A stretch of 64,000 nt of DNA from Actinomycetaceae bacterium MB13-C1-2 (GTDB lineage Bacteria > Actinomycetota > Actinomycetes > Actinomycetales > Actinomycetaceae), in the NCBI GenBank assembly GCA_035621235.1, contig CP141731.1, positions 310,001 through 374,000 of the forward strand. The letters are read 5' to 3'. The notes beneath the pieces are model-generated. The model was not told where the DNA came from and ran no database searches. It saw only the letters and a program-made list of their open reading frames with translations. Below, piece by piece: positions 1 through 64,000 of this stretch. A program made the translations under genes and the position numbers. Numbering within the stretch: position 1 is the first letter of the stretch; the number at the start of each line of letters is the position of its first letter.

Positions 1-560
1 CGACCGTCAAGGTTGAACGTTAGAGTCTCGCCCTCGAATGCCTGCTTGAAAGTGATCTTGGTCGATGTCGAAAGATCACCGCCCTTTTGTGGTTCCGGCT
101 GATACTGGCCGCCGAAACCGCCCGGGAATCCGCCACCGAATGAGGACGATACTCCGCCTCCTCCACCGAAGATGGATGAAAGGATGTCTTCGAATCCCGC
201 TCCTCCACCACCGGAGCTGAACTGCACGTGCGGCCCGCCCTGGGCTCCGCCATACATCCCGCCAAACATGTCCTCGAAGCCGCCCGCGCCGCCACGACCG
301 GGAGCCTGGAACCGCGCACCACCCGATGCCATCTGGCGGATGGCGTCGTAGCGTTCGCGCTGTTCCTTGTCATTTAGCACGGCGAAGGCTTCGCCGATCT
401 CCTTGAACTTCGCCTCGGCCTTATCGTCACCCGGGTTCTGATCCGGGTGCCACTTACGAGCTAGCTTGCGGTAGGCCTTGCGGATCTCTTTCTCGTCCGC
501 GTCCTTCGGAACCCCCAGGACAGCGTAGTAGTCACGGTCGAACCAGTCTTGCTCTCCCAT
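1..560 (-). CDS. dnaJ: DnaJ-family co-chaperone, C-terminus cut by window edge
   Basis: J-domain co-chaperone that stimulates the ATPase of DnaK and delivers substrates to it. About 186 codons are visible. The start is an ATG at 560 and the opening residues [16 protein letters not shown] are a typical J-domain N-terminus, with the HPD motif in [11 protein letters not shown] near residue 38. A Gly/Phe-rich linker (about 80-150) follows, then the first beta strands of the C-terminal substrate-binding domain ([18 protein letters not shown]). The last visible residues, TFNLDGR, lead straight towards the GxxDG-type strand seen in CbpA-like DnaJs, so I suspect a protein without the zinc-finger Cys repeats, but the deciding part is outside the window. 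It is third in the operon after dnaK and grpE, about 40 bp after grpE. Confidence 0.93.
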
Positions 561-603
561 GTCTCACTCCTTACTACTCACCGCGTAAAGCGCGATGAGA
601 ATC

Positions 604-1260
604 CTATTGGGGATCAAATACTAAAACTTTGGCGGGACGAAGGACTCGCTCTCCCGCCCGGTAACCGGGCTGAAGAACCTTACCTACGACCTGTTCTTTT
701 ACTGAAGGGTCGGGGTTCGGCTGCATCATCAGAGCGTCGTAGAACTCGGGATCGAAATGATCGCCTTCTGCTCCGTACTGCTCGTAGTCGAAACTATTCG
801 CCAGGGTGCCCTCGAGCTTCTCGGCAATAGAGGCAAACGGGCCGTCTGTGAGTTCACCGGCAACGCGGGCTGCACTAATGTCGTCTAGTACCGGCATCAG
901 AGCCTCGACGACATCGTGCTGACCCTCAGTTCGACGTTTTCCGGCCTCTTCTTTCGACCTTCGAACATAGTTCCCATAGTCCTGACGTACGTTGTATGTC
1001 TCTGCCCTGCTTCGAGCTAGTTCGTCCTTTGTCTGTTCCAGTTCGCCCTGAACCTTAGCAAGCAAGGAATCCTCCCCTAAGTCCTGCTCGAACTGCGCAA
1101 AATCGTCAGTCTTTCCATTCTTGCCCTCCCCGGATGAGCCCGAGGGGGCCGAAATATTCTCGGCCCCCTCGTTCCTGGTCTCACCGTGGGAGGGTTCTTC
1201 CTGCTCAGCACCCTCAGACTGGGGATCTACGGGCAGGAAGTCGTCTCCAGCATTCGTCAC
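604..1260 (-). CDS. grpE: GrpE nucleotide exchange factor
   Basis: Releases ADP from DnaK to complete the Hsp70 cycle. The 218-residue product has a low-complexity acidic N-terminal tail (about 1-65), a long coiled-coil helix ([19 protein letters not shown] onwards, about 68-110) and the C-terminal GrpE beta domain with [18 protein letters not shown] near the end, the family signature. It starts at a GTG whose bases overlap the dnaK stop (GTGA), so translation is probably coupled. The gene order dnaK-grpE-dnaJ is the standard actinobacterial heat-shock operon. Confidence 0.96.
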
Positions 1261-3101
1261 TTAGCTTCGTCCTCGTCTTCCACGATCTCGGCGTCAATGA
1301 CGTCCTCTTCAGCGTTGACATCTTCCTGGCTCGGCAGGTCTTCCTGCTGGGAGGCCGCATAGACCTCTTCACCAATCTTCATACCAACTTCGTTGAGGTG
1401 CCCGAGTGCCTTGTTGATGGCTTCGGTATCCTCGCCCTCAAGTGCGGTCTTGACCTCGTCAACGGCTCCCTGAACAGACTTGCGAGTATCCTCAGAGATC
1501 TTGTCCTCGTTGTCCTTGAGTAGCTTCTCGGTCTGGTAGACCGCAGACTCTGCGAGGTTGCGGGCCTCAAGGTCTTCACGACGCTTCTTGTCCTCGGCGG
1601 CGTGTTCCTCGGCCTCCTTCACCATGCGGTCAATGTCTTCCTTCGGAAGAGCCGAGCCACCGGTGATGGTCATGGACTGCTCCTTGTTGGTCCCACGGTC
1701 CTTTGCAGAGACGTGAACGATACCGTTCGCATCGATATCGAACGAGACCTCGATCTGGGGAACACCACGAGGAGCCGGAGCAATACCTGTCAGCTCGAAG
1801 GTGCCCAGCGGCTTGTTGTCGCGGGTGAAATCACGCTCGCCCTGGAAGACCTGAATCAGAACTGAAGGTTGCCCGTCTTCAGCGGTCGAGAAGACCTCAG
1901 TCGCACGGGTCGGGATGGCGGTGTTGCGCTCGATCAACTTGGTCATCACGCCGCCCTTGGTCTCGATGCCGAGGGAAAGCGGAGTAACGTCGATCAGAAG
2001 GACGTCCTGACGATCGCCCTGCATGACACCGGCCTGAAGGGCCGCGCCAATTGCAACGACCTCATCCGGGTTTACCGTACGTGTCGGTTCTTTACCTCCG
2101 GTCAGTTTGACGACCAGTTCGTTCACGGCCGGCATACGGGTGGAACCACCAACCAGAACAACGTGATCAATGTCAGACACGGAAATTCCGGCCTCACGGA
2201 TGACGTCCTTGAACGGCTTCTCGGTCCGATCCAGAAGATCCTTGGTCATGTCCTCGAACTTTGCGCGGCTCAGTTGCTCATCCAAGTGGATCGGGCCGGC
2301 TTCACTCATCGAAAGGTACTGAAGCGAGATGTTCGCCGTGGTTGCCGTCGATAGTTCACGCTTTGCCTGCTCAGCGGCCTCTTTCAGACGCTGTAGGGCA
2401 ACGGGGTCCTTCCCGAGGTCAACACCGGTCTTGCTCTTGACCTGCTGGATCAGCCAGTCAACGATGCGCTGATCCCAGTCGTCGCCACCGAGGCGGTTAT
2501 CGCCAGCGGTAGAGCGAACCTGAATCGTGGAGAATCCGTCCTCGTCCTTAGCCACCTCAAGCAGCGACACGTCAAAGGTGCCTCCACCGAGATCGTAAAC
2601 CAGGATGAGTTCCTCTTCCTTGCCCTTATCTAGACCGTACGCAAGTGCGGCTGCGGTGGGCTCGTTGATGATACGAAGAACGTTCAGACCAGCAATCTGG
2701 CCTGCATCCTTCGTTGCCTGACGCTCTGCGTCATTGAAGTATGCGGGAACGGTGATAACCGCATCGGTCACGGGCTCACCGAGGTACGACTCCGCGTCGT
2801 GCTTTAGCTTCGAAAGAATTCGAGCCGAGATCTCCTGCGCGGTATACGTCTTACCATCGATTTCCTTGGTCCAGTCAGTGCCCATGTGACGCTTGACTGA
2901 AGAGATGGTGCGATCAACGTTTGTCACTGCCTGACGCTTTGCGATCTCGCCAACCAGCACCTCTCCACCCTTGGAGAATGCAACTACCGATGGGGTCGTG
3001 CGAACGCCCTCTGCGTTCACGATGATGCTGGGCTCACCACCTTCAAGCACCGCGAGCGCGGAGTTGGTGGTACCCAGGTCAATGCCTACTGCCTTAGCCA
3101 A
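1257..3101 (-). CDS. dnaK: Chaperone protein DnaK (Hsp70)
   Basis: ATP-dependent cytosolic Hsp70 chaperone. The 614-residue protein has the actin-like ATPase domain ([10 protein letters not shown] at 6-15, [14 protein letters not shown] around 145-158, DLGGGTFDV at 170-178, [10 protein letters not shown] around 320), the linker and peptide-binding beta domain ([14 protein letters not shown] around 365), and a helical lid ending in a very acidic tail (EDEDEAK). It lacks the ATPase insertion of proteobacterial DnaK, as is usual in Gram-positive bacteria, which fits its shorter length. It is the first gene of the dnaK-grpE-dnaJ operon. A HAIR operator 140 bp upstream indicates HspR control; hspR itself, normally after dnaJ, would lie beyond the left edge. 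Confidence 0.98.
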
Positions 3102-3177
3102 AATGGCCTCCTTGTTTTCGTTAATGTCCTTGGCTTCCCGGTCAAGAACTGACCGACGGCCGAACCATTAGTTCAAC

Positions 3178-3198
3178 CTTTAGCCTCATGGACTCAAC
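3178..3198 (-). promoter_or_regulatory. Degenerate HAIR-like site upstream of dnaK
   Basis: CTTTAGC-N7-ACTCAAC keeps the 7-7-7 spacing of the HspR consensus CTTGAGT-N7-ACTCAAG, with one good half (ACTCAA) and one weak half. It lies closer to dnaK than the strong site at 3241 and could be a second, lower-affinity HspR site. This is inference from sequence only. Confidence 0.45.
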
Positions 3199-3240
3199 TT
3201 TAGAGGTCTTTGGTGAGTGGCGCAACACCAAATGTTGATT

Positions 3241-3261
3241 CTTGAGTCACATGGACTCAAC
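3241..3261 (-). promoter_or_regulatory. HAIR element, HspR operator of the dnaK operon
   Basis: The sequence is CTTGAGT-CACATGG-ACTCAAC. It matches the HspR-associated inverted repeat CTTGAGT-N7-ACTCAAG at 13 of the 14 arm positions. In actinobacteria HspR with DnaK as co-repressor binds such sites to silence dnaK at normal temperature. The site is 140 bp upstream of the dnaK start, a normal position. Confidence 0.88.
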
Positions 3262-3290
3262 TTTGCTCTCAAATGCTCAACATCGCAGAA

Positions 3291-3341
3291 GCAAACTCCC
3301 CGGAGGATAGCCGGTGATACGGCTCCATCCGGGGAGTTTGC
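3291..3341 (-). terminator. Strong hairpin terminator after the ABC transporter operon
   Basis: A perfect 14-bp inverted repeat (GCAAACTCCCCGGA / TCCGGGGAGTTTGC, arms 3291-3304 and 3328-3341) with a second inner stem (AGCCG / CGGCT). It is 39 bp past the stop of the transporter permease and just before the dnaK regulatory sites, so it separates the two transcription units. The U tract is weak. Confidence 0.8.
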
Positions 3342-3380
3342 AATCAGACTGCAGTCAGTAACGACCGTCAGCTCACCTGT

Positions 3381-4562
3381 CTAGGCGGAGACTGCCGAGC
3401 GACGCTTGTTGTAGACGTCGAAGGCAACCGCAAGCAAAAGAACCGCACCCTTGACGATCTGCTGGGTGGAAGTCGAAGCGCCCATCAACTGCATTCCATT
3501 TGAAAGGACAGCCATAACAAGACCACCAATCAAGGCACCGTTTACCCGTCCAATACCACCGGTCGTCGAAGCGCCGCCCACGAAACAAGCCGCGATGGCA
3601 TCAAGTTCGAACATGTTGCCCGCGCCCGGTTGCGCACCGTTCATACGAGCGGAATAAAGCACGCCCGCAACACCGGCAAGGAATCCCATGTTGACATACA
3701 CCCAGAAAGAAACCGCGCGCACGTTAATGCCAGAGAGTGCAGCTGCCGTCTTGTTGCCGCCAATCGCGTAGACATCGCGACCGAAGACCGTTTTCTGGGA
3801 AACAAATCCGTAAACAAGGATCAGCACAGCCAGAATGATCAGAACAATTGGCAGGCCACGGGCACTTGCGAGCTTGTAGGCAAATGCCATAACGACCGCA
3901 GCGATAATCACCATCTTTACAACGAAGATCCACAGGTTACCGACAGATTGGCCGTACTTCGCCTTTTCTGAACGAGTACGCCATGCCGAAACGATGTATC
4001 CGACAACGCCGATTGCAAAGATGACCAACGTGAAGTTATCGACCCCGTACCCGCCAAACAGTCCATTAAGGAATCCGTTAGCGATGTTGTAGTACCCCTT
4101 CGGGAACGGTGAAAGCGAAACATTGTCAAGAACGTTGTAGGTAAGACCTCGGAACATCATCATTCCTGCAAGGGTGACAATGAAGCCTGGAATTCCAACG
4201 AATGCAACCCAAAATCCCTGGAACGCTCCAACCAGAACACCGACGAGAAGCGCTACCAGAACCCCAACCCACCACGGCATACCCTGGCGGATTACCAACA
4301 CTGCTGAGATAGCACCGGTCAACGCCACAACCGAACCCACAGACAGGTCGATTTGACCGAGCACGATCACGAACAGCATTCCGATCGCTAGCACCAGAAT
4401 GTACGAGTACTGCAGGACGATGTTCGTCAGATTATTGGGCGACAGAAACGTCGGCTGCAGAATCGAGAAAATGATGACGATCGCAACAAGTGCGAGGAAG
4501 ATGCCTGACTGCCGAAGGCTAGTGCCAAACGTGTTTTTCAGAAGATCCCGCGTTTTGCTCAC
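3381..4562 (-). CDS. mmsB: Multiple-monosaccharide ABC transporter permease, system 1 (MmsB/GguB type)
   Basis: Integral membrane channel of a ChvE-MmsAB type sugar importer. The 393-residue protein has about ten hydrophobic segments and the conserved permease stretches GQIDLSVGSVVALTGAISAV (about 67-86), GIPGFIVTLAGMMMFRGLTY (about 128-147) and AIGGNKTAAALSGINV (about 267). The C-terminal part ELDAIAACFVGGASTTGGIG is the usual BPD_transp_2 signature. GTG start overlaps the stop of the ATPase gene (GTGA), so the two are co-translated. It is paralogous to the permease at 10525. Which monosaccharide it moves cannot be read from the permease. Confidence 0.93.
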   Translation of the reverse strand: MSKTRDLLKNTFGTSLRQSGIFLALVAIVIIFSILQPTFLSPNNLTNIVLQYSYILVLAIGMLFVIVLGQIDLSVGSVVALTGAISAVLVIRQGMPWWVGVLVALLVGVLVGAFQGFWVAFVGIPGFIVTLAGMMMFRGLTYNVLDNVSLSPFPKGYYNIANGFLNGLFGGYGVDNFTLVIFAIGVVGYIVSAWRTRSEKAKYGQSVGNLWIFVVKMVIIAAVVMAFAYKLASARGLPIVLIILAVLILVYGFVSQKTVFGRDVYAIGGNKTAAALSGINVRAVSFWVYVNMGFLAGVAGVLYSARMNGAQPGAGNMFELDAIAACFVGGASTTGGIGRVNGALIGGLVMAVLSNGMQLMGASTSTQQIVKGAVLLLAVAFDVYNKRRSAVSA

Positions 4563-6109
4563 GCTGCCTTCTCCTTCTTGGGTTCAATGGTCATTAGTCT
4601 CATGAGTTCTTCTTGTGTCGCGTCCGCTGTCGGCATCTGACCCGTGATGCGCCCATACGCGAGTGTGTAGATTCGATCAGTGATCCCCTGCAGCTCTTCG
4701 AGCTCCGAAGAAATAACCACGACCGCTTTGCCCTGCTGGACCATTTCGTTGATTAGGGTGTAGATCTCGTATTTCGCACCAACATCAATGCCTCGTGTCG
4801 GTTCGTCGAGGATCAGCACGTCCGCATCGGTGTACAGCCACTTGGACAAAACCACCTTTTGCTGATTGCCTCCCGAGAGCGAGCCCGAAAGCTGAAGCAC
4901 ATTGTTGGCACGAATATTCATCGTGTCCTTGTACCTTGTTGCAACCGCTAATTCCTCGTTATCGTTCACAACACCGCGGGGTGAGTGCTTATGGATTCCG
5001 GCTATCCCAATGTTGTGTCGAATGTCGTCGATCAAATTGAGGCCATAGACCTTTCGGTCTTCGGTCGCGTAGGCAACCTTGTTCTTAATTGCCTTCGAAA
5101 CCGACGAGAGGTCGACTTCTTTGCCGTCCTTATATACCTTGCCCGAAATCTCGGACCCGTACGATTTCCCGAATAGACTCATCGCCAACTCGGTTCGGCC
5201 CGCTCCCATCAAACCGGCGATACCGACAACTTCGCCCTTACGCACGTTGAACGAGGCATCCTTTACGATTACCCGACCCGGCTGCGTGGGATGATAAACG
5301 GTCCAATCCTTGACTTCGAACAGTACTTCGCCGGGATTCGATTCACGGTCCGGGAAGCGCTGACTCAGTTGACGACCGACCATCATCCGTACGATGTCAT
5401 CCTGTGTCACGTTCGGATCATGCATGTCGAGAGTACCGACGGTCTGACCATCACGCAGGACCGTTGTTCGGTCTGCGATCTGCTCAATCTCATTGAGTTT
5501 GTGCGAAATAATGATGATGGTGACACCGGAGTCGCGTAGCTGACGAACAAGCTCTAGTAGCGCCTCGGAGTCGTTGTCGTTGAGAGCAGCGGTCGGTTCG
5601 TCGAGCACCAGCAGATCTACGTTCTTCGCAAGCACCTTTCCGATCTCAACGATTTGCTGTTTACCAACCCCCAACTGTCCGACTGGAGTAACAACCGGTT
5701 CATTGAGACCCACTCTTGCAAGAATTTCGGTTGCCCTATGGTTGAGTTCGTTCCAGTTGATAGAACCCAAAATGCCTTTTGGTTTCTCTGAGCCAAGAAA
5801 AAGATTCTCAGCAATTGATAGATAAGAAACCAGGGCGAGTTCTTGGTGGATAATCCCGATTCCTGCGTCCTCTGATTCCTTTACCGAGTGAAACTTCGCG
5901 ACTTTTCCGCCCAGGACGATGTCGCCTTCGTATGTGCCATACGGGTACACGCCCGATAGGACCTTCATTAGCGTGGATTTTCCCGCGCCGTTCTCTCCAC
6001 AAAGTGCGTGAATCTCGCCCCGACGGACATCAAAATTGACGTCCTTCAGAACCTGCACGCCTGAGAAGCTCTTGCAAATGTCTTTCATTTCCAAGATGTT
6101 GTCTGTCAT
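4559..6109 (-). CDS. mmsA: Multiple-monosaccharide ABC transporter ATPase, system 1 (MmsA/GguA type)
   Basis: A 516-residue double-NBD sugar ABC ATPase. The first half has Walker A GENGAGKST (38-46), Walker B LLVLDEPTAALN and a diverged signature (GVGKQQ). The second half has the usual degenerate Walker A (GLMGAGRTE, no Lys-Ser/Thr), a good signature LSGGNQQK and Walker B LILDEPTRGID. This asymmetry is normal in the RbsA/XylG/MmsA family, where only one site hydrolyses ATP. The phrase YPYGTYEGDI after Walker A is typical of the GguA/MmsA branch. It lies between the binding-protein gene, about 90 bp upstream, and the permease. Confidence 0.94.
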   Translation of the reverse strand: MTDNILEMKDICKSFSGVQVLKDVNFDVRRGEIHALCGENGAGKSTLMKVLSGVYPYGTYEGDIVLGGKVAKFHSVKESEDAGIGIIHQELALVSYLSIAENLFLGSEKPKGILGSINWNELNHRATEILARVGLNEPVVTPVGQLGVGKQQIVEIGKVLAKNVDLLVLDEPTAALNDNDSEALLELVRQLRDSGVTIIIISHKLNEIEQIADRTTVLRDGQTVGTLDMHDPNVTQDDIVRMMVGRQLSQRFPDRESNPGEVLFEVKDWTVYHPTQPGRVIVKDASFNVRKGEVVGIAGLMGAGRTELAMSLFGKSYGSEISGKVYKDGKEVDLSSVSKAIKNKVAYATEDRKVYGLNLIDDIRHNIGIAGIHKHSPRGVVNDNEELAVATRYKDTMNIRANNVLQLSGSLSGGNQQKVVLSKWLYTDADVLILDEPTRGIDVGAKYEIYTLINEMVQQGKAVVVISSELEELQGITDRIYTLAYGRITGQMPTADATQEELMRLMTIEPKKEKAA

Positions 6110-6199
6110 GACAATGCCGTCCCTGTCGATTCTGAGGTGAAACTGCGGGAGCCGAGCGGTAGCACTCCGCCCCCGCAGTCACCTGGTACTAGGTAGCCG

Positions 6200-7417
6200 C
6201 TACTTGGCGGGTACGCCAGAAGCAACCTCTTCCTCGGTCCAGTAACCCGAATCGATGATTTCCTGCTGGATGTTGTCCTTGTAAATGGTCACCACGTCAA
6301 GAAGGTACGAGGGAACAACCTTCACGCCGTTGTCGTAATCCTCAGTGTTGTTGGCCTCGGGATCAGCACCGCACGCCAGATCCTTCACGACTTCCACAGA
6401 TCTCTGCGCGAGCAGACGAGTGTCCTTGAAGATGGTGGACTGCTGGACATCCTCATTGATCAGTTTGATCGAAGCTATCTCAGCGTCCTGACCGGTGACG
6501 ATCGGAAGACCCTCACTGATCGTCGGACCCATGCCAACCCCTTGAAGCGCAGTAATCACACCACGAGAGATACCGTCGAACGGGGAGAGAACGCCAGCAA
6601 GTTTGGCGCCGTCACCGTAGGTCGAAGAAAGTAGGTCCTCCATGCGCTTTTGCGCAGCTTCCTGTGACCAGCGCAGAGTGGCTACCTGGTCGAATGCGGT
6701 CTGTCCGGACTTAACCACCAGAACACCCTCATCGATAAACGGTTGGATGGTATCCATCGCACCCTGGAAGAAGAATCCGGCATTGTTGTCATCAGGCGAA
6801 CCGGCAAAGAGCTCAATGTTCATTGGGTCTGCAGGAGCATTGTCCGCGGGGGTCCCATCCTCATTTACCAGACCTAGGCCGTACAGCAACGCGGTTCCCT
6901 GCGCAACACCAACGAGGTAGTTGTCGAACGAAACGTAGAAATCAACGTTCTCGTTATCACGAATCAGACGGTCGTACGAAACAACCGGAATACCTGCCGC
7001 GCCAGCAGCATCAAGCTGGCTGGAAAGCGCCGTACCGTCGATAGAGGCGAGAACCAAAAGGTTCGCACCGTTCGTAATCATCTGGTCGATCTGCTGCGTC
7101 TGAGTGGGGATGTCGTCGTTTGCATACTGCAGATCAACGGTAAATCCGGCTTCTTCTAGGCCTTCCTTGACGGCTTTACCGTCGGCTATCCAGCGTTCCG
7201 AGGTCTGGGTGGGCATCGCAACGCCGATGATCATACTTGACGGATCACAGTCGCCCGATGCTGCTTCAGTCGTTTCTTCCCCTGACTCGGCAGCCGTCTC
7301 TTCCGTGGCTGATCCTCCGCCGGCTCCTGAGCCACCACACCCGGCCAGAGCCAGAGCGCTCGCAGCGATCAAACCAACGCCGCCAACCCATCGTTTCCTA
7401 TTGGTCGAAGACTTCAT
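6200..7417 (-). CDS. chvE: ChvE-type sugar-binding lipoprotein, system 1
   Basis: Extracellular substrate-binding lipoprotein of the first transporter. I place the start at the ATG at 7417 (MKSSTNRKRW), because GAGGAG sits eight bases before it; an ATG five codons earlier has no such site. The 405-residue product has a signal peptide ending in the lipobox LALAGC (Cys about 28), a low-complexity Ser/Glu/Thr linker, then a periplasmic-binding-protein type 1 fold: GVAMPTQTSERW, VVSYDRLIRDNENVDFYVSF, FAGSPDDNNAGFFFQGAMD and ITGQDAE-like VTGQDAEIASI. Those motifs match ChvE and multiple-sugar binding proteins. It is first in its operon and has a palindromic operator at 7524-7543. Confidence 0.93.
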   Translation of the reverse strand: MKSSTNRKRWVGGVGLIAASALALAGCGGSGAGGGSATEETAAESGEETTEAASGDCDPSSMIIGVAMPTQTSERWIADGKAVKEGLEEAGFTVDLQYANDDIPTQTQQIDQMITNGANLLVLASIDGTALSSQLDAAGAAGIPVVSYDRLIRDNENVDFYVSFDNYLVGVAQGTALLYGLGLVNEDGTPADNAPADPMNIELFAGSPDDNNAGFFFQGAMDTIQPFIDEGVLVVKSGQTAFDQVATLRWSQEAAQKRMEDLLSSTYGDGAKLAGVLSPFDGISRGVITALQGVGMGPTISEGLPIVTGQDAEIASIKLINEDVQQSTIFKDTRLLAQRSVEVVKDLACGADPEANNTEDYDNGVKVVPSYLLDVVTIYKDNIQQEIIDSGYWTEEEVASGVPAK

Positions 7418-7790
7418 AAACGTTCTCCTCATTGAGTTCCGGCAACACCGCCAGTATTTCCTGGCACCGTAGCCGGGCTTTACATATAGAGATTTGAGGC
7501 GTTCGGCCGACTAATCTCACCCGTAATGTTAGCGCTAACGTTATTGAAAACAACGGGTTCATCATCTCATTTTGGTAACAACCCTTCGGAGACTGTGCGC
7601 AACCACGACAAAGGCGCCACCAGAATTGCGCACGTTACCATCAGGGCGCAGCTAGACAGGTCACGTAGGCTCCTTCGCGGCGCACGGGACGACTCACAAT
7701 CGCAACCGCGACCATCAATCCGCCAGTGATCTCGCTAGCGTGACAACGATCAATAGTGTCGGGTAGCCCTCGGGCCGGAACTGACCGAAG
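7418..7790. other. Intergenic region, promoter side of transporter system 1
   Basis: This 373-bp gap separates xylB from the first transporter operon, both on the minus strand. The only element I can support is the palindrome at 7524-7543. There is no clear U-rich terminator after xylB, so read-through from the xyl genes into the transporter is possible. The short reading frames within it have no family features. Confidence 0.7.
7524..7543 (-). promoter_or_regulatory. 20-bp palindromic operator of LacI-family style
   Basis: TAATGTTAGCGCTAACGTTA is an inverted repeat with a perfect 12-bp core (GTTAGCGCTAAC) and a single mismatched pair further out. It lies 107 bp upstream of the chvE start at 7417. 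Even-spaced palindromes with a central CG are typical operators of LacI-family sugar repressors. No LacI-family gene is present in the window, so the regulator would be encoded elsewhere. Confidence 0.6.
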
Positions 7791-9131
7791 TCACTCCAGT
7801 CCAAGCCCCGCCGCCTGCCGAGCGGCGCCGAGAGCCACGTACTCCGCTGGCTTTGCCAGAACAACGTTGGCGTCAAGCATGGACGGGGCTAGCTCCTGCA
7901 CGGCAGCGGACTTGGCCCCTCCGCCAATCATGTAGACAGTCTCAATCTCCACGCCCAGCTCACGCACGGAATCGAGGGCGAACCTCATAAGCCCCAGCAA
8001 CCCCTCAACCGTTGCGCGCGCAACGTGGGCACGATCAGAATTCGCCAGAGTCATACCTTCGAGCGCGGCCGTTGCGTCTGGGAGATTCGGAGTCCGCTCA
8101 CCCTCGAAGTACGGCACGAGGGTGAGGCCAGCCGCATCCGGCACAGACAGCGCCAGTTCGTCGAATTCCCCGTAGTCGGCGTCAATGACCCGAGCCATTG
8201 CGTCAATGATCCTTGAGGCGTTGAGCGTGCACGCAAGAGGTAACCAGTTGCCGGTCGCATCGGCGAATCCAGTTACTAGTCCCATCGGATCGGCGATCGA
8301 GTGATCGCTGATGACCGCAACGACCCCCGAGGTTCCAAGCGAAAGACTCGCTTCACCGGGCTTGAGTTCAAGACCGAGCGCCGCCCCAGCGTTGTCACCA
8401 AGGCCCGGACCCAGAGCGATCTCATCCCACCCACGAGTGCTATCTCCAGTCGATGCAACATCCCAGGGTCCCAGGATCTTGGGGAGCGTGATCTTTCGAG
8501 CTTCGTCCTCGTCAACCCGCAAAGCAAGTGCGAGTAGATCGTAGAGATATTCTGGCTCAAGGCGCGACATATATGCGGTGCCCGAAGCATCAGAACGATC
8601 GGTGGTGAGGGTATGAATGTCCGCACTTCCAGAAATCTTCCAGGTGAGCCAGTCGTGCGGCAAACAGACGGCAGCGATCCGTCCCGCGTTCTCAGGCTCG
8701 TTGTCCGCCACCCAACGAAGCTTGGTGGCCGTCAGAGAAGCAACCGGGGCGGAGCCAGTCTTCTCAACCCAACGGCGCACACCCTGGTCTTTATTTCCCT
8801 CGCCAAGCTCAAGGATGAGGTGCTCAGCGGCATCGGCGCTACGCGTGTCATTCCAGAGCAGAGCCTCTCGAATGACCTCACCGTCTGCGTCAAGTAGAAC
8901 CATTCCGTGTTGCTGACCGGCGACCGATAGAGCTCGAACGTCGTCCAAGCCGCCGGCCTGGTCGACTGCTTCAAGGAACGCATCCCACCAGTAATCGGGA
9001 TGTACTTCCGTTCCGTCCGGGTGGGGGGCACGGCCCTCACGCACGATCTCTCCCGTTGCCGGATCAAGGATTACGACCTTGCAAGACTGTGTGGAGGAAT
9101 CAACTCCCGCAACGAACTTTCGTTCTGACAC
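7791..9131 (-). CDS. xylB: Xylulokinase
   Basis: FGGY-family kinase that phosphorylates D-xylulose to D-xylulose 5-phosphate. The 446-residue protein has the N-terminal ATPase/sugar motif GVDSSTQSCK (9-18), the substrate-contacting SVAGQQHGMVLLD (about 68-80), LLWNDTRS (about 91) and GLGDNAGAALG (about 245), where the Asp is the expected catalytic base, then the C-terminal GGGAKS. Start is GTG at 9131 with GTGAGGTAG upstream. Actinobacterial xylulokinases are of similar length. It follows xylA, and a long hairpin lies between the two. Confidence 0.95.
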   Translation of the reverse strand: MSERKFVAGVDSSTQSCKVVILDPATGEIVREGRAPHPDGTEVHPDYWWDAFLEAVDQAGGLDDVRALSVAGQQHGMVLLDADGEVIREALLWNDTRSADAAEHLILELGEGNKDQGVRRWVEKTGSAPVASLTATKLRWVADNEPENAGRIAAVCLPHDWLTWKISGSADIHTLTTDRSDASGTAYMSRLEPEYLYDLLALALRVDEDEARKITLPKILGPWDVASTGDSTRGWDEIALGPGLGDNAGAALGLELKPGEASLSLGTSGVVAVISDHSIADPMGLVTGFADATGNWLPLACTLNASRIIDAMARVIDADYGEFDELALSVPDAAGLTLVPYFEGERTPNLPDATAALEGMTLANSDRAHVARATVEGLLGLMRFALDSVRELGVEIETVYMIGGGAKSAAVQELAPSMLDANVVLAKPAEYVALGAARQAAGLGLE

Positions 9132-9150
9132 GTCTACCTCACTAACACGG

Positions 9151-9247
9151 AGAGAGTGGGGTCTCGGAACGTCTGTGGGCTCCTATTTGAGTGAGGCTAC
9201 GCATCCCTCAAAATCGCTCCTCGATCGTTTCCGAGACCCCACTCTCT
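9151..9247 (-). other. Long hairpin between xylA and xylB
   Basis: A perfect 19-bp inverted repeat (arms 9151-9169 and 9229-9247; one arm reads AGAGAGTGGGGTCTCGGAA) with a 59-base loop that holds a second small stem (TTTGAG 9186-9191 / CTCAAA 9207-9212). It ends 20 bases before the xylB start codon and starts 39 bases after the xylA stop. There is no U tract after it on the transcribed strand, so it looks more like an mRNA-stabilising or translation-tuning structure, or a partial terminator, than a full terminator. Confidence 0.8.
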
Positions 9248-9286
9248 TCGTCTCATTACTCTCTAACAATAAACAACCAGAACGAA

Positions 9287-10474
9287 CTAACCGATTAGGT
9301 GCCTCATCGCCTGCTGGTAAAGCTCAACGAAATGGTACTCGCGACCCCCTGCCTCAGCCGCATCGAAGTCTTCGAACGAGGAACGATCCGCGAGGAAATC
9401 CTCGTACGACTCGGACGCATCCAGCGTCGGTACAGCCAGCTCTGGGATCTTCGCCTGCTCCATGAGCTCCTGAGTCTTCGGATCGGCCCTGAAAGCTTCG
9501 GCTTTCTCTTTCAACATCAGGTACATCTCCATGTTCGCGGCGGCACTCTCCCACACACCATCCGTACCCTCAGTGCGCGCTGGCTTGTAGTCGAAGTGGC
9601 GGGGGCCGTCATAACGAGGGCAATCAGGCTGCCCAGCGAACCCGTTCTCAATCAAGTCGACGGTAAAGAAGGCCGATGAGAGATCACCATGTCCGAATAC
9701 CTTGTCCTGGTCGTACTTGATGCCTGACTGACCGTTGAGGTCAATGTGGAATAGCTTGCCGGCATTTAGTGCCTGGGCGATCCCGTGCGTGTAGTTCAAA
9801 CCTGCCATTTGCTCGTGTCCGACTTCCGGGTTCAGACCAACAATGTCACCGTTGTCCAGTTCGGCGATCAGTGCCATCGCGTGACCGATGCTCGGGAGGA
9901 AGATGTCGCCGCGAGGCTCGTTCGGCTTGGGTTCTAGGCCGATCTTCAGGCCGTACCCCTTCTCCTTGATGTAGCCCGCAACCGTGTCCAGACCCTCCTT
10001 GTAGCGGTCAAATGCAGCGTTGAGATTCTTGGACGAGTCATAGTCCATCCCTTCGCGTCCGCCCCACATGACGAACACTTCCGCACCCAGCTCCGCTGCC
10101 AAGTCCACATTGCGCATCACCTTTCGCAGACCAAACCGACGAATGTCCCGATCGTTATTGGTAAGGCCTCCATCCTTGAATACCGGATGAGTAAAGGTGT
10201 TGGTCGTGACCATCGGAATCGCCATGCCGGTTTCATCTGCAGCCTTCTTCACCTTCGCAATGCGTTCCGCGCGCTCGGCGTCTGTCGCCTCGAATGGGAA
10301 CACGTCGTTGTCGTGAAATGTGAATCCGTATGCGCCCAGTTCGGCAAGCTTCCTAACCGAGTCCCAAGGATCGGGCACCTCTCTGGTGCCAACCCCGAAT
10401 GGGTCGACTGCGTTCCACCCAACGGTCCAAAGACCAAAAGTGAACTTATCGCTGGGCTGTGGTTTGCGAACCAT
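9287..10474 (-). CDS. xylA: Xylose isomerase (class I, actinobacterial short type)
   Basis: Interconverts D-xylose and D-xylulose using two divalent metals. The 395-residue protein has the catalytic His in [12 protein letters not shown] (about 54), [13 protein letters not shown] (about 90-102), the Trp-containing FVMWGGREG, and the metal site [12 protein letters not shown] (Glu and Lys about 180-183), [10 protein letters not shown] and FHIDLNGQ. The length (about 390, without the N-terminal extension of the class II enzymes) matches Streptomyces and Arthrobacter enzymes. A good Shine-Dalgarno (GAGGAA) precedes the ATG at 10474. It follows the system 2 permease by 50 bp and precedes xylB, so import and catabolism are co-expressed. 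Confidence 0.97.
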
Positions 10475-10524
10475 TATTAGTTTCCTCTTCTACTGTCTTT
10501 CTACGGTAATTGTTCAACTCTGCG

Positions 10525-11727
10525 CTAAGACACGGCGCCTGTGCGACGTCGGGACGCCAGGTCCACCGCGACTGCCAAGATCACGACTATGCCCTTAATT
10601 GCCATCTGCCACGACGGATCAACATTCAGGATTGAAAGGCCCATGTTCAGGACGCCCATGACCAGAGCGCCAAGTATCGCGCCACTGATCTTGCCGACAC
10701 CACCCGAGACTGCCGTGCCGCCAATGAACGCGGCGGCGATAGCATCTAGCTCGTAAGCGTTGCCGGCTGTTGCCACCGCGGACCCGGCACGTGAAGTGGT
10801 GATGATGCCCGCGAGCGCTGCCAGTAGGCCCATGTTGACAAACACCATGAAGTCGACCCGCTTGGTGTTGATGCCCGAGAGGCGCGCGGCCTTTAGGTTG
10901 CCACCAACGGCATAGATATGGCGACCGAAAGGCGTCCGGTTCATGATGAAGCTGTAGACGATCACCAAGATACCGATGATCACCAGTACGATCGGGGTTC
11001 CGCCGGCTGACAGCGCAAGCCGCCAGGTGACAAAACCGACGCCCAGGATTATTGCGAGTTGTTGGATGACAAAAGCCGTGGTTCCAGAAACCACCGCTCC
11101 TGTCTTGACCGCCTTGATACGTGCATTCACTTGGGAGTAGACCGCCGCCACGATCGCGACGATGCCGATTACCAGAGTCACTACGTCAAGTTGTCCCAGG
11201 TACCCGAAGAAGGGCGGGAACGAACCTCCCGCAATATCGTTGAACTGAGAGGGCAGACCGGCGATGGTCTTGCCACCTAGCACAATGATCGCCAGTCCTC
11301 GGAATAACAGCATTCCACCAAGCGTGACAATGAAAGCAGGAACTCCGACGTAGGCGACCCAGAATCCTTGCCATGCTCCGATCAGTAGTCCGATAAACAA
11401 ACCGATTAGGACCGCCAGGAACCAGTTGATGCCGAAGTCCTTCATGCACAGCGCAACCACAGCGCCGACAAAGGCAACCACCGATCCAACTGATAGGTCA
11501 ATGTGTCGCGCAATGATGACCATGGTCATACCGATTGTCAACACCATAACGTAGGCGTTCTGCTTGATCAGTGCAGCAACGTTGTTGGGGTCCAGAAGGG
11601 TGCCTTTGGTCATGATTGAAAAGGCGACGATTATGAGAACCAGGGCCGCAAGAATGCCGTAGTCCCTCAAGTTTATTGATTTGCGTTGCGCCGCACGTTC
11701 GGCCCTCGCACTAATCTCACTGCTCAC
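10525..11727 (-). CDS. mmsB: Multiple-monosaccharide ABC transporter permease, system 2 (probable xylose)
   Basis: A 400-residue integral membrane permease of the same family as the one at 3381, with the same landmarks: HIDLSVGSVVAFVGAVVAL (about 75-93), GVPAFIVTLGGMLLFRGLAI, AVGGNLKAARLSGINT and ELDAIAAAFIGGTAVSGG. About ten membrane segments are visible. GTG start overlaps the stop of the ATPase gene by four bases. Because xylA and xylB follow directly, D-xylose is the likely substrate; XylH is an equivalent name used for such permeases. Confidence 0.93.
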   Translation of the reverse strand: MSSEISARAERAAQRKSINLRDYGILAALVLIIVAFSIMTKGTLLDPNNVAALIKQNAYVMVLTIGMTMVIIARHIDLSVGSVVAFVGAVVALCMKDFGINWFLAVLIGLFIGLLIGAWQGFWVAYVGVPAFIVTLGGMLLFRGLAIIVLGGKTIAGLPSQFNDIAGGSFPPFFGYLGQLDVVTLVIGIVAIVAAVYSQVNARIKAVKTGAVVSGTTAFVIQQLAIILGVGFVTWRLALSAGGTPIVLVIIGILVIVYSFIMNRTPFGRHIYAVGGNLKAARLSGINTKRVDFMVFVNMGLLAALAGIITTSRAGSAVATAGNAYELDAIAAAFIGGTAVSGGVGKISGAILGALVMGVLNMGLSILNVDPSWQMAIKGIVVILAVAVDLASRRRTGAVS

Positions 11728-13274
11728 TTTGCTTCCTTAGCCTTTTCTACGGTCATGTACTTCATGAGGACCTCCTGGTTGGCCTCATCTGCTTGAATTT
11801 CTCCGGTGATTCGCCCCTGGGACATCGTGTAGATCCGGTCGCATATGCCGAGGATCTCCGGAAGTTCCGAAGAAATGAAAAGGACTGCTTTTCCCTCGTT
11901 CGCCAGAGACTGAATGATCTGGTAGATCTCGAACTTCGCGCCTACATCGATCCCTCGGGTGGGTTCGTCAAGAATCAAGATCTCCGGATCAGTGAACATC
12001 CACTTCGATAGGACAACCTTCTGTTGATTGCCTCCGGATAACGACGATGCTGCCGTATCGATCCCGGGCAACTTGATGCTGAACTTTCCCCGGTATTCCT
12101 CTGCCACGCTCTTCTCTTTGTGGAAGTCAATGACACCGTGGTTAACAACTTTGCTAAGCCCAGCGATCGTGATGTTGTCCGTTACGCTCCGTAGAAGATT
12201 GAGCCCGCCACTCTTGCGATCCTCGGGAACATATGCGATTCGCTGTCTGATGGCTTTCGGAACCGTATCCGTCGCAACAACCTCATCGTCGATTAGTACT
12301 TCCCCAGAGATCTTTGCGCCGTACTGGCGACCAAACAGGCTCATTGCCAGTTCTGTCCGACCGGCACCCATCAGCCCTGCTAAACCAACAATCTCGCCAC
12401 GACGAAGAACGAGGTTAGCCGCGTCAACTACTTTGCGTTCCTGATCAATCGGGTGATAGACGGTCCAGTCCCTGACTTGCAGGATTTGCTCTCCGATCTC
12501 CGGTCTGCGCTCCGGAAACCTGTTGTCTAGAGAACGACCAACCATCTCGCGGATAATGTCGTCCTGACTGACTCCACCCTCTTGACCCATGTCGAACGTC
12601 CAAACGGTGCGACCGTCTCGTAAAACGACTGTTCTGTCCGCGATCTCCTCTATCTCCCCCAGCTTGTGAGAAATGATGATCATGCTGACACCCTGGTCAC
12701 GTAGCTGGCGCATTAGGCCCAACAAATGCTCAGAGTCGTCATCGTTGAGTGCAGCCGTTGGCTCATCGAGAATCAGAAGCTTGACGTCCTTCGATAGAGC
12801 CTTCGCTATCTCGACCAGCTGTTGCTGGCCGACCCCCAGATCTACTACCCGAGTCCGGGGGTCGACGTGCAGACCGACTTGGTCCAGTAATTCCTTGGCA
12901 CGCCGGTTGGTCTCATGCCAATCGACTACGCCGTGCTTGGTGATCTCGTTTCCGAGGAAAATGTTCTCAGCAACTGAAAGGAACGGGGAGAGCGCCAATT
13001 CCTGGTGGATGATTACGATTCCCCTATTCTCGGAGTCACGAATCGTCTTGAACTGACACTCTTCTCCCCCATACTCGATAGTTCCCGAGTAGGTGCCGTG
13101 TGGGTACACACCCGATAGAACGTTCATAAGGGTTGATTTGCCTGCACCGTTCTCCCCGCAAATGGCCAGAATCTCACCATTTTGAACTTCGAGCGATACT
13201 TCATCAAGAACTCGAACTCCTGAGAACTCCTTGATGATGTCCTGCATCCGCAGAACCACGTCTTCACTAATCAT
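11724..13274 (-). CDS. mmsA: Multiple-monosaccharide ABC transporter ATPase, system 2 (probable xylose)
   Basis: A double-NBD ATPase of 516 residues, exactly as long as the system 1 paralogue. It has Walker A GENGAGKST (38-46), Walker B LLILDEPTAALNDDDSE, a diverged first signature (GVGQQQLVEIAKAL), a degenerate second P-loop (GLMGAGRTELAMSLFG), signature SLSGGNQQK and Walker B LILDEPTRGIDVGAK. The near-identical landmarks and length point to duplication of the whole transporter. It sits 32 bp after the binding-protein gene and overlaps the permease gene. Confidence 0.94.
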   Translation of the reverse strand: MISEDVVLRMQDIIKEFSGVRVLDEVSLEVQNGEILAICGENGAGKSTLMNVLSGVYPHGTYSGTIEYGGEECQFKTIRDSENRGIVIIHQELALSPFLSVAENIFLGNEITKHGVVDWHETNRRAKELLDQVGLHVDPRTRVVDLGVGQQQLVEIAKALSKDVKLLILDEPTAALNDDDSEHLLGLMRQLRDQGVSMIIISHKLGEIEEIADRTVVLRDGRTVWTFDMGQEGGVSQDDIIREMVGRSLDNRFPERRPEIGEQILQVRDWTVYHPIDQERKVVDAANLVLRRGEIVGLAGLMGAGRTELAMSLFGRQYGAKISGEVLIDDEVVATDTVPKAIRQRIAYVPEDRKSGGLNLLRSVTDNITIAGLSKVVNHGVIDFHKEKSVAEEYRGKFSIKLPGIDTAASSLSGGNQQKVVLSKWMFTDPEILILDEPTRGIDVGAKFEIYQIIQSLANEGKAVLFISSELPEILGICDRIYTMSQGRITGEIQADEANQEVLMKYMTVEKAKEAK

Positions 13275-13306
13275 GGAATCACTGGACCTAAGGTCGTTTC
13301 TTGTCG

Positions 13307-14470
13307 CTACTTCAGATCGTCTTCGGTGTAGAAGCCGGAACCGATCAGTAGTTCCTCTACGTTGTCCTTCGTAACTACAACCGGATCAAGCAGGTACGAG
13401 GGAACAACCTTGCGTCCGTTGTCGTAGGTCTCGGTGTCAGTGACCTCAACCTCGCCACAGGTAGCAATTTCTTTGACCATGATCGCAACACGATCCCCCA
13501 GAGCGCGGGTATCCTTCCAGACAGTCATTGACTGCTTGCCCGCAAGAATATTGACAACGTTGGCCTGGTCGGCGTCCTGACCGGTCAGAACCGGGTACTC
13601 ATCACCAGGCACATATCCGTCAGCCTCCAGAGCTTGCGCGATTCCCAGTGCGAGGGAGTCGTTCGGGGACAAGACCACGTCGACCTTCTTATCGCGGTAG
13701 TTGGAGTTCAGTCGAACCTCCATTTCATCCTGGGCGGCAGAGCCGTCCCAGCCAAGGATGCCGATTGACTGCCAGTCATCAACGGTCGCAGGAGCCTTGC
13801 CGGAGGGAACCTCAATTACGCCAGACTCAATGTATGGAGAAACGATGTCCCATGCGCCTTTGAAGAAGTACTTGGCGTTGTTGTCATCTGGCGAACCGGC
13901 AAAGGGCTCAAGGTAGATGGGGCCAGTTGCGTTGTCGAGGTCAAGAGCCTCAACGATGTACTCGCCCTGAAGGGTTCCGACCTTCTCGTTATCAAATGTT
14001 GCGTAGTAGTCAACCGCCTCAGTCTCACGGATCAAGCGGTCATACGCGATAACTGGGATTCCCTTGTCGGCGGCGGTCGTAAGAACCGGATCGAGTGCTT
14101 CACCGTCGATCGAGGCCACAACTAGAATCTCCGCGCCGTTGTTGATCATGTTCTCGATCTGAGAGATCTGCTGGTCTACCTTGTTGTCCGCATACTGAAG
14201 GTCGACCTTGAATCCGTCTGCCTCAAGGAGTTCCTTCAGGTGAGCGCCGTCTCGGTTCCAACGTTCAAGGGACTTGGTCGGCATTGCAACGCCGATGAGG
14301 GCGTCTGAGGCATATGCGCAGGAGCCATCACCTTCGGAGCTTTCCTCAGTCGTTGTACCCTCCGACTCGGGAGCAGTGGTCCCGCCACGGTCTGCAGAGC
14401 AGCCAACCGTTCCAGCGGCTAGAGCGAATGTCGCAGCACCTAGGGCCGCGATCTTCATGACTTTCTTCAT
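13307..14470 (-). CDS. chvE: ChvE-type sugar-binding lipoprotein, system 2 (probable xylose)
   Basis: Surface-anchored binding lipoprotein of the second transporter, 387 residues. The signal peptide (MKKVMKIAALGAATFALAAG) ends in a TVGC lipobox (Cys about 24). A short acidic/Thr linker precedes the binding fold with GVAMPTKSLERW, VIAYDRLIRETEAVDYYATF, PFAGSPDDNNAKYFFKGAWD and LTGQDADQANV. It aligns along its whole length with the binding protein at 6200 but differs around the presumed ligand pocket (for example YATFDNEKVG against YVSFDNYLVG), so the two may prefer different sugars. AAGGAA precedes the ATG. Operator-like repeats lie upstream. Confidence 0.93.
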   Translation of the reverse strand: MKKVMKIAALGAATFALAAGTVGCSADRGGTTAPESEGTTTEESSEGDGSCAYASDALIGVAMPTKSLERWNRDGAHLKELLEADGFKVDLQYADNKVDQQISQIENMINNGAEILVVASIDGEALDPVLTTAADKGIPVIAYDRLIRETEAVDYYATFDNEKVGTLQGEYIVEALDLDNATGPIYLEPFAGSPDDNNAKYFFKGAWDIVSPYIESGVIEVPSGKAPATVDDWQSIGILGWDGSAAQDEMEVRLNSNYRDKKVDVVLSPNDSLALGIAQALEADGYVPGDEYPVLTGQDADQANVVNILAGKQSMTVWKDTRALGDRVAIMVKEIATCGEVEVTDTETYDNGRKVVPSYLLDPVVVTKDNVEELLIGSGFYTEDDLK

Positions 14471-14866
14471 TGACTCGTTTCCTTGTTTGAGCTTTATGGT
14501 GAGCGCTTCACCGGGGTCTGTTATCTCAGGGCCGTCCCCACCCGCATCGGCTAGGACAAGCCGCCAACAACGGTCTTCTTCGGCCTCCCTTCAGACTCAC
14601 GTTGTCCGGCCGGACGACTCCGCTTCGAGTCGTCACCGTTTGTATGTCTATGAACCGTCTTTGTTCAACGCCAAAACTATTCTTTGTTCAACGCCAAAAC
14701 TATATGCGTGGATAGAGCACGTCAACCTGTTTCGAGAGAATTGATGCTCGCTGAACGTAACGAAGGGAGCACCGTCGTGGATCAACGACAGGCGAAGCCT
14801 GAAAATACGGGGTTTCCGAACGAAATAACCACCGAAAACCAAAAGGTTACAGTTTGGTTACTGCGA
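14471..14866. other. Regulatory intergenic region between the ROK repressor and transporter system 2
   Basis: The 396-bp gap contains no supportable gene. Near the chvE start there is GGTGA-N5-TCACC (14498-14512), a small perfect inverted repeat. At 14658-14703 is an exact tandem 23-bp repeat, listed separately. The promoter of the chvE-mmsA-mmsB-xylA-xylB unit must lie here. Confidence 0.7.
14658..14703 (-). promoter_or_regulatory. Exact tandem 23-bp repeat, probable XylR (ROK) operator
   Basis: Two abutting identical 23-bp copies (14658-14680 and 14681-14703). Read on the minus strand each holds TAGTTT, a seven- to eight-base centre, and GAACAAAG. This resembles the TTAGTTTG...CAACAAACTAA operators of XylR proteins of the ROK family. 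It lies about 190-230 bp upstream of the chvE start and about 165 bp after the ROK gene. The assignment to this regulator is inference from proximity and half-site likeness. Confidence 0.6.
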
Positions 14867-16129
14867 TCAGTTGAGCTTTACTCCAACACCGTCAGGATCA
14901 ATCAAACGATCCTGAATTGCCCTGAGCGCAGCACCCCTGGCGGCAAGGTGACCTTGCTGCTCAACAATGAGCACCTGGATTTCCTCGGGTTTTACGACCA
15001 GAAGTCGGGAGTCCAGTTCCTTGCGTAATGCGGGCATTAGCCACTGTGCAACCGGCTTCGTCGCATTGCCCAGAACAACAGTGAGAATGTCCAAGAGCTT
15101 GATTGCGTTGGCAAGCGCTATCCCAAATGCCCGACCAGCCCTCTCAATGGCTTCATGGGCTTTTGCGTCACCCGCCTCCAACCGACGGGCCATTTCGGCC
15201 GGACCGAGCCGCCAGTTAATGTCGGAGGCAGCTGCCATCGAGCGCCACCCCGCGTATGTTTCCAGGCAACCTCGGGCACCACAGTGGCAAAGCGGACCCT
15301 CTGGATCCACCGACGTATGCCCGATCTCGCCAGCCCAGCCACACTGGCCGGTCATTTTCGACCCGTCGACAAATATCGCTCCACCAATGCCGGTATCCAC
15401 AGACAGGTATATGAACGAGGAAGGGGCAACTCCATCCGCTTCCAGTTCGATGGCCGCGCATACCGCTTGGAGGTCTGCATCGTTATACGTGGAGACCGGG
15501 CACCCCTCAATGCCCTCGATGTTCATTAGCCCGAAAGGTTCGACATTTCTCCAGTTCAGGTTAGGGGCATAAATAACAGTTCCAGATGGTGCATCGACAA
15601 TTCCGGGGATTCCTAAAACAACCCCAGCAAGTTCGATAATCCCCTGTTCACGCAGATTTCTAACTAGCTCGTTGGCATGCCGACCAAGTTCGGTAAGTAC
15701 CTGTTGCGGGTCCGACCTCGCGAAGTCGCCCTCTACGGCAAATGAATCAATGACCTCACCGGAGAGATCTATGGCCATTCCCTGCATGTGGTCAACGTTG
15801 ACCTCAAGTCCGATGCCAACAACCACCCGAGACGAGGGGAAGAGTGGCGTCGATGGGCGACCCTGCTTCTGCAGTCCATTGGGCGCCTCCTCCTCCACTA
15901 GTCCCGCGTCAAGAAGATCCTTGACGAGACGCGAGACCGTAGCACGCGTAAGTCCTGTGCGCGCCGCGACATCTGCCCGACTAAGCCCACCGCCCGCAGC
16001 AAAAATCTCAGAGAGTACCAGGGAGAGGTTTGAGGACCGAACGGAGGTCTGATCTACCGCGTTGGCTCCTGTTGCGGCGGTCCCGCGCATTGAGGTAGAC
16101 CATGTGCCGACAGGCGTAGTCTTCCGCAC
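14867..16129 (-). CDS. ROK-family transcriptional repressor, XylR-like
   Basis: Sugar-responsive DNA-binding repressor of 420 residues. The N-terminal winged helix-turn-helix is LSRADVAARTGLTRATVSRL (about 49-68). The ROK sugar-kinase-like domain follows with GIPGIVDAPSGTVIYAPNLN (about 175-195), SVDTGIGGAIFVDGS and the zinc motif CHCGARGCLE (about 280-290). The lack of a full kinase phosphate loop at the start of the domain is normal in repressors. I use the GTG at 16129 because GGGAGG lies seven bases before it. It is upstream of and co-oriented with the xylose transport and catabolism genes, which makes xylose or xylose-derived signalling the likely role. Confidence 0.9.
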   Translation of the reverse strand: MRKTTPVGTWSTSMRGTAATGANAVDQTSVRSSNLSLVLSEIFAAGGGLSRADVAARTGLTRATVSRLVKDLLDAGLVEEEAPNGLQKQGRPSTPLFPSSRVVVGIGLEVNVDHMQGMAIDLSGEVIDSFAVEGDFARSDPQQVLTELGRHANELVRNLREQGIIELAGVVLGIPGIVDAPSGTVIYAPNLNWRNVEPFGLMNIEGIEGCPVSTYNDADLQAVCAAIELEADGVAPSSFIYLSVDTGIGGAIFVDGSKMTGQCGWAGEIGHTSVDPEGPLCHCGARGCLETYAGWRSMAAASDINWRLGPAEMARRLEAGDAKAHEAIERAGRAFGIALANAIKLLDILTVVLGNATKPVAQWLMPALRKELDSRLLVVKPEEIQVLIVEQQGHLAARGAALRAIQDRLIDPDGVGVKLN

Positions 16130-16170
16130 GCTCGACCTCCCTTCCCACGCATTTTAGCGCTCTGAAACGC

Positions 16171-16208
16171 AAAGGCCGGGACACCACTATGTGGAACTCC
16201 CGGCCTCT
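16171..16208 (-). terminator. Hairpin terminator after rpmG
   Basis: Arms GGCCGGGA (16174-16181) and TCCCGGCC (16198-16205) with an inner CCAC/GTGG stem. On the minus strand the hairpin follows the rpmG stop by about 30 bases and is followed by TTTGCGTTT. It separates rpmG from the ROK gene. Confidence 0.8.
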
Positions 16209-16235
16209 TGCGTCTACTGCGTCTATAGCAGGTTC

Positions 16236-16406
16236 TTAACGCGTCTCACGGTGCACGGTCGAAGTCCTGCAACGCGGGCAGTACTTCTTCAGCTCAAGAC
16301 GATCCGGGGTGTTGCGACGGTTCTTCTTGGTGATGTAGTTACGCTCTTTGCAATCAGAGCACGCCATGGTGATCTTGGGACGTACGTCGGCAGATTTGCT
16401 AGCCAC
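16236..16406 (-). CDS. rpmG: 50S ribosomal protein bL33, zinc-binding form
   Basis: A 56-residue protein of the large ribosomal subunit. The sequence starts [20 protein letters not shown] and contains two CxxC pairs (CSDC and CPRC), which mark the zinc-containing form of bL33. The N-terminal AVRPKIT-like and the C-terminal TVHRETR are family-typical. Start is GTG at 16406 with GTGAGGAAA before it. The order tRNA-Thr, tRNA-Met, rpmG is conserved in actinobacteria such as mycobacteria. Confidence 0.95.
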
Positions 16407-16518
16407 AATGTTTCCTCACGCTTCTAACTTGTTCACCCGGACGGGGTGAACAGACCGAAGAGATTTTATCTCGATCTGTTCTGCGTTCCTCAGTTGAGTG
16501 AGGGATTACGCAGCGTCG

Positions 16519-16592
16519 TAGCGGGGGGGAGACTCGAACTCCCGACCTTACGATTATGAGTCGTACGCTCTAACCGGCTGAGCTACCCCGCC
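16519..16592 (-). tRNA. tRNA-Met (CAT)
   Basis: The minus strand folds as a tRNA: acceptor GGCGGGG, D-arm GCTCAGCCGGTTAGAGC, anticodon loop with CAT (ACTCATAAT), T-arm GGGAG-TTCGAGT-CTCCC, discriminator A. The acceptor has a G-U pair at 1-72 and no CCA is encoded. The first pair and the surrounding cluster fit an elongator methionine tRNA rather than the initiator, which would have a mismatch at 1-72. Confidence 0.93.
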
Positions 16593-16622
16593 ATGATCAA
16601 CCCGGCGTACCGGCAAGACCAG

Positions 16623-16695
16623 AGCCCCGAAAGGGAATTGAACCCTTGACCTTCTCCTTACCATGGAGACGCTCTGCCGACTGAGCTATCGGGGC
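16623..16695 (-). tRNA. tRNA-Thr (GGT)
   Basis: On the minus strand: acceptor GCCCCGA / TCGGGGC, D-arm AGCTCAGTCGGCAGAGC, anticodon stem TCTCC/GGAGA with loop ATGGTAA giving anticodon GGT, T-arm AGGG-TTCAATT-CCCT. It lies 30 bp from tRNA-Met in the same orientation, so both are probably in one transcript with rpmG. Confidence 0.95.
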
Positions 16696-16780
16696 GACTA
16701 AAGAACTGTACTTGGAGCGGGTCACTTGCTGCAAACCTACGGGCGCCTCGTGCGTGAAATCACAGGTAAACAGGCCGGAA

Positions 16781-17503
16781 CTAGCCGGTCAAGAGTTCAT
16801 TCTCTTCGCTTTCCTCAGGCACTTCACTTGCTCTCTTCCGCAGTCTGGAACTGATACGACTCAAGCCCTCGGGCGTTATCCCTAGGTACTGCGCGATGTG
16901 CCGCTGCTGCACCGCCGCAACAACCTCGGGTTGTTCTTCAAGCATCAGCTCATACCGTGCCTGCGGCGGCAGTGTCATTTGGCGCCTGAGCTTCTGGACG
17001 AAACGGGCGGTGGCGACGGCAGTGGTTGAGGAAATCAACTGGGCCCATGCAACTTCTCGTTCCGCCAGCTTGGCCAACTGCCGCGTATCGAAGCGGGCGA
17101 CGAGGTATTCGGTGAGGGCGCTTGCACTGTGGGTGGGCGTCTCACCCATCAACTGACTGCGTATTTCCTCGTTCATGTTCATCGAGAGGGGCGGAACATG
17201 ATCGTATGGGTCAGAGAAGATCAGGTGCAGGCCCGTACTCCCCAACATCTCCTGAGGTCCAATAAAGCCGAGTATGACCTCGTTATGCCCCTTGGACACA
17301 CTCATTTGACCGAAACCTTGGAGCACTAGGTAGACGTAGGGATGATACTCGCCCTCGACGTAGAACTGGTCCCCCGCCTTGCCCTGCACCAGGACAGTAG
17401 ATGAAAGCAACTCCTCGGCGTTCCGCAGGTCAACGCCTGCGGTCTGATCCATGAACTTGACGATTTTGTCAAAGAACTGGGGCGGACAGGGTTCTATGCG
17501 CAC
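16781..17503 (-). CDS. Crp/Fnr-family transcriptional regulator
   Basis: A 240-residue regulator with an N-terminal cyclic-nucleotide-binding-like beta roll (GDQFYVEGEYHPYVYLVLQGFG about 59-80, then GFIGPQEMLGSTGLHL) and a C-terminal helix-turn-helix RHIAQYLGITPEGLSRISSR (about 200-219). The RxS phosphate-binding motif of true cAMP receptors is not evident and there are no clustered cysteines for an Fe-S centre as in Fnr, so the effector is unknown. It is a single gene next to the tRNA cluster and I see no partner gene. The start is not firmly fixed. Confidence 0.82.
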   Translation of the reverse strand: MRIEPCPPQFFDKIVKFMDQTAGVDLRNAEELLSSTVLVQGKAGDQFYVEGEYHPYVYLVLQGFGQMSVSKGHNEVILGFIGPQEMLGSTGLHLIFSDPYDHVPPLSMNMNEEIRSQLMGETPTHSASALTEYLVARFDTRQLAKLAEREVAWAQLISSTTAVATARFVQKLRRQMTLPPQARYELMLEEQPEVVAAVQQRHIAQYLGITPEGLSRISSRLRKRASEVPEESEENELLTG

Positions 17504-17757
17504 CGCTTCCCCCTCGACTCCCCCTCCATGTTTCGACTGTCTCGGACTACTAACATCGAGCGTTGGCCACGATTCAACGCGCTGGTCACCCTTTTAAACC
17601 TCGCTTCAATGCGTGCGCCCTCAACTACGTCTCGGGTCGAAGCTATCAACTGTTAGGTACAAGGTTACCGTCGGGAAGGTAAATTTCATTTGGGGTTTCA
17701 ATCACGTATAAATATGCCGACTAGCCTTGTTCAGTCGCGCGTTTACACACATCGGCA

Positions 17758-17783
17758 CCGGGTCGTGCTCAGCACCGACCCGG
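17758..17783 (-). terminator. Hairpin terminator after tRNA-Tyr
   Basis: CCGGGTCG (17758-17765) and CGACCCGG (17776-17783) form an eight-pair stem that extends with TGC/GCA across a one-base bulge. It begins ten bases past the 3' end of the tRNA-Tyr on the minus strand. Confidence 0.7.
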
Positions 17784-17793
17784 CCCTCTAAGG

Positions 17794-17875
17794 TGGCGGA
17801 TGAGGGATTTGAACCCCCGAAGCATTCCGCGGCTGATTTACAGTCAGCTCCCTTTGGCCACTCGGGCAATCCGCC
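17794..17875 (-). tRNA. tRNA-Tyr (GTA)
   Basis: A class II tRNA on the minus strand, 82 bases without CCA: acceptor GGCGGAT / ATCCGCC with discriminator A, anticodon stem-loop CTGACTGTAAATCAG with anticodon GTA, a long variable arm, and T-arm GGGGG-TTCAAAT-CCCTC. It stands alone, followed by its own hairpin. Confidence 0.95.
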
Positions 17876-18012
17876 TTACACCAATAACTTGGTGCCGTGG
17901 AAGAATATCACCAGCGCGGCTCCAGCTTCAATCTGAGAGGGCCAAATGTGAGCCACCCGTGCATACTGGAGTCAGTAGACGTCCGAGAAACCAAGAATAA
18001 AGGAGCATTGAC

Positions 18013-18507
18013 GTGTCCGATTCCTCATTTGACGTGGTCTCAAAACTGGACATGCAAGAGGTGGACAACGCGGTCAACCAGGCGGCGAAAGAAGTGAACC
18101 AGAGATACGACTTTAAGGGAGTAGAAGCCAAAATCTCCCTTGTGGGTGAGACCATTGTTATGGAGGCGAACACACCGGAGCGCGTGTACGCAATCCTCGA
18201 CGTATTGCAGTCAAAGTTGATTCGTCGAGGCGTCTCGCTCAAGGCTCTCGACACCAAGGATCGGGAGCCGGCCGCGTCCGGTAAAATCTACCGTTACGCC
18301 GTCCCACTTCTTGAGGGAATCACTCAGGATAACGCGAAGAAAATCACGAAACTGATCCGCGATGAGGGACCCAGGGGTGTCAAGGCGCAAATCCAGGGCG
18401 ACGAGGTTCGTGTCTCCTCAAAGTCCAGGGATGACCTTCAGGCGATTATCGCCCTGTTGAAAAACGCTGACCTGGACGTGGCACTGCAGTTTGTGAACTA
18501 CAGGTAG
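18013..18507 (+). CDS. yajQ: YajQ-family nucleotide-binding protein
   Basis: A 164-residue cytosolic protein of the YajQ (UPF0234) family. Landmarks are [20 protein letters not shown] at the N-terminus, [11 protein letters not shown] (about 31-41), [14 protein letters not shown] (about 90-103) and the C-terminal QFVNYR. Family members bind nucleotides, and one member binds cyclic di-GMP; the cellular role in actinobacteria is not established. The start is a GTG at 18013 following AAAGGAG. It is the only plus-strand gene between positions 1 and 39,000 in the window. Confidence 0.93.
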
Positions 18508-18515
18508 AGCAGAGG

Positions 18516-20009
18516 CTACTCTGCCACCTCGTAGTCCTTCGGACCTGTGAAGTCATCAAACCTGTCACGCGCGTGAGGCTTGCCTAGCTCGCCAGGGCGT
18601 CCGACAAGGTCATGCTCCTCGTCAGTTGCCTCGCCCCGAGCGATAGCCGTCATGGAACTGCGGGAAACGACCTTGACCCTCTCCCGCGATTCTCCTGAGG
18701 GAGTCGGACCGTATCCCGCACCGAGCTCACGCTCGTATGCGTCGAGTATCTCCCAGCCATGCCAGGTGGTATACGGAACCTCGCGCGCTTCCAAGAGCTC
18801 TTCGATTGGCTCGCTCACCGCTCCGCTGAGAACGCCAGCGTGAGCATCTTCAGCAAGGTTTGCGATGGTCTCTTGAGCATCTGACTTGGTCGAGCCGATC
18901 AGACCGATCGGACCGCGCTTGATCCATCCCGTCGCGTAAACGCCGGGGATCGTAACCGTCGATCCGGGTTCAGTGATGACCCGTCCCCCGATGTTCGGAA
19001 CAACGCCACGAGCAGCGTCAAATGGGATACCCGGAATCGGCGAGGAGTAATAGCCCACCGCACGGTAGACCGCCTGTACCGGCCACTCGGTTCGAACCCC
19101 GGTGCCCCTTACGGTTCCATCCCCCACCAGTTCAGTGCGCTCCGTAACCACGGCGCGAACATCCCCGGACTCGTCGGCCAAAATCTCCGCCGGTGCCTCG
19201 AACATGTGGATGTGGATACGCCTGGAAGCGTTCAGTTCGTCGGGGTCCTGCGATGCGTACGAGGTGAGGGTTTTTACCACCTGGCGCTGCTGATTTGATG
19301 CGCGCATTGCCTCATCCGACCCCTTATCGAAGTCAAAATCCTCCTCAGAGACAATGACATCCACATCGGCCACCTTGCCGAGTTCACGAAGCTCCAATGG
19401 GGTGAACTTGACCTGGGCCGGACCACGTCTACCAAAGACGTGCACGTCCGTTACGGGGTTGTTTTTAAGGGTCTCTGCTACGTTCTCCGGGACCTCGGTC
19501 GAGATCATCTCAGTGATGTGCTTGGACAGAACGCGGGCTACGTCCAGTGCGACGTTGCCTGCGCCGAAGACCGCAACCTGTTCTGCTTCCAGGGGCCACT
19601 CACGAGGGAAGTCCGGATGACCGTCGTACCACGAAACAAAGTCCGCAGCGCCGTACGACTGGGGCAGGTCCACGCCAGGAATTTCTAGACGGGCGTCTCT
19701 GTCCGCACCAGTCGCGTAGATAACCGCGTCGTAGCGGTCTTTCAGTTCGTCCGCGGTGACGTCCAAACCGATCTCAACGTTGCCGAACAGGCGGATGTCA
19801 CCGCGTTGCAGGATCTTGTAGAGCGCGACAATAATCTGCTTGATACGTGGATGGTCAGGCGCCACACCGTAGCGCACCAACCCGTACGGCGCTGGAAGCC
19901 TCTCGAACAAATCAATAGAAACGTCTAGATCAGACTTGGAAAGGATGTCGGAGGCATAGATACCGGCCGGGCCCGCGCCCACAACGGCAACTCGAATTGG
20001 ACTGGTCAC
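18516..20009 (-). CDS. fprA: Ferredoxin/adrenodoxin-type NADP reductase
   Basis: FAD flavoprotein that passes electrons between NADPH and ferredoxin. The 497-residue protein is of the FprA/adrenodoxin-reductase type: FAD-binding VAVVGAGPAGIYASDIL (8-24), APYGLVRYGVAPDHPRIK (about 41-58), an NADP fold at VAVFGAGNVALDVARVL (about 150-166), and the C-terminal ATGWIKRGPIGLIGSTKSDA. The start is a GTG at 20009 giving MTSPIRVAVV. No ferredoxin gene lies next to it. It is downstream of the polyprenyl synthase gene and a 61-bp palindromic element, so it may be a separate unit. Confidence 0.93.
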   Translation of the reverse strand: MTSPIRVAVVGAGPAGIYASDILSKSDLDVSIDLFERLPAPYGLVRYGVAPDHPRIKQIIVALYKILQRGDIRLFGNVEIGLDVTADELKDRYDAVIYATGADRDARLEIPGVDLPQSYGAADFVSWYDGHPDFPREWPLEAEQVAVFGAGNVALDVARVLSKHITEMISTEVPENVAETLKNNPVTDVHVFGRRGPAQVKFTPLELRELGKVADVDVIVSEEDFDFDKGSDEAMRASNQQRQVVKTLTSYASQDPDELNASRRIHIHMFEAPAEILADESGDVRAVVTERTELVGDGTVRGTGVRTEWPVQAVYRAVGYYSSPIPGIPFDAARGVVPNIGGRVITEPGSTVTIPGVYATGWIKRGPIGLIGSTKSDAQETIANLAEDAHAGVLSGAVSEPIEELLEAREVPYTTWHGWEILDAYERELGAGYGPTPSGESRERVKVVSRSSMTAIARGEATDEEHDLVGRPGELGKPHARDRFDDFTGPKDYEVAE

Positions 20010-20134
20010 TTCGCTCTTTCGACGTATTGATAACGAAACTGCATCAATCCTATCTGTCCTGACTCATGACGACATGTGGCCCTTGCCCCACACTGCTCAT
20101 AACTGGGCCACCGAACCTGCCCCCGTATGAATCT

Positions 20135-20195
20135 CCAATCAGATCGGGGCTTCTTCGGGCCGAGAACACGGCGTGTCGTGCCCCGATCTGATTGG
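20135..20195. repeat. 61-bp palindromic element, copy 1
   Basis: Terminal arms of 16 bp (CCAATCAGATCGGGGC at 20135-20150, its exact complement at 20180-20195), with an inner stem GCCG-N6-CGGC inside the loop. It begins 11 bases after the stop of the polyprenyl diphosphate synthase gene. It aligns without gaps with copy 2 at 45456-45516 (46 of 61 identical by my count), and the flanks AATCT and CAAACG are also shared, but in the opposite orientation relative to the core. Confidence 0.85.
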
Positions 20196-20206
20196 CAAAC
20201 GCAGAA

Positions 20207-21220
20207 TTACGAGGCTCTATCCACCATCAGCATCGCGAAGGCAACCAGGGCGTCCTTGGCGTCGGACTCAGGAAGGGGCTCAAGGAACCCGACGGCGCGA
20301 TCAGCCCATGCCCGCGCAAGCTGACGAGTCTCCTCTAGAACCTCATGTTCCTTTAGCGCCCCGACAAGCACCGCAAGCGATTCATCCGAGGAGAGATCCC
20401 CCTGAAGCATTTCGAGGATCATCCGCCCATCCTCATCTATGGTTCCCTGGGCGGCATGCTTCTTAAGCAGGAGGATTGGCATTGTATCGACACCCTCACG
20501 GAGATCGGTCCCCGGCGTCTTCCCGGTGACCTCGGCAGGCGAAGCGATGTCAATAACGTCATCGGCCAGTTGGAAGGCAACTCCAACGGCCTCACCAAAG
20601 TCCTCTACCATCTGCGCTACCTCACGGCCCGCGCCGGAGTGAAATGCCCCAAAATGCGCCGCTGTCGCAACCAGAGAGCCAGTCTTGTCAGCAAGAACCT
20701 GTAAGTAGAAGTCGACCGGATCATCCTGGCCTCCCGGACCGAACGTTTCATTCAGCTGCCCGACACAGAGCCGTTCGAACATGTGAGCATGGTGTGCAAC
20801 CGTCTCAGGTCCCAGGTCTGCAATGAGTGCTGAAGCCCGCGCAAACAGCACGTCACCGGCCAAGATCGCCCGATTGTTGCCCCATATTCGCTGAGCCGAA
20901 TCAACGCCACGACGCGATGGAGCCGAATCCATAACATCATCGTGGTACAGGGACGCCAAGTGCGTGAGCTCGACGGCGGCCGCCGCCTCAATAACTGGCG
21001 TCGATAACGCCCGGTGCGGCGCACCGAGTTGACCACAGATTAGGGTCAGAAGCGGACGAAGCCTTTTCCCTCCGGCTTTCGCCAAGTGAGAAGTCAGGTC
21101 GTCCACTAGCCCCCTTGATCCGGAAACGGAGGACATCAAGAGTTCTTCGACCGCTTCCAGGCCACCTTCGACGTTTAGTTCAAGGGCGCCCTGAGCCAGT
21201 TGCTCACTCACATTGTTCAC
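20207..21220 (-). CDS. Polyprenyl diphosphate synthase (menaquinone side chain)
   Basis: Trans-prenyltransferase of 337 residues that chains isopentenyl diphosphate units into the isoprenoid tail. The two aspartate-rich motifs are YHDDVMDSAPSRRG (about 90-103) and QLADDVIDI (about 216), and GGKRLRP (about 49-55) binds the substrate phosphate. A location at the end of the nuo operon, overlapping the nuoN stop (GTGA), and near menG and menJ argues for a hepta- to nonaprenyl product for menaquinone (GrcC/HepT/IspB class). Chain length cannot be read reliably from the sequence. Confidence 0.92.
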   Translation of the reverse strand: MNNVSEQLAQGALELNVEGGLEAVEELLMSSVSGSRGLVDDLTSHLAKAGGKRLRPLLTLICGQLGAPHRALSTPVIEAAAAVELTHLASLYHDDVMDSAPSRRGVDSAQRIWGNNRAILAGDVLFARASALIADLGPETVAHHAHMFERLCVGQLNETFGPGGQDDPVDFYLQVLADKTGSLVATAAHFGAFHSGAGREVAQMVEDFGEAVGVAFQLADDVIDIASPAEVTGKTPGTDLREGVDTMPILLLKKHAAQGTIDEDGRMILEMLQGDLSSDESLAVLVGALKEHEVLEETRQLARAWADRAVGFLEPLPESDAKDALVAFAMLMVDRAS

Positions 21221-22794
21221 GGAATCAGAATGGCGATTTGCTCAAAGAAAGACAACAGCGGGCCAGGGAATATGCCAAGAAGCACTGTTGCAATCGCCGT
21301 TACCGCCACCACAACTGAGGTCATTCCCTCGGACTCAACTACCTCTACGTCTTCGGCCGGTTCCTTCAGGAACATCGCTGCTACGACGCGGAAATAGAAC
21401 ACCGCTGTCGCAGCCGACGCAACAAGCGCGATAGCGACAAGCCAACCGAGACCGCCCTGAATACCCATCGCGAAGACAACAAACTTTCCGACAAAGCCTG
21501 ACGTCAGGGGAATCCCCGCGAAGGAGAGGAGGAAGATCAGCATCGCACTCGCCAGCAGAGGAGACTTCTTTGCGAGACCGTTCCAAGAGGAGATGTCCTG
21601 TGCCTCATCACCGATTGCCCCCTGGGCGTCTTTCCGGCGAACCAGAGTGACCACCGCGAACGCGCCTATGGTGGCGAGCCCGTAGGCCAATAGATAGAAG
21701 GCAATGGAGCCTGCGGAGCCCTTGGCGAGCGAGAGCACGCCGATAAGGACGAATCCCGCATGAGCAATTGATGAGTAAGCCAAAAGCCGCTTGATGTTCT
21801 TTTGCACAAGGCCAGCGACAGTTCCGAAGATAATCGTCGCGGCTGCCAATAGTGCAAGGATCAGGGCGAAATCCCACTTCAGGTGACCGGCCACCGAAAC
21901 ATAGAAGCGAAGTAGTGCGCCAAATGCGGCCACCTTTACTCCGGCTGCCATGAATCCAGTGACTGGCGTCGGGGCACCCGAGTAGACGTCTGGGGCCCAC
22001 TCATGGAACGGGAAGACAGCCACCTTGAAGAGTAGCCCCATCATCACCATCAGTGTTCCGACCAGTAGTAACCAGTCGGCGTTGCCAATAACAGGCAGAG
22101 CACTTGCTATGGAACCGAGACGTAGGCTCCCACCGGAGTATCCGTAAAGTAGGGCAGAACCCATAAGGAAGAACGCCGCGGCGAATGATCCCAGGATGAA
22201 GTACTTGATGGCGGCTTCTTGTGAGAGGTCTCGACGTCGTCTGGCGGTTGCAGCCAAAATGTACAGCGGCAATGACATAACCTCAAGGGCAACAAACATC
22301 GTCAAGAGAGAGTCGCTCGCTGGGAACAGCATCATTCCACCGATGCTGAACAGTGTCAGCGGGAACATCTCGGAGCGCTGGTACTTCTTGGCTACGGTCA
22401 GTGCCTCTTCGCCCGAAGCAGGACGGTCAGAGGGTTGTCCAGCAAACGCACCGTCTCGAACCTCGGAGCGATCTGCCATAACCAGCACTGCTAGAACCCC
22501 CAGCAGGGTAACGATCATTTGAAGAGCGACAGTGAGGGTGTCGTTTACATACTCGCCGACAACTCCCGGAGCACTAAGTGCACCGCTCCATTGGAGCGCC
22601 GTTAGGACAAAAGCGCCAACAAGCACCAGTACGGTCCAGATGATGCCAACTGTTCGACGGTGCTTTGCCGGAACAAACGCCTCAAGCAGAACACCCACCA
22701 CAGCGCCGCCCAAAACCACCATTACCGGGACCAAGGGCCACCAGTTGATTGTTGGAGCAGTGAACTCGGTAGCAAGAGGAATAAGCGTATTCAC
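21217..22794 (-). CDS. nuoN: NADH-quinone oxidoreductase subunit N
   Basis: Antiporter-like membrane subunit of complex I, 525 residues with about 14 hydrophobic segments. The proton-channel features include PLTLFSIGGMMLFPASDSLL (about 142-161), FKVAVFPFHEWAPDVYSGAP (about 261-280, with the conserved Lys and the HEWAPDVY signature) and KNIKRLLAYSSIAHAGF (about 330). GTG start overlaps the last base of the nuoM stop, and its own stop overlaps the next start. It is the last of the 14 subunits. Confidence 0.96.
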   Translation of the reverse strand: MNTLIPLATEFTAPTINWWPLVPVMVVLGGAVVGVLLEAFVPAKHRRTVGIIWTVLVLVGAFVLTALQWSGALSAPGVVGEYVNDTLTVALQMIVTLLGVLAVLVMADRSEVRDGAFAGQPSDRPASGEEALTVAKKYQRSEMFPLTLFSIGGMMLFPASDSLLTMFVALEVMSLPLYILAATARRRRDLSQEAAIKYFILGSFAAAFFLMGSALLYGYSGGSLRLGSIASALPVIGNADWLLLVGTLMVMMGLLFKVAVFPFHEWAPDVYSGAPTPVTGFMAAGVKVAAFGALLRFYVSVAGHLKWDFALILALLAAATIIFGTVAGLVQKNIKRLLAYSSIAHAGFVLIGVLSLAKGSAGSIAFYLLAYGLATIGAFAVVTLVRRKDAQGAIGDEAQDISSWNGLAKKSPLLASAMLIFLLSFAGIPLTSGFVGKFVVFAMGIQGGLGWLVAIALVASAATAVFYFRVVAAMFLKEPAEDVEVVESEGMTSVVVAVTAIATVLLGIFPGPLLSFFEQIAILIP

Positions 22795-24374
22795 TAGTTG
22801 CTCCCTTCAACATCGTGGGCCACAGAGGCGGAAGAAACCTGCATTGGGGCCTGCTCAGAAATCTGATTCAAGGAACCGACCAGCGGAGCCGACCATATGC
22901 CCAGGACAACTGTTGCTGCCAGGATCGGCGCGACAATCCACTTCTGCCGCCCCGTCAAATCTGGTACGTCGGATAGCTTCGGATTGACTCGGCCCGTGAA
23001 AATGCGCTGGTAAGGCATGAGGATGTACATGGCCGCCAGTAGCACACCAAGAACAGCAAAGATCGCCAGTGGGATCGAGACCTTGTACGTTCCCATCAGG
23101 ACCAGATATTCAGGGACAAAGCCCGACAGTCCCGGCAGTGCGATCGAGGCCAGCCCGGCGAATAGCCAGGTTCCCGCAAGAACCGGGGTAACCTGCTGCA
23201 TTCCGCCGTATTCGTATACCGACGAGGTCTTGCCCCGATCAATAAGCCATCCGGAGATGAAGAACAGCGCGGCAATTGACAGACCGTGCGCAACCATAAA
23301 GAACATGGCACCAGTGAGCGCGATATCCGAACCGATGAAGATTCCAAGGATCATAAAACCGAAGTGCGAGATCGAGGTGAACGCGACCAGTCGCAATAGG
23401 TTCTTCTGCCCATTCGCAGCAAAACCGCCCCAGAGTATCGAGACGACCGCCAGGATCAGTACCGTTGGTCGCACCGCGTCGATTGCCCCAGGGAGCATGA
23501 ACAGCAGGATTACGACCATTCCGTAGGTGCCGATCTTGTCGAGAATACCGACCAATAGAACAGAGGTGCTGGGCCGGGCCTCGGCGGCAGTGTCGGGCAG
23601 CCAAGTGTGCACCGGAACCATCGGCGCCTTGATCGCGAACGCAATCAATATCGGAATGAAGATGGCTAGTTGAACCCCGAACGGAAGGCCGGGCAGCGTC
23701 TGGCGCAGGTCGGAGTAACGGAACGTGGCGCCGTCTCCGGCCCCGACGTTTGCCAGGATCACAATGATGCCGCCCAGCATGACCAGACCGCCGAGCAACG
23801 AGTAAATCAGGAACTTCATCGCGGCCCGCTGGCGATTCTCGCCACGGCCGAACCTACCGATCATGAAGAACAGCGGGATCAGCATGGCCTCGAAGGCGAT
23901 GTAGAACACCACAAGGTCGAACGCAGCAAAAATGATCACGATGAAGGCGTAGAGCAACATGACCAGTGCCGAGTAGCCCGCACTGCGGTCCGTCCCCTCC
24001 TCATCATCTGTCACGTCCGCCAACACCAAGATCACCAGTGAGGCGGTAAGCAGGAGCATCACCAGTCCAAGCACGTTGAGTCCCAAAGACCACGTGATTC
24101 CTACCTGTGGAATCCAGTAGTAGGACTCTACGAACTGGGTGGTGCCAGCAGTCGACCAATCAAAGGTAAAGGCCAGTGCCACAAAACCAACCAGCATGGC
24201 TACCGACGACCAGAGCGCGATCTTGCGACCATGTTCGCGTAACGGCTTTACCAGCCAGATTAGAGCGGATACCAGGGCCGGAAATAGCACCATCAGGGAA
24301 AGCCAGGGCCCCGACGAAGGCGTAACGTCCTGGAGTAAAGCCTGGGCGCTGGGAATCAGATTCATAGTCTGCAC
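22794..24374 (-). CDS. nuoM: NADH-quinone oxidoreductase subunit M
   Basis: Antiporter-like membrane subunit of complex I, 526 residues, about 14 membrane segments. The signature regions are FYIAFEAMLIPLFFMIG (about 155-171, with the conserved Glu), FAIKAPMVPVHTWLPDTAAE (about 244-263) and KNLLRLVAFTSISHFGFMI (about 328). Start is GTG at 24374; an ATG three codons in (MNLIPSAQ) is also possible. Lies 15 bp after nuoL. Confidence 0.96.
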   Translation of the reverse strand: MQTMNLIPSAQALLQDVTPSSGPWLSLMVLFPALVSALIWLVKPLREHGRKIALWSSVAMLVGFVALAFTFDWSTAGTTQFVESYYWIPQVGITWSLGLNVLGLVMLLLTASLVILVLADVTDDEEGTDRSAGYSALVMLLYAFIVIIFAAFDLVVFYIAFEAMLIPLFFMIGRFGRGENRQRAAMKFLIYSLLGGLVMLGGIIVILANVGAGDGATFRYSDLRQTLPGLPFGVQLAIFIPILIAFAIKAPMVPVHTWLPDTAAEARPSTSVLLVGILDKIGTYGMVVILLFMLPGAIDAVRPTVLILAVVSILWGGFAANGQKNLLRLVAFTSISHFGFMILGIFIGSDIALTGAMFFMVAHGLSIAALFFISGWLIDRGKTSSVYEYGGMQQVTPVLAGTWLFAGLASIALPGLSGFVPEYLVLMGTYKVSIPLAIFAVLGVLLAAMYILMPYQRIFTGRVNPKLSDVPDLTGRQKWIVAPILAATVVLGIWSAPLVGSLNQISEQAPMQVSSASVAHDVEGSN

Positions 24375-24389
24375 GTTTCTCCTTTGGGC

Positions 24390-26372
24390 CTAGAGCCTGA
24401 ATCCGAGGACTACGGCCAGGATTATGACGATACCGCCGAGCATGTATCCGGCGTAGGACCGCAGGTAACCGGTCTCAGTCCAGGAGGCAGCTCGACCAAA
24501 CCAAGTTGCCAGCTTCCCGACTCCGTTTACCGCACCGTCGATACCGTACTTATCGGCAGCGGTAACGCCCTTCATAACGGCCACTGACGGTGCCATCGCA
24601 ACTGCCTCATTGAACTGGTCTTGATAAAAGTCTGCGCGCACCGCATTCGTGAAGGTATTGCCCGCAGGGATCGCCTCCGGTACTGGTTCTTTCGCGTACA
24701 TCCACCAAGCCAGCAGCGCGGCAGCGACAACAAGAACCAGGGTGATTATCTGAATTGCCAGCACCGGCATCACCGGCTCAGCGTGGACGGTCGAGCCGAT
24801 CGCAGGCGTGAGCCAGTTGATGAAAGTATCATTTATCGCCAGCAGACCACCGAGGCACAAAGAGAACACCGCCAGAATAATCATCGGAACTGTCATTATC
24901 GGTTTCGATTCGTGCGGGTGCATGGGGCCTCCGTCAACGTCGTCCGTCCAGCGCGCTTTGCCTGAGAACGTCATGAAGAAGAGTCGAGACATGTAGAACG
25001 AAGTCAGTCCGGCTGCGAACATCGTGACCAACCCGAAGACCCAACCGATCCATGGCACGTCAGCATTACCAAAGTTTCCGGTCGCGAACGCCGCCTCAAT
25101 GATTCGGTCCTTTGACCAGTACCCGGAGAAGGGTGCAATTCCTAAGATTGCAAGCCAGCCGGCCATAAACGTCAGCCATGTGACAGTCATGAACTTTTTC
25201 AGTCCACCGAATCGGCGCATGTTGACCTGGTCGTTCATCGAGTGCATAACCGAACCAGCGCCGAGGAACATTAGTGACTTGAAGAAGCCGTGGACAAACA
25301 GGTGGAAGATTGCGAATGCCCAACCGATCGGGCCCAGTCCGGCACCGAGCATCATGTATCCAACCTGCGACATTGTTGAGGCAGCTAGAGCTTTCTTGAT
25401 GTCATCCTTGGCCATACCAATGATGGCTCCGAGTAGCAGCGTCACCAACCCGACCACGGCGACAGCGCTCATTGCAATCGGCGCGGCAAGGAACACGGCT
25501 CCCGAGCGAACAATGAGGTAGACACCGGCCGTAACCATCGTTGCCGCGTGAATCAGAGCCGAGACCGGAGTGGGACCGGCCATCGCGTCACCAAGCCATG
25601 CCTGCAGCGGATACTGGGCTGACTTTCCGCAGGCGGCCACGAGCAGGAAGACACCGATGACGGTGGCATTGCCCTGACCGACGCTAGCGATCCCTTGGTT
25701 CACCACCGTGAAGTCAGTAGAACTGAAGTAGGCGACCATTGCCATCATGGCAATCAAGAAACCGACATCGCCAACGCGGTTCATAATGAATGCCTTCTTG
25801 GCGGCAGTCGCATTTGCGGGAATATGGTTCCAAAACCCGATCAGCAGGTACGAGCACAGGCCCACACCCTCCCAGCCGAGGAAGATCATCGTGTAGGAAT
25901 CGCCCATGACCAAGATCAGCATTGCAGCAATGAACAGGGCCATGTAAGCGAAGAAGCGACGTCGGTTCGGATCATGTTCCATGTATCCAACCGAATAGAC
26001 CATGATCAGTGAACCGACGAACGTCACCAGCATTAGGAAGGTCATTGACAGGGGATCGATGAGAATTCCGAAGTCCACGTTGAGCGAGCCTGCGGGCATC
26101 CAGCTAAACAGTGTTGTCTGGAATCGCCTCTCACTCGGCGCGGCCTGAAGCATCTGGATCAGGATTGCCAGTCCCAGTCCAAAGCTAAACCACGAGGCGG
26201 CGACAGCCAGCCAGTGCCCCCACTTGTCCGACCTGCGTCCAAGCAGCAAGAGGATTCCAGCCACTACGGCCGGTACCACGAACATAAGCCATGCAAAAGC
26301 GGCGGGTCCGGTCGCGACTTGATAGTCAACCGGAGCAGTCCACTCGGCCCCGGCGCAGAGTATTGCGTTCAC
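24390..26372 (-). CDS. nuoL: NADH-quinone oxidoreductase subunit L
   Basis: The largest antiporter-like subunit, 660 residues. It has SMTFLMLVTFVGSLIMVYSVGYM (split around 110-130), FLGWEGVGLCSYLLIGFW (about 165-182), KSAQYPLQAWLGDAMAGPTP (about 254-273) and KDDIKKALAASTMSQVGYM (about 330). The long C-terminal lateral helix region lies after about residue 520. GTG start at 26372, 8 bp past the nuoK stop. Confidence 0.96.
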   Translation of the reverse strand: MNAILCAGAEWTAPVDYQVATGPAAFAWLMFVVPAVVAGILLLLGRRSDKWGHWLAVAASWFSFGLGLAILIQMLQAAPSERRFQTTLFSWMPAGSLNVDFGILIDPLSMTFLMLVTFVGSLIMVYSVGYMEHDPNRRRFFAYMALFIAAMLILVMGDSYTMIFLGWEGVGLCSYLLIGFWNHIPANATAAKKAFIMNRVGDVGFLIAMMAMVAYFSSTDFTVVNQGIASVGQGNATVIGVFLLVAACGKSAQYPLQAWLGDAMAGPTPVSALIHAATMVTAGVYLIVRSGAVFLAAPIAMSAVAVVGLVTLLLGAIIGMAKDDIKKALAASTMSQVGYMMLGAGLGPIGWAFAIFHLFVHGFFKSLMFLGAGSVMHSMNDQVNMRRFGGLKKFMTVTWLTFMAGWLAILGIAPFSGYWSKDRIIEAAFATGNFGNADVPWIGWVFGLVTMFAAGLTSFYMSRLFFMTFSGKARWTDDVDGGPMHPHESKPIMTVPMIILAVFSLCLGGLLAINDTFINWLTPAIGSTVHAEPVMPVLAIQIITLVLVVAAALLAWWMYAKEPVPEAIPAGNTFTNAVRADFYQDQFNEAVAMAPSVAVMKGVTAADKYGIDGAVNGVGKLATWFGRAASWTETGYLRSYAGYMLGGIVIILAVVLGFRL

Positions 26373-26380
26373 TTATCCCC

Positions 26381-26680
26381 CTAGTTCCGCAGTGCCGTAG
26401 CTTCGTCGAGGTCCGTTGAGGCACGGGACTTGAAGATCTCCACCACAATCGACAGGCCAACCACGACTTCAGCCGCTGCCACGACCATCACGAAGAAGGC
26501 CATGACCTGACCACCGACATCGCCGAAAACACGCGCGAACGCGATGAATACCAGGTTTGCCGAGTTAAGCATCAGTTCGACGCCGAGAATCGAGATAATC
26601 GTGGACTTGCGGACAACGACGGTCACCGCTCCGATCGAGAACAGCACCATCGCCAATGCGATGTAGTACGCGAGGCTCAC
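26381..26680 (-). CDS. nuoK: NADH-quinone oxidoreductase subunit K
   Basis: Small membrane subunit of complex I, 99 residues and three membrane helices, as usual for the family. The conserved GVELMLNSANLVFIAF (about 31-46) carries the Glu of the proton path, and AAAEVVVGLSIVVEIF (about 69-84) the second Glu. I start it at the GTG at 26680 ([10 protein letters not shown]), which overlaps the nuoJ stop as GTGA; an upstream in-frame ATG would add a hydrophilic stretch translated from inside nuoJ and is unlikely. Confidence 0.95.
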   Translation of the reverse strand: MSLAYYIALAMVLFSIGAVTVVVRKSTIISILGVELMLNSANLVFIAFARVFGDVGGQVMAFFVMVVAAAEVVVGLSIVVEIFKSRASTDLDEATALRN

Positions 26681-27612
26681 TTCTGATCCTCCAGATCTTC
26701 CTTGCGAACCTGATTCAGGCCCGTCGGTGCAGCTTCGCCACGCATACCCCATGCCTTGGACTGTTGCACCTTCACATCATTTCCCCAGCGGCTAACAGCG
26801 CGATCTTTCCCGCGTGCCAGACGAAGGGCTTCCGCGATTCCCGGTTCGACCTCGTGAAGTGGCTTCTCAAGGCCTCGCAACTTTAAGACCCTCGGAATCG
26901 ACTCTTCAGCAACCTCAAGAGTGTCGCCTGCGATCGCCGGGTTGTCCACCGCATTGGAAGTCGCATAAACACCGGGAGACGGAAGCTGCCCGATGTGTCG
27001 ACCCTTGTTCTTGTATGCGGTCATTCGCGCTCTTGCGACACTGCGCTGCGAAAGCTTGGGGCTTAGTTGATCAGAGTGAGTCAGAAGGACCGCGCCAATT
27101 GCGGCGGTAATCAACAGAGCTGCCGTTACCTGTATGGTCATCCAGTGCTCTTGGAACAGATTGGCTGCTAGCGCCGTAATCGGTTCATTCGAGTAGGGAT
27201 CGAATGGCATTTTTCCAGGTCCGGGAACCTTCGAGGCAAACACTGCCGAAACCAGGAGCACGGCCAGTCCCAGGCCACCAAGAATCGCAGCAATGATGTA
27301 ACCCCGTCGTTGCTCCATGTAACCATCGGACGCCCCCACGCCAATCATCATGATGACAAAGAGGAACAGCATCAAAATCGCGCCCGTGTACACAATCACT
27401 TGGACGGCTCCATTGAACGGAGCTTGAAGCATGAAGAAGACAATGGCCATGCCAATCATGACCAGGACCATTGAAAGGACAGCGTAGGCAGCCTTCTTGA
27501 AGAAAAGTAGGCCCAGTGCCCCTGCCACCATAAAGGCGGCGGTGATCCAGAACAGCGCAGCTTCTCCCGCGCTACCCATCTGGGGCCATCCCAGAGAGGC
27601 CACGTCAGTCAT
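26677..27612 (-). CDS. nuoJ: NADH-quinone oxidoreductase subunit J
   Basis: Membrane subunit of complex I, 311 residues. I use the ATG at 27612 ([10 protein letters not shown]), which overlaps the nuoI stop. Five hydrophobic helices occupy about residues 15-190, including [20 protein letters not shown] (about 70-89), the classic NuoJ signature with the pi-bulge helix. The C-terminal 110 residues are hydrophilic and charged, an extension that is common in actinobacterial NuoJ but much longer than the proteobacterial form. Confidence 0.94.
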
Positions 27613-28378
27613 CGGAGCCCTCCTTCGCATTTGTGCGTGCATCAATCGGGCGTGCAGTCTCAAGCGACGGATCGTCAGGGCGGTGTTGTTTCACCCAGTC
27701 AATCTGTTCCTGGGTCGAACCCTTGACCTCGCCCTCGTAATAGTCGATGTCGCTCATTCCCTCAACCATCGGGTGTGGGGCGGCGACAGCGCCCTGCGGA
27801 AGAGGAGCGAGAAGCATGTCCTTGTCATAGATGTCATCAAGACGCGTGTATTCCGCCAACTCGAAGTCATCACCCATGGTCAGCGCCCGCGTTGGGCAGG
27901 CTTCAATGCAGAACCCGCAAAAGATACAACGTAAGTAGTTGATCTGGTAGACGCGCCCGTATCGTTCGCCTGGAGAATGCTGTTCTTCGGGGGTATTTGA
28001 CGCTGCCTCGACGAGGATGGCGTCAGCGGGACACGCCCAAGCACAGAGTTCGCAACCAATGCACTTTTCGAGGCCGTCCTCGTACAGGTTCAGGTGGTGA
28101 CGGCCATGGAAACGAGGTTGTAGTTGCGCCGGTTCAAACGGATACTGTTCCGTCTCCGCCTTGCGGAACATGGAAGAGAAGGTGACACCGTATCCGGCGG
28201 CGGGCGCGAGCAGAGAACCGATGGGGCCGCGGGGATCGTGCTCGTATAGGAGCTCACCCTCCCCAGACGTCTTTTCTGGCTCGACAAGCTCCTTATCGGC
28301 ATCTACCCCAGCCTGAAGATCCTGAGCAACGTCCTCAAGATCCTGCTGCTCTTCACGCCTCTTACTCTGGTCACTCAT
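27605..28378 (-). CDS. nuoI: NADH-quinone oxidoreductase subunit I
   Basis: Ferredoxin-like subunit carrying clusters N6a and N6b, 257 residues from the ATG at 28378 ([10 protein letters not shown]), which overlaps the nuoH stop by eight bases. The two [4Fe-4S] motifs are [12 protein letters not shown] (about 107-118) and [12 protein letters not shown] (about 151-162). The first 50 or so residues are a charged extension ([15 protein letters not shown]), making the protein longer than the usual 160-220. The membrane-proximal GVTFSSMF helix follows it. Confidence 0.95.
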
Positions 28379-29735
28379 TAGTAGCCTCCAGGGTTTCTCC
28401 CGCGTCGATTTGCGGCGCGTCATCCGGGACAGTCCCATCGGTCGTGACGGCAACCTTGATCCGACCGGCACGAGGCGACGGTGGAAGGGTCTGACCAGGA
28501 AGAGGCGGCACCGGATAGCCGCCCGCGAATGCATCGAATGGTTCTTCTGGGTCAAACGCCGCACCGGAGTCCTTGTCGTCGCCGCCGAGTAGATACACAA
28601 TGACGGCGATCAAGATGACAACACCAATCAGCAGGGCAACCATCAACAGAAGTGAATCGGGCACCCAGAGCTGAACGCCTCGAAGCAGCGCCACAATGAC
28701 GATCCAGCCCAGTGCGATTGGAAGTAGCCCCTTCCATCCCAGGTTCATGAACTGGTCGTACCTGAACCGGAGCAGTGTGCCACGAGTCCAAATAATCGCA
28801 AACATCAAGACCCAGATCTTGAGGATGATCCAGAACATGCCCCACCAGCCATCATTGATTCCATCAATGTGACTGAATGGCCATGGCGCATGCCAGCCGC
28901 CGAGGAACATTGTTGTTGCCACGGCGGAGACGTTGACCATGTTGATGTATTCGGCCAGGTAATACCAGCCGAACTTCATTGATGAGTACTCGGTCATGTG
29001 GCCGGCAACGATTTCTCCCTCAGCCTCGGGAAGGTCGAAGGGGAGACGGTTGATCTCACCGACCATCGAAATGAGGTAGACGATGAATGCCGGAAGTAGT
29101 GCAAAGGCCCACCAGGTCCGCGACTGCGCAAGAACAATCTCAGAGGTGGACATCGAACCGGACATAAGGAATACAGAGACCAGCGCCATGCCCATGGAAA
29201 GCTCATATGAGATGACCTGAGCGGAGGAACGCACCGCGCCGTAGAGCGGAAGAGTCGATCTGGCCGACCAACCGCCCAGGACGATGCCATACAGCCCGAG
29301 CGAAGTGATCGCCAAAATATACAGGGCCGCGACCGGCGTGTCCGCCAGTTGCAACGGCGTTGAGTGACCAAACATATGGACGTTGGGTCCAAAAGGAATT
29401 ACCGCCAGGACAGAGAAGGCCGAGAATGCCATAATCACCGGGGCCAGGAAGTAGAGGAACTTATCTGAACGTTTGGTCCAGATGTCCTCTTTGAACATCA
29501 TTTTTCCAGCATCCGCCAGCGCTTGGAACAACCCCAAAGGTCCAGCGACGTTTGGCCCCTTACGAGTCTGCATCAAGCCGAGGCTGCGACGTTCCACCCA
29601 CAGCGCCATGATCACGGAGACGATCAAGAACAAGATCAGGAAGATTGCTTTGATCAGCGCCAGCCACCAGGTGTCATCGGAGTAGTCCGCGACCTGGTAC
29701 TCGGGGACCCCCGCAGAGATCAGGGTTGAAATCAC
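28371..29735 (-). CDS. nuoH: NADH-quinone oxidoreductase subunit H
   Basis: Membrane subunit that helps form the quinone chamber, 454 residues with eight main helices. Landmarks are [19 protein letters not shown] (about 44-62), [20 protein letters not shown] (about 147-166), [18 protein letters not shown] (about 229-246) and [12 protein letters not shown]. After the last helices (about 355-385) comes a soluble tail of about 70 residues rich in Pro and acidic residues, an extension beyond the core fold. GTG start overlaps the nuoG stop. Confidence 0.95.
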
Positions 29736-32329
29736 GACGCCACCTTCCTGTCTTTCGCCGCAGAGACCACGGTGACCGAAACCGACGAACCCGCGGGACC
29801 CAGATCCTGGTTGATTCCGTTACCAACAGAGCACTCGGGAACCCAGATAACGCCATCGGGAAGTTCGCCTACCTCAACTGGAAGCCGCATCGTTCCGCGT
29901 TCACCGACGATGGCGACCCTGTCGTCCTCGTCAGCTCCGATCTTCTCGAGTGAGGTCTGGGAAACTAAGGCTACGGGCTTCCGTGCCGCGAGGCGAAGGT
30001 CATTCGCCCCGTCAATCATGCGACCCAAGTCGACCATTACCTTATGGGAGGCGAGGACAAAGTCAGCTCCGCCGTTCTCGCCTTTCTGCGCCTTCACCGT
30101 CGGAGACTCGGCCCTGGAACCCTTCCAAATCATTAGTGGGTTAACTTCAGAGTAGAGGTCTGTAAGAGAGTCGACCTTCAGGTCATATCCCATTTCGGTG
30201 GCGATCATTCCAAGCACCACTCGTTCAGGCTGAGTACGCGAGGCGATCGCCTGACCAAACGGACGAAGCCGTCCTTCCCAGTTGATGAAGGTTCCGTTCC
30301 TCTCGACCGGGGGAGCCACCGGGAACACCACGTCGGCTTCCTCGGTAACGTCAGTTCTTCGCACCTCGAAAGCCACAACGAACGGAGCCGTCTTGATCGC
30401 CGCTTTGGCGGTCTCAGGATCTCTCCAGTCTCGAAGATCGAGGCCACCCGTGATCAGGGCACCAATCTTGCCGCTCTTCGCCTGTGCCAAAATCTGTTCA
30501 GCATCGAGTCCACGCGTGTCCGGGATGTCTCCCCAACCCAGTGATTCCCGGGCCTCAGCGTCCGCAACCTGTCGTCCAAAGGGGAGAAGCCCCGGCAACA
30601 AGCCTGCGTCGACTCCGCCTCGATCGCCTGCCCGCCTTGGAATCCACTGAAGATCCGCACCCGTTGCCGAAGCGAGCTTTGCGACGGCAGAAAGCAGACC
30701 GGGAACACGGGCCGCACGCTCACCGACCAGGATTACCCCGCCCTCTTTCAGCGCGCTAAAGACCTCCTTGTGACCGCCGCGAGCGCTGATCTTGCTGACC
30801 ACATCTGCTTCCGTCCCCGGAACAGCCGACAGAAGAGAGGCCCCAAGTTTTTCGCTGCCACGGGTCATCAGCGGAGCGACAGTAGCGACCGAAAGGGTGC
30901 CAGCAGTGAATCCCTTGCGTAGGCGAAGGAACAGTGAGCCGCACTCGTCCTCGGGCTCCAGAGCAACCAGAAGGACCTGGCTAGCTTTCTCAACGTCCTC
31001 GTAAGTCGTCCCGAGTCCACGTCCGGCTACCAACGATCCGAGGAACTGCTCCTCTTCCTCGCTTGCGTTTGACACGCGCCAACGGGAGTCGACGTTGTTG
31101 GTCCGAAGGACCGTCCGAGCGAACTTCGAGTAGGCCCAGGCATCCTCAAACGACACTCGGCCACCGGTAAGAACGCCGACGCCCTCACCGGAGTTGACGG
31201 CCTTCGAAAGTCCCTTGGCGGCGCGGTCGACTGCGTCGGACCACGAAGTAGCGACCAACTCGCCATTCTCGCGGACCAGAGGCATCGTCAAACGATCAGA
31301 CTGCCGATACCAGGGGAAAGCAAAGCGATCCTTATCAGTAATCCACTCCTCGTTCACCTCGGGATCATTCTGCGATAGCTTCCTCTTTACTTCGCCGCGA
31401 CGGACATCGACGCGAACCGCTGAGCCGGAAGCATCGTGTTCGGCGATAGCCGGAGTCGAAGTCAGATCGAACGGGCGCGCCTGGAATCGATAGGTATTCG
31501 AGGTCAGAGCACCGACCGGGCAAATCTGGATGATGTTACCTGAGAAATATGATCCGAAAGTACGATCCGCCTGGTCCTTCTCAGAGGTCTTGAGAGGACC
31601 TGAGTAGACCGAAGAGATAATGCCCTCTTGCCCATATGGGCCGGAGATATCGGTGTGCTCAGGGGACTTGATGCCATCCACGTGGAACCCAAGGACCTCG
31701 GCGTCAAATGTTCCAATCTGCTCCGCCATGAACTGGTGTTCGTCGATTGGAGATGAGCCACCCCCACGTCCCTGCAGATCGATAAACGCGTCGCCGGGAA
31801 TTTCCTTGGCGAAACGAACACATCGCTGGCAAAGAATACAACGATCGCGGTCGAGCAGAATCTGGGTGGTCAGACGCATTGGCTTCGGATACACGCGCTT
31901 TACGCCCGTGAACCGAGAGTCTGTTCGTCCCTCGGACATTGCCTGATTCTGCAGTGGGCACTCGCCGCCCTTGTCACAGATGGGACAGTCGAGAGGGTGA
32001 TTAAGGAGTAGGAACTCCATAACTCCCTCTTGCGCCTTCGCCGCCACCTCGGATGTGCGCTGAGTCTTGACCACCATTCCTGGTGAGACCTCGATAGCAC
32101 ACGAGGGTTGCGGCTTGGGCATCATCCGGAGGTTTCCATCGCGATCCGGGGTTCCGACCTCAACCAAACACTGACGGCACGCCGCCACCGGCTTTAGTAG
32201 AGGGTGGTCGCAGAAGCGGGGAATCCGGATTCCGACCTGCTCCGCAGCGCGAATGATGAGTGTTCCAGGGTCGGCCTGAACCTCCACGTCATCAATGGTG
32301 AGGACGACCTTGTCAGCTAGCGCGGTCAT
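29732..32329 (-). CDS. nuoG: NADH-quinone oxidoreductase subunit G
   Basis: Large Fe-S subunit of the NADH module, 865 residues. The N-terminus binds a [2Fe-2S] cluster (FCDHPLLKPVAACRQC about 38-53), followed by the His/Cys N5 ligand region ending in CPICDKGGECPLQNQ (about 115-129), and CILCQRCVRFAKEIPGD (about 162-178) with ICPVGALTS (about 275) for the N3-N4 clusters. A molybdopterin-oxidoreductase-like domain without catalytic function fills the rest. The ATG overlaps the nuoF stop (ATGA). Confidence 0.96.
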   Translation of the reverse strand: MTALADKVVLTIDDVEVQADPGTLIIRAAEQVGIRIPRFCDHPLLKPVAACRQCLVEVGTPDRDGNLRMMPKPQPSCAIEVSPGMVVKTQRTSEVAAKAQEGVMEFLLLNHPLDCPICDKGGECPLQNQAMSEGRTDSRFTGVKRVYPKPMRLTTQILLDRDRCILCQRCVRFAKEIPGDAFIDLQGRGGGSSPIDEHQFMAEQIGTFDAEVLGFHVDGIKSPEHTDISGPYGQEGIISSVYSGPLKTSEKDQADRTFGSYFSGNIIQICPVGALTSNTYRFQARPFDLTSTPAIAEHDASGSAVRVDVRRGEVKRKLSQNDPEVNEEWITDKDRFAFPWYRQSDRLTMPLVRENGELVATSWSDAVDRAAKGLSKAVNSGEGVGVLTGGRVSFEDAWAYSKFARTVLRTNNVDSRWRVSNASEEEEQFLGSLVAGRGLGTTYEDVEKASQVLLVALEPEDECGSLFLRLRKGFTAGTLSVATVAPLMTRGSEKLGASLLSAVPGTEADVVSKISARGGHKEVFSALKEGGVILVGERAARVPGLLSAVAKLASATGADLQWIPRRAGDRGGVDAGLLPGLLPFGRQVADAEARESLGWGDIPDTRGLDAEQILAQAKSGKIGALITGGLDLRDWRDPETAKAAIKTAPFVVAFEVRRTDVTEEADVVFPVAPPVERNGTFINWEGRLRPFGQAIASRTQPERVVLGMIATEMGYDLKVDSLTDLYSEVNPLMIWKGSRAESPTVKAQKGENGGADFVLASHKVMVDLGRMIDGANDLRLAARKPVALVSQTSLEKIGADEDDRVAIVGERGTMRLPVEVGELPDGVIWVPECSVGNGINQDLGPAGSSVSVTVVSAAKDRKVAS

Positions 32330-33627
32330 CGAACACCTCCCTTGGCAAGAATTGTTGAGTGTTCATACGGGAAGAGTTCCCAAGCTGGCGTCGTAAGCCC
32401 TGCCTCAAACTCATCGCGGAACAGTGAGATTGCCGATCTGACTGGGGTAGCTGCCGCGTCACCAAGGGCACAGAACGAACGGCCAAAGATGTTCGATGCG
32501 ACCTCATTAAGTAAATCAATGTCTCCAGGCTTGCCCTTTCCGGCTTCCAGACGCAACATGATCTGCTTCATCCAATAAGTGCCCTCGCGACACGGGGTGC
32601 ATTTGCCGCACGACTCATGCTGATAGAACTCAGTCCACATACGGACGACACGAACCACGGAAGTAGTCTCATCAAAAACCTGAAGTGCACGGGTACCGAG
32701 CATAGAACCCGCCGCCGCAACTCCCTCATAGTCGAGCGGGACGTCCAGGTCCTTCTCGGTGAACAACGGCGTTGACGAGCCACCAGGAGTCCAGAACTTA
32801 AGCTGGTGTCCGTCGCGGATCCCACCACTGAACTCCAAGAGTTCTCGCATGGTGACGCCGAACGGTGCTTCATATTGACCGGGCTGATTGACGTGGCCCG
32901 AGACAGAGAAGATACCGCACCCCTGCGAACGTTCAGTTCCCATCGAGGCGTACCAGGGTGCCGAGTTACGAAAGACCAAGGCAACATCAGAGATGGTCTC
33001 AACGTTATTGACGACAGAGGGGCGGGCGTAGAGCCCGGCGACTGCCGGGAAAGGCGGCTTCAGACGGGGGTGTCCCCTGCGCCCTTCGAGTGAGTCGAGT
33101 AGCGCAGTCTCCTCGCCACAGATGTAGGCACCTGCACCGGCGTGCGCAGTGATCTTCAGATCGCCGAGCAGGCCGGCCTCGGTTGCTTCATTAATGGCGT
33201 TCATCAGCCGGCGATACACGTGGACTACCTCGCCACGAAGATAAACAAATGCATGCTCGCAACGAATCGCCCGAGAGGCAATGGCAATACCCTCGACCAG
33301 CAGGTGCGGGTCAGCCATAAGTAGCGGCATATCCTTGCAGGTTCCCGGTTCGGACTCGTCGGCGTTGACCACAAGGTAACGAGGCATTCCGTCGTCAGGT
33401 GGAAGGAATGACCACTTCATTCCTGCGGGGAAGCCGGCACCACCTCGACCTCGGATTCCAGCGTCTTTCACCGTTTGGGTGATGTCGGCCGGCTCCATTG
33501 CGTTCGCCTTCTTCAATCCCTCGTATGCACCGTTTGCCAGTGCGGCCTTGAGGGTCCACGACTCGGGCTTGTCCCAGTTTTTGGTAAGAGCCGGGGTCAG
33601 CGGATCGGCCTTGGTGAACTCAACCAT
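32326..33627 (-). CDS. nuoF: NADH-quinone oxidoreductase subunit F
   Basis: NADH-binding flavoprotein subunit, 433 residues. FMN and NADH sites are in GIRGRGGAGFPAGMKWSF (about 54-71), and NADESEPGTCKD (about 88-99). The cluster N3 ligands are in ESCGKCTPCREGTYW (about 349-363) with a further Cys near residue 400 (FCALGDAA). NADH oxidation takes place here and the electrons pass to NuoG. Start overlaps the nuoE stop by one base (TAATG). Confidence 0.97.
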   Translation of the reverse strand: MVEFTKADPLTPALTKNWDKPESWTLKAALANGAYEGLKKANAMEPADITQTVKDAGIRGRGGAGFPAGMKWSFLPPDDGMPRYLVVNADESEPGTCKDMPLLMADPHLLVEGIAIASRAIRCEHAFVYLRGEVVHVYRRLMNAINEATEAGLLGDLKITAHAGAGAYICGEETALLDSLEGRRGHPRLKPPFPAVAGLYARPSVVNNVETISDVALVFRNSAPWYASMGTERSQGCGIFSVSGHVNQPGQYEAPFGVTMRELLEFSGGIRDGHQLKFWTPGGSSTPLFTEKDLDVPLDYEGVAAAGSMLGTRALQVFDETTSVVRVVRMWTEFYQHESCGKCTPCREGTYWMKQIMLRLEAGKGKPGDIDLLNEVASNIFGRSFCALGDAAATPVRSAISLFRDEFEAGLTTPAWELFPYEHSTILAKGGVR

Positions 33628-34325
33628 TACTTGTTCCCCTCGCCCTTCTCAGCGCTCGCCCCGACTGGAACTGGAGCCGTCCAATCATGCTCGGCAGCAA
33701 CTCGTAGTCCCTGGAAAGTGGCGTAGCCGCCACTCGGTCCCTGGTTGGCCAGGCCATCAGGGAATCCGGCCAGCGTATGCGAAACTTCCTTGAACGTGTG
33801 TACCTCGTCCGGGCCACGGCTCGGGGTGACCGGCCGCCCTTCACGAATGTCTTCTACCAATTGCTTTGCCGACTGGGGGGTCTGGTTGTCGAAGAACTCC
33901 CAGTTCACCATAATGACCGGCGCGTAATCACACGCGGCGTTGCACTCAAGGCGTTCGAGGGTTATCTTCCCGTCCTCGGTGGTCTCGTCGTGTCCGATCT
34001 GCAGTTCCTCGGACAGTTCCTCAAAAATCTGCTCTCCGCCCAAAACACCGCAGAGGGCGTTGGTGCAAACACCGACGTTGTATTCACCGTTCGGATGCCG
34101 CTTGAACTGAGTGTAGAAAGTTGCCACGGCCGACACTTCAGGTTGGCTGATATCCAACAGCTCTGAACAAAACGCAATCCCGTCGCGGCTGACATAACCA
34201 TCCTCTGACTGCACCAGATGCAGCATCGGAATCAACGCGGAGCGAGCATGCCCGCTCGGGTACCGGGAAATGATCTCGGCTGCTTGCTCGCGCAGACGAG
34301 CATCAACTTCACTCGTGTACGTCAT
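33627..34325 (-). CDS. nuoE: NADH-quinone oxidoreductase subunit E
   Basis: Thioredoxin-like [2Fe-2S] subunit (cluster N1a), 232 residues. The four ligands are in [13 protein letters not shown] (about 84-96) and [16 protein letters not shown] (about 125-140). The N-terminal helical domain ([20 protein letters not shown]) is typical. The last 60 residues after the cluster domain are an extension of low complexity. The ATG at 34325 overlaps the nuoD stop. Confidence 0.96.
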
Positions 34326-35677
34326 CGGTCCACCCCTCCCGCCACCGGGTCAAGCGAGGCAAGCGTTACAACTACGTCCGCCAATTGGCCTCCCTCGGTC
34401 GACATAGATAGAGACTGAAGATTATTGAACGAGGGATCACGGAAATGTACGCGGAACGGCCTGGTTCCACCGGCCGAAACCACGTGTACGCCCTGAATTC
34501 CCTTCGCGTGTTCGATCTCAATATACGTTTGGCCAGCGGGAACCTTGAATCCCTCGGTCGCCAACTTGAAATGGTGAATCAGCGATTCCATCGACTGACC
34601 CATGATCTTCGCGATGTGCGCGGGGTTGTTTCCCTGACCGTCAGGTCCAACTGTTAGCTGGCTAGGCCATGCAATCGACTTATCCTGAATCATCACCGGC
34701 GCCCCCTCGGTCTCATCAAGGCGACGCAGAACCTGTTCAACGATTCTCAGCGACTGGTAGCACTCATCAAAGCGAACCAAAACGCGGTTGTACGCGTCGG
34801 ACGAGTCGTACGTCGGAACGTCAAACTCATAGTCTTCGTACCCACAGTACGGAGCGTCCTTACGCAGGTCCGTTGGAAGTCCTCCGGCTCGAAGCGCGGG
34901 TCCGGTCAGGCTGAGCGCCATCATGGCTTCCATTGGCAGATAACCAACACCGATGAAGCGCTTCTTGAAGATCGGGTTCTGCAGGGTTAAGTCCTGAAGC
35001 TCTCCCACGTCGCGACGCACCTTCGGAAGCAATGAACGAACATAGTCCGTTGTTCCCTCGGGTAAATCGAGTGGCACACCGCCGGGGCGGACATAGCCGT
35101 GGTTCATCCGCAGACCAGTGATGCGTTCAAAGATCCGTAAGATTTCCTCACGTCCACGGAACGCAATGGTCATCATGGTGGTAGCACCGAGCTCGTTGCC
35201 ACCGGTTCCAATCGCGACTATGTGCGAAGCAATGCGATTCAGTTCCATGAGTAGAACGCGGATCAGCGTCGCACGCTCCGGAATCTGATCGGTAACGCCA
35301 AGAAGCTTCTCAACCGCCAGACAGTACGCAACCTCTTGGAAGAACGGAGCAACGTAGTCCATGCGGGTCACGAACGTGGTCCCCTGAGTCCAGTTGCGGA
35401 ACTCCATATTCTTTTCGATACCGGTGTGCAGATATCCGATGTCTACTCGAGTGTCACGCACCATTTCGCCGTCGAGTTCCAGGATGAGGCGGATAACGCC
35501 GTGCGTTGACGGGTGAACCGGACCCATGTTGAGAACGACACGTTCGGAAGAAATTCGGCGGATCTCTTCGATCACGTCCTCCCAGTCGCCCCCCTGAGCC
35601 ATTACCTCTGGGAAATCCTCAAGAGAGGGTTCTGATCCCCCCTGGGTAGCAAAGAAGGCACTTGCAGATGTTGCCAT
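34322..35677 (-). CDS. nuoD: NADH-quinone oxidoreductase subunit D
   Basis: 49-kDa-type subunit lining the quinone site, 451 residues. I start it at the ATG at 35677 ([12 protein letters not shown]), which shares a base with the nuoC stop (TGATG); an in-frame upstream start would lie wholly inside nuoC. Motifs include [20 protein letters not shown] (about 50-69, with the quinone-binding His), [13 protein letters not shown] (about 84-96) and the C-terminal DPVAGGVDR. Confidence 0.96.
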
Positions 35678-36411
35678 CAGTTGTAAGACCTCCGTGTGTC
35701 GACCGGCGGGACGGTAGCTCCGCGGTATTCGATTGGGACTCCACCGAGCGGGTAGTCCTTGCGTTGCGGGTGCCCCACCCAATCATGAGGCATCTCAATT
35801 CGAGTCAGCGAGGGATGCCCATCGAAGACGATCCCCATCAGGTCCCATGCCTCACGCTCGGGCCAGTCATTGCCCGGGTAGATAGGAACGATAGAGGGAA
35901 TGTGCGGGTCATCGTCGGGGCACGCAACATCGAGGAAGATCGTCCGATTGTGGGTGAACGAGCGCAGTGGGTAGAGCCCGTGTAACTCTCTTCCTACGTC
36001 TCCGGGGTAGTTCACCGCAGAGACTCCGAGGCACATTTCAAAGCGTAGGTCTTGATCATCACGCAGTTGCTGAGCGACGAACGGAAGGTGTTGTCTTGCC
36101 ACGTAGATGATTAGTTCTCCACTTGGGTTGACGACTACCTTTTCGATGACCTCGTCAGTTTTTAGGCCAGCCTCGGCGATCAGTTCTTCGAGGACGTCAA
36201 CGGCCTCATCGAACCATGAACCGTATGGGCGAGGCGAAGCGCCTGGAAGAGTGAAGGTCTGTACAAGGCCGCCGAATCCGGTGGTGTCACCGTCGTCCTG
36301 CACCCCGAACGCGCCGTGACGCACCGAGATCACCTCTGGGCCTGCGAACCTGGACGCAGGAACCTGTAGTTCTCCGCCTGCGTCGGGGCCCACGTACTCA
36401 ACGTCGCTCAT
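35677..36411 (-). CDS. nuoC: NADH-quinone oxidoreductase subunit C
   Basis: 30-kDa-type hydrophilic subunit of complex I, 244 residues. The family signature is [18 protein letters not shown] (about 185-202), followed by [18 protein letters not shown] (about 206-223). The N-terminal 60 residues are a poorly conserved extension, common in actinobacteria. The ATG overlaps the nuoB stop. Confidence 0.96.
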
Positions 36412-36962
36412 GCAAGAAGTCCCTTCATCTGGTGAGTCGGGGTGGCGGCAAGAGCCGCTGCCTCGGCCTTACGCGCGATCTCCTCACGGTGCACACCAAG
36501 CGGCTCATTGCCGATCTGCTCGCGGAGCGTAAGAACTGCATGGATTAGCGCTTCAGGGCGAGGAGGACAACCGGGAAGATAGACATCCACGGGGACGATG
36601 TGGTCGCACCCTTGAACAATGGCGTAGTTGTTGAACATTCCGCCAGAGGAAGCACACGCGCCCATCGAGATAACCCACTTGGGTTCCGGCATCGCATCGT
36701 AAACGCGCCTGATCACGGGGGCCATTTTCTGGCTCACTCGACCCGAGACAATCATAAGATCGGCGTGACGCGGAGATGCCCGGAACACTTCTAGGCCAAA
36801 ACGAGCCATATCAAAACGAGGTGTTCCACCAGCCATCATTTCAATCGCGCAGCAGGCAAGACCCATGGTGACCGGGAACTGACTGTGCTTGCGAGCCAGA
36901 CCAACCACCTTCTCGACGCTGGTAAGCCCGATTCCAGCAGGAAGCTTTTCTTCAATACCCAT
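36408..36962 (-). CDS. nuoB: NADH-quinone oxidoreductase subunit B
   Basis: Carries the terminal cluster N2 that reduces quinone, 184 residues. The ligands are the tandem cysteines in [13 protein letters not shown] (about 34-46), the Cys in [19 protein letters not shown] (about 99-117) and the Cys in [12 protein letters not shown] (about 128-139). AGGAG lies seven bases upstream of the ATG. Confidence 0.97.
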
Positions 36963-36974
36963 CGAAATCTCCTA

Positions 36975-37337
36975 TCAGGTCCAGTCCAGGCCCTTGCGGC
37001 GTAGCTCGTAAAGATATGGAACGGTGATCAGCGCTAGGAACAACAGAATCGACACCAACCCAAACGGACCGAGCACGTCAAATGAAACGGCCCACGGGTA
37101 AAGGAAAACCACTTCGATATCGAAAATGATGAACGTCATCGCGACCAGGTAGTACTTGACCGGGAATCGACCGTCTTCAATGCGCTGCGGTCCCGGGTCG
37201 ATACCGCACTCATAGTTCTCAGCCATGACCTTGTTCTTTTGGCTGGGGCCAAGAATCGCGGAGAGGCCCAGGCCAGCCACAGAGACTGTGAGTGCGACCG
37301 CTGCCATGATTAGCAGCGCTACATACGGGTTAGTCAT
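36975..37337 (-). CDS. nuoA: NADH-quinone oxidoreductase subunit A
   Basis: Small three-helix membrane subunit, 120 residues. The conserved YECGIDPGP (about 42-50) and FPVKYYLVAMTFIIFDIEVV (about 58-77, with the Asp-Ile-Glu of the quinone-proton path) identify it. It is the first nuo gene, but begins only 27 bp after menJ, so the operon probably starts further upstream. Confidence 0.96.
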   Translation of the reverse strand: MTNPYVALLIMAAVALTVSVAGLGLSAILGPSQKNKVMAENYECGIDPGPQRIEDGRFPVKYYLVAMTFIIFDIEVVFLYPWAVSFDVLGPFGLVSILLFLALITVPYLYELRRKGLDWT

Positions 37338-37364
37338 CTTTCCTCCAAAATCCCCATCCCAGTG

Positions 37365-38645
37365 TCATGCTGACGGGACCAACTTCGTTAACGTCGTGAT
37401 GATGCGGTCATCAATGTCCCCACCAGAACGCTCGTAGCCGTCAGACAAGAGCTTGTTTACAAACTTCATCAATCGGCGACGAGGTAACCCATAGTATGTG
37501 CAAAGCCGCATTATCTTTGGGTTTTCAATAAGTGCAACAAAAATCCGGCCCAGTGAATAATACCCGCCGTAGACGTTTTGCAACTGTTCAGGATAGGCGC
37601 TCATAGCCAGATCAAATGACGCTTCGGTGTCCCGCCCCAGTGCACTGGCAGTCGCATCGGCCAGAAGGCGGCCGGCCTTCATAGCGGGGGCAATTCCCTC
37701 TCCATTGAACGGTGAGACCATTCCCCCTGCGTCACCAACAAGGGCTAGTCCGTTGCTGTAGTGCGGTCCTCGATTGAAAGACATTGGCAACGCGGCACTG
37801 CGTAGCGGTCCGATCTGGTTCTCGGGCTTTATCTCCCACTCCGGCGGCATGTTTTGGACCCACTTCGAGAAAACCTCTCTGTAGGGCAACGTCGTAGAAG
37901 TCGCATCCGAGGACACTGAGCCCAATCCAACGTTCACGACTCCGTTTCCGAGCGGGAAAATCCAACCGTAACCTGGTAGCAGTTCAGACTCGCCTGGCTT
38001 CCCACTCCACAACTCCAGGTAGGACTCCATCCACGGATGATCTCCCCGTGGAGAACGGAAGTAGGTTCTGGCCGCGACACCGAGCGGGCGGTTGGTCTTT
38101 TTCTCCAGTCCCAGAGATGTCGCAAGCCTCGCTGAAACGCCCCCGGCGTCAACGATCAGCCGCCCAACTGCGGAGAACTCGCGCGCCTCGGCTCCTCGCC
38201 CAACACGGCCACGAACGCCGACCACACGTCCCGTGTCGGAAAGAATGGCTCCGGTTACCTGATATCCCTGGTACAACCTGGCCCCGACCTGCACGGCTCG
38301 TTCAATCAGGTCGTTGTCCAGCTCCATACGGGTGCGGGTCATTCCGTATCCGGGGAGGGAGGCCTGATCGGGCCACTCAAAGTACATCTCATTGCCGCCA
38401 CCGACGACTCTCAGCCCGCGATTTCGAGCCCAACCGTCGGTATTTACTCCCATCAGCTGAATCTCAGAGACCGCCGCTGGGGTCAGGCCATCGCCACACA
38501 CCTTGTCTCGCGGGAATGTCGCCTTGTCCAGGACGGCAACATCCAACCCCAAAGATGCAAGGTGATACGCGGCTGAGGAACCACCCGGACCGGCGCCAAC
38601 GATGACGACATCGGCCTCGATGTTCGAGACTACGTCAGCGCCCAA
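37365..38645 (-). CDS. menJ: Geranylgeranyl reductase family protein, menaquinone reductase
   Basis: FAD-dependent reductase of 426 residues that saturates an isoprene unit of the menaquinone tail. FAD-binding VVIVGAGPGGSSAAYHLA (about 14-31), the family motif DKVCGDGLTPAAV (about 46-58), and ALVGDAGGMVSPFNGEGIAP (about 293-312) match MenJ and related geranylgeranyl reductases. In Mycobacterium MenJ acts on one unit of MK-9. It lies between menG and nuoA on the same strand, so the modified quinone and its main reductase are encoded together. Confidence 0.92.
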   Translation of the reverse strand: MGADVVSNIEADVVIVGAGPGGSSAAYHLASLGLDVAVLDKATFPRDKVCGDGLTPAAVSEIQLMGVNTDGWARNRGLRVVGGGNEMYFEWPDQASLPGYGMTRTRMELDNDLIERAVQVGARLYQGYQVTGAILSDTGRVVGVRGRVGRGAEAREFSAVGRLIVDAGGVSARLATSLGLEKKTNRPLGVAARTYFRSPRGDHPWMESYLELWSGKPGESELLPGYGWIFPLGNGVVNVGLGSVSSDATSTTLPYREVFSKWVQNMPPEWEIKPENQIGPLRSAALPMSFNRGPHYSNGLALVGDAGGMVSPFNGEGIAPAMKAGRLLADATASALGRDTEASFDLAMSAYPEQLQNVYGGYYSLGRIFVALIENPKIMRLCTYYGLPRRRLMKFVNKLLSDGYERSGGDIDDRIITTLTKLVPSA

Positions 38646-38813
38646 TTGAGTCTCCGTCTACCTAGCGTTGTGGCCACTTCAATCTGGTCCACTCGACTCC
38701 TGGCGACCGGACCGTCAACAAGCCTACTCATCGCCTCGAAAAAGCGCATAACGGGGTTGGTTACAGCAACCCGACACGAACCTGCGTGTTGAAATTAGGA
38801 AGGACTAAGTAAC

Positions 38814-39572
38814 CTATTTATCCCACTGTAATCCGTGCCACTCAGCACTCCACGGCGCTAACGGATGCGGTCCGGGCTTGTACCCTCTGTGCAGAGCCAC
38901 TGCGCCGAAAGTCAGGTTCCGGTATCCGACATCCTCAAGACCTGCATTTTGCATCATCCGACCAAGAGTCTGCTGATCGTGCCAGTCAAAAATCGACTCG
39001 GAAAGATAGTCGTATGCCTCGCCTGCCGGAGAGACCAAGCGAGCAAGGTTTGGTGCAAGAAACTCCAGGTATAGGGATTCAAAAGGAGCCACCACCGGCT
39101 TTGGCTTAGAAAACTCACAGACCAGCACGACTCCCCCGGGCCGTGTCACTCTGACCATCTCCGAAAGAGCCTCGTCAACCAGGTCCACGTTGCGCAGGCC
39201 AAAGCTAATGGTCACTGCATCGAATGAGTTGTCCTCAAACGGCAGATCAGTCACGGAACCCATGACAAACTCGATCTCCGGATGCCGCGTTCGTCCAACT
39301 TCAATCATTCCACTTGAGAGATCAACGGCCACTACCTGTGCTCCGGTCTTTCTAAGTGCCATAGATGAGGTTCCGGTACCCGCCGCGACATCCAGAACAC
39401 GATCCCCCGGGCCGACCTTGATCGCCTGGTTTACCGCACGCCGCCAAACAAAAACTTGACCAAGGGAGATCACATCATTCGTTAGGTCGTAGTTTGGCGC
39501 CACGGCATCGAACATTGCCGCAACTTGCTGGGGGTCTTTATCCAGGTCAGCTCGCACATGGTTATCGGTCAT
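38814..39572 (-). CDS. menG: Demethylmenaquinone methyltransferase
   Basis: SAM-dependent C-methylation of demethylmenaquinone, the last step to menaquinone. From the ATG at 39572 (MTDNHVRADL) it is 252 residues; a GTG five codons earlier is also possible but its Shine-Dalgarno is weaker. The UbiE/MenG features are VAAMFDAVAPNYDLTNDVIS (about 19-38), SAM-binding VLDVAAGTGTSSMAL (about 59-73), ISFGLRNVDLVDEAL (about 121-135) and the C-terminal RNLTFGAVALHRGYKP. It is divergent from menF. Confidence 0.95.
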   Translation of the reverse strand: MTDNHVRADLDKDPQQVAAMFDAVAPNYDLTNDVISLGQVFVWRRAVNQAIKVGPGDRVLDVAAGTGTSSMALRKTGAQVVAVDLSSGMIEVGRTRHPEIEFVMGSVTDLPFEDNSFDAVTISFGLRNVDLVDEALSEMVRVTRPGGVVLVCEFSKPKPVVAPFESLYLEFLAPNLARLVSPAGEAYDYLSESIFDWHDQQTLGRMMQNAGLEDVGYRNLTFGAVALHRGYKPGPHPLAPWSAEWHGLQWDK

Positions 39573-39692
39573 GTATCGATTATCCACCGGCTACCAATCC
39601 CACTTCGCGCCCGTGAACGCACTTGGCTACCACCATCGTGGCGCGATACGGTCTGGGGAGCAAAGGTTTCAGTTGCGAGCAAAGGGGCGGTG

Positions 39693-40994
39693 ATGACTAC
39701 TCCATCTGACAAAGAGAACCCAAACACGGCAAGTAGTGAGGTTTCTGACGCTCTTCTTGTAAGGGTAAAAGAGGTCGACCAACTACCAGAAAACCTGATC
39801 TCCCTGGCCCCGACTCCCAATGCTTTCAGCTGCTGGCTCGGTGACCGAGTCGAACTGGTCGGTTGGGGATGCGCGCTACGGCTTCAGTTTGATGGGGTCC
39901 ATGCAATCAGGGAAGCCGCACGCACCTGGGATCGCATTGCCGCCGCGGCCAGGATTGAGGTGCATCCTCGTTCAGAAGTGGTTCAGGATGAGTTGAAATG
40001 GCCCGTTGCAGTTGCTTCGTTTGGTTTCGCTTCGCACACACCGGGAGTTCTTCTGGTTCCCGCGTCGGCCGCCATCAGAGTTCACGGGGAACGCGGTAGT
40101 CGATGCTGGCTGGTTACTGCTGCACTGGGTAACTCGGCTCCTGAACCAGACTCTGTTCTGACGGCGGCAATCACTCCCATGGAGACCCCGTCGGGACTGT
40201 GGACGGATCCCGGACGAATGACGCAGTCCAAGTGGAAGGAAGCAGTCGGAAGACTGGTCATGATGCTGCGATCCGGGGCCGCCTCGAAAGTGGTGCTGAC
40301 TAGGGACATCGTGGTCTCCGCAAGCAACCCGTTGGATGAACGTTACCTGGCGGACCAGTTGCAGCACCGCTATCCGACAACCTGGGTTTATGCCGTCGAA
40401 GGTCTGATTGGCGCAACACCCGAGATGCTGGCATCGCTGGACCGAGAACTGTTCGAGTCCCGAGTACTGGCTGGAACCTCCGCGCCAGGCAACGGGGCGG
40501 AGTTGCTTGACTCAATCAAGAATCGCACCGAACACCATCTCGCGGTTGAGTCCGTGGCCCGTGCCGTTGCCCCACTCACAGAGTCGATGAACGTTCCTGT
40601 TGAGCCAGAGCTACTTGAACTGCCCAATGTGACACACCTGTCTACCGAAGTAACGGCCATTATCAGGGACGCCAATGTTCTCGATGTTGTTGATGCCCTT
40701 CATCCCACCGCAGCCGTCTGTGGCACCCCAACAAAACTCGCCTTCGACATACTCGAAGGGATCGAAGGAACCCAGCGTGGGCGCTACACCGGCCCAGTGG
40801 GATGGGTCGACGGGAACGGAGACGGGGAGTTCGGAATCGCTCTACGGTGCGGCCAGCTTTCCGAAGACCGGGAATCGATCAGGGTCTTTGCGGGTGGCGG
40901 CATAATGCCTGACTCTAATCCCGACCTAGAGCTTGCCGAGACCAGAGCCAAGATGCGCCCGCTACTCGAAGCCCTCCAAGTAGAAAACCCCTAA
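39693..40994 (+). CDS. menF: Isochorismate synthase
   Basis: Converts chorismate to isochorismate, the first committed step of menaquinone synthesis. The 433-residue protein (ATG at 39693, after AAAGGGGCGG) has the chorismate-enzyme core in its C-terminal half: GATPEMLASLD (about 240), SRVLAGTSAPG (about 256), KNRTEHHLAVESV (about 275), ALHPTAAVCGTP (about 335) and RGRYTGPVGWVDGNGDGEF (about 360). Earlier in-frame codons exist but fall inside the divergent menG promoter region. It diverges from menG with about 120 bp between them. Confidence 0.94.
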   Translation: MTTPSDKENPNTASSEVSDALLVRVKEVDQLPENLISLAPTPNAFSCWLGDRVELVGWGCALRLQFDGVHAIREAARTWDRIAAAARIEVHPRSEVVQDELKWPVAVASFGFASHTPGVLLVPASAAIRVHGERGSRCWLVTAALGNSAPEPDSVLTAAITPMETPSGLWTDPGRMTQSKWKEAVGRLVMMLRSGAASKVVLTRDIVVSASNPLDERYLADQLQHRYPTTWVYAVEGLIGATPEMLASLDRELFESRVLAGTSAPGNGAELLDSIKNRTEHHLAVESVARAVAPLTESMNVPVEPELLELPNVTHLSTEVTAIIRDANVLDVVDALHPTAAVCGTPTKLAFDILEGIEGTQRGRYTGPVGWVDGNGDGEFGIALRCGQLSEDRESIRVFAGGGIMPDSNPDLELAETRAKMRPLLEALQVENP

Positions 40995-42527
40995 CTACTT
41001 TGACTGAAGGGTCGCCTCGACCTGCATGTCCTGTCCGTCTCGAACAACATCGAGCGTAACAACGTCGCCAACGGCGTGTCTGCGCACGTAGCCGGTTAGA
41101 GCAGCTGATGCGGTAACCGGTTTCCCGTCAATGCCGACGATGATGTCTCCGGTCTGCAGGCCCGCCTGTTCTGCGGCGCCCCCGGGAACAATCATCACAA
41201 CCTCGGCCCCCAGTTGTCCGGAGTCTCCGCGGCTGAAGGATACCGACTGAATCGAAACACCCAGCAGGGCATGCTGCACGGATCCGGTGGTGATTATCTG
41301 ATCTACAACGTTCTTAACCAGATCCACAGGAATAGCGAAGCCGAGACCGATTGATCCCGCAGTCTCCGCACTTGAGGAGTTGGAGGCAATCGACGAGTTG
41401 ATCCCGATTACGTCACCGGTCGCTTCAAAAAGGGGCCCGCCTGAGTTACCCGGATTGATTGATGCGTCAATCTGGATCGCGTTAGTAACGACCATTTCGG
41501 CCGGCGCCTGATCGCTTGGGTCCAGCGGATCAATCTGGCCGGAAGCTGCCACCGAGACGGGACGGTCTAGAGCCGAGATGACTCCTGTGGTTACGGTGTC
41601 AGCCAAACCCAGGGGTGAACCAACTGCCATAACGGGTTGTCCGACCTTAAGGTCACTCGACGTTCCAAATCTTGCGGCAACCAGGTTCGCGCTGTCGCTG
41701 ACCTTCAGAACCGCCAGGTCCGTCGTCTGGTCGGTGCCCAGGATTGTTGCCTCGTACAAAAGTCCGTCGTGGGTCGAAACCGTAATCTTCCCGCCATCTA
41801 TCGCTGGCTCGACAACGTGGTGGTTTGTGACGATGTAGCCCGAAGAGTCATATACGACCCCCGAGCCTGTTGCAGCACTGGACTGCCCCTCAACAGTGAT
41901 TGAAACGGTCGCCTGGCGAACCGTTGCCGCGACCTCTTCCCAATCGGGTGCAGCAACGCCCTCGGTGACCGGAGGAAGAACCTCTCCCGATTGTGTCGGG
42001 GTGCTGGTCGAGCTATTGATGTTAGAGGCCAACCCGTTCTCCACAAGACCGCTGTTGGTCATGCCAAACCAGAGTCCCGAGGTCAGGAGTGCAGTAACCA
42101 CCATCGCGGTGACCAGTGCAAGCCAACCCGGGCCCCTCTTGGTCGCAACTGCTGTCTTCTGCGGCGGAGGCGCGCTAAGCGGCGGAACTCCACTATTCCA
42201 AGCTCCGCCTCCTCCTGCGGGAGGCGCAGGAGGACGAACTCCGCCCTGGCCTGACGCCGACGGGGTAGAAAACGGCTGAGTCACATAGGGATTTCGCGGG
42301 CCGCTTTGAGGCACTGAACTCTGGGGGGCGGACCCCTGAAACCCGCCCTGTGGGACCGAGTTCTGCGTCGCGAAACGTCTAGAAGGGTAGGGCGTCTGCC
42401 CAGGAGGGGCAAAGGGACTCTCACTACGTTGCCTAACCCATGAGTACTGAGAAGGGTCGCTGTCTGTCGGTGCCGGGTTGCCCGTGGGATTCAGCGGCTC
42501 TTGTCCCTGCGCGTTCTCTTCAGCCAT
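40995..42527 (-). CDS. HtrA/DegP-type serine protease with PDZ domain
   Basis: Membrane-anchored protease for cell-envelope quality control, 510 residues. It starts with a Pro/Gln/Ser-rich cytoplasmic region (about 1-125), then a single membrane helix (WLALVTAMVVTALLTSGLWF, about 134-153). The trypsin-like domain follows, with catalytic His in VTNHHVV (about 235), Asp in TTDLAVLKV (about 266) and Ser in INPGNSGGPLF (about 357), and a C-terminal PDZ domain (QAGLQTGDIIVGIDGKP). This is the actinobacterial HtrA/PepD layout. It is transcribed convergently with menF; the two stops abut. Confidence 0.94.
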   Translation of the reverse strand: MAEENAQGQEPLNPTGNPAPTDSDPSQYSWVRQRSESPFAPPGQTPYPSRRFATQNSVPQGGFQGSAPQSSVPQSGPRNPYVTQPFSTPSASGQGGVRPPAPPAGGGGAWNSGVPPLSAPPPQKTAVATKRGPGWLALVTAMVVTALLTSGLWFGMTNSGLVENGLASNINSSTSTPTQSGEVLPPVTEGVAAPDWEEVAATVRQATVSITVEGQSSAATGSGVVYDSSGYIVTNHHVVEPAIDGGKITVSTHDGLLYEATILGTDQTTDLAVLKVSDSANLVAARFGTSSDLKVGQPVMAVGSPLGLADTVTTGVISALDRPVSVAASGQIDPLDPSDQAPAEMVVTNAIQIDASINPGNSGGPLFEATGDVIGINSSIASNSSSAETAGSIGLGFAIPVDLVKNVVDQIITTGSVQHALLGVSIQSVSFSRGDSGQLGAEVVMIVPGGAAEQAGLQTGDIIVGIDGKPVTASAALTGYVRRHAVGDVVTLDVVRDGQDMQVEATLQSK

Positions 42528-42694
42528 TCAAGTCATCCTCGGATTCGTCAGCCACCGAATTCGTGGCATTCCTGGCCCAAGTATGCGACACATTTCCGAG
42601 ACAAAACCTAAGCAAACCTGAACTTTCGCTGAGAGTGATTGACCCGTTCTCCGACTTAGTCGCCATACACGCCCCCGAGCCGACCGTGAGCACT

Positions 42695-42773
42695 GAGGGG
42701 TGTCTCCAAAATCCCTGCTCGCTGTGGTGCCCAGGAAATCCGCGCCCGAGCACAGGTTTAGGAGACACGCCCT
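42695..42773. repeat. Interrupted inverted repeat between mntR and htrA
   Basis: GTGTCTCC (42700-42707) and GGAGACAC (42761-42768) pair perfectly, with AGGG/CCCT outside (one-base bulge) and AAA/TTT inside after one mismatch. A second inner stem (CTGCTCG region against CGAGCACAG) is possible. It lies directly after the mntR stop on the minus strand, so it may end mntR transcription, but no U tract follows. Confidence 0.55.
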
Positions 42774-42781
42774 GGTTACAG

Positions 42782-43462
42782 CTATCCGTGTAGAGCCGAG
42801 ATGAACAGTGCCGACATCGCCCGGTTTCCAAGGACCACGGGCTCGGCTCGTTCCTCGTACAGAATCTGGACAGACTCTGAAAATGGGGGACCGTCCAAAA
42901 CCTCAAGCCGCTTACCGACTCTGATCCCCTGCGAATCAAAGAACTGAAGAAGCGCGGGGTCCTCGTCCGAGATTCGCTCGACAACAACATTTTTCCCAAC
43001 ATCGCCGGTTGAAAGAGGCGCAGCTTCAAGCTGTAACAAAGTGCCGTCGGCAGCAGGAATGGGATCACCGTGCGGATCACGAGTCGGGTAGTTAAGGACC
43101 CGGTCGATCCGATCAATCATGAAATCCGAAACGGAATGTTCCAGAACCTCTGCCTCGTCATGAACCTGATCCCAGGAATAGCCCAGAACAGTCACCAAAA
43201 AAGACTCGATTAAGCGGTGACGCCGCACCATCGTCACCGCATATGTGTGTCCGCGATCAGATAGCGTCACAGAACCATATGGAGTGTGCTCAAGCAGTCC
43301 CTGCTCTGCGAGTTTGCGTACCCCATCCGAGACGGTTGAAAGTTTCAGCCCCGTTTTGTCAGAGATGAGTTTGGTAGTTACCGGCGAGTCGGACCACTCC
43401 GACAGACTCCAGACAGCTTTCAGATAATTCTGCGTGCTAGCGGACAGATCGGAGACGGACAT
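42782..43462 (-). CDS. mntR: DtxR-family metal-dependent repressor, MntR type
   Basis: Metal-sensing repressor of 226 residues with an N-terminal winged helix (TKLISDKTGLKLSTVSDGVR about 30-49), a dimerisation domain and a C-terminal SH3/FeoA-like domain. The stretch VHDEAEVLEHSVSDFMIDRI (about 92-111) and PTRDPHGDPIPAADG (about 118-132) match mycobacterial MntR closely. At the site occupied by Cys102 in DtxR this protein has Glu, as in manganese-specific MntR (Bacillus Glu99); the position of Met10/Asp8 is Asn. Manganese is therefore the likely signal. A 12-bp palindrome (43489-43500) lies 27 bp upstream of the start. Confidence 0.88.
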   Translation of the reverse strand: MSVSDLSASTQNYLKAVWSLSEWSDSPVTTKLISDKTGLKLSTVSDGVRKLAEQGLLEHTPYGSVTLSDRGHTYAVTMVRRHRLIESFLVTVLGYSWDQVHDEAEVLEHSVSDFMIDRIDRVLNYPTRDPHGDPIPAADGTLLQLEAAPLSTGDVGKNVVVERISDEDPALLQFFDSQGIRVGKRLEVLDGPPFSESVQILYEERAEPVVLGNRAMSALFISALHG

Positions 43463-43488
43463 ATGACTTCCTCACTAGAAACACCTGA

Positions 43489-43500
43489 GTTCGGCCGAAC
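43489..43500. promoter_or_regulatory. 12-bp palindrome upstream of mntR
   Basis: GTTCGGCCGAAC is a perfect palindrome 27 bp from the mntR start. It could be an autoregulatory site, but I cannot match it to a known MntR box with confidence. Confidence 0.3.
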
Positions 43501-43685
43501 GAACCCACACGGCAAACCTAGCATCGAGCGCTCACACGCGACATCGCGGCGACCCGGACCATTTGTCAATTGACGCGCAGGAACCGCGTACGAATCGAAG
43601 AGTGATCCGAGTTGCGAATCCAGACGGCACCAACCTGGCTGTATCCCCGATGCTGGCAATCATCGCGGATGGGCAGTAACCGAGG

Positions 43686-45431
43686 TCAGCTAAGAAGACT
43701 CGCTCGGGTCCTGACTGCCTCGAACCGCTCTGTCGGCAGTTCCAGGGGGATTCGGACCAGCGAACGGCCCTTCACAGGAGAGACCATGATTGCTCGGAGT
43801 TCTTCAATCGACTGAACTGACTCGGTCTTCCAGCCACATGCCTGTGCTACCGCGCATACGTCAAGACTCTGAGGAATTCCAAAATACTTCTGGTAGGTCT
43901 CCCAGTCTGTCGCAGGTCCGTGTTCTAGCGAGTGAAAAATACTTCCTCCGCCGTCTTCGAAGACAATCAATTGAATGTCCTGATCCCCGCTGGGCCTCGC
44001 GGAAAGACTCGGCAGGTCGTATGTGAAGCTTAGGTCTCCGAGCACCGCCCGCACTGGTGTGCCCAGCTGCTGCTGAAGTCCCAGCGCCGAGGCGATGGTT
44101 CCATCTATCCCAGCCAGTCCCCTGTTTGAGTAGACGCTTCTAGCTCCGGGGGCCGAAGCGCCAAGATCGAAGGAGCGAATCACATTTGAGGCGGCCAACC
44201 AAAGGCTGATGTCCCGGCTGTGTCGCCAGATCATTCGCGCGGCGCCCAGGTGCCCCAGCCCCCTCGACTCCTCTCGAACGACCGTTTCCACATCGGCTGC
44301 AATTTGTCTGCAATACTGCTGCCAGTTCCGTCTAGCAACATCGAATGACGCCTCGGATTCGCCATTCGGATCAGGAAGAAGATCCGAAACCACGTCCGTT
44401 GCCGTGCCCGTGACATCCTGCCACCGCTCAGACGGACTCACCACTATCTTTTTTGTCCCGTTCCCACCGATGTTGCCAAGCAGACGTTCCACCTCGCGCG
44501 ACAGGGTCGGCCGACCAACCACTATGATCTGCTCGACAGACTCATCAGTATTGTTCTCCAGATCCCTCAGCAACCTATCCGCGACGAGTGGTCCATGAGG
44601 GAGCCAAGAAACCAGATCACACAAGCCCGACGATGGTTCCGCAATAATCGGGATACCTAGTTCGCTGGCGTACTCGGCCACCAAACGCGTGTGGGAACCC
44701 TCGCGCTTACCCGGCCCATCGCCAGCGACAACGACCGTACGAAGTGTTGGGTCCACGACCTGGGACCAGTAGACCCCTGTACCTGACGAGAATGAGGGCC
44801 CGACAGACGGTAACTCCACCACAGAAGTAGACGTCGATGTCGTCCCATTTCCTGGCGCGAGGGGTTCGCGCAGACAGACGTTCAGGTGCACGGGACCCGG
44901 TAATCCGCCGTGTCCACTTCCTCGCGCTGTCAACCTACGGACGCGGGAGGTAATGGCTCGCCGCATCCCTGGATCATCCGGGTCGTCAATGGCCGGAATC
45001 TGCGCATCGGCTACAACTGAAGCACCAAAAATCCCATTTTGCTCAGTGGTCTGGTTGGCTCCAACACCCTGGAGTTCAAACGGCCGATCCGCCGTAACAA
45101 CGACCAACGGGAGACTCAGGTACTTGGCCTCTTCAATGGCTGGGTGCAGTTCAGATACTGCCGTGCCAGAAGTTGTAATAACTGCCACCGAGGAGTCTGC
45201 ATCCTTCGCCCCCTGGAGAGCGCCCACCGCCCAGAAGCCAGCTCCACGTTCTTCAGCAAACGTGCAGACTGTCGCCAACCCCGCCTGCTCGTACCGAGCA
45301 AGTGCATATGCGAATGGGGCGTTCCTTGACCCCGAGCAGTAGGCAAACTTTCGGACTCCGCAAGAGATCAGCGAGCCGACGATCAGGCTGGCGGTCTCCA
45401 GCGATGCAGTGTTATGAGTCTGTTTCACCAT
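43686..45431 (-). CDS. menD: SEPHCHC synthase (MenD)
   Basis: Thiamine-diphosphate enzyme that adds 2-oxoglutarate-derived succinic semialdehyde to isochorismate. The start is the ATG at 45431 (MVKQTHNTAS), giving 581 residues; a longer frame would translate the 61-bp palindromic element and is rejected. Landmarks are FAYCSGSRNAPFAYAL (about 29-44), the catalytic Glu in FAEERGAGFWAVGAL (about 57-71), TSGTAVSELHPAIEEA (about 86) and the cofactor stretch AVLGDLSFTYDLPSL (about 470). It follows menC with the palindrome between. Confidence 0.94.
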   Translation of the reverse strand: MVKQTHNTASLETASLIVGSLISCGVRKFAYCSGSRNAPFAYALARYEQAGLATVCTFAEERGAGFWAVGALQGAKDADSSVAVITTSGTAVSELHPAIEEAKYLSLPLVVVTADRPFELQGVGANQTTEQNGIFGASVVADAQIPAIDDPDDPGMRRAITSRVRRLTARGSGHGGLPGPVHLNVCLREPLAPGNGTTSTSTSVVELPSVGPSFSSGTGVYWSQVVDPTLRTVVVAGDGPGKREGSHTRLVAEYASELGIPIIAEPSSGLCDLVSWLPHGPLVADRLLRDLENNTDESVEQIIVVGRPTLSREVERLLGNIGGNGTKKIVVSPSERWQDVTGTATDVVSDLLPDPNGESEASFDVARRNWQQYCRQIAADVETVVREESRGLGHLGAARMIWRHSRDISLWLAASNVIRSFDLGASAPGARSVYSNRGLAGIDGTIASALGLQQQLGTPVRAVLGDLSFTYDLPSLSARPSGDQDIQLIVFEDGGGSIFHSLEHGPATDWETYQKYFGIPQSLDVCAVAQACGWKTESVQSIEELRAIMVSPVKGRSLVRIPLELPTERFEAVRTRASLLS

Positions 45432-45455
45432 GCAATCCTCACACGTTCTCGTTTG

Positions 45456-45516
45456 CCAATCAGATAGGGGACTTTCTGGGCCGATTTTACGGCGTGTCAC
45501 CCTCCTATCTGATTGG
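45456..45516. repeat. 61-bp palindromic element, copy 2
   Basis: Same length and arms as copy 1 at 20135: CCAATCAGATAGGGG (45456-45470) pairs with the terminal 15 bases at 45502-45516, with one G-T wobble. Relative to copy 1, the C-G pair at positions 11/51 has become A-T, a compensatory change. The inner stem GCCG-N6-CGGC and the GTGTC after it are conserved. It begins 26 bases after the menC stop and ends 25 bases before the menD start. Confidence 0.85.
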
Positions 45517-45542
45517 AGATTGGGCCGGAAGGGAGGTTTCTT

Positions 45543-46616
45543 CTACCCGAGGGGAGCTACCAGATGGAGAGCCATGGCATCGAGTCGTTTGGTCCAGTCT
45601 TCAACAATCGACGAGGGAACCCGATCAGCGTGCACAGCGAGTTCTCCGAGTCGGACTGCCCGCGCGCTGTCGACCGACAGATAGCCGGGGGTTTGCTCCG
45701 CTGAGCTGAGTAGTGGGTCATCGACCACGTCAGCTGCCAGAAGAGAGCCCGTGTTGAGACCACAGGCATAATCGAGTCGCCCAAGGGCAGCCGCAAGTTC
45801 TACACCCGCCGCCAGACCGATCGAGGTGTCGAGGGCCGAAGAGACCACCGTGGGAAGTTTCAGTTCTCTCTCCACCCACAGACACCGCTTGATCCCACCA
45901 AGCGGAGCCACCTTCAGGACTGCGACATCAGCGGCATCACGAGCTAGTAGCGGGTCTTCCGCTCTGCGGATAGATTCGTCCGCCGCAATCGGCACCCCCG
46001 TTTTGGCGCGTACTCTCTTGAGTTCTTCCACACCAGCGCACGGCTGCTCCGCGTACTCAAGGCCACCCACTGATCGTGCCGCCTCGTCCAGTGCCCCCAA
46101 CGCGGCGGCCGCCTCGTCAACGCCCCAGGCGGCGTTGGCATCGACCCTAACGCGGGCGCGCTCACCGTAGAGTTCGGCCAATAGCTCAGCCGTAAAGGTG
46201 ACTCGGGCGAGGTCATGCTCGTCGAGCACTCCCCTGTCCGCCACCTTCACCTTGGCCGTGGTGCAGCCCGGTTGTCTCTCGATCCTAGCCTTCACCTGTG
46301 GCAGGGGTACGACTGGAATCGTGACATTAACCGGCACCTCACCTCGCCTCGGCGCTGGACCCTCTGCGGTCGCGCATTCTATTGCGCTTTCCAGCCACCG
46401 GGATGATTCCGACGGCCCATAATCCCAGAACGGCGCGCACTCGCCCCACCCGTTCTTTCCTCGAAGCAGAAGTCCCTGCCGCTGTGTTACACCCCGGAAC
46501 CGGGTGGTCAGGGGGACCTGGTAGACAACCACCTCGTCCACGTCGCCGAGAAGCTGGCGCACATGGGCGGGTTCGGACCCGAGCGGAACAGCGCTCAAGC
46601 GTGGACGAACTGACAC
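45543..46616 (-). CDS. menC: o-Succinylbenzoate synthase
   Basis: Enolase-superfamily dehydratase forming o-succinylbenzoate, 357 residues. The catalytic lysine motif is TAKVKVADRG (about 139-148), the metal ligands are in VRVDANAAWG (about 178), YAEQPC (about 210) and AADESI (about 238), and the second lysine is in AVLKVAPLGG (about 254). Start is taken as GTG at 46616; the N-terminal 25 residues are not conserved and a later start is possible. It is 8 bp after the ornithine carbamoyltransferase gene and precedes menD. Confidence 0.92.
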   Translation of the reverse strand: MSVRPRLSAVPLGSEPAHVRQLLGDVDEVVVYQVPLTTRFRGVTQRQGLLLRGKNGWGECAPFWDYGPSESSRWLESAIECATAEGPAPRRGEVPVNVTIPVVPLPQVKARIERQPGCTTAKVKVADRGVLDEHDLARVTFTAELLAELYGERARVRVDANAAWGVDEAAAALGALDEAARSVGGLEYAEQPCAGVEELKRVRAKTGVPIAADESIRRAEDPLLARDAADVAVLKVAPLGGIKRCLWVERELKLPTVVSSALDTSIGLAAGVELAAALGRLDYACGLNTGSLLAADVVDDPLLSSAEQTPGYLSVDSARAVRLGELAVHADRVPSSIVEDWTKRLDAMALHLVAPLG

Positions 46617-46624
46617 CTCGGAAG

Positions 46625-47638
46625 TTACGCCCTTCCGAGCGAACGGACCATCACGGCCTTGATGGTATGCATTCGGTTCTCAGCTTGATCGAAAGCAATG
46701 TTTCGCGGCCCCTCGAACACCTCACCGGTAACTTCGATGCCGTCCAACCCAAACTCGTTATAGATCTGCTTGCCAACGGTGGTGTTTAGGTCATGGAACG
46801 AAGGAAGACAATGCATAAACCTTGCCTGAGGTCCGGCCTTTGCCATCAGTTCTTCGGTGACCCGGTAAGGCAGGAGAATCCTGATCCGTTCCTGCCACAC
46901 ATCCATTGGTTCTCCCATAGAGACCCAGATGTCCGTGTGGACGAACTGCACCCCCTCGATAGCGTCCAAATCGTCCGTGACCGTGATCCGAGCCCCGGAC
47001 TTCTCCGCGCGCGACGCTGCTTCGGCGATTACGTCCTCGGACGGCTGTAGCTCTTTCGGTGCGACGATACGAACGTCACTACCGAGCATTGCCCCATTGA
47101 TTAGCAGAGAGCGCCCCATATTGAATCGAGCATCCCCAACGTACGCGTACGAGATGTCGGCGAAATCGCGTCCGTTGCTGTGCTCCAACATTGTCAGGGA
47201 GTCGGCCAGCATCTGGGTTGGGTGCCAGATGTCGGTTAGTCCGTTCCACACTGGGACGCCTGAATCGCGCGCGAGGATTTCGACGGCTTCCTGGCTGTCG
47301 CCGCGATACTCGATTCCGTCATAAAAACGACCCAGTACCTTCGCCGTGTCGGAGACGGATTCCTTGTGACCCAGTTGGGATCCAGTTGGATCAAGATAGG
47401 TGGTCATCGCCCCCTGGTCGGCAGCAGCCACCTCGAACGCACATCTAGTTCGAGTCGATGTCTTGGCGAAGATCAAAGCAATGTTCCTGCCGGACATGTA
47501 CTTGGTTTCGGTACCGTCCTTCTTTTCCCGCTTCAAGATCGCAGCCAACTCAATAAGGTTTCTCCACTGCTCATCGGTCTCATCAAGTTCGCGCAGAAGG
47601 TTCGCGCCGGGCACCAGGAAGTGTTCAATGTTCGTCAT
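46625..47638 (-). CDS. argF: Ornithine carbamoyltransferase
   Basis: Transfers carbamoyl from carbamoyl phosphate to ornithine to form citrulline. The 337-residue protein has the carbamoyl phosphate motif KTSTRTR (about 59-65), [11 protein letters not shown] (about 138-148), [12 protein letters not shown] (about 238-249) and [10 protein letters not shown] (about 277-286). The length and the SMGE loop resemble the longer form found in enterobacterial ArgF/ArgI and catabolic ArcB rather than the 300-310 residue actinobacterial ArgF. No other arg or arc gene is present, so its direction in metabolism (synthesis or deiminase pathway) is open. It lies among men genes. Confidence 0.92.
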
Positions 47639-47668
47639 GCTGAAATAGTACGGACTATCGTGGATGAA

Positions 47669-48616
47669 ATGAGTAGCAAGACTATTGTCTCGGACACGTT
47701 TGATCCGTCGCGCTGGGAGGTTGTGCCCGGTTTCGACTTCTCAGATATCACTTACCACCGTGGAATCTCCAGGGGCAAGGACGACGGCGCGCCCGAGGGA
47801 GAGAACCTCCCATGGGTTCGAGTCGCCTTCAACCGTCCGGAGGTGAGAAACGCATTCCGCCCTCAAACCGTTGACGAACTGTTGATCGCACTCGAAGACG
47901 CACGCACCACCAGCGATGTTGCCGCAGTGATAATCACCGGGAACGGGCCGAGTCCCAAGGACGGCGGTTATGCGTTCAGTTCAGGGGGCGACCAGCGAGT
48001 TCGCGGCAAAGATGGATATCTGTATTCCCCGGATCCAAACTCCAAGACAGACAAGGCCCGCGCCGGTCGACTGCATATCCTCGAAGTCCAACGCCTGATC
48101 CGCTTCATGCCCAAGCCCGTCGTTGCAGCCGTGAACGGCTGGGCCGCTGGCGGCGGTCACTCGCTAGCGGTTGTCTGCGACCTTGCGGTGGCCTCGAAAG
48201 AACATGCAATGTTCATGCAAACAGATGCAAATGTGGGGTCGTTCGATGCGGGATACGGCTCTGCGCTCTTGGCCCGACAGGTCGGCGATCGACGGGCCAG
48301 AGAAATCTTCTTCCTGGCCAGACCGTATACCGCAGAGCAGGCAGAGCGCTGGGGAGCGATAAACGAGGCGGTTCCTCATAATCAACTTGAGGAAGCCGCT
48401 ATCGGCTATTGCCGCACCATTGCGACGAAATCTCCACAGGCGATTCGAATGTTGAAGTATGCCTTCAATCTGGCCGATGACGGACTAGCCGGCCAGCAGA
48501 TGTTCGCTGGCGAAGCGACGCGCCTCGCGTACATGACCGACGAAGCACGCGAGGGGCGGGACGCGTTTCTAGAGCACCGTGATCCGGACTGGTCAGATTT
48601 CCCGCATCACTACTAG
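47669..48616 (+). CDS. menB: 1,4-Dihydroxy-2-naphthoyl-CoA synthase
   Basis: Crotonase-family ring-closing enzyme of menaquinone synthesis, 315 residues from the ATG at 47669 ([10 protein letters not shown]); the reading frame is open further upstream but overlaps argF on the other strand. Landmarks are [18 protein letters not shown] (about 62-79), [12 protein letters not shown] (about 108-119), [20 protein letters not shown] (about 154-173) and [20 protein letters not shown] (about 187-206). The end [14 protein letters not shown] is typical. It diverges from argF. Confidence 0.96.
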
Positions 48617-48633
48617 CACAGGCACTAGTAGTG
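48608..48633. terminator. Short palindrome at the convergent menB and L,D-transpeptidase ends
   Basis: CACTACTAG (48608-48616) and CTAGTAGTG (48625-48633) are perfect complements with an eight-base loop. Both genes end in the same codons, His-Tyr-TAG, which creates the palindrome. It could act as a weak bidirectional terminator or be a coincidence of codon use. Confidence 0.4.
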
Positions 48634-50067
48634 AACGACGACCTTGTTACCTATGCTGGCCCAGTCATATAGTTCCTTGGCCTGCATTGCAGGAATGTTC
48701 ACGCAACCGTGAGATCCACCCTCACCGGGCTCGAATCCAAATGCGCTGCGCCACGGCGCTCCGTGAACCGCGTAGTTCCCGTCGTAGTACAGAACCCAGG
48801 GAACGTCCTTGGTCAGATACTTTGACCCGTCCGGGTTGGTTCCCCTCATGTCCTGGAGCGGAATCTTCGCATAGATCGCGAAACTACCGGGAAGTGTTGG
48901 CGTCGTTGGCGCTCCGTGAGCAGTCGGAATCTGCATCACGGGAGTGGCACCCTCGTACGCGGTAACTGTGTAAGTTGAGAGGCTGATATCAATCCAACGT
49001 TCGCCGGGCGCGGCCTGGTATGACAGACTCTCAGCGCCGGGGGCGATTAGCCTTTGTTCGAAAGTCGGCTCGGTAAGCGTGTACTCAAAATCAGCTGTAT
49101 ACGGCGTCTCAGTCTTGAAGGCGTCGAGTATTCCCACCGTAATCTTGTCGACGTTGTTCACCTCGCGTCCCTGCTGACCCTCATTGGCGACAGCGAGGAC
49201 TTTCCCATCAGAGTTGACGTTCTGAACTCCTGGAACAGGCTCAGCCTTGGTCGCATCAGCGAGCTTGTTCACCCACTTGGTCACCTCGGCCTTATCAACC
49301 ACCGGCTCAAGCGTTCCGTCCTCGGGCTCAAACTTGATCCAGGAAGCGATGTCTTCTGGCTCAGGCCATTCAGTCCAGAGTTCCGCATCAGTGACTTTGA
49401 CCGACATCTGAGTCCACTGATTAGCCTTTTCAGCCGCCGTCTGAGCAATCTCGGTCGTCAGAGTCGGCTCTACCAGCGAAGAAGTTGCGGTGACAGTCGC
49501 ATCGCCAAGAGTCGATGCCGCGGCGAGCAGTTCTTCTCCGAGCGCGTTCGCATCAACGACGTTGCCCTCCGAGGAGGCACTGACGACAAACATCTTTGAA
49601 TCGTTGTCAAAGTGCACGGCTGCATCAACCGGTTCAGACTCGCCCGAGAACTCGATGGAGTCAGCGTAGCTTTCGAGCTTTGCTTGGTCCGCGACGACTA
49701 CCGGCTCTACGTCGTTGCTACCGAAGAGTCCACGAACTCGATCAGCGAATCCTTCATTGTTGTGGAATACCTGGTCGACGGTAGCGTCGACATCAACCAA
49801 TACCCCCGCTTGCTCGAAGTCAACCGGGGTCACGTCCCCATTTGGTCCCTCGATCTCTACCTTCTGTTGATCTATCAGCCCCTGCAGCGTGTCCATGACC
49901 TGCTCGCGACTTTGTCCACCGACATCGTGCCCAGCGATCGTTGATCCGGGGAGAGCATGCGCACCGAAGTACGCGAGAGTACCGGCTACGACACCGCCGA
50001 GCAACACAAATAGAGCCACTACCCCGGCAATGACCTTGCTTTTAGTCGACGCAAACAGATTCTTCAT
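48625..50067 (-). CDS. L,D-transpeptidase (YkuD domain) with peptidoglycan-binding domains
   Basis: Cell-wall cross-linking enzyme, 480 residues. It has one N-terminal membrane helix (VIAGVVALFVLLGGVVAGTL, about 10-29), then two repeats of the YkuD-associated peptidoglycan-binding type (about 40-150 and 180-310), and the C-terminal catalytic domain (about 340-480) with the active-site motif GEGGSHGCVNIP (His and Cys about 456-458). RWIDISLSTYTVTAY opens the catalytic domain. I use the ATG at 50067; GTG and TTG codons just before it are also in frame. Confidence 0.92.
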   Translation of the reverse strand: MKNLFASTKSKVIAGVVALFVLLGGVVAGTLAYFGAHALPGSTIAGHDVGGQSREQVMDTLQGLIDQQKVEIEGPNGDVTPVDFEQAGVLVDVDATVDQVFHNNEGFADRVRGLFGSNDVEPVVVADQAKLESYADSIEFSGESEPVDAAVHFDNDSKMFVVSASSEGNVVDANALGEELLAAASTLGDATVTATSSLVEPTLTTEIAQTAAEKANQWTQMSVKVTDAELWTEWPEPEDIASWIKFEPEDGTLEPVVDKAEVTKWVNKLADATKAEPVPGVQNVNSDGKVLAVANEGQQGREVNNVDKITVGILDAFKTETPYTADFEYTLTEPTFEQRLIAPGAESLSYQAAPGERWIDISLSTYTVTAYEGATPVMQIPTAHGAPTTPTLPGSFAIYAKIPLQDMRGTNPDGSKYLTKDVPWVLYYDGNYAVHGAPWRSAFGFEPGEGGSHGCVNIPAMQAKELYDWASIGNKVVVHY

Positions 50068-50198
50068 CACTTGCAATATTAACGAAGCTATGTGCAGATT
50101 GGCAGTGCCGTACCGGTTATCCGGGTTACAAATTGTCTTCGATCAAGCCGGGATTTCAACGGTTTTGTGGGCGGCAACTCAGATATGGAGAGGGACGA

Positions 50199-51428
50199 GT
50201 GCAGACAGAGGAAAAGAACTCAACTCCCGAGACATATTTTCTTTCGGCCCCCCGCGAACAGAGTCACCTAGACGAGTTCATAAGCGCGCTGCAGAGGTGG
50301 CAAAGTGGTCAAATGCCCGGCTACCTGGTGATCGTCCCAGAAGACGCCGATGAGGAACCGGTTAGGGAACTAATCCGGCAACTTCCCGTTTCGCCGGCCG
50401 ATGCTCATCTGGTGCTTCCGACCTCGGGGTCGACCGGTCTCGCACCCACCCTGGTGGTTCTTTCACAGCGGGCCCTGGGCGCCTCGGCCCGTGCCACCGA
50501 GGCGGCACTCGAAGGGCCCGGCATGTGGGTTCTTTCTCTTCCACTGCAGCACATCGCCGGGATTCAAGTGGTGCTGCGCTCCCTGACGTCCGGACGCGCG
50601 CCATTGGTCACCGATACGTGGCCCAAGTTCTCTCCTGACTCGCTGGCACGAGCCGTAAATCGATGTGAAAACTCGGTACCGCTCTACACATCGCTGGTCT
50701 CACCACAGCTTGTTTCGTTGCTTCAGAACTCTCACGCAACAAGGGAGTGCCGACGCTTCAGCACCATTCTTCTGGGCGGAGGGCGAATTGACGTTGATCT
50801 TCTCGCCCGGGCGCGCGACGCTGGGCTGAACGTAACCACCACCTATGGGATGACCGAGACCTGTGGTGGTTGCGTCTACAACGGCATCCCGCTTGAGAAC
50901 ACTCAAATTGCCATAGAGGAGGACACCGAACGGGTCCTAATTGCGTCGGATGCTCTCATGGACGACTACCTCAGATCGCCCTCGTTCGAGACGGAAACGC
51001 ACTGGGTTGAACGCGCCGCTATCAAATACTTCCGGACGCCCGATGTCGGCACTATCGACGCCGAGGGGAGGCTGCGCATAACCGGCAGAACTGATGACAT
51101 CGTCAACAGCGGCGGAGTAAAGGTCGTGCTTGGTCCGATCCAGGATGCGCTTTCGAACATCCCCGGGGTTCACGACTGCGCGATCTGTGCGATTGACGAT
51201 CCAGTCTGGGGGCAGACTGTCGCTGCGTTAGTGGTACAGCGTGAACAAGGTCGTGATCCCCTGGCGCTACGCAACTCAGTGGCCGAAACGCTGGGGACCC
51301 CTTATGCTCCCCGCGTGATCGTCTACGCGGACACCATTCCTCGAACCGCTCTTGGGAAGGTTCGAACCACAGAGGTTAAGGCCGCAGTCGAAGACGCGAT
51401 TAGGTCCGGCTCAGCCTGGAAGCGTTGA
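50199..51428 (+). CDS. menE: o-Succinylbenzoate-CoA ligase
   Basis: AMP-forming ligase that activates o-succinylbenzoate, 409 residues from the GTG at 50199 (MQTEEKNSTP), which has GGAGAGGGA before it. Adenylation motifs are LVLPTSGSTGLAPT (about 95-108), LPLQHIAGIQVVLRS (about 133-147), TTYGMTETCGGCV (about 224-236) and RTDDIVNSGGVKV (about 295-307), with the catalytic lysine near the end (RTALGKVR). It is short, as MenE in actinobacteria usually is. The stop overlaps or abuts menA. Confidence 0.94.
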   Translation: MQTEEKNSTPETYFLSAPREQSHLDEFISALQRWQSGQMPGYLVIVPEDADEEPVRELIRQLPVSPADAHLVLPTSGSTGLAPTLVVLSQRALGASARATEAALEGPGMWVLSLPLQHIAGIQVVLRSLTSGRAPLVTDTWPKFSPDSLARAVNRCENSVPLYTSLVSPQLVSLLQNSHATRECRRFSTILLGGGRIDVDLLARARDAGLNVTTTYGMTETCGGCVYNGIPLENTQIAIEEDTERVLIASDALMDDYLRSPSFETETHWVERAAIKYFRTPDVGTIDAEGRLRITGRTDDIVNSGGVKVVLGPIQDALSNIPGVHDCAICAIDDPVWGQTVAALVVQREQGRDPLALRNSVAETLGTPYAPRVIVYADTIPRTALGKVRTTEVKAAVEDAIRSGSAWKR

Positions 51429-51436
51429 ATATACCC

Positions 51437-52345
51437 GTGACAACTTTCAAAGACTGGGTAGAAGGGGCCCGCCTTCGTACCCTTCCAGCGGCGATTGGCC
51501 CGGTTATTCTAGGGGCAGGAGCCGCCCTCCACCTGGAGAGTTTCTCCCTTCCCAGGACCACACTGGCCCTAGTGACCGCTCTTGCTCTGCAGGTCGGCGT
51601 GAACTATTCCAATGACTACTCAGACGGAGTTCGCGGATCGGATGCCGATCGCGTCGGCCCTCCCCGTCTAACCGGTGGAGGACTCGCCAAGCCAAGCCAT
51701 GTTCTTTTTGCGGCGCTGGGGTGCTTTGCTCTCGCCGGCCTATCGGGGCTTGCCCTCATCGTCGTCTCACACCTGTGGTGGCTACTACTTCTAGGAATAC
51801 TCGCCGTTCTTGCTGCCTGGTTCTACACCGGCGGTAAGAAGCCCTATGGGTACGCCGGGATTGGGCTCTCCGAACTACTTGTCTTCATTTTCTTCGGACT
51901 CTTTGCGACGGTCGGGACAACGTATGTCCAGGCATACTCCGCGCCTTGGTGGCTGTGGGTCGCTGCAAGCGGCATCGGCCTGGCCTCCGTAACGCTTCTT
52001 ATGGTAAACAACGTCCGAGACATGGAAGGGGACGCAAGGGTTGGTAAGAAGACCATAGCGGTGAGGCTTGGACCGCGCGCTGCCCGGCTCTCTGTTCCAA
52101 CAATGCTTGGCACATCTTCAATCCTTGCCGGTATCGCAACACTGGGTACAGGAAATGGACCGCTCTGGTCGGTCGGGGTCTTCCTCGTTACCGGGCTGTG
52201 CGCGGCGACTGTCGCGGCTCCGGTCATGCGGGGAAGCACCGGAGGCGATCTGCTACCGACACTTCGAAACGCGGGACTTTATGCACTGGCCTACGGACTG
52301 GTTCTTGGCGCCGTGTTCGCTATCGGGGCATCGGGCGCTCTATAG
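51437..52345 (+). CDS. menA: 1,4-Dihydroxy-2-naphthoate polyprenyltransferase
   Basis: Membrane prenyltransferase that joins the isoprenoid tail to dihydroxynaphthoate with loss of CO2, about 302 residues from the GTG at 51437 (MTTFKDWVEG); a TTG at 51425 overlapping the menE stop is the alternative. It has about eight membrane segments. The first aspartate motif is NYSNDYSDGVRGSDADR (about 55-71) and the second is VNNVRDMEGDARVGK (about 189-203). The product is demethylmenaquinone, the MenG substrate. Confidence 0.95.
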   Translation: MTTFKDWVEGARLRTLPAAIGPVILGAGAALHLESFSLPRTTLALVTALALQVGVNYSNDYSDGVRGSDADRVGPPRLTGGGLAKPSHVLFAALGCFALAGLSGLALIVVSHLWWLLLLGILAVLAAWFYTGGKKPYGYAGIGLSELLVFIFFGLFATVGTTYVQAYSAPWWLWVAASGIGLASVTLLMVNNVRDMEGDARVGKKTIAVRLGPRAARLSVPTMLGTSSILAGIATLGTGNGPLWSVGVFLVTGLCAATVAAPVMRGSTGGDLLPTLRNAGLYALAYGLVLGAVFAIGASGAL

Positions 52346-52370
52346 CGTTGCCTACGCCTATCCTTGAAGC

Positions 52371-52754
52371 ATGGCACGCCTGTTACTAGTCCTCTTGGCC
52401 ATCGCGCTGACCGTCTTCGCGGTTGCGGACTGGGCGACGCGCTCTAGCGAATGGACACCCGGACGAGTAAACCGTTGGCTGTGGCTTGCCGTCATCGTTC
52501 TACTACCCGTAATCGGCCCACTGGTTTGGATCATTATTGGACTGGTAACTCGCGCCGAAGCAGACAGGATGCCGGCGAGTTCCGCCCCGGTCAATCTGCC
52601 ACCTGATGACAATCCTGAAGCCATTTCAGATGTGGCGAATAGGATCGTGCGACGCCAGAAGCGTACGAAACCTGAGCCGCCCCCGCACATTCGGGACACC
52701 GTGACCGACGAGGAACACTCAGAAGACGAGTCTGACGCCGACAAAGAAAGCTAG
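52371..52754 (+). CDS. PLDc_N-domain small membrane protein
   Basis: A 127-residue protein with two membrane helices (LLLVLLAIALTVFAVADWA about 4-22 and WLWLAVIVLLPVIGPLVWII about 36-55) joined by SSEWTPGRVNRW, a typical PLDc_N (phospholipase D nuclease N-terminal) arrangement without any nuclease domain. The C-terminal half is charged and acidic. The function of stand-alone PLDc_N proteins is unknown. It is 25 bp after menA and may be co-transcribed. Confidence 0.82.
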   Translation: MARLLLVLLAIALTVFAVADWATRSSEWTPGRVNRWLWLAVIVLLPVIGPLVWIIIGLVTRAEADRMPASSAPVNLPPDDNPEAISDVANRIVRRQKRTKPEPPPHIRDTVTDEEHSEDESDADKES

Positions 52755-52835
52755 TGCGCCGCGCCGCGAATTCGTTTCCAAGATCGCGTGCAGGGTCGAT
52801 GTAGCGCAAGTCAGACGAAGGTGCCACTAAGAGGT

Positions 52836-52922
52836 GTCGGCTCTACGCGTGAGACGGGGAGAGATCTAGGGTGAAATCGGCCAAGTAGTCGAAGCGGTCG
52901 GCTCTACGCGTGAGACGGGGAG
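52836..52922. repeat. 26-bp direct repeat, two copies with 61-bp period
   Basis: GTCGGCTCTACGCGTGAGAC plus GGGGAG occurs at 52836-52861 and again, identical, at 52897-52922. The next six bases are similar (AGATCT and GGACCT). The motif contains a near-palindrome around ACGCGT. It lies in the 219-bp gap between two convergent gene ends (52754 and 52974), where no promoter is expected. Confidence 0.85.
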
Positions 52923-52973
52923 GGACCTTGCAGTGCAGAACGCTAGTAAAACGCTTGACCAAGTGGCCTAACG

Positions 52974-53642
52974 CTATTTCTTTATCTCTGCTTCCGAGGT
53001 ACCTGGAACCATGTCCTGAGCCCTCTTCAGAAGTTCTTTTGCCGGCTCGTTGTAGTACCAGCCGACCAGCGTGTTTCCCTCGAATACCAACGAGGAGAGT
53101 GATGCGAGCGAGCACCGTCTACTGAGCGGATTGTGCGAGAGCGGTTTTCTGTCGAGGAACCTCTGAACCATGACGATCGGTGACTGGTGGGAAACCAGCA
53201 GAGCTTCGTGGCCGCGTGCTTCCTCAAGTGCGCTACTGATCGCAGAGCTCATGCGGCTGAGAACCTGACCGTAAGGTTCACCCCACGATGGGCGATTCGG
53301 ATGAGCGTATAGCTTCCAGTTGCGCGGATAGGCCAGGATCAGCCGATTCTTGTTAATCTGCTGGCCCTCAAAGGCATTTCCGACCTCTACCAGTCGGGGA
53401 TCTGTCTCGACCGGTAGATCATACGCAAGCGCGGTCGGGGTTGCAGTCAGTTGTGCACGAAGCAGAGGGGAAGCGATGACGTGGGTAATATCGCTACCTT
53501 GATCAACTAGGAAGTCAGCGACAACCTGGGCCATTTCTTCGCCCAGTGGGGTCAGGCCGTAGCCGGGCAATCGACCGTAGAGAACACCTTCGGGATTGTT
53601 TACTTCGCCGTGCCGCAGTAGGTGAATGGTCGTCGTCTCCAT
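52974..53642 (-). CDS. Histidine phosphatase (phosphoglycerate mutase-like) family protein
   Basis: A 222-residue member of the histidine phosphatase superfamily. The catalytic signature LLRHGEVNNPEGVLYGRLPG begins at residue 8, with the phosphohistidine in RHG. The second His is in EALLVSHQSPIVMV (about 146-159). The substrate is not evident: it lacks the length of true phosphoglycerate mutases. It follows the aspartokinase gene by 4 bp on the same strand, so they are likely co-transcribed. Confidence 0.88.
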   Translation of the reverse strand: METTTIHLLRHGEVNNPEGVLYGRLPGYGLTPLGEEMAQVVADFLVDQGSDITHVIASPLLRAQLTATPTALAYDLPVETDPRLVEVGNAFEGQQINKNRLILAYPRNWKLYAHPNRPSWGEPYGQVLSRMSSAISSALEEARGHEALLVSHQSPIVMVQRFLDRKPLSHNPLSRRCSLASLSSLVFEGNTLVGWYYNEPAKELLKRAQDMVPGTSEAEIKK

Positions 53643-53646
53643 GGGG

Positions 53647-54972
53647 CTATCCTCGCACGGTCTCTAGCGTCCCGTGCAGAGCCCGCACGGCATCTTCGAA
53701 CCTTGAGTCCTCAACGCCGACAATGATGCTCAACTCGGAAGCACCTTGGGAGATCATCCGAATATTCACTCCCGCTTCGGCGAGCGAAGAGAAGATTCGC
53801 GCCGCGATGCCAGGACTTTGGATCATACCTCGACCGACGATCGCGATCAGAGACATTCCGGGCGAGACACTGATTGAATCGGGCTGACAGTAAATCCGTA
53901 ACTCCGCCAGAATCTTGCTCAGATTGAATCGGATTGCCTCGCTACGAACAATCGCTGAAACCGTGTCGATTCCAGAAGGAACATGGAGGATCGAGACGCC
54001 GTTAGTTTCGAAGACAGAAACCAGCTTTCGCAAGAAGCCTTCTTCCTCGTTCATCAGAGTCTTGTCGAGGGTAATGACCGTGAAGTCTCGCATCCCGGCA
54101 ATTCCGGTGACCGTGACGAACTGTCGCCGTGCGTCATCCGCAACGATGAGCGTTCCCGCGTCCTCACTGCGGTCAGTGTTTCTGATCTGAATCGGAATGC
54201 CCTTTTCGCGAACCGGAAAAATCGCCTCCTCGTGAAGAACCGAAGCTCCCATGTACGACAGCTCGCGCAGTTCCTTGTACGTAACCACCTCAATGGGCTT
54301 TGCTTCTGGGACGATTCGCGGATCAACCTGGAGGAACCCAGATACATCGGTCCAGTTCTCGTACAGATCCGCCCGCACGCCACGGGCCACGATGGCCCCC
54401 GTAACATCAGAGCCTCCGCGCGAGAAGGTGTGTATCTCGCCGCTGTCATCGGCTCCGTAGAAACCTGGGATGACAGCTTGCGGCAGCTCCTCAAGCCTGC
54501 TGCGCAGAATCTTCATCGTTCTCTTCTGTTCGTACTCCCCGGCGTTGCTGAAGCGAATCACGTCGGCCGCATCAACGAACTGGAATCCCAGATATTCGGC
54601 AAGCAGTTTTCCGTTTAGGTACTCGCCGCGACTAGCAACGTAGTCGACGCTTGCTCCTGCAGCAATGCGTGCACGAATTTCATCGAGATCATCTTCGATT
54701 CTGACAGACAGTCCGAGTTCGTCGCGTATCGAGGCGTACCGCTCGATCACCAGGGCGTAAACCTCGCCTGGATCGATGTTGTGCTCTGCCAACTGGTGAC
54801 ACATCAGCAGTAGGTCTGTGACCTTGTGATCGTCGGAAGTTCGCTTACCCGGTGCCGAGGGAACCACGTAGCGGCGAGAGGGATCAGACTCAATAATCTC
54901 TTTGACGCTGCGGAAATGCTCGGCGTTTGAGAGAGAGCTCCCTCCGAACTTCGCGACGATTAGCCGGGACAT
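53647..54972 (-). CDS. lysC: Aspartokinase, long monofunctional type
   Basis: Phosphorylates aspartate at the start of lysine, threonine and methionine synthesis. The 441-residue protein has IVAKFGGSSLSNAE (5-18), the catalytic SRGEYLNGKLLAEYLG (about 125-140), FSRGGSDVTGAIVA (about 196-209), and two C-terminal ACT domains (about 305-370 and 385-440) for feedback control. The stretch RRYVVPSAPGKRTSDDHKVT is characteristic of the clostridial-type enzymes, unlike the common actinobacterial alpha/beta LysC that begins with KYGGSS. The ATG at 54972 has GGAG upstream, and this site lies within a half copy of the 61-bp repeat. Confidence 0.92.
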   Translation of the reverse strand: MSRLIVAKFGGSSLSNAEHFRSVKEIIESDPSRRYVVPSAPGKRTSDDHKVTDLLLMCHQLAEHNIDPGEVYALVIERYASIRDELGLSVRIEDDLDEIRARIAAGASVDYVASRGEYLNGKLLAEYLGFQFVDAADVIRFSNAGEYEQKRTMKILRSRLEELPQAVIPGFYGADDSGEIHTFSRGGSDVTGAIVARGVRADLYENWTDVSGFLQVDPRIVPEAKPIEVVTYKELRELSYMGASVLHEEAIFPVREKGIPIQIRNTDRSEDAGTLIVADDARRQFVTVTGIAGMRDFTVITLDKTLMNEEEGFLRKLVSVFETNGVSILHVPSGIDTVSAIVRSEAIRFNLSKILAELRIYCQPDSISVSPGMSLIAIVGRGMIQSPGIAARIFSSLAEAGVNIRMISQGASELSIIVGVEDSRFEDAVRALHGTLETVRG

Positions 54973-54975
54973 GGG

Positions 54976-54989
54976 TCTCCAATCAGATC
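54976..54989. repeat. Half copy of the 61-bp element at the lysC ribosome binding site
   Basis: TCTCCAATCAGATC is identical over 14 bases to the left boundary of copy 1 (20132-20145). Nothing similar to the core or second arm follows. On the minus strand it supplies the GGAG four bases before the lysC ATG. Confidence 0.55.
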
Positions 54990-55049
54990 TTCTGCTACAC
55001 CCGGCACGGTAGAACCAGATGGCTTGTCCAAGGTTAGTTTTTGGACCGG

Positions 55050-55769
55050 CTACGCATATGGGGCGCCCGAGGGATGGGCGAACAGTGCTCGGATAATTCC
55101 GACGACTGCCCGAACCTCGTCCAGTGGAACTTCCCCGTCCGGAACACGGAAGTGAACGTCGGTGAGCTTCCCTCGAGCCACAACGTCGGCAGCATTGTGT
55201 CGACGGATCCCGCCCGAGCCGATGATAGTTATTCGTCCGTCCGCTACTTCCCGCAGGTGCGCAAGACCAACCGGATCAGCCGTCCCCTTTGAACCACCGG
55301 TTGTAAGGACCGCGTCATAACCCAGGTCAATCAGTTCCAAAAGAGCCGCGCTCTGGTCACTTACCTCATCAAAAGCTCGGTGGAAGACCAGGTAACGATG
55401 TCCGGCCGCACGCCGCCAATCCCTAGCAGCAGCCGTGTTCACTCGCCCATTCTTCAGCGCTCCAACCACAAAACCCACCTCTGGACCCGCAGCGGTGATG
55501 GCGGCGCCGAGACGCTCTATGTAGCGTGTCTGCGCCCGAACCTGCTCATCGGTGAGTTCAAACGACGTTGGATTTTCGCGTACCAGGACACGCAACCCTC
55601 CTTTTGGCGCATACCTCAGGGCTTCGAGTACAACCTCCAGGCTCGGGGTTAGACCACCGGTGTGTAGGTCTCGACCGATTTCTGCCCGGTCGGCTCCGCT
55701 GTCTCGGGCCAGACGCACACCCTCACTGGTTTCAACGCACAACTCAATGGAAACTGAACCGGTGACCAC
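55050..55769 (-). CDS. cutC: CutC family protein
   Basis: A TIM-barrel protein of 239 residues named copper homeostasis protein CutC; the role in copper handling is disputed. Landmarks are SIELCVETSEGVRLARDSGADRAEIG (split, about 7-32), TGGLTPSLEVV (about 37), VVGALKNGRVNTAAARDW (about 100-117), FHRAFDEVSD (about 129-138) and VLTTGGSKGTA (about 154). It is a single gene; the neighbours show no metal-related function. Confidence 0.9.
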   Translation of the reverse strand: MVTGSVSIELCVETSEGVRLARDSGADRAEIGRDLHTGGLTPSLEVVLEALRYAPKGGLRVLVRENPTSFELTDEQVRAQTRYIERLGAAITAAGPEVGFVVGALKNGRVNTAAARDWRRAAGHRYLVFHRAFDEVSDQSAALLELIDLGYDAVLTTGGSKGTADPVGLAHLREVADGRITIIGSGGIRRHNAADVVARGKLTDVHFRVPDGEVPLDEVRAVVGIIRALFAHPSGAPYA

Positions 55770-55831
55770 GGCGGTCCTCCTATCGCAGAGTAGATATGAA
55801 CAGGCTACCTTTGGAGGGCAAAGGAGGCGAC

Positions 55832-56680
55832 GTGGGTCGAGTTAGTAATCAACTAAAAGGTGTCGTGGAGGAAGCTCGTGAGTCCTCTTCTATTTCGTGG
55901 CCGCGTGTGATTGCAACGGCGTTGGCCGCAGTGACGATGGCGGTGCTCTCCACTCGTCTCAGTTCCATTTTCAGCGCGCTGATGCTTACGGCAGTTATTT
56001 CTATTGGTTCCGCTCTTGCTGCCGAGTTCTACCGCCTGGTCATCACAGTGACAACCGAGGGAACTAAGAAGGTCATTGTCCCGGCGATCCTGGAGCAGGA
56101 AGATGAACCGGGGGAGGCGGACAGCGACGGTAAAACTGAAGCAGATGGCAATGACTCCGCCGAGAAGAACCCAGAATCGGCGGAGGAAGTCGAGACCACG
56201 ACAGAACCCGAGGCGAGGCAGGCTAAGAGACACGCACACCTAAGCAATCAGGTGGTTCTGCTCTCGCTGATTTTCGGGCTGGTTTCGCTGCTGACCATCG
56301 GGGTGTCCTACGCAGTCGCCAGGGCTCAGGGCGGGGATGTCTACAGCACGACGGTTGAAACTCATCCAGTTCAAGAGCTAACCCAGGAACAGCTGGACTC
56401 ATTGGTTGATCTGGCCACGCAGGCGAGCCAGGAGGGCGTTCCCGACTATCAGGAGTTGAATGATGCACTAACGGCACTACAGGAGGAAAACGCGGCGCTG
56501 AAACTCACCATCGAAGACCTGAGCACTCAAAATACTGAAACCCTCTCGGAACTCACGAAGTTGCAGACCGAGATCACGCAGTTACAGGAGCAGATTGAGG
56601 CACTCGTCGCGGACCAGCAAACTCCCACAGAGCCCGCCGCCCCCGAGGGCACCGACAGCACCGATACAGGATCGAGCTAG
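55832..56680 (+). CDS. Uncharacterised membrane protein with C-terminal coiled coil
   Basis: I do not recognise a family. The 282-residue protein starts at the GTG at 55832, supported by AAAGGAGG five bases upstream. It has two close membrane segments (about 22-65, VIATALAAVTMAVLST and FSALMLTAVISIGSALAAEF), an acidic Glu/Asp/Ser-rich loop (about 85-140), a third membrane helix (VVLLSLIFGLVSLLTIGVSY, about 153-172), and a C-terminal heptad coiled coil (about 215-265, LNDALTALQEENAALKLTIE). The tail is Pro/Thr/Ser-rich. The outward-facing coiled coil suggests an assembly or scaffold role, but this is inference only. Confidence 0.75.
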   Translation: MGRVSNQLKGVVEEARESSSISWPRVIATALAAVTMAVLSTRLSSIFSALMLTAVISIGSALAAEFYRLVITVTTEGTKKVIVPAILEQEDEPGEADSDGKTEADGNDSAEKNPESAEEVETTTEPEARQAKRHAHLSNQVVLLSLIFGLVSLLTIGVSYAVARAQGGDVYSTTVETHPVQELTQEQLDSLVDLATQASQEGVPDYQELNDALTALQEENAALKLTIEDLSTQNTETLSELTKLQTEITQLQEQIEALVADQQTPTEPAAPEGTDSTDTGSS

Positions 56681-56765
56681 CTGTCTTCCACCTCTGACGG
56701 TGAATCATCCAGTTTCCAGATCGATATGCTTTAGGGCATAGAGTCGAACTGCCGATCGGAGAGTC

Positions 56766-59384
56766 ATGTCAGCGCGCGCACTAACCGCAGACCTTGTTTC
56801 TAACGGGGAGACACCCCTGTCCACGGCGCAGTGGACCGTGAAGCTCGGAGACGGCGGTCTTGCTGACCCTGAGCTGCCGGAGCAGACAGTTGAGCTTCTA
56901 AAGACTCGCGGCATTCCTGCCACGGTTCCAGGCAACGTCTATGACTCGCTTCTGAGCGCGGGTCTGATTCCCGATCCTTTCATTGGTACGAACGAACACG
57001 ATCTACACTGGATCGGACGCCAGGAATGGGTTTACTCAGCAAAGCTCCCAGATCATCCGGAATCCGATCACTACAATTTAGTCTTTTACGGCCTAGACAC
57101 GATCGCAGAGGTCAGGCTCGGCGGAGTTGTCGTGGGAAGCACAAAGAACATGCATCGCACCTACGACTTTGACGTGACTGATGCGATTCTCGCTGGGGCA
57201 GAAGACATTGAAATCAGCTTCACCTCACCCTATTCCTTCACCGATAGGGTGTCTGAAGAGCTTGGCGTATACCCCGGATCATACGACGAGCCCTACAACC
57301 TAATTCGGAAAATGGCTTGTAACTACGGTTGGGACTGGGGACCAACAGTGGTCACCTCCGGCCCATGGCGGGATGGGGTCCTCCTTGGATGGGACAAAGC
57401 CAGGTTCGTCTCGACTCGGATTTCCGCCGGAGCTGAACTGCGTTCCTCGCTGACAGGAATCGGCACTGTTACGGTCCAGGGTCGAATCGAGGTTGACCCC
57501 CGGCTCTCCCCCACCAACTTCAAGGTACGAGTCTCAGTCTCGGGGGAAGAATCTTCTCCCGTCGATACAAACATGGAGATTTCTGCGGACGGTACATTTA
57601 CCGCCGCTGTCTCGGTTAGTGATGCCCGAATCTGGTGGCCACACACCCTGGGTGATCAGCCCCTGTATGACGTGAACGTGGAGTTGGTTTCAAGTGAGGA
57701 TCAGGTTCTGGACTCCCGGTTTGAGCGAGTTGGCTTCCGGACGGTCGAGTTGGTTAACGACCCGTGCCTCGAACCTGAAAAGGCCGCGCAAGAGGGTCGG
57801 TTTGGTCTGATCATCAACGGCCGCGATACTTTTGCGCGTGGCTGGAACTGGATTCCGAACGACCCGCTAGTGGACCGTGTGACGGAAGAAAGCTACAGGG
57901 CGCGTCTGATCGATGTACGTGACTCAGGAGCGGATTGGGTTCGGGTCTGGGGAGGAGGCATCTTTGAAGACGATGTCTTTTACGACATCTGTGATGAACT
58001 GGGCATCTTGGTGTGGCAAGACTTCCCGTTCGCGTGTGCCTCGTATCCCGAAACCCCTGAGTGGGAGGAAGAGGTACGCGCTGAGTCAGCAGACAATGTT
58101 GAGCGGTTGATGAGCCACCCGAGCCTAGGGGTTTGGAACGGGAACAATGAGAACTTCATGGGGTACGAATCCTGGGGTTGGAAGGATCAGCTTGGGGACC
58201 GCGGATGGGGCGCAAAGTACTACCTCGAGACTATTCCCGAGGTAGTCTCTACGGTCGATCCGACCCGTCCCTACTGGCCGGGAAGTCCATACTCGGGGGT
58301 GCCGGGTCAGATGGATGCCAACCCGAACTACGGAACGTGTCACTCGTGGGAGGTATGGAACCGTCAAGACTACGTTCACTACCTCGATTCCGACCCTACC
58401 TTCATGGCTGAGTTCGGCTGGCAATCTCCCCCGGCATGGTCGACTCTGGTTCGCGCGGTGGATGTCCCGGCTGGAGTAACCGAACTAGACCTTACTAGCC
58501 CCGAGGTGATGAACCACCAGAAGGCTATGGAAGGAATGGACAAGTTGGAACGCGGAGTGGTCGAGCACTTCGGATCTGAGGCCCTTTCGTCCACGGCAGC
58601 CTGGCACTATCTGACTCAGATTGTTCAAGCCAGAGCGATTGCTACGGGCGTTGGGCACTGGCGTTCTCTTTGGCCGCGTTGTCAAGGGGCCTTCATATGG
58701 CAGATTAACGACTGCTGGCCCGTGATCTCTTGGGCCGGCGTCGATGCCGATGGGCATCGAAAACCAATGTGGTACACCGCCAGGGCAATGTTTGCTGACC
58801 GAATGTTTACGCTCAAGGAGATTGAGGGCAGGCTTGTCGCTTTCCTGGTAAATCAAACCGACGAACCCTGGGAGACGAACCTCAGCGAACGGGTTGTGAA
58901 CGTAGCGGGAAATACCATTCAGCAAGAAGACCGGGCGGTCAGTATCCCGGCTTCATCTGTAAAGACAATCGAGCTATCAGTGACGGTGAGCTCACCACGC
59001 CAAGAGGTAGCTGTAGTCGATGCCGAGGACCAGCGAGAAGTCTGGATTGGCGTGCCAGACTACGACTTCAGCTATCCACTTCCCACCTACGTGGGGCGGT
59101 TTGAGGCGGTTCCCAACGCCGATCAACCCGAGTTCACTCTCGACATCCACGCAGAATCATTGCTGCGGGAACTTATTCTGCAAGCCGACCGAATTCACCC
59201 AGCGCTGGTTGCGAGCTCGGAGGCAGTGACACTCCTGCCCGGTGAGAACCACAAGTGGGTCATAACCGTTCGTCCGGGAGCCACGGAAGAGGAAACAACA
59301 GACGCGATCATGGCACTTGAGGAAGCCGACTGGTCATTCCCGGTGCTCTCAAGCATCGGAGACGTGCTGGCAACGGAGGACTAG
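56766..59384 (+). CDS. Beta-mannosidase, GH2 family
   Basis: Hydrolyses terminal beta-linked mannose. The 872-residue protein has an N-terminal galactose-binding-like sugar-binding domain (PATVPGNVYDSLLSAGLIPD about 51-70; MACNYGWDWGPTVVTSGPWR about 182-201), an immunoglobulin-like domain, and the TIM barrel with the acid/base Glu in VWNGNNENFMGYESW (about 455-469) and the nucleophile Glu in FMAEFGWQSPPAW (about 545-557). GWNWIPNDPLVDRV (about 359) is typical of beta-mannosidases. There is no signal peptide, so the enzyme is probably cytoplasmic. No sugar transporter lies next to it. Confidence 0.93.
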   Translation: MSARALTADLVSNGETPLSTAQWTVKLGDGGLADPELPEQTVELLKTRGIPATVPGNVYDSLLSAGLIPDPFIGTNEHDLHWIGRQEWVYSAKLPDHPESDHYNLVFYGLDTIAEVRLGGVVVGSTKNMHRTYDFDVTDAILAGAEDIEISFTSPYSFTDRVSEELGVYPGSYDEPYNLIRKMACNYGWDWGPTVVTSGPWRDGVLLGWDKARFVSTRISAGAELRSSLTGIGTVTVQGRIEVDPRLSPTNFKVRVSVSGEESSPVDTNMEISADGTFTAAVSVSDARIWWPHTLGDQPLYDVNVELVSSEDQVLDSRFERVGFRTVELVNDPCLEPEKAAQEGRFGLIINGRDTFARGWNWIPNDPLVDRVTEESYRARLIDVRDSGADWVRVWGGGIFEDDVFYDICDELGILVWQDFPFACASYPETPEWEEEVRAESADNVERLMSHPSLGVWNGNNENFMGYESWGWKDQLGDRGWGAKYYLETIPEVVSTVDPTRPYWPGSPYSGVPGQMDANPNYGTCHSWEVWNRQDYVHYLDSDPTFMAEFGWQSPPAWSTLVRAVDVPAGVTELDLTSPEVMNHQKAMEGMDKLERGVVEHFGSEALSSTAAWHYLTQIVQARAIATGVGHWRSLWPRCQGAFIWQINDCWPVISWAGVDADGHRKPMWYTARAMFADRMFTLKEIEGRLVAFLVNQTDEPWETNLSERVVNVAGNTIQQEDRAVSIPASSVKTIELSVTVSSPRQEVAVVDAEDQREVWIGVPDYDFSYPLPTYVGRFEAVPNADQPEFTLDIHAESLLRELILQADRIHPALVASSEAVTLLPGENHKWVITVRPGATEEETTDAIMALEEADWSFPVLSSIGDVLATED

Positions 59385-59427
59385 CCCAGCAACACCCGGC
59401 GTCCTGTAAGCCCGATTTGGGAATGCG

Positions 59428-59460
59428 AAAGGGGAGGCTCCGAGACGGAGCCCCCCTTTT
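59428..59460. terminator. Bidirectional terminator between beta-mannosidase and bS22 genes
   Basis: AAAGGGG then AGGCTCCG-AGA-CGGAGCC then CCCCTTTT forms a GC-rich hairpin with A tract on one side and T tract on the other. It serves the plus-strand mannosidase gene and the minus-strand bS22 gene that ends at 59477. Confidence 0.9.
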
Positions 59461-59476
59461 CACTGCTGCTTAGGCG

Positions 59477-59575
59477 TCACTTCTTGTTGCGACGCTGGTG
59501 ACGGGTTTTGCGTAGCATCTTGCGGTGCTTTTTCTTGGACATCCGCTTGCGACGCTTCTTAACCACTGAGCCCAT
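59477..59575 (-). CDS. Small ribosomal protein bS22 (AURKAIP1/COX24 domain)
   Basis: A 32-residue, extremely basic protein: MGSVVKKRRKRMSKKKHRKM then LRKTRHQRRNKK. This matches the tiny AURKAIP1/COX24-domain proteins of actinobacteria, the mycobacterial member of which was found as an extra protein (bS22) near the decoding centre of the ribosome. GGAGG lies just upstream of the ATG at 59575. It is upstream of and co-oriented with nothing else but shares its region with the BldC-like gene. Confidence 0.93.
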   Translation of the reverse strand: MGSVVKKRRKRMSKKKHRKMLRKTRHQRRNKK

Positions 59576-59698
59576 GGGGGACCTCCCTCCAACGTCTTTC
59601 CGTGCTTCCCCGGAAAGCGATGGCACACCGGAGATGAAAACTTCGACGGTTTAGTTTATACCGCCCGCTTTAGGGGGTCGAAACTGAACTGGCCGCTA

Positions 59699-59908
59699 TC
59701 AACCGTTTGCACTCAGTTGATCGCCGTCAGACCAGGATGAATCGAGCAGTGCACTCAGCGCGCTCTGAGGTACACGAAAGCTCTTCCCGACCCTGATCGC
59801 GGGTAGCTCACCCGCGTGGATAAGCCGATATACGGTCATTTTCGAGACCCGCATGAGTTCGGCCACCTCAGAGACAGTCAGGAAGCTTGGCGCGCCTTGA
59901 GCGTTCAT
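59699..59908 (-). CDS. BldC-like MerR-type DNA-binding protein
   Basis: A 69-residue single-domain regulator from the ATG at 59908 (MNAQGAPSFLTVSEVAEL), preceded by GAGGGA. The winged helix reads LTVSEVAELMRVSKMTVYRL (about 10-29), followed by the wing IHAGELPAIRVGKSFRVP. This layout and length match BldC, the small developmental regulator of Streptomyces with wide distribution in actinobacteria. A longer frame exists upstream but lacks family features. Regulates unknown targets here. Confidence 0.88.
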   Translation of the reverse strand: MNAQGAPSFLTVSEVAELMRVSKMTVYRLIHAGELPAIRVGKSFRVPQSALSALLDSSWSDGDQLSANG

Positions 59909-60051
59909 GTTGAATCCCTCTACAACTTCGACTGTGACCGATAAAACGTTTCTCCGCACCCGGTTCGCACTTTCGGCCGGATTGGACTCTAGACTGAATC
60001 TTAGCCTACGCAGATCACCTTGTAGGCCCTGTTTTGCAAGGAGACTTTTCG

Positions 60052-61641
60052 GTGGTTCGAAGGGCACAACCCGGTGGGAAGACGCCTCGCTCGGCAGGCG
60101 GCTCTTCTCACTCACAGCACCCTAAACGCGGTGCCCCGACTTCGAAAGCGAACCGGCCGAAAGTTGTCTCATCTGCGGCAAGAGAGCATCGAAGCGTTAC
60201 CCATTTTGCCGAATCCGAACCGCCTGCACTCAGACATCGCGGCGTGAATCCGGCGAGCTTGCGCCCGGGAGCAGCACGAAACCTAACAAGAGTCCAGTCG
60301 GTCGGAATGTGGCTAAACTCCGTAACTTTCCGCTATCCGGCCCGTTTGACCATGGTGATCTTCCTCATCCTCATCCTACTGACCACCGGGGCACTGATGC
60401 TGCCTGGCGCTTCAAGGACCCCGGGAAGTACCGATCTGGTCGACGCTTTCTTTACTGCGGTATCAGCAGTATGCGTAACCGGGCTGACCGTCGTTGATAC
60501 CTCATTGCATTGGACATTCTTCGGCCAGACCATCATCGCCACCGGAATTGCGCTCGGTGGCCTGGGAGTCATGACGATGGCATCGCTGCTGGCCCTGGTG
60601 GTTTCGAGGCGTCTTGGTCTAACGCAGAAACTACTAAGCGTCCAGGACACGAGAGGTCGGCTGTCGGACACGGGAACACTGGTGATTGGGGTAATCGTAA
60701 CCACACTGGTCGCCGAGTTGGTCTTATTCCTTGTCATCCTGCCCTCGTTCTTAGAAACAGGACATGACCCCGCAAGTGCCACGTGGCACGCACTGTTTAT
60801 TGCCATATCCTCGTTCAACAACGCCGGATTCGTCTCGATGCACGAGGGACTGGACGCCTACGTCGGTAACTGGTTTGTTCTGGTCCCGATAATGCTCGCA
60901 GCGGCTGTCGGAGCAGTTGGGTTTCCTGTGATCACCGATCTGCGTCGAAACTGGAGAAAGCCGTCCGGGTGGTCCCTTCACACGAAGATGACTCTGACGA
61001 CCTACTTTGCGCTGGCGGTCGTCACCGGAGTAATTGTTGCCGCTCTAGAGTGGAACAACTCCCAGACCCTCGGAGCACTCCCCGTATCAGACCGCGCCCT
61101 CAACTCTTTCGTTTTGGCGATAACTCCGAGGTCTCCAGGAATGACGGCGATCAACGTGGGCGAAATGACGCAGGCCTCGTGGTTACTAACCGATATTTCC
61201 ATGTTCATCGGAGGCGGGTCCGGGTCACATGCTGGCGGCATCAAAGTCACGACATTCGCCGTAGTGATGATGGCAGCCTGGGCCGAGGCAACGGGTCGTA
61301 AGGATATCGAGGCTTTCCATCGCCGCATTCCTCACGAGACCCTGCGTCAAGCGGTAGCTGTCTTACTGGCGGCGGTTACTCTGGTCTTGGTCGTAGCAGC
61401 GGCGCTGTTGATCATCACGCCCTTCACCTTGGACCAGGTGTTGTTCGAAGTGATCTCGGCCTTCGGAACAGTCGGTCTAAGCACTGGAATTACGCCACAT
61501 CTACCCGCGGCGGGGAAAGTTCTGCTGTCATTCCTAATGGTCGTCGGAAGGGTCGGTCCCATGACCATGGCCACCGCGCTTGCCCTACGCCAAGAAAACA
61601 GGGTGGTACGAATGCCAAGTGAACGCCCGATTGTGGGCTAG
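60052..61641 (+). CDS. trkH: TrkH/KtrB-family potassium transporter
   Basis: Ion-conducting membrane subunit of a Trk/Ktr potassium uptake system, 529 residues. AAGGAGAC lies seven bases before the GTG at 60052, which I take as start. The first 80 residues are hydrophilic and basic, an extension not needed for transport. The four selectivity-filter segments are visible: TAVSAVCVTGLTVVDTS (about 138), SSFNNAGFVSMHEG (about 251), GGSGSHAGGIKVTT (about 393) and SAFGTVGLSTGITP (about 470). It is followed by trkA after 19 bp. Confidence 0.94.
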   Translation: MVRRAQPGGKTPRSAGGSSHSQHPKRGAPTSKANRPKVVSSAAREHRSVTHFAESEPPALRHRGVNPASLRPGAARNLTRVQSVGMWLNSVTFRYPARLTMVIFLILILLTTGALMLPGASRTPGSTDLVDAFFTAVSAVCVTGLTVVDTSLHWTFFGQTIIATGIALGGLGVMTMASLLALVVSRRLGLTQKLLSVQDTRGRLSDTGTLVIGVIVTTLVAELVLFLVILPSFLETGHDPASATWHALFIAISSFNNAGFVSMHEGLDAYVGNWFVLVPIMLAAAVGAVGFPVITDLRRNWRKPSGWSLHTKMTLTTYFALAVVTGVIVAALEWNNSQTLGALPVSDRALNSFVLAITPRSPGMTAINVGEMTQASWLLTDISMFIGGGSGSHAGGIKVTTFAVVMMAAWAEATGRKDIEAFHRRIPHETLRQAVAVLLAAVTLVLVVAAALLIITPFTLDQVLFEVISAFGTVGLSTGITPHLPAAGKVLLSFLMVVGRVGPMTMATALALRQENRVVRMPSERPIVG

Positions 61642-61660
61642 TCGAGAATAGGAGAGGCAA

Positions 61661-62329
61661 ATGGCTGATCGGGACAAGAACCGGGGCACGCTGGTTGTCG
61701 GTATGGGCCGTTTTGGGGCCGCAGTTGCTCTTACTCTCGAGCGACTCGGATTTGAGGTCCTCGCAATGGAGAAGAATCGGAGTACCGTCCAGCATTACAC
61801 CGGGGTTCTTCCACTTGTCGAGGGCGATGCCACCGACCCTGAAGCACTAGAGCAGGTAGGAGCCGCTGACTTCAGTTCGGCGGTTGTCGGTGTCGGCACC
61901 TCACTTGAGTCATCGGTGCTTATCACTGCGAACCTGGTGGATGCAGGGGTCAAGTCGATCTGGGCGAAAGCGACTTCCCGAGAACACGGGAGAATCCTGC
62001 GCCGAATCGGAGCGCACCACGTCGTCTATCCAGAGTATGACGCGGGGATGAGGACGGCACATCTGGTCGGCGGAGAACTTCTGGACTACATCGAAATGGA
62101 CCAGGAGGAGTTTGTCGTTGCAAAGATGCGACCTCCGCGAGTACTGAACGGTTTCACGCTTGCCGAGTCCCAGGTGGAATCTAAACACGACATCAGGGTT
62201 ATCGGTACGTTGCGCCCTGGCAAACCATTCAGGTATGCAGATGCTGAAACCCGGATTGATGAGGGCGATATTCTGATTGTCTCGGGAACCTCACGTGCCG
62301 TCATCCAGTTCTCGGAGTTGCCCAGATAA
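61661..62329 (+). CDS. trkA: TrkA/KtrA-family potassium uptake regulator
   Basis: Cytosolic RCK subunit, 222 residues, that gates the TrkH channel according to nucleotide state. The Rossmann RCK_N domain begins GTLVVGMGRFGAAVALTLER (9-28) with VLAMEKN as the ribose-binding acidic residue, and continues through GDATDPEALEQVGAAD (about 54-69). The RCK_C domain occupies about 140-222. GGAGAGG precedes the ATG. It forms an operon with trkH. Confidence 0.95.
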   Translation: MADRDKNRGTLVVGMGRFGAAVALTLERLGFEVLAMEKNRSTVQHYTGVLPLVEGDATDPEALEQVGAADFSSAVVGVGTSLESSVLITANLVDAGVKSIWAKATSREHGRILRRIGAHHVVYPEYDAGMRTAHLVGGELLDYIEMDQEEFVVAKMRPPRVLNGFTLAESQVESKHDIRVIGTLRPGKPFRYADAETRIDEGDILIVSGTSRAVIQFSELPR

Positions 62330-62363
62330 CCCATTTGTCGGAGGCAACGAGTACCCTTCCAGC

Positions 62364-63755
62364 ATGGCAAAACCGAGAACAGTTCACATATGCTCAGAGT
62401 GCGGATGGGAGTCTCCGAAGTGGGTGGGCCAGTGCCGTGAGTGTGGAGCCTGGGGAACCCTCGAGGAATCGGTGTCGGTTCCTCTGGCAAGCGGCGGCAA
62501 CAGTAGCTCCATTCCTAAGGCTGCCGCTAAACCGGGTCCGATCATCAGTCTCGACCGCGTCCAGGTTGAAGAAGCCCCAGCTACCGCGACAGGGATTGGC
62601 GAGTTCGATCGAGTGCTCGGGGGCGGCGTCGTGCCCGGTTCGGTCATCTTGCTGGCGGGAGAACCCGGAGTCGGCAAGTCCACACTTCTGCTAGATGTTG
62701 CAGCCCGTTTTGCTCGACGTGCCGAAGTCGGCGGGTTTGGTCCGGTGTTGTACGTGACCGGCGAAGAATCGATTTCGCAGGTGAAACGTCGTGCCGAGCG
62801 GATCGGTGCACTCTCACCTTCCCTGTTACTGGCTTCCGAGACTGACGTCGCCAACACGCTGTGGCACTTTGAGCAGACTCAGCCCTCGCTATTGATTGTC
62901 GACTCCGTACAAACTATGACGACCTCTGCGATTGACAGTGGTGCCGGATCGGTTGCTCAGGTCAAGGCAGTGGCTAGCCTGGTAATACAAGAGGCGAAAA
63001 GATCCAGTGTGCCAACCATTCTGGTTGGACACGTGACCAAGGACGGTTCGATCGCCGGACCACGCACACTTGAGCATCTGGTGGACGTCGTGTGTCAGTT
63101 TGAGGGCGACCGCGGAACCCCACTGCGCCTACTTCGAGCCGCAAAAAACCGATACGGTGCAACAGATGAGGTGGGGTGTTTCCTTCTTGGCGACAGCGGG
63201 ATTGAGGAGGTTACTGACCCCTCGCGCCTATTCACCTCCGGAACCCGAGGTGAAGCACCGGGAAGCTGTGTGACCGTAAGCTTGGACGGACACAGACCAC
63301 TGCTCACCGAGCTCCAAGCCCTAGTCGCCCCTGGAACGGGTGGCAGTCCCCGTCGAGCAACGTCCGGGCTGGACTCATCCCGTATTGCAATGATTCTTGC
63401 GGTTATCCAGTCCCATTTGGGGATGGACCTGTCGAATCGAGAGGTTTATGTCTCGACGGTAGGGGGCGCAAAAACCACCGAACCCGCTGTGGATCTGGCG
63501 GTTGCCATCGCAATCTGCTCCGCCGTGCGGGGCAAGGCACCTCTCGTCGGCACGGTAGCAATCGGAGAAGTCGGCCTAACCAGCGAGATTAGGGGGTGCT
63601 CGGGGATAGAACGTCGGCTGCTAGAAGCCGCACGACTGGGGTGGAAACGGGCACTGATACCCGCGAGCCAAATGGTCGACCTCAAGATGCCTGAATCTAT
63701 CGACGTAGTTGGCGTCACCGATCTGAAAGACGCGCTCCGTCACGTGCTTTCATAG
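62364..63755 (+). CDS. radA: DNA repair protein RadA
   Basis: RecA-like branch-migration ATPase, 463 residues from the ATG at 62364 (MAKPRTVHICSE). The N-terminal zinc finger is CSECGW...CRECGAWG (10-29), Walker A GEPGVGKST (about 99-107), the RadA-specific AAKNRYGATDEVG (about 269-281), and a Lon-protease-like C-terminal domain (about 300-463, VYVSTVGGAKTTEPAVDLAV). A longer in-frame start inside trkA is unlikely. It precedes disA, a common pairing in bacteria. Confidence 0.95.
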   Translation: MAKPRTVHICSECGWESPKWVGQCRECGAWGTLEESVSVPLASGGNSSSIPKAAAKPGPIISLDRVQVEEAPATATGIGEFDRVLGGGVVPGSVILLAGEPGVGKSTLLLDVAARFARRAEVGGFGPVLYVTGEESISQVKRRAERIGALSPSLLLASETDVANTLWHFEQTQPSLLIVDSVQTMTTSAIDSGAGSVAQVKAVASLVIQEAKRSSVPTILVGHVTKDGSIAGPRTLEHLVDVVCQFEGDRGTPLRLLRAAKNRYGATDEVGCFLLGDSGIEEVTDPSRLFTSGTRGEAPGSCVTVSLDGHRPLLTELQALVAPGTGGSPRRATSGLDSSRIAMILAVIQSHLGMDLSNREVYVSTVGGAKTTEPAVDLAVAIAICSAVRGKAPLVGTVAIGEVGLTSEIRGCSGIERRLLEAARLGWKRALIPASQMVDLKMPESIDVVGVTDLKDALRHVLS

Positions 63756-63902
63756 TGATCGTGGCCGAAACGATACACCCACGCGAACACCCGTCTCTTC
63801 TTCCTCCGTAAACTCTTTAGGGGAAGCGGCAGGTCTACCATTTGTGAGCCGCTGGCTGGATTATTCTGGATAGACCTCTTGTAGAACAAGGAGTATCAGA
63901 AG

Positions 63903-64000
63903 TTGAGTGTGGAAGAACGGGAACTTCGTCGAGCGCTACAACAGATCGCGCCCGGAACAGAACTCCGCGAAGGACTTGAGCGAATCCAACGATCTCACAC
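63903..64000 (+). CDS. disA: DNA integrity scanning protein DisA (diadenylate cyclase), cut by window edge
   Basis: Only the first 32 codons are visible. TTG at 63903 has AAGGAG nine bases upstream; a GTG at 63909 is also in frame. The sequence ERELRRALQQIAPGTELREG and then LERIQRSHT matches the DisA N-terminus, where APGTxLREGLERI is conserved. DisA makes cyclic di-AMP while scanning DNA, and its gene usually follows radA, as here. The catalytic motifs lie beyond the window. Confidence 0.85.
   Translation, partial: MSVEERELRRALQQIAPGTELREGLERIQRSH

Follow-up and report, generated by a model that had tools for sequence, protein, structure and literature searches.

The window analysed here, a stretch of 64,000 nucleotides (positions 310001–374000) in the single 2,578,609-bp contig of Actinomycetaceae bacterium MB13-C1-2 (G000), contains two 61-bp palindromic elements. 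They raise the question of what such elements are and what might spread them. A preliminary description of the window had located both, and the arms (CCAATCAGAT at one end, ATCTGATTGG at the other), the inner stem, and GGCGTGTC were confirmed in each (Table 1). Between the core of copy 1 and the 3' end of a minus-strand gene, which probably does not belong to the system described below, lie 11 bp. Its outer zone is pyrimidine-rich over about 20 bp on the left and purine-rich over 23 bp on the right.

Table 1. Coordinates of the palindromic elements and associated genes. Window numbering is used unless G000 is indicated.
Feature	Position	Strand	Remark
Copy 1, palindromic core, 61 bp	20135..20195	+	GGCGTGTC on + strand
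Copy 1 including outer conserved zone	20115..20218 (limits approximate)	+	Column conservation, 57 copies
Copy 2, palindromic core, 61 bp	45456..45516	+	
Copy 2 including outer conserved zone	45436..45539 (limits approximate)	+	Column conservation
Neighbour gene of copy 1, polyprenyl synthase according to the preliminary description	20207..21220	-	Synteny anchor only
Nuclease gene (L234), intact 346-aa frame	G000:1050305-1051345	-	Between two copies
Hairpin copy beside nuclease gene	G000:1050146-1050206	-	About 100 bp from gene
Hairpin copy beside nuclease gene	G000:1051500-1051560	+	About 155 bp from gene
Second nuclease homologue (L206)	G000:1317143-1317841		No flanking repeat

The exact-arm pattern CCAATCAGAT-N35..50-ATCTGATTGG occurs at 31 places in G000 and at none for the reversed control; therefore, the two elements belong to a hairpin family far above the chance level. 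A covariance model (R1) built from the alignment of these 31 copies gave 114 strand-wise matches at E ≤ 1, or 59 places by count, which clearly contradicts the idea, allowed for in the preliminary description, that only two copies exist. We studied 57 of the 59 places, with a weakest retained copy of 28.0 bits; the matches at 1774808 (31.9 bits) and 1247129 (17.5 bits, E 0.57, judged too weak) were omitted. Apart from position 8, the outer arm bases hardly vary, and conservation is also strong in the half-core GGCGTGTCG; the remainder is variable. The core begins with CCAATC and ends with GATTGG in nearly all 57 copies. Conservation fades about 20 bp to the left and about 23 bp to the right of the core, so that the conserved unit measures about 100 bp.

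The preliminary description had argued from one compensatory change that stem pairing is maintained, and the family bears this out. Both members of a Watson-Crick pair have changed in 24 cases, spread over arm positions 8, 9, 10, 11, and 15, and 458 of the 513 cells at positions 7–15 are paired, compared with 434.2 expected (sd 4.3; maximum 450 in 2000 shuffles), yet one-sided changes are present in 77 arm cells of the 57 copies. Outside the core, perfect copy-specific palindromic extensions of at least 12 bp were found in 6 of the 57 copies, against 0.09 expected from cross-pairing, and we read them as a probable product of template-switch correction. The first 6 bp outside the core pair above the shuffled level (1 of 5000 shuffles). 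The excess farther out is weak, being reached by 376, 214, 905, and 469 of 5000 shuffles in four zones (p about 0.04–0.18), and outer-stem pairing in the first 31 copies was significant in no zone. No obvious target duplication was seen by eye in the flanks to ±45 bp, the limits of the element being uncertain.

The flanks directly next to the core occur in a few forms. Most left flanks have TTG, TCT, or TTT as their last bases, and most right flanks have CAA, AGA, or AAA as their first; these alleles, about three per side, occur in many combinations among the 57 copies. Copies 1 and 2 carry opposite mixtures (AATCT-core-CAAACG and CGTTTG-core-AGATT). Therefore, the inversion of the core relative to its flanks, as first described, holds for the two window copies but not for the family. 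An invertible hairpin, which had also been proposed, is not needed because the flank alleles vary on each side, although the reciprocal classes TCT/CAA (n = 6) and TTG/AGA (n = 4) are compatible with it and may reflect inversion or two-way insertion. A lone exact arm CCAATCAGAT is present at 54979–54988 in the window, just upstream of the start of a minus-strand gene. It is preceded by TCT as in one flank allele, gives no R1 match, and is possibly a decayed copy.

The copies lie mainly at gene ends. According to simple ORF-based gene calls, a gene 3' end is located within 40 bp of 38 and within 60 bp of 41 of the 56 copies outside called genes, and the nearest gene end is a 3' end for 41 copies and a 5' end for 15. 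The 57 copies are placed between convergent (26), co-directional (27), or divergent (4) genes. Relative to the co-directional upstream gene, 12 copies are in the sense and 15 in the antisense orientation, showing no strand preference. The region within 600 kb of dnaA, which is located at 0.842 Mb in G000, contains 43 of the 57 copies, compared with 26.5 expected. The counts by strand differ between the two replichores, with 19+/5- in one and 15+/18- in its counterpart (Fisher p 0.014). Three copy pairs enclose genes that resemble housekeeping genes by eye. In L037 (908–1888) and L030 (2040–2786), the GTG of GGCGTGTCG opens frames into downstream genes (MSPPYVIG and MSLPYLIG); a copy might thus provide a gene with its start codon, though this may be merely mechanical. 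A regulatory role in the menaquinone pathway, suggested earlier from the neighbours of the window copies, is backed by just 2 of the 57 copies, some of the other neighbours having been read by eye, and is not retained.

In a set of 59 genomes, R1 had no match in the 58 others (5 of the same genus, 31 of the same family, and 22 of the same order), and, apart from G000, a search of 213 family genomes with stricter filters gave a single weak match, in G201. Behind the homologues of gene 20207–21220 at four same-genus loci, no such element was seen. Gaps between orthologous neighbours were compared with those in 400 kb sampled from the same-genus genome G001. Of 57 sites, 8 were usable; five others matched on both sides without synteny, the site at 948327 was dropped because 2,841 bp with other genes lay between the matches in G001, and one or both neighbours of the remaining sites were unmatched in the sampled 400 kb. 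The gap in G000 was longer at 8 of 8 comparable sites, by 91, 106, 111, 114, 121, 125, 140, and 215 bp, the differences at the sites of copies 1 and 2 being 140 and 114 bp, respectively. Gaps without the element (n = 36) had a median difference of -1 bp, and 4 of them differed by at least 90 bp; this control replaced one of 117 rows that held pieces of the same gene. The hairpin unit is therefore absent at the comparable sites of a relative, where the preliminary description had looked to empty sites for support. The absence could also mean loss because the proteins of G001 are only about 70% identical or less, and no insertion event was seen in the comparison of G000 with G001. In the G001 sample (L113–L132), 12-base words with CGCCCTCG or CGAGGGCG and GACGAGG neighbours are frequent.

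Viral contigs gave 0 matches. A search of GTDB contigs, which may omit records near the present genome, gave six stretches from Clostridiales/Lachnospiraceae with one palindrome each, which were judged unrelated on pattern alone. Above the Rfam gathering score, the window contained three tRNAs and no hairpin family, and eight element-bearing loci gave rRNA only.

Two copies in G000 enclose a nuclease gene, which is located 0.7 Mb from the window copies (Table 1). The sole Pfam match of its protein is MTES_1575, a family of Vsr-type restriction endonucleases according to Pfam, at 25.3 bits and thus below the cut-off of 38.2. Over 22 homologues, matches at E ≤ 0.01 were to MTES_1575 (14), DUF559 (13), RAP (5), and AbiEi_4 (3), and residues E228, D265, E276, G279, and R300 are invariant. 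PADLOC gave weak matches only (best E 0.0033), and NCBIfam gave nothing of weight. An AlphaFold2 model of the protein has a mean pLDDT of 89.1 and a pTM of 0.88. Its top Foldseek match is the catalytic domain of I-Bth0305I, with an E value of only 0.017 and a probability of 1.00. In VIA-align, residues 225–338 superimpose on I-Bth0305I (3r3p) with a Z score of 12.1 over 97 residues (rmsd 2.7), followed by 3hrl (Z 10.6) and Vsr (Z 10.3 for 1cw0 with residues 223–337, and 9.3); some mitoribosomal chains likewise reach a Z score of about 10. On the basis of the predicted model, the C-terminal part is a Vsr/I-Bth0305I endonuclease fold with invariant acidic residues. Residues ~13–232 resemble nucleotidyltransferase folds (MenT1, Z 9.8; MenT3, Z ~8.5), but the catalytic residues of nucleotidyltransferases are probably not kept there, as judged by eye. 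The N-terminal two thirds are thus MenT-like in the model, though Pfam gives AbiEi_4 in 3 of the 22 homologues. At E ≤ 0.001, Y1_Tnp (PF01797) has no match in G000, whereas 5 of 14 control genomes have matches. The REP/RAYT-like element of the preliminary description therefore stands as a dispersed non-autonomous hairpin that is absent at eight sites in G001, but without the RAYT/IS200-like transposase that was expected to accompany it.

In the genus g10, a homologous nuclease occurs together with hairpins that share the core and differ in the arms. The single match in G201 has the core CGGCGTGTCG-CGCCCCTA as in G000 and different arms, and the core CGGCGTGTCG-N2-CCCCTA recurs in g10 with other arms, the g10 element being GGGGGTTTTGCACCATTAG...CGGCGTGTCGCCGGCGTGTCG...CTAATGGTGCAATTCCCCC, with variants. 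Allowing one mismatch, the core was found in 25 of 213 family genomes. G000 has 34 matches and G083 has 6; apart from these two, all genomes with at least three matches belong to g10, namely, G179 (28), G199 (24), G201 (8), G014 and G184 (7 each), G191 and G202 (6 each), and G183, G196, and G198 (3 each). The ten of the 35 g10 genomes that have the nuclease (E ≤ 1e-60) are these same ten; of the 25 nuclease-free genomes, four have one core match and 21 have none. The cut of at least three was picked after the counts were known, and kinship among these related genomes is uncorrected in the comparison. A homologous 338-aa gene has copies on both sides in G014, G184, G191, G198, G199, G201, and G202. 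In G179 and G183, just one side of the nuclease has a core match nearby, and the match to the nuclease gene in G179 covers 217 of 338 residues and is thus incomplete. G196 has no core match near the nuclease, and its three matches lie far off. Samples of 200 kb per genome from two nuclease-free g10 genomes yielded no empty site of the nuclease cassette. Co-directional g10 copies are divided into 7 sense and 7 antisense, with poor gene calls in this genus.

Two further observations concern these matches. Several g10 copies (L174–L195, in G179 and G199) share long flanks past the hairpin, such as tgagggagcatgacaccaggggtaatgg, as if they were parts of a larger composite repeat. In G083 (L184, L203, L204), the six matches have the near-core word CGGCGGGTCGTTCCCCTA, and the four examined have identical flanks; this looks like an unrelated multi-copy element.

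Homologues in other genera are flanked by repeats of differing sequence, about half of which can be folded into long hairpins, and not all of the flanking repeats are clear hairpins. G015, which represents a third genus, has an unrelated hairpin; searched against the whole genome, this repeat gave 41 matches, or 22 places by count, on 16 contigs, and the two best matches flank the nuclease homologue of G015. In 200-kb samples, G046 has one further repeat copy 80 kb off and G018 has two weaker partial copies. The samples of G020 and G043 showed no copies beyond the flanking ones, and the repeat flanking the nuclease in G001 had no further copy in 400 kb. G023 (L280, L213) has a local array of ~85-bp repeats around its homologue, for which palindromic structure is weakly predicted. 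With strict scoring (E ≤ 1e-5), a flanking repeat was found at 11 of 20 homologue loci, the discovery cases L234 (G000) and L205 (g10) included, compared with 4 of 367 controls (Fisher p 3e-13). It was absent at the other nine loci, L206 of G000 among them. The controls were size-matched genes from six genomes, while the homologue loci came from more genomes, and in the sampled stretch of G023 another homologue remained among the control genes. Ten of 30 homologue loci had been dropped before the count because of no recognisable gene at E ≤ 1e-3 (L217, L221, L227–L230), short frames (L214, L219), or a flank shorter than 300 bp (L215, L225). A first control in one genome gave 1 of 103 positives. 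Looser scoring gave 60 of 363 positive controls; because of this high background, the strict test alone was relied on.

The association between the hairpins and the nuclease is well supported, as are the existence of the family and its absence from the comparable sites. We favour, with somewhat better than even confidence, a REP/RAYT-like arrangement in which a dispersed hairpin repeat has as its partner a Vsr-fold endonuclease gene, of the PD-(D/E)XK/EDxHD type, flanked by copies. We infer that the nuclease spreads the hairpins. It would recognise the hairpin, the symmetric core being suited to a dimer and the asymmetric GGCGTGTCG giving polarity, and would cut the hairpin or its target; copies could then spread via repair of the cut. 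According to PMC3943268, the target on which I-Bth0305I dimerises is nearly 60 bp long; thus, the 61-bp palindrome is a plausible dimer site. A hydrolytic nuclease cannot join ends by itself. Gene ends would be the sites where insertion harms least. Arm pairing may persist because recognition is limited to copies that form a hairpin, possibly with help from template-switch correction of imperfect palindromes. Differently spelled hairpins paired with the nuclease in some relatives suggest a spreading repeat system that has not been described. A wider proposal, which we hold tentatively and at slightly under even odds, is that such systems, selfish or domesticated, are widespread in Actinomycetales. 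In each, a Vsr-fold nuclease with a nucleotidyltransferase-like domain would bind its own lineage-specific hairpin and copy it into gene ends, the enzyme and hairpin co-diverging along a second, non-HUH route for REP-like palindromes. If the nuclease does move the hairpins, REP-like spreading has more than one evolutionary origin; otherwise, the recurring coupling of a nuclease with dozens of gene-end hairpins calls for an explanation. The proposed match of enzyme to hairpin lends itself to a test.

Other explanations start from the same observations. The hairpins could act at the RNA level, in mRNA 3' ends, where a Vsr/RAP-fold protein would bind or cut them, serving as a regulator of RNA or as a factor in 3'-end processing, and control its own mRNA as well. 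The preference for gene 3' ends (38 of 56 copies within 40 bp; nearest end 3' in 41 and 5' in 15), the maintained arm pairing, and the RAP matches in 5 of 22 homologues agree with such a role, and the Vsr-like protein FASTKD4 is reported to act on an mRNA. However, recognition of RNA should be strand-specific, which is at odds with the 12 sense and 15 antisense copies, and the whole unit is absent from eight comparable G001 sites; we regard this explanation as unlikely. Bidirectional terminators or mRNA-stabilising hairpins under selection would account for the 26 convergent and 27 co-directional settings and for only 4 divergent ones, but would leave the cause of the shared sequence unexplained. 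By eye, no U-tract follows the hairpin in either direction, near-invariant ten-base arms are unnecessary for termination, and five same-genus genomes have no match. This makes a terminator or stabilising role distinctly improbable.

A short palindromic unit that is dispersed and absent in a relative resembles the known bacterial MITEs. An ordinary transposase, since lost or encoded elsewhere, might have moved it, and the nuclease would then be a bystander. However, the 100 arm matches listed of 160 included no conspicuous pair that could mark a full-length parent, and the pairing of nuclease and hairpin recurs in other genera with other hairpins; we regard this explanation, too, as unlikely, slightly more so than action at the RNA level. 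Alternatively, the nuclease could attack foreign DNA, with the chromosome marked or protected by the dispersed hairpins in a Chi-like manner. According to PMC3710099, predicted defence proteins include some with Vsr-type and MTES_1575 domains. The density of copies also rises near the origin, the stretch within 600 kb of dnaA having 43 of 57, compared with 26.5 expected. Such self-marking is the least probable of these explanations, and very much so, since there are only about 57 unevenly spread copies and the PADLOC matches are weak (best E 0.0033). The partnership of the dispersed hairpin with the Vsr-fold nuclease remains our preferred reading.

Several known systems share parts of this arrangement. 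Correia, ERIC, and RUP are MITE-like palindromes of bacteria. The present hairpins are like them in size range, palindromic structure, and intergenic dispersal, and differ in that no parent insertion sequence or target duplication was seen and a nuclease partner is present instead. Among the EDxHD/Vsr-like homing endonucleases, I-Bth0305I is the best fold match to the modeled nuclease (Z 12.1), and the size of its target is close to that of the 61-bp palindrome. In contrast to these enzymes, the nuclease gene of G000 showed no evident intron or intein context, the N-terminal part is nucleotidyltransferase-like in the model, and the abundant copies are small hairpins rather than the gene.

The closest parallel is with REP/REPIN sequences and RAYT (TnpA-REP). 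In the accessible text of PMC2817692, RAYTs are associated with palindromes, a flanked gene, lineage-specific pairs, and repeat abundance that tracks the gene. Here, too, dispersed extragenic palindromes and an enzyme gene flanked by cognate repeats were found, although the enzyme is different; in g10, 7 of 10 genes have repeats on both sides, 2 on one side, and 1 none near. Repeats and enzyme are likewise lineage-specific, and abundance follows the enzyme, at least three core matches being present in 10 of 10 g10 genomes with the nuclease and in 0 of 25 without it (cut chosen afterwards). Unlike RAYT, the enzyme is a predicted Vsr-fold, hydrolytic nuclease and not an HUH transposase, in keeping with the lack of a Y1 match in G000. 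The unit measures about 100 bp, whereas REPs measure 20–40 bp in the accessible text of PMC3733652, and its core ends in CCAATC/GATTGG without a GTAG or CGTC tag. The same source states that CGTC-tagged REPs, which have stems of 8–9 bp and carry their tag at the end, "apparently lack a dedicated transposase"; it reports them from five other phyla, and the word Actinobacteria is absent from its main text. The present hairpins are like these in being dispersed palindromes without a RAYT, and unlike them in having a candidate partner enzyme.

No description of a Vsr/DUF559 nuclease tied to dispersed palindromes was found in the titles and abstract beginnings of open-access literature. For some palindromic repeat families of bacteria, no enzyme is known, and here a partner of an entirely different nuclease fold is proposed. 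Judged by its arrangement alone, the system would count as a variant of REP/RAYT; we call it categorically new because its enzyme, its hairpins, and the chemistry it would need differ from those of REP/RAYT.
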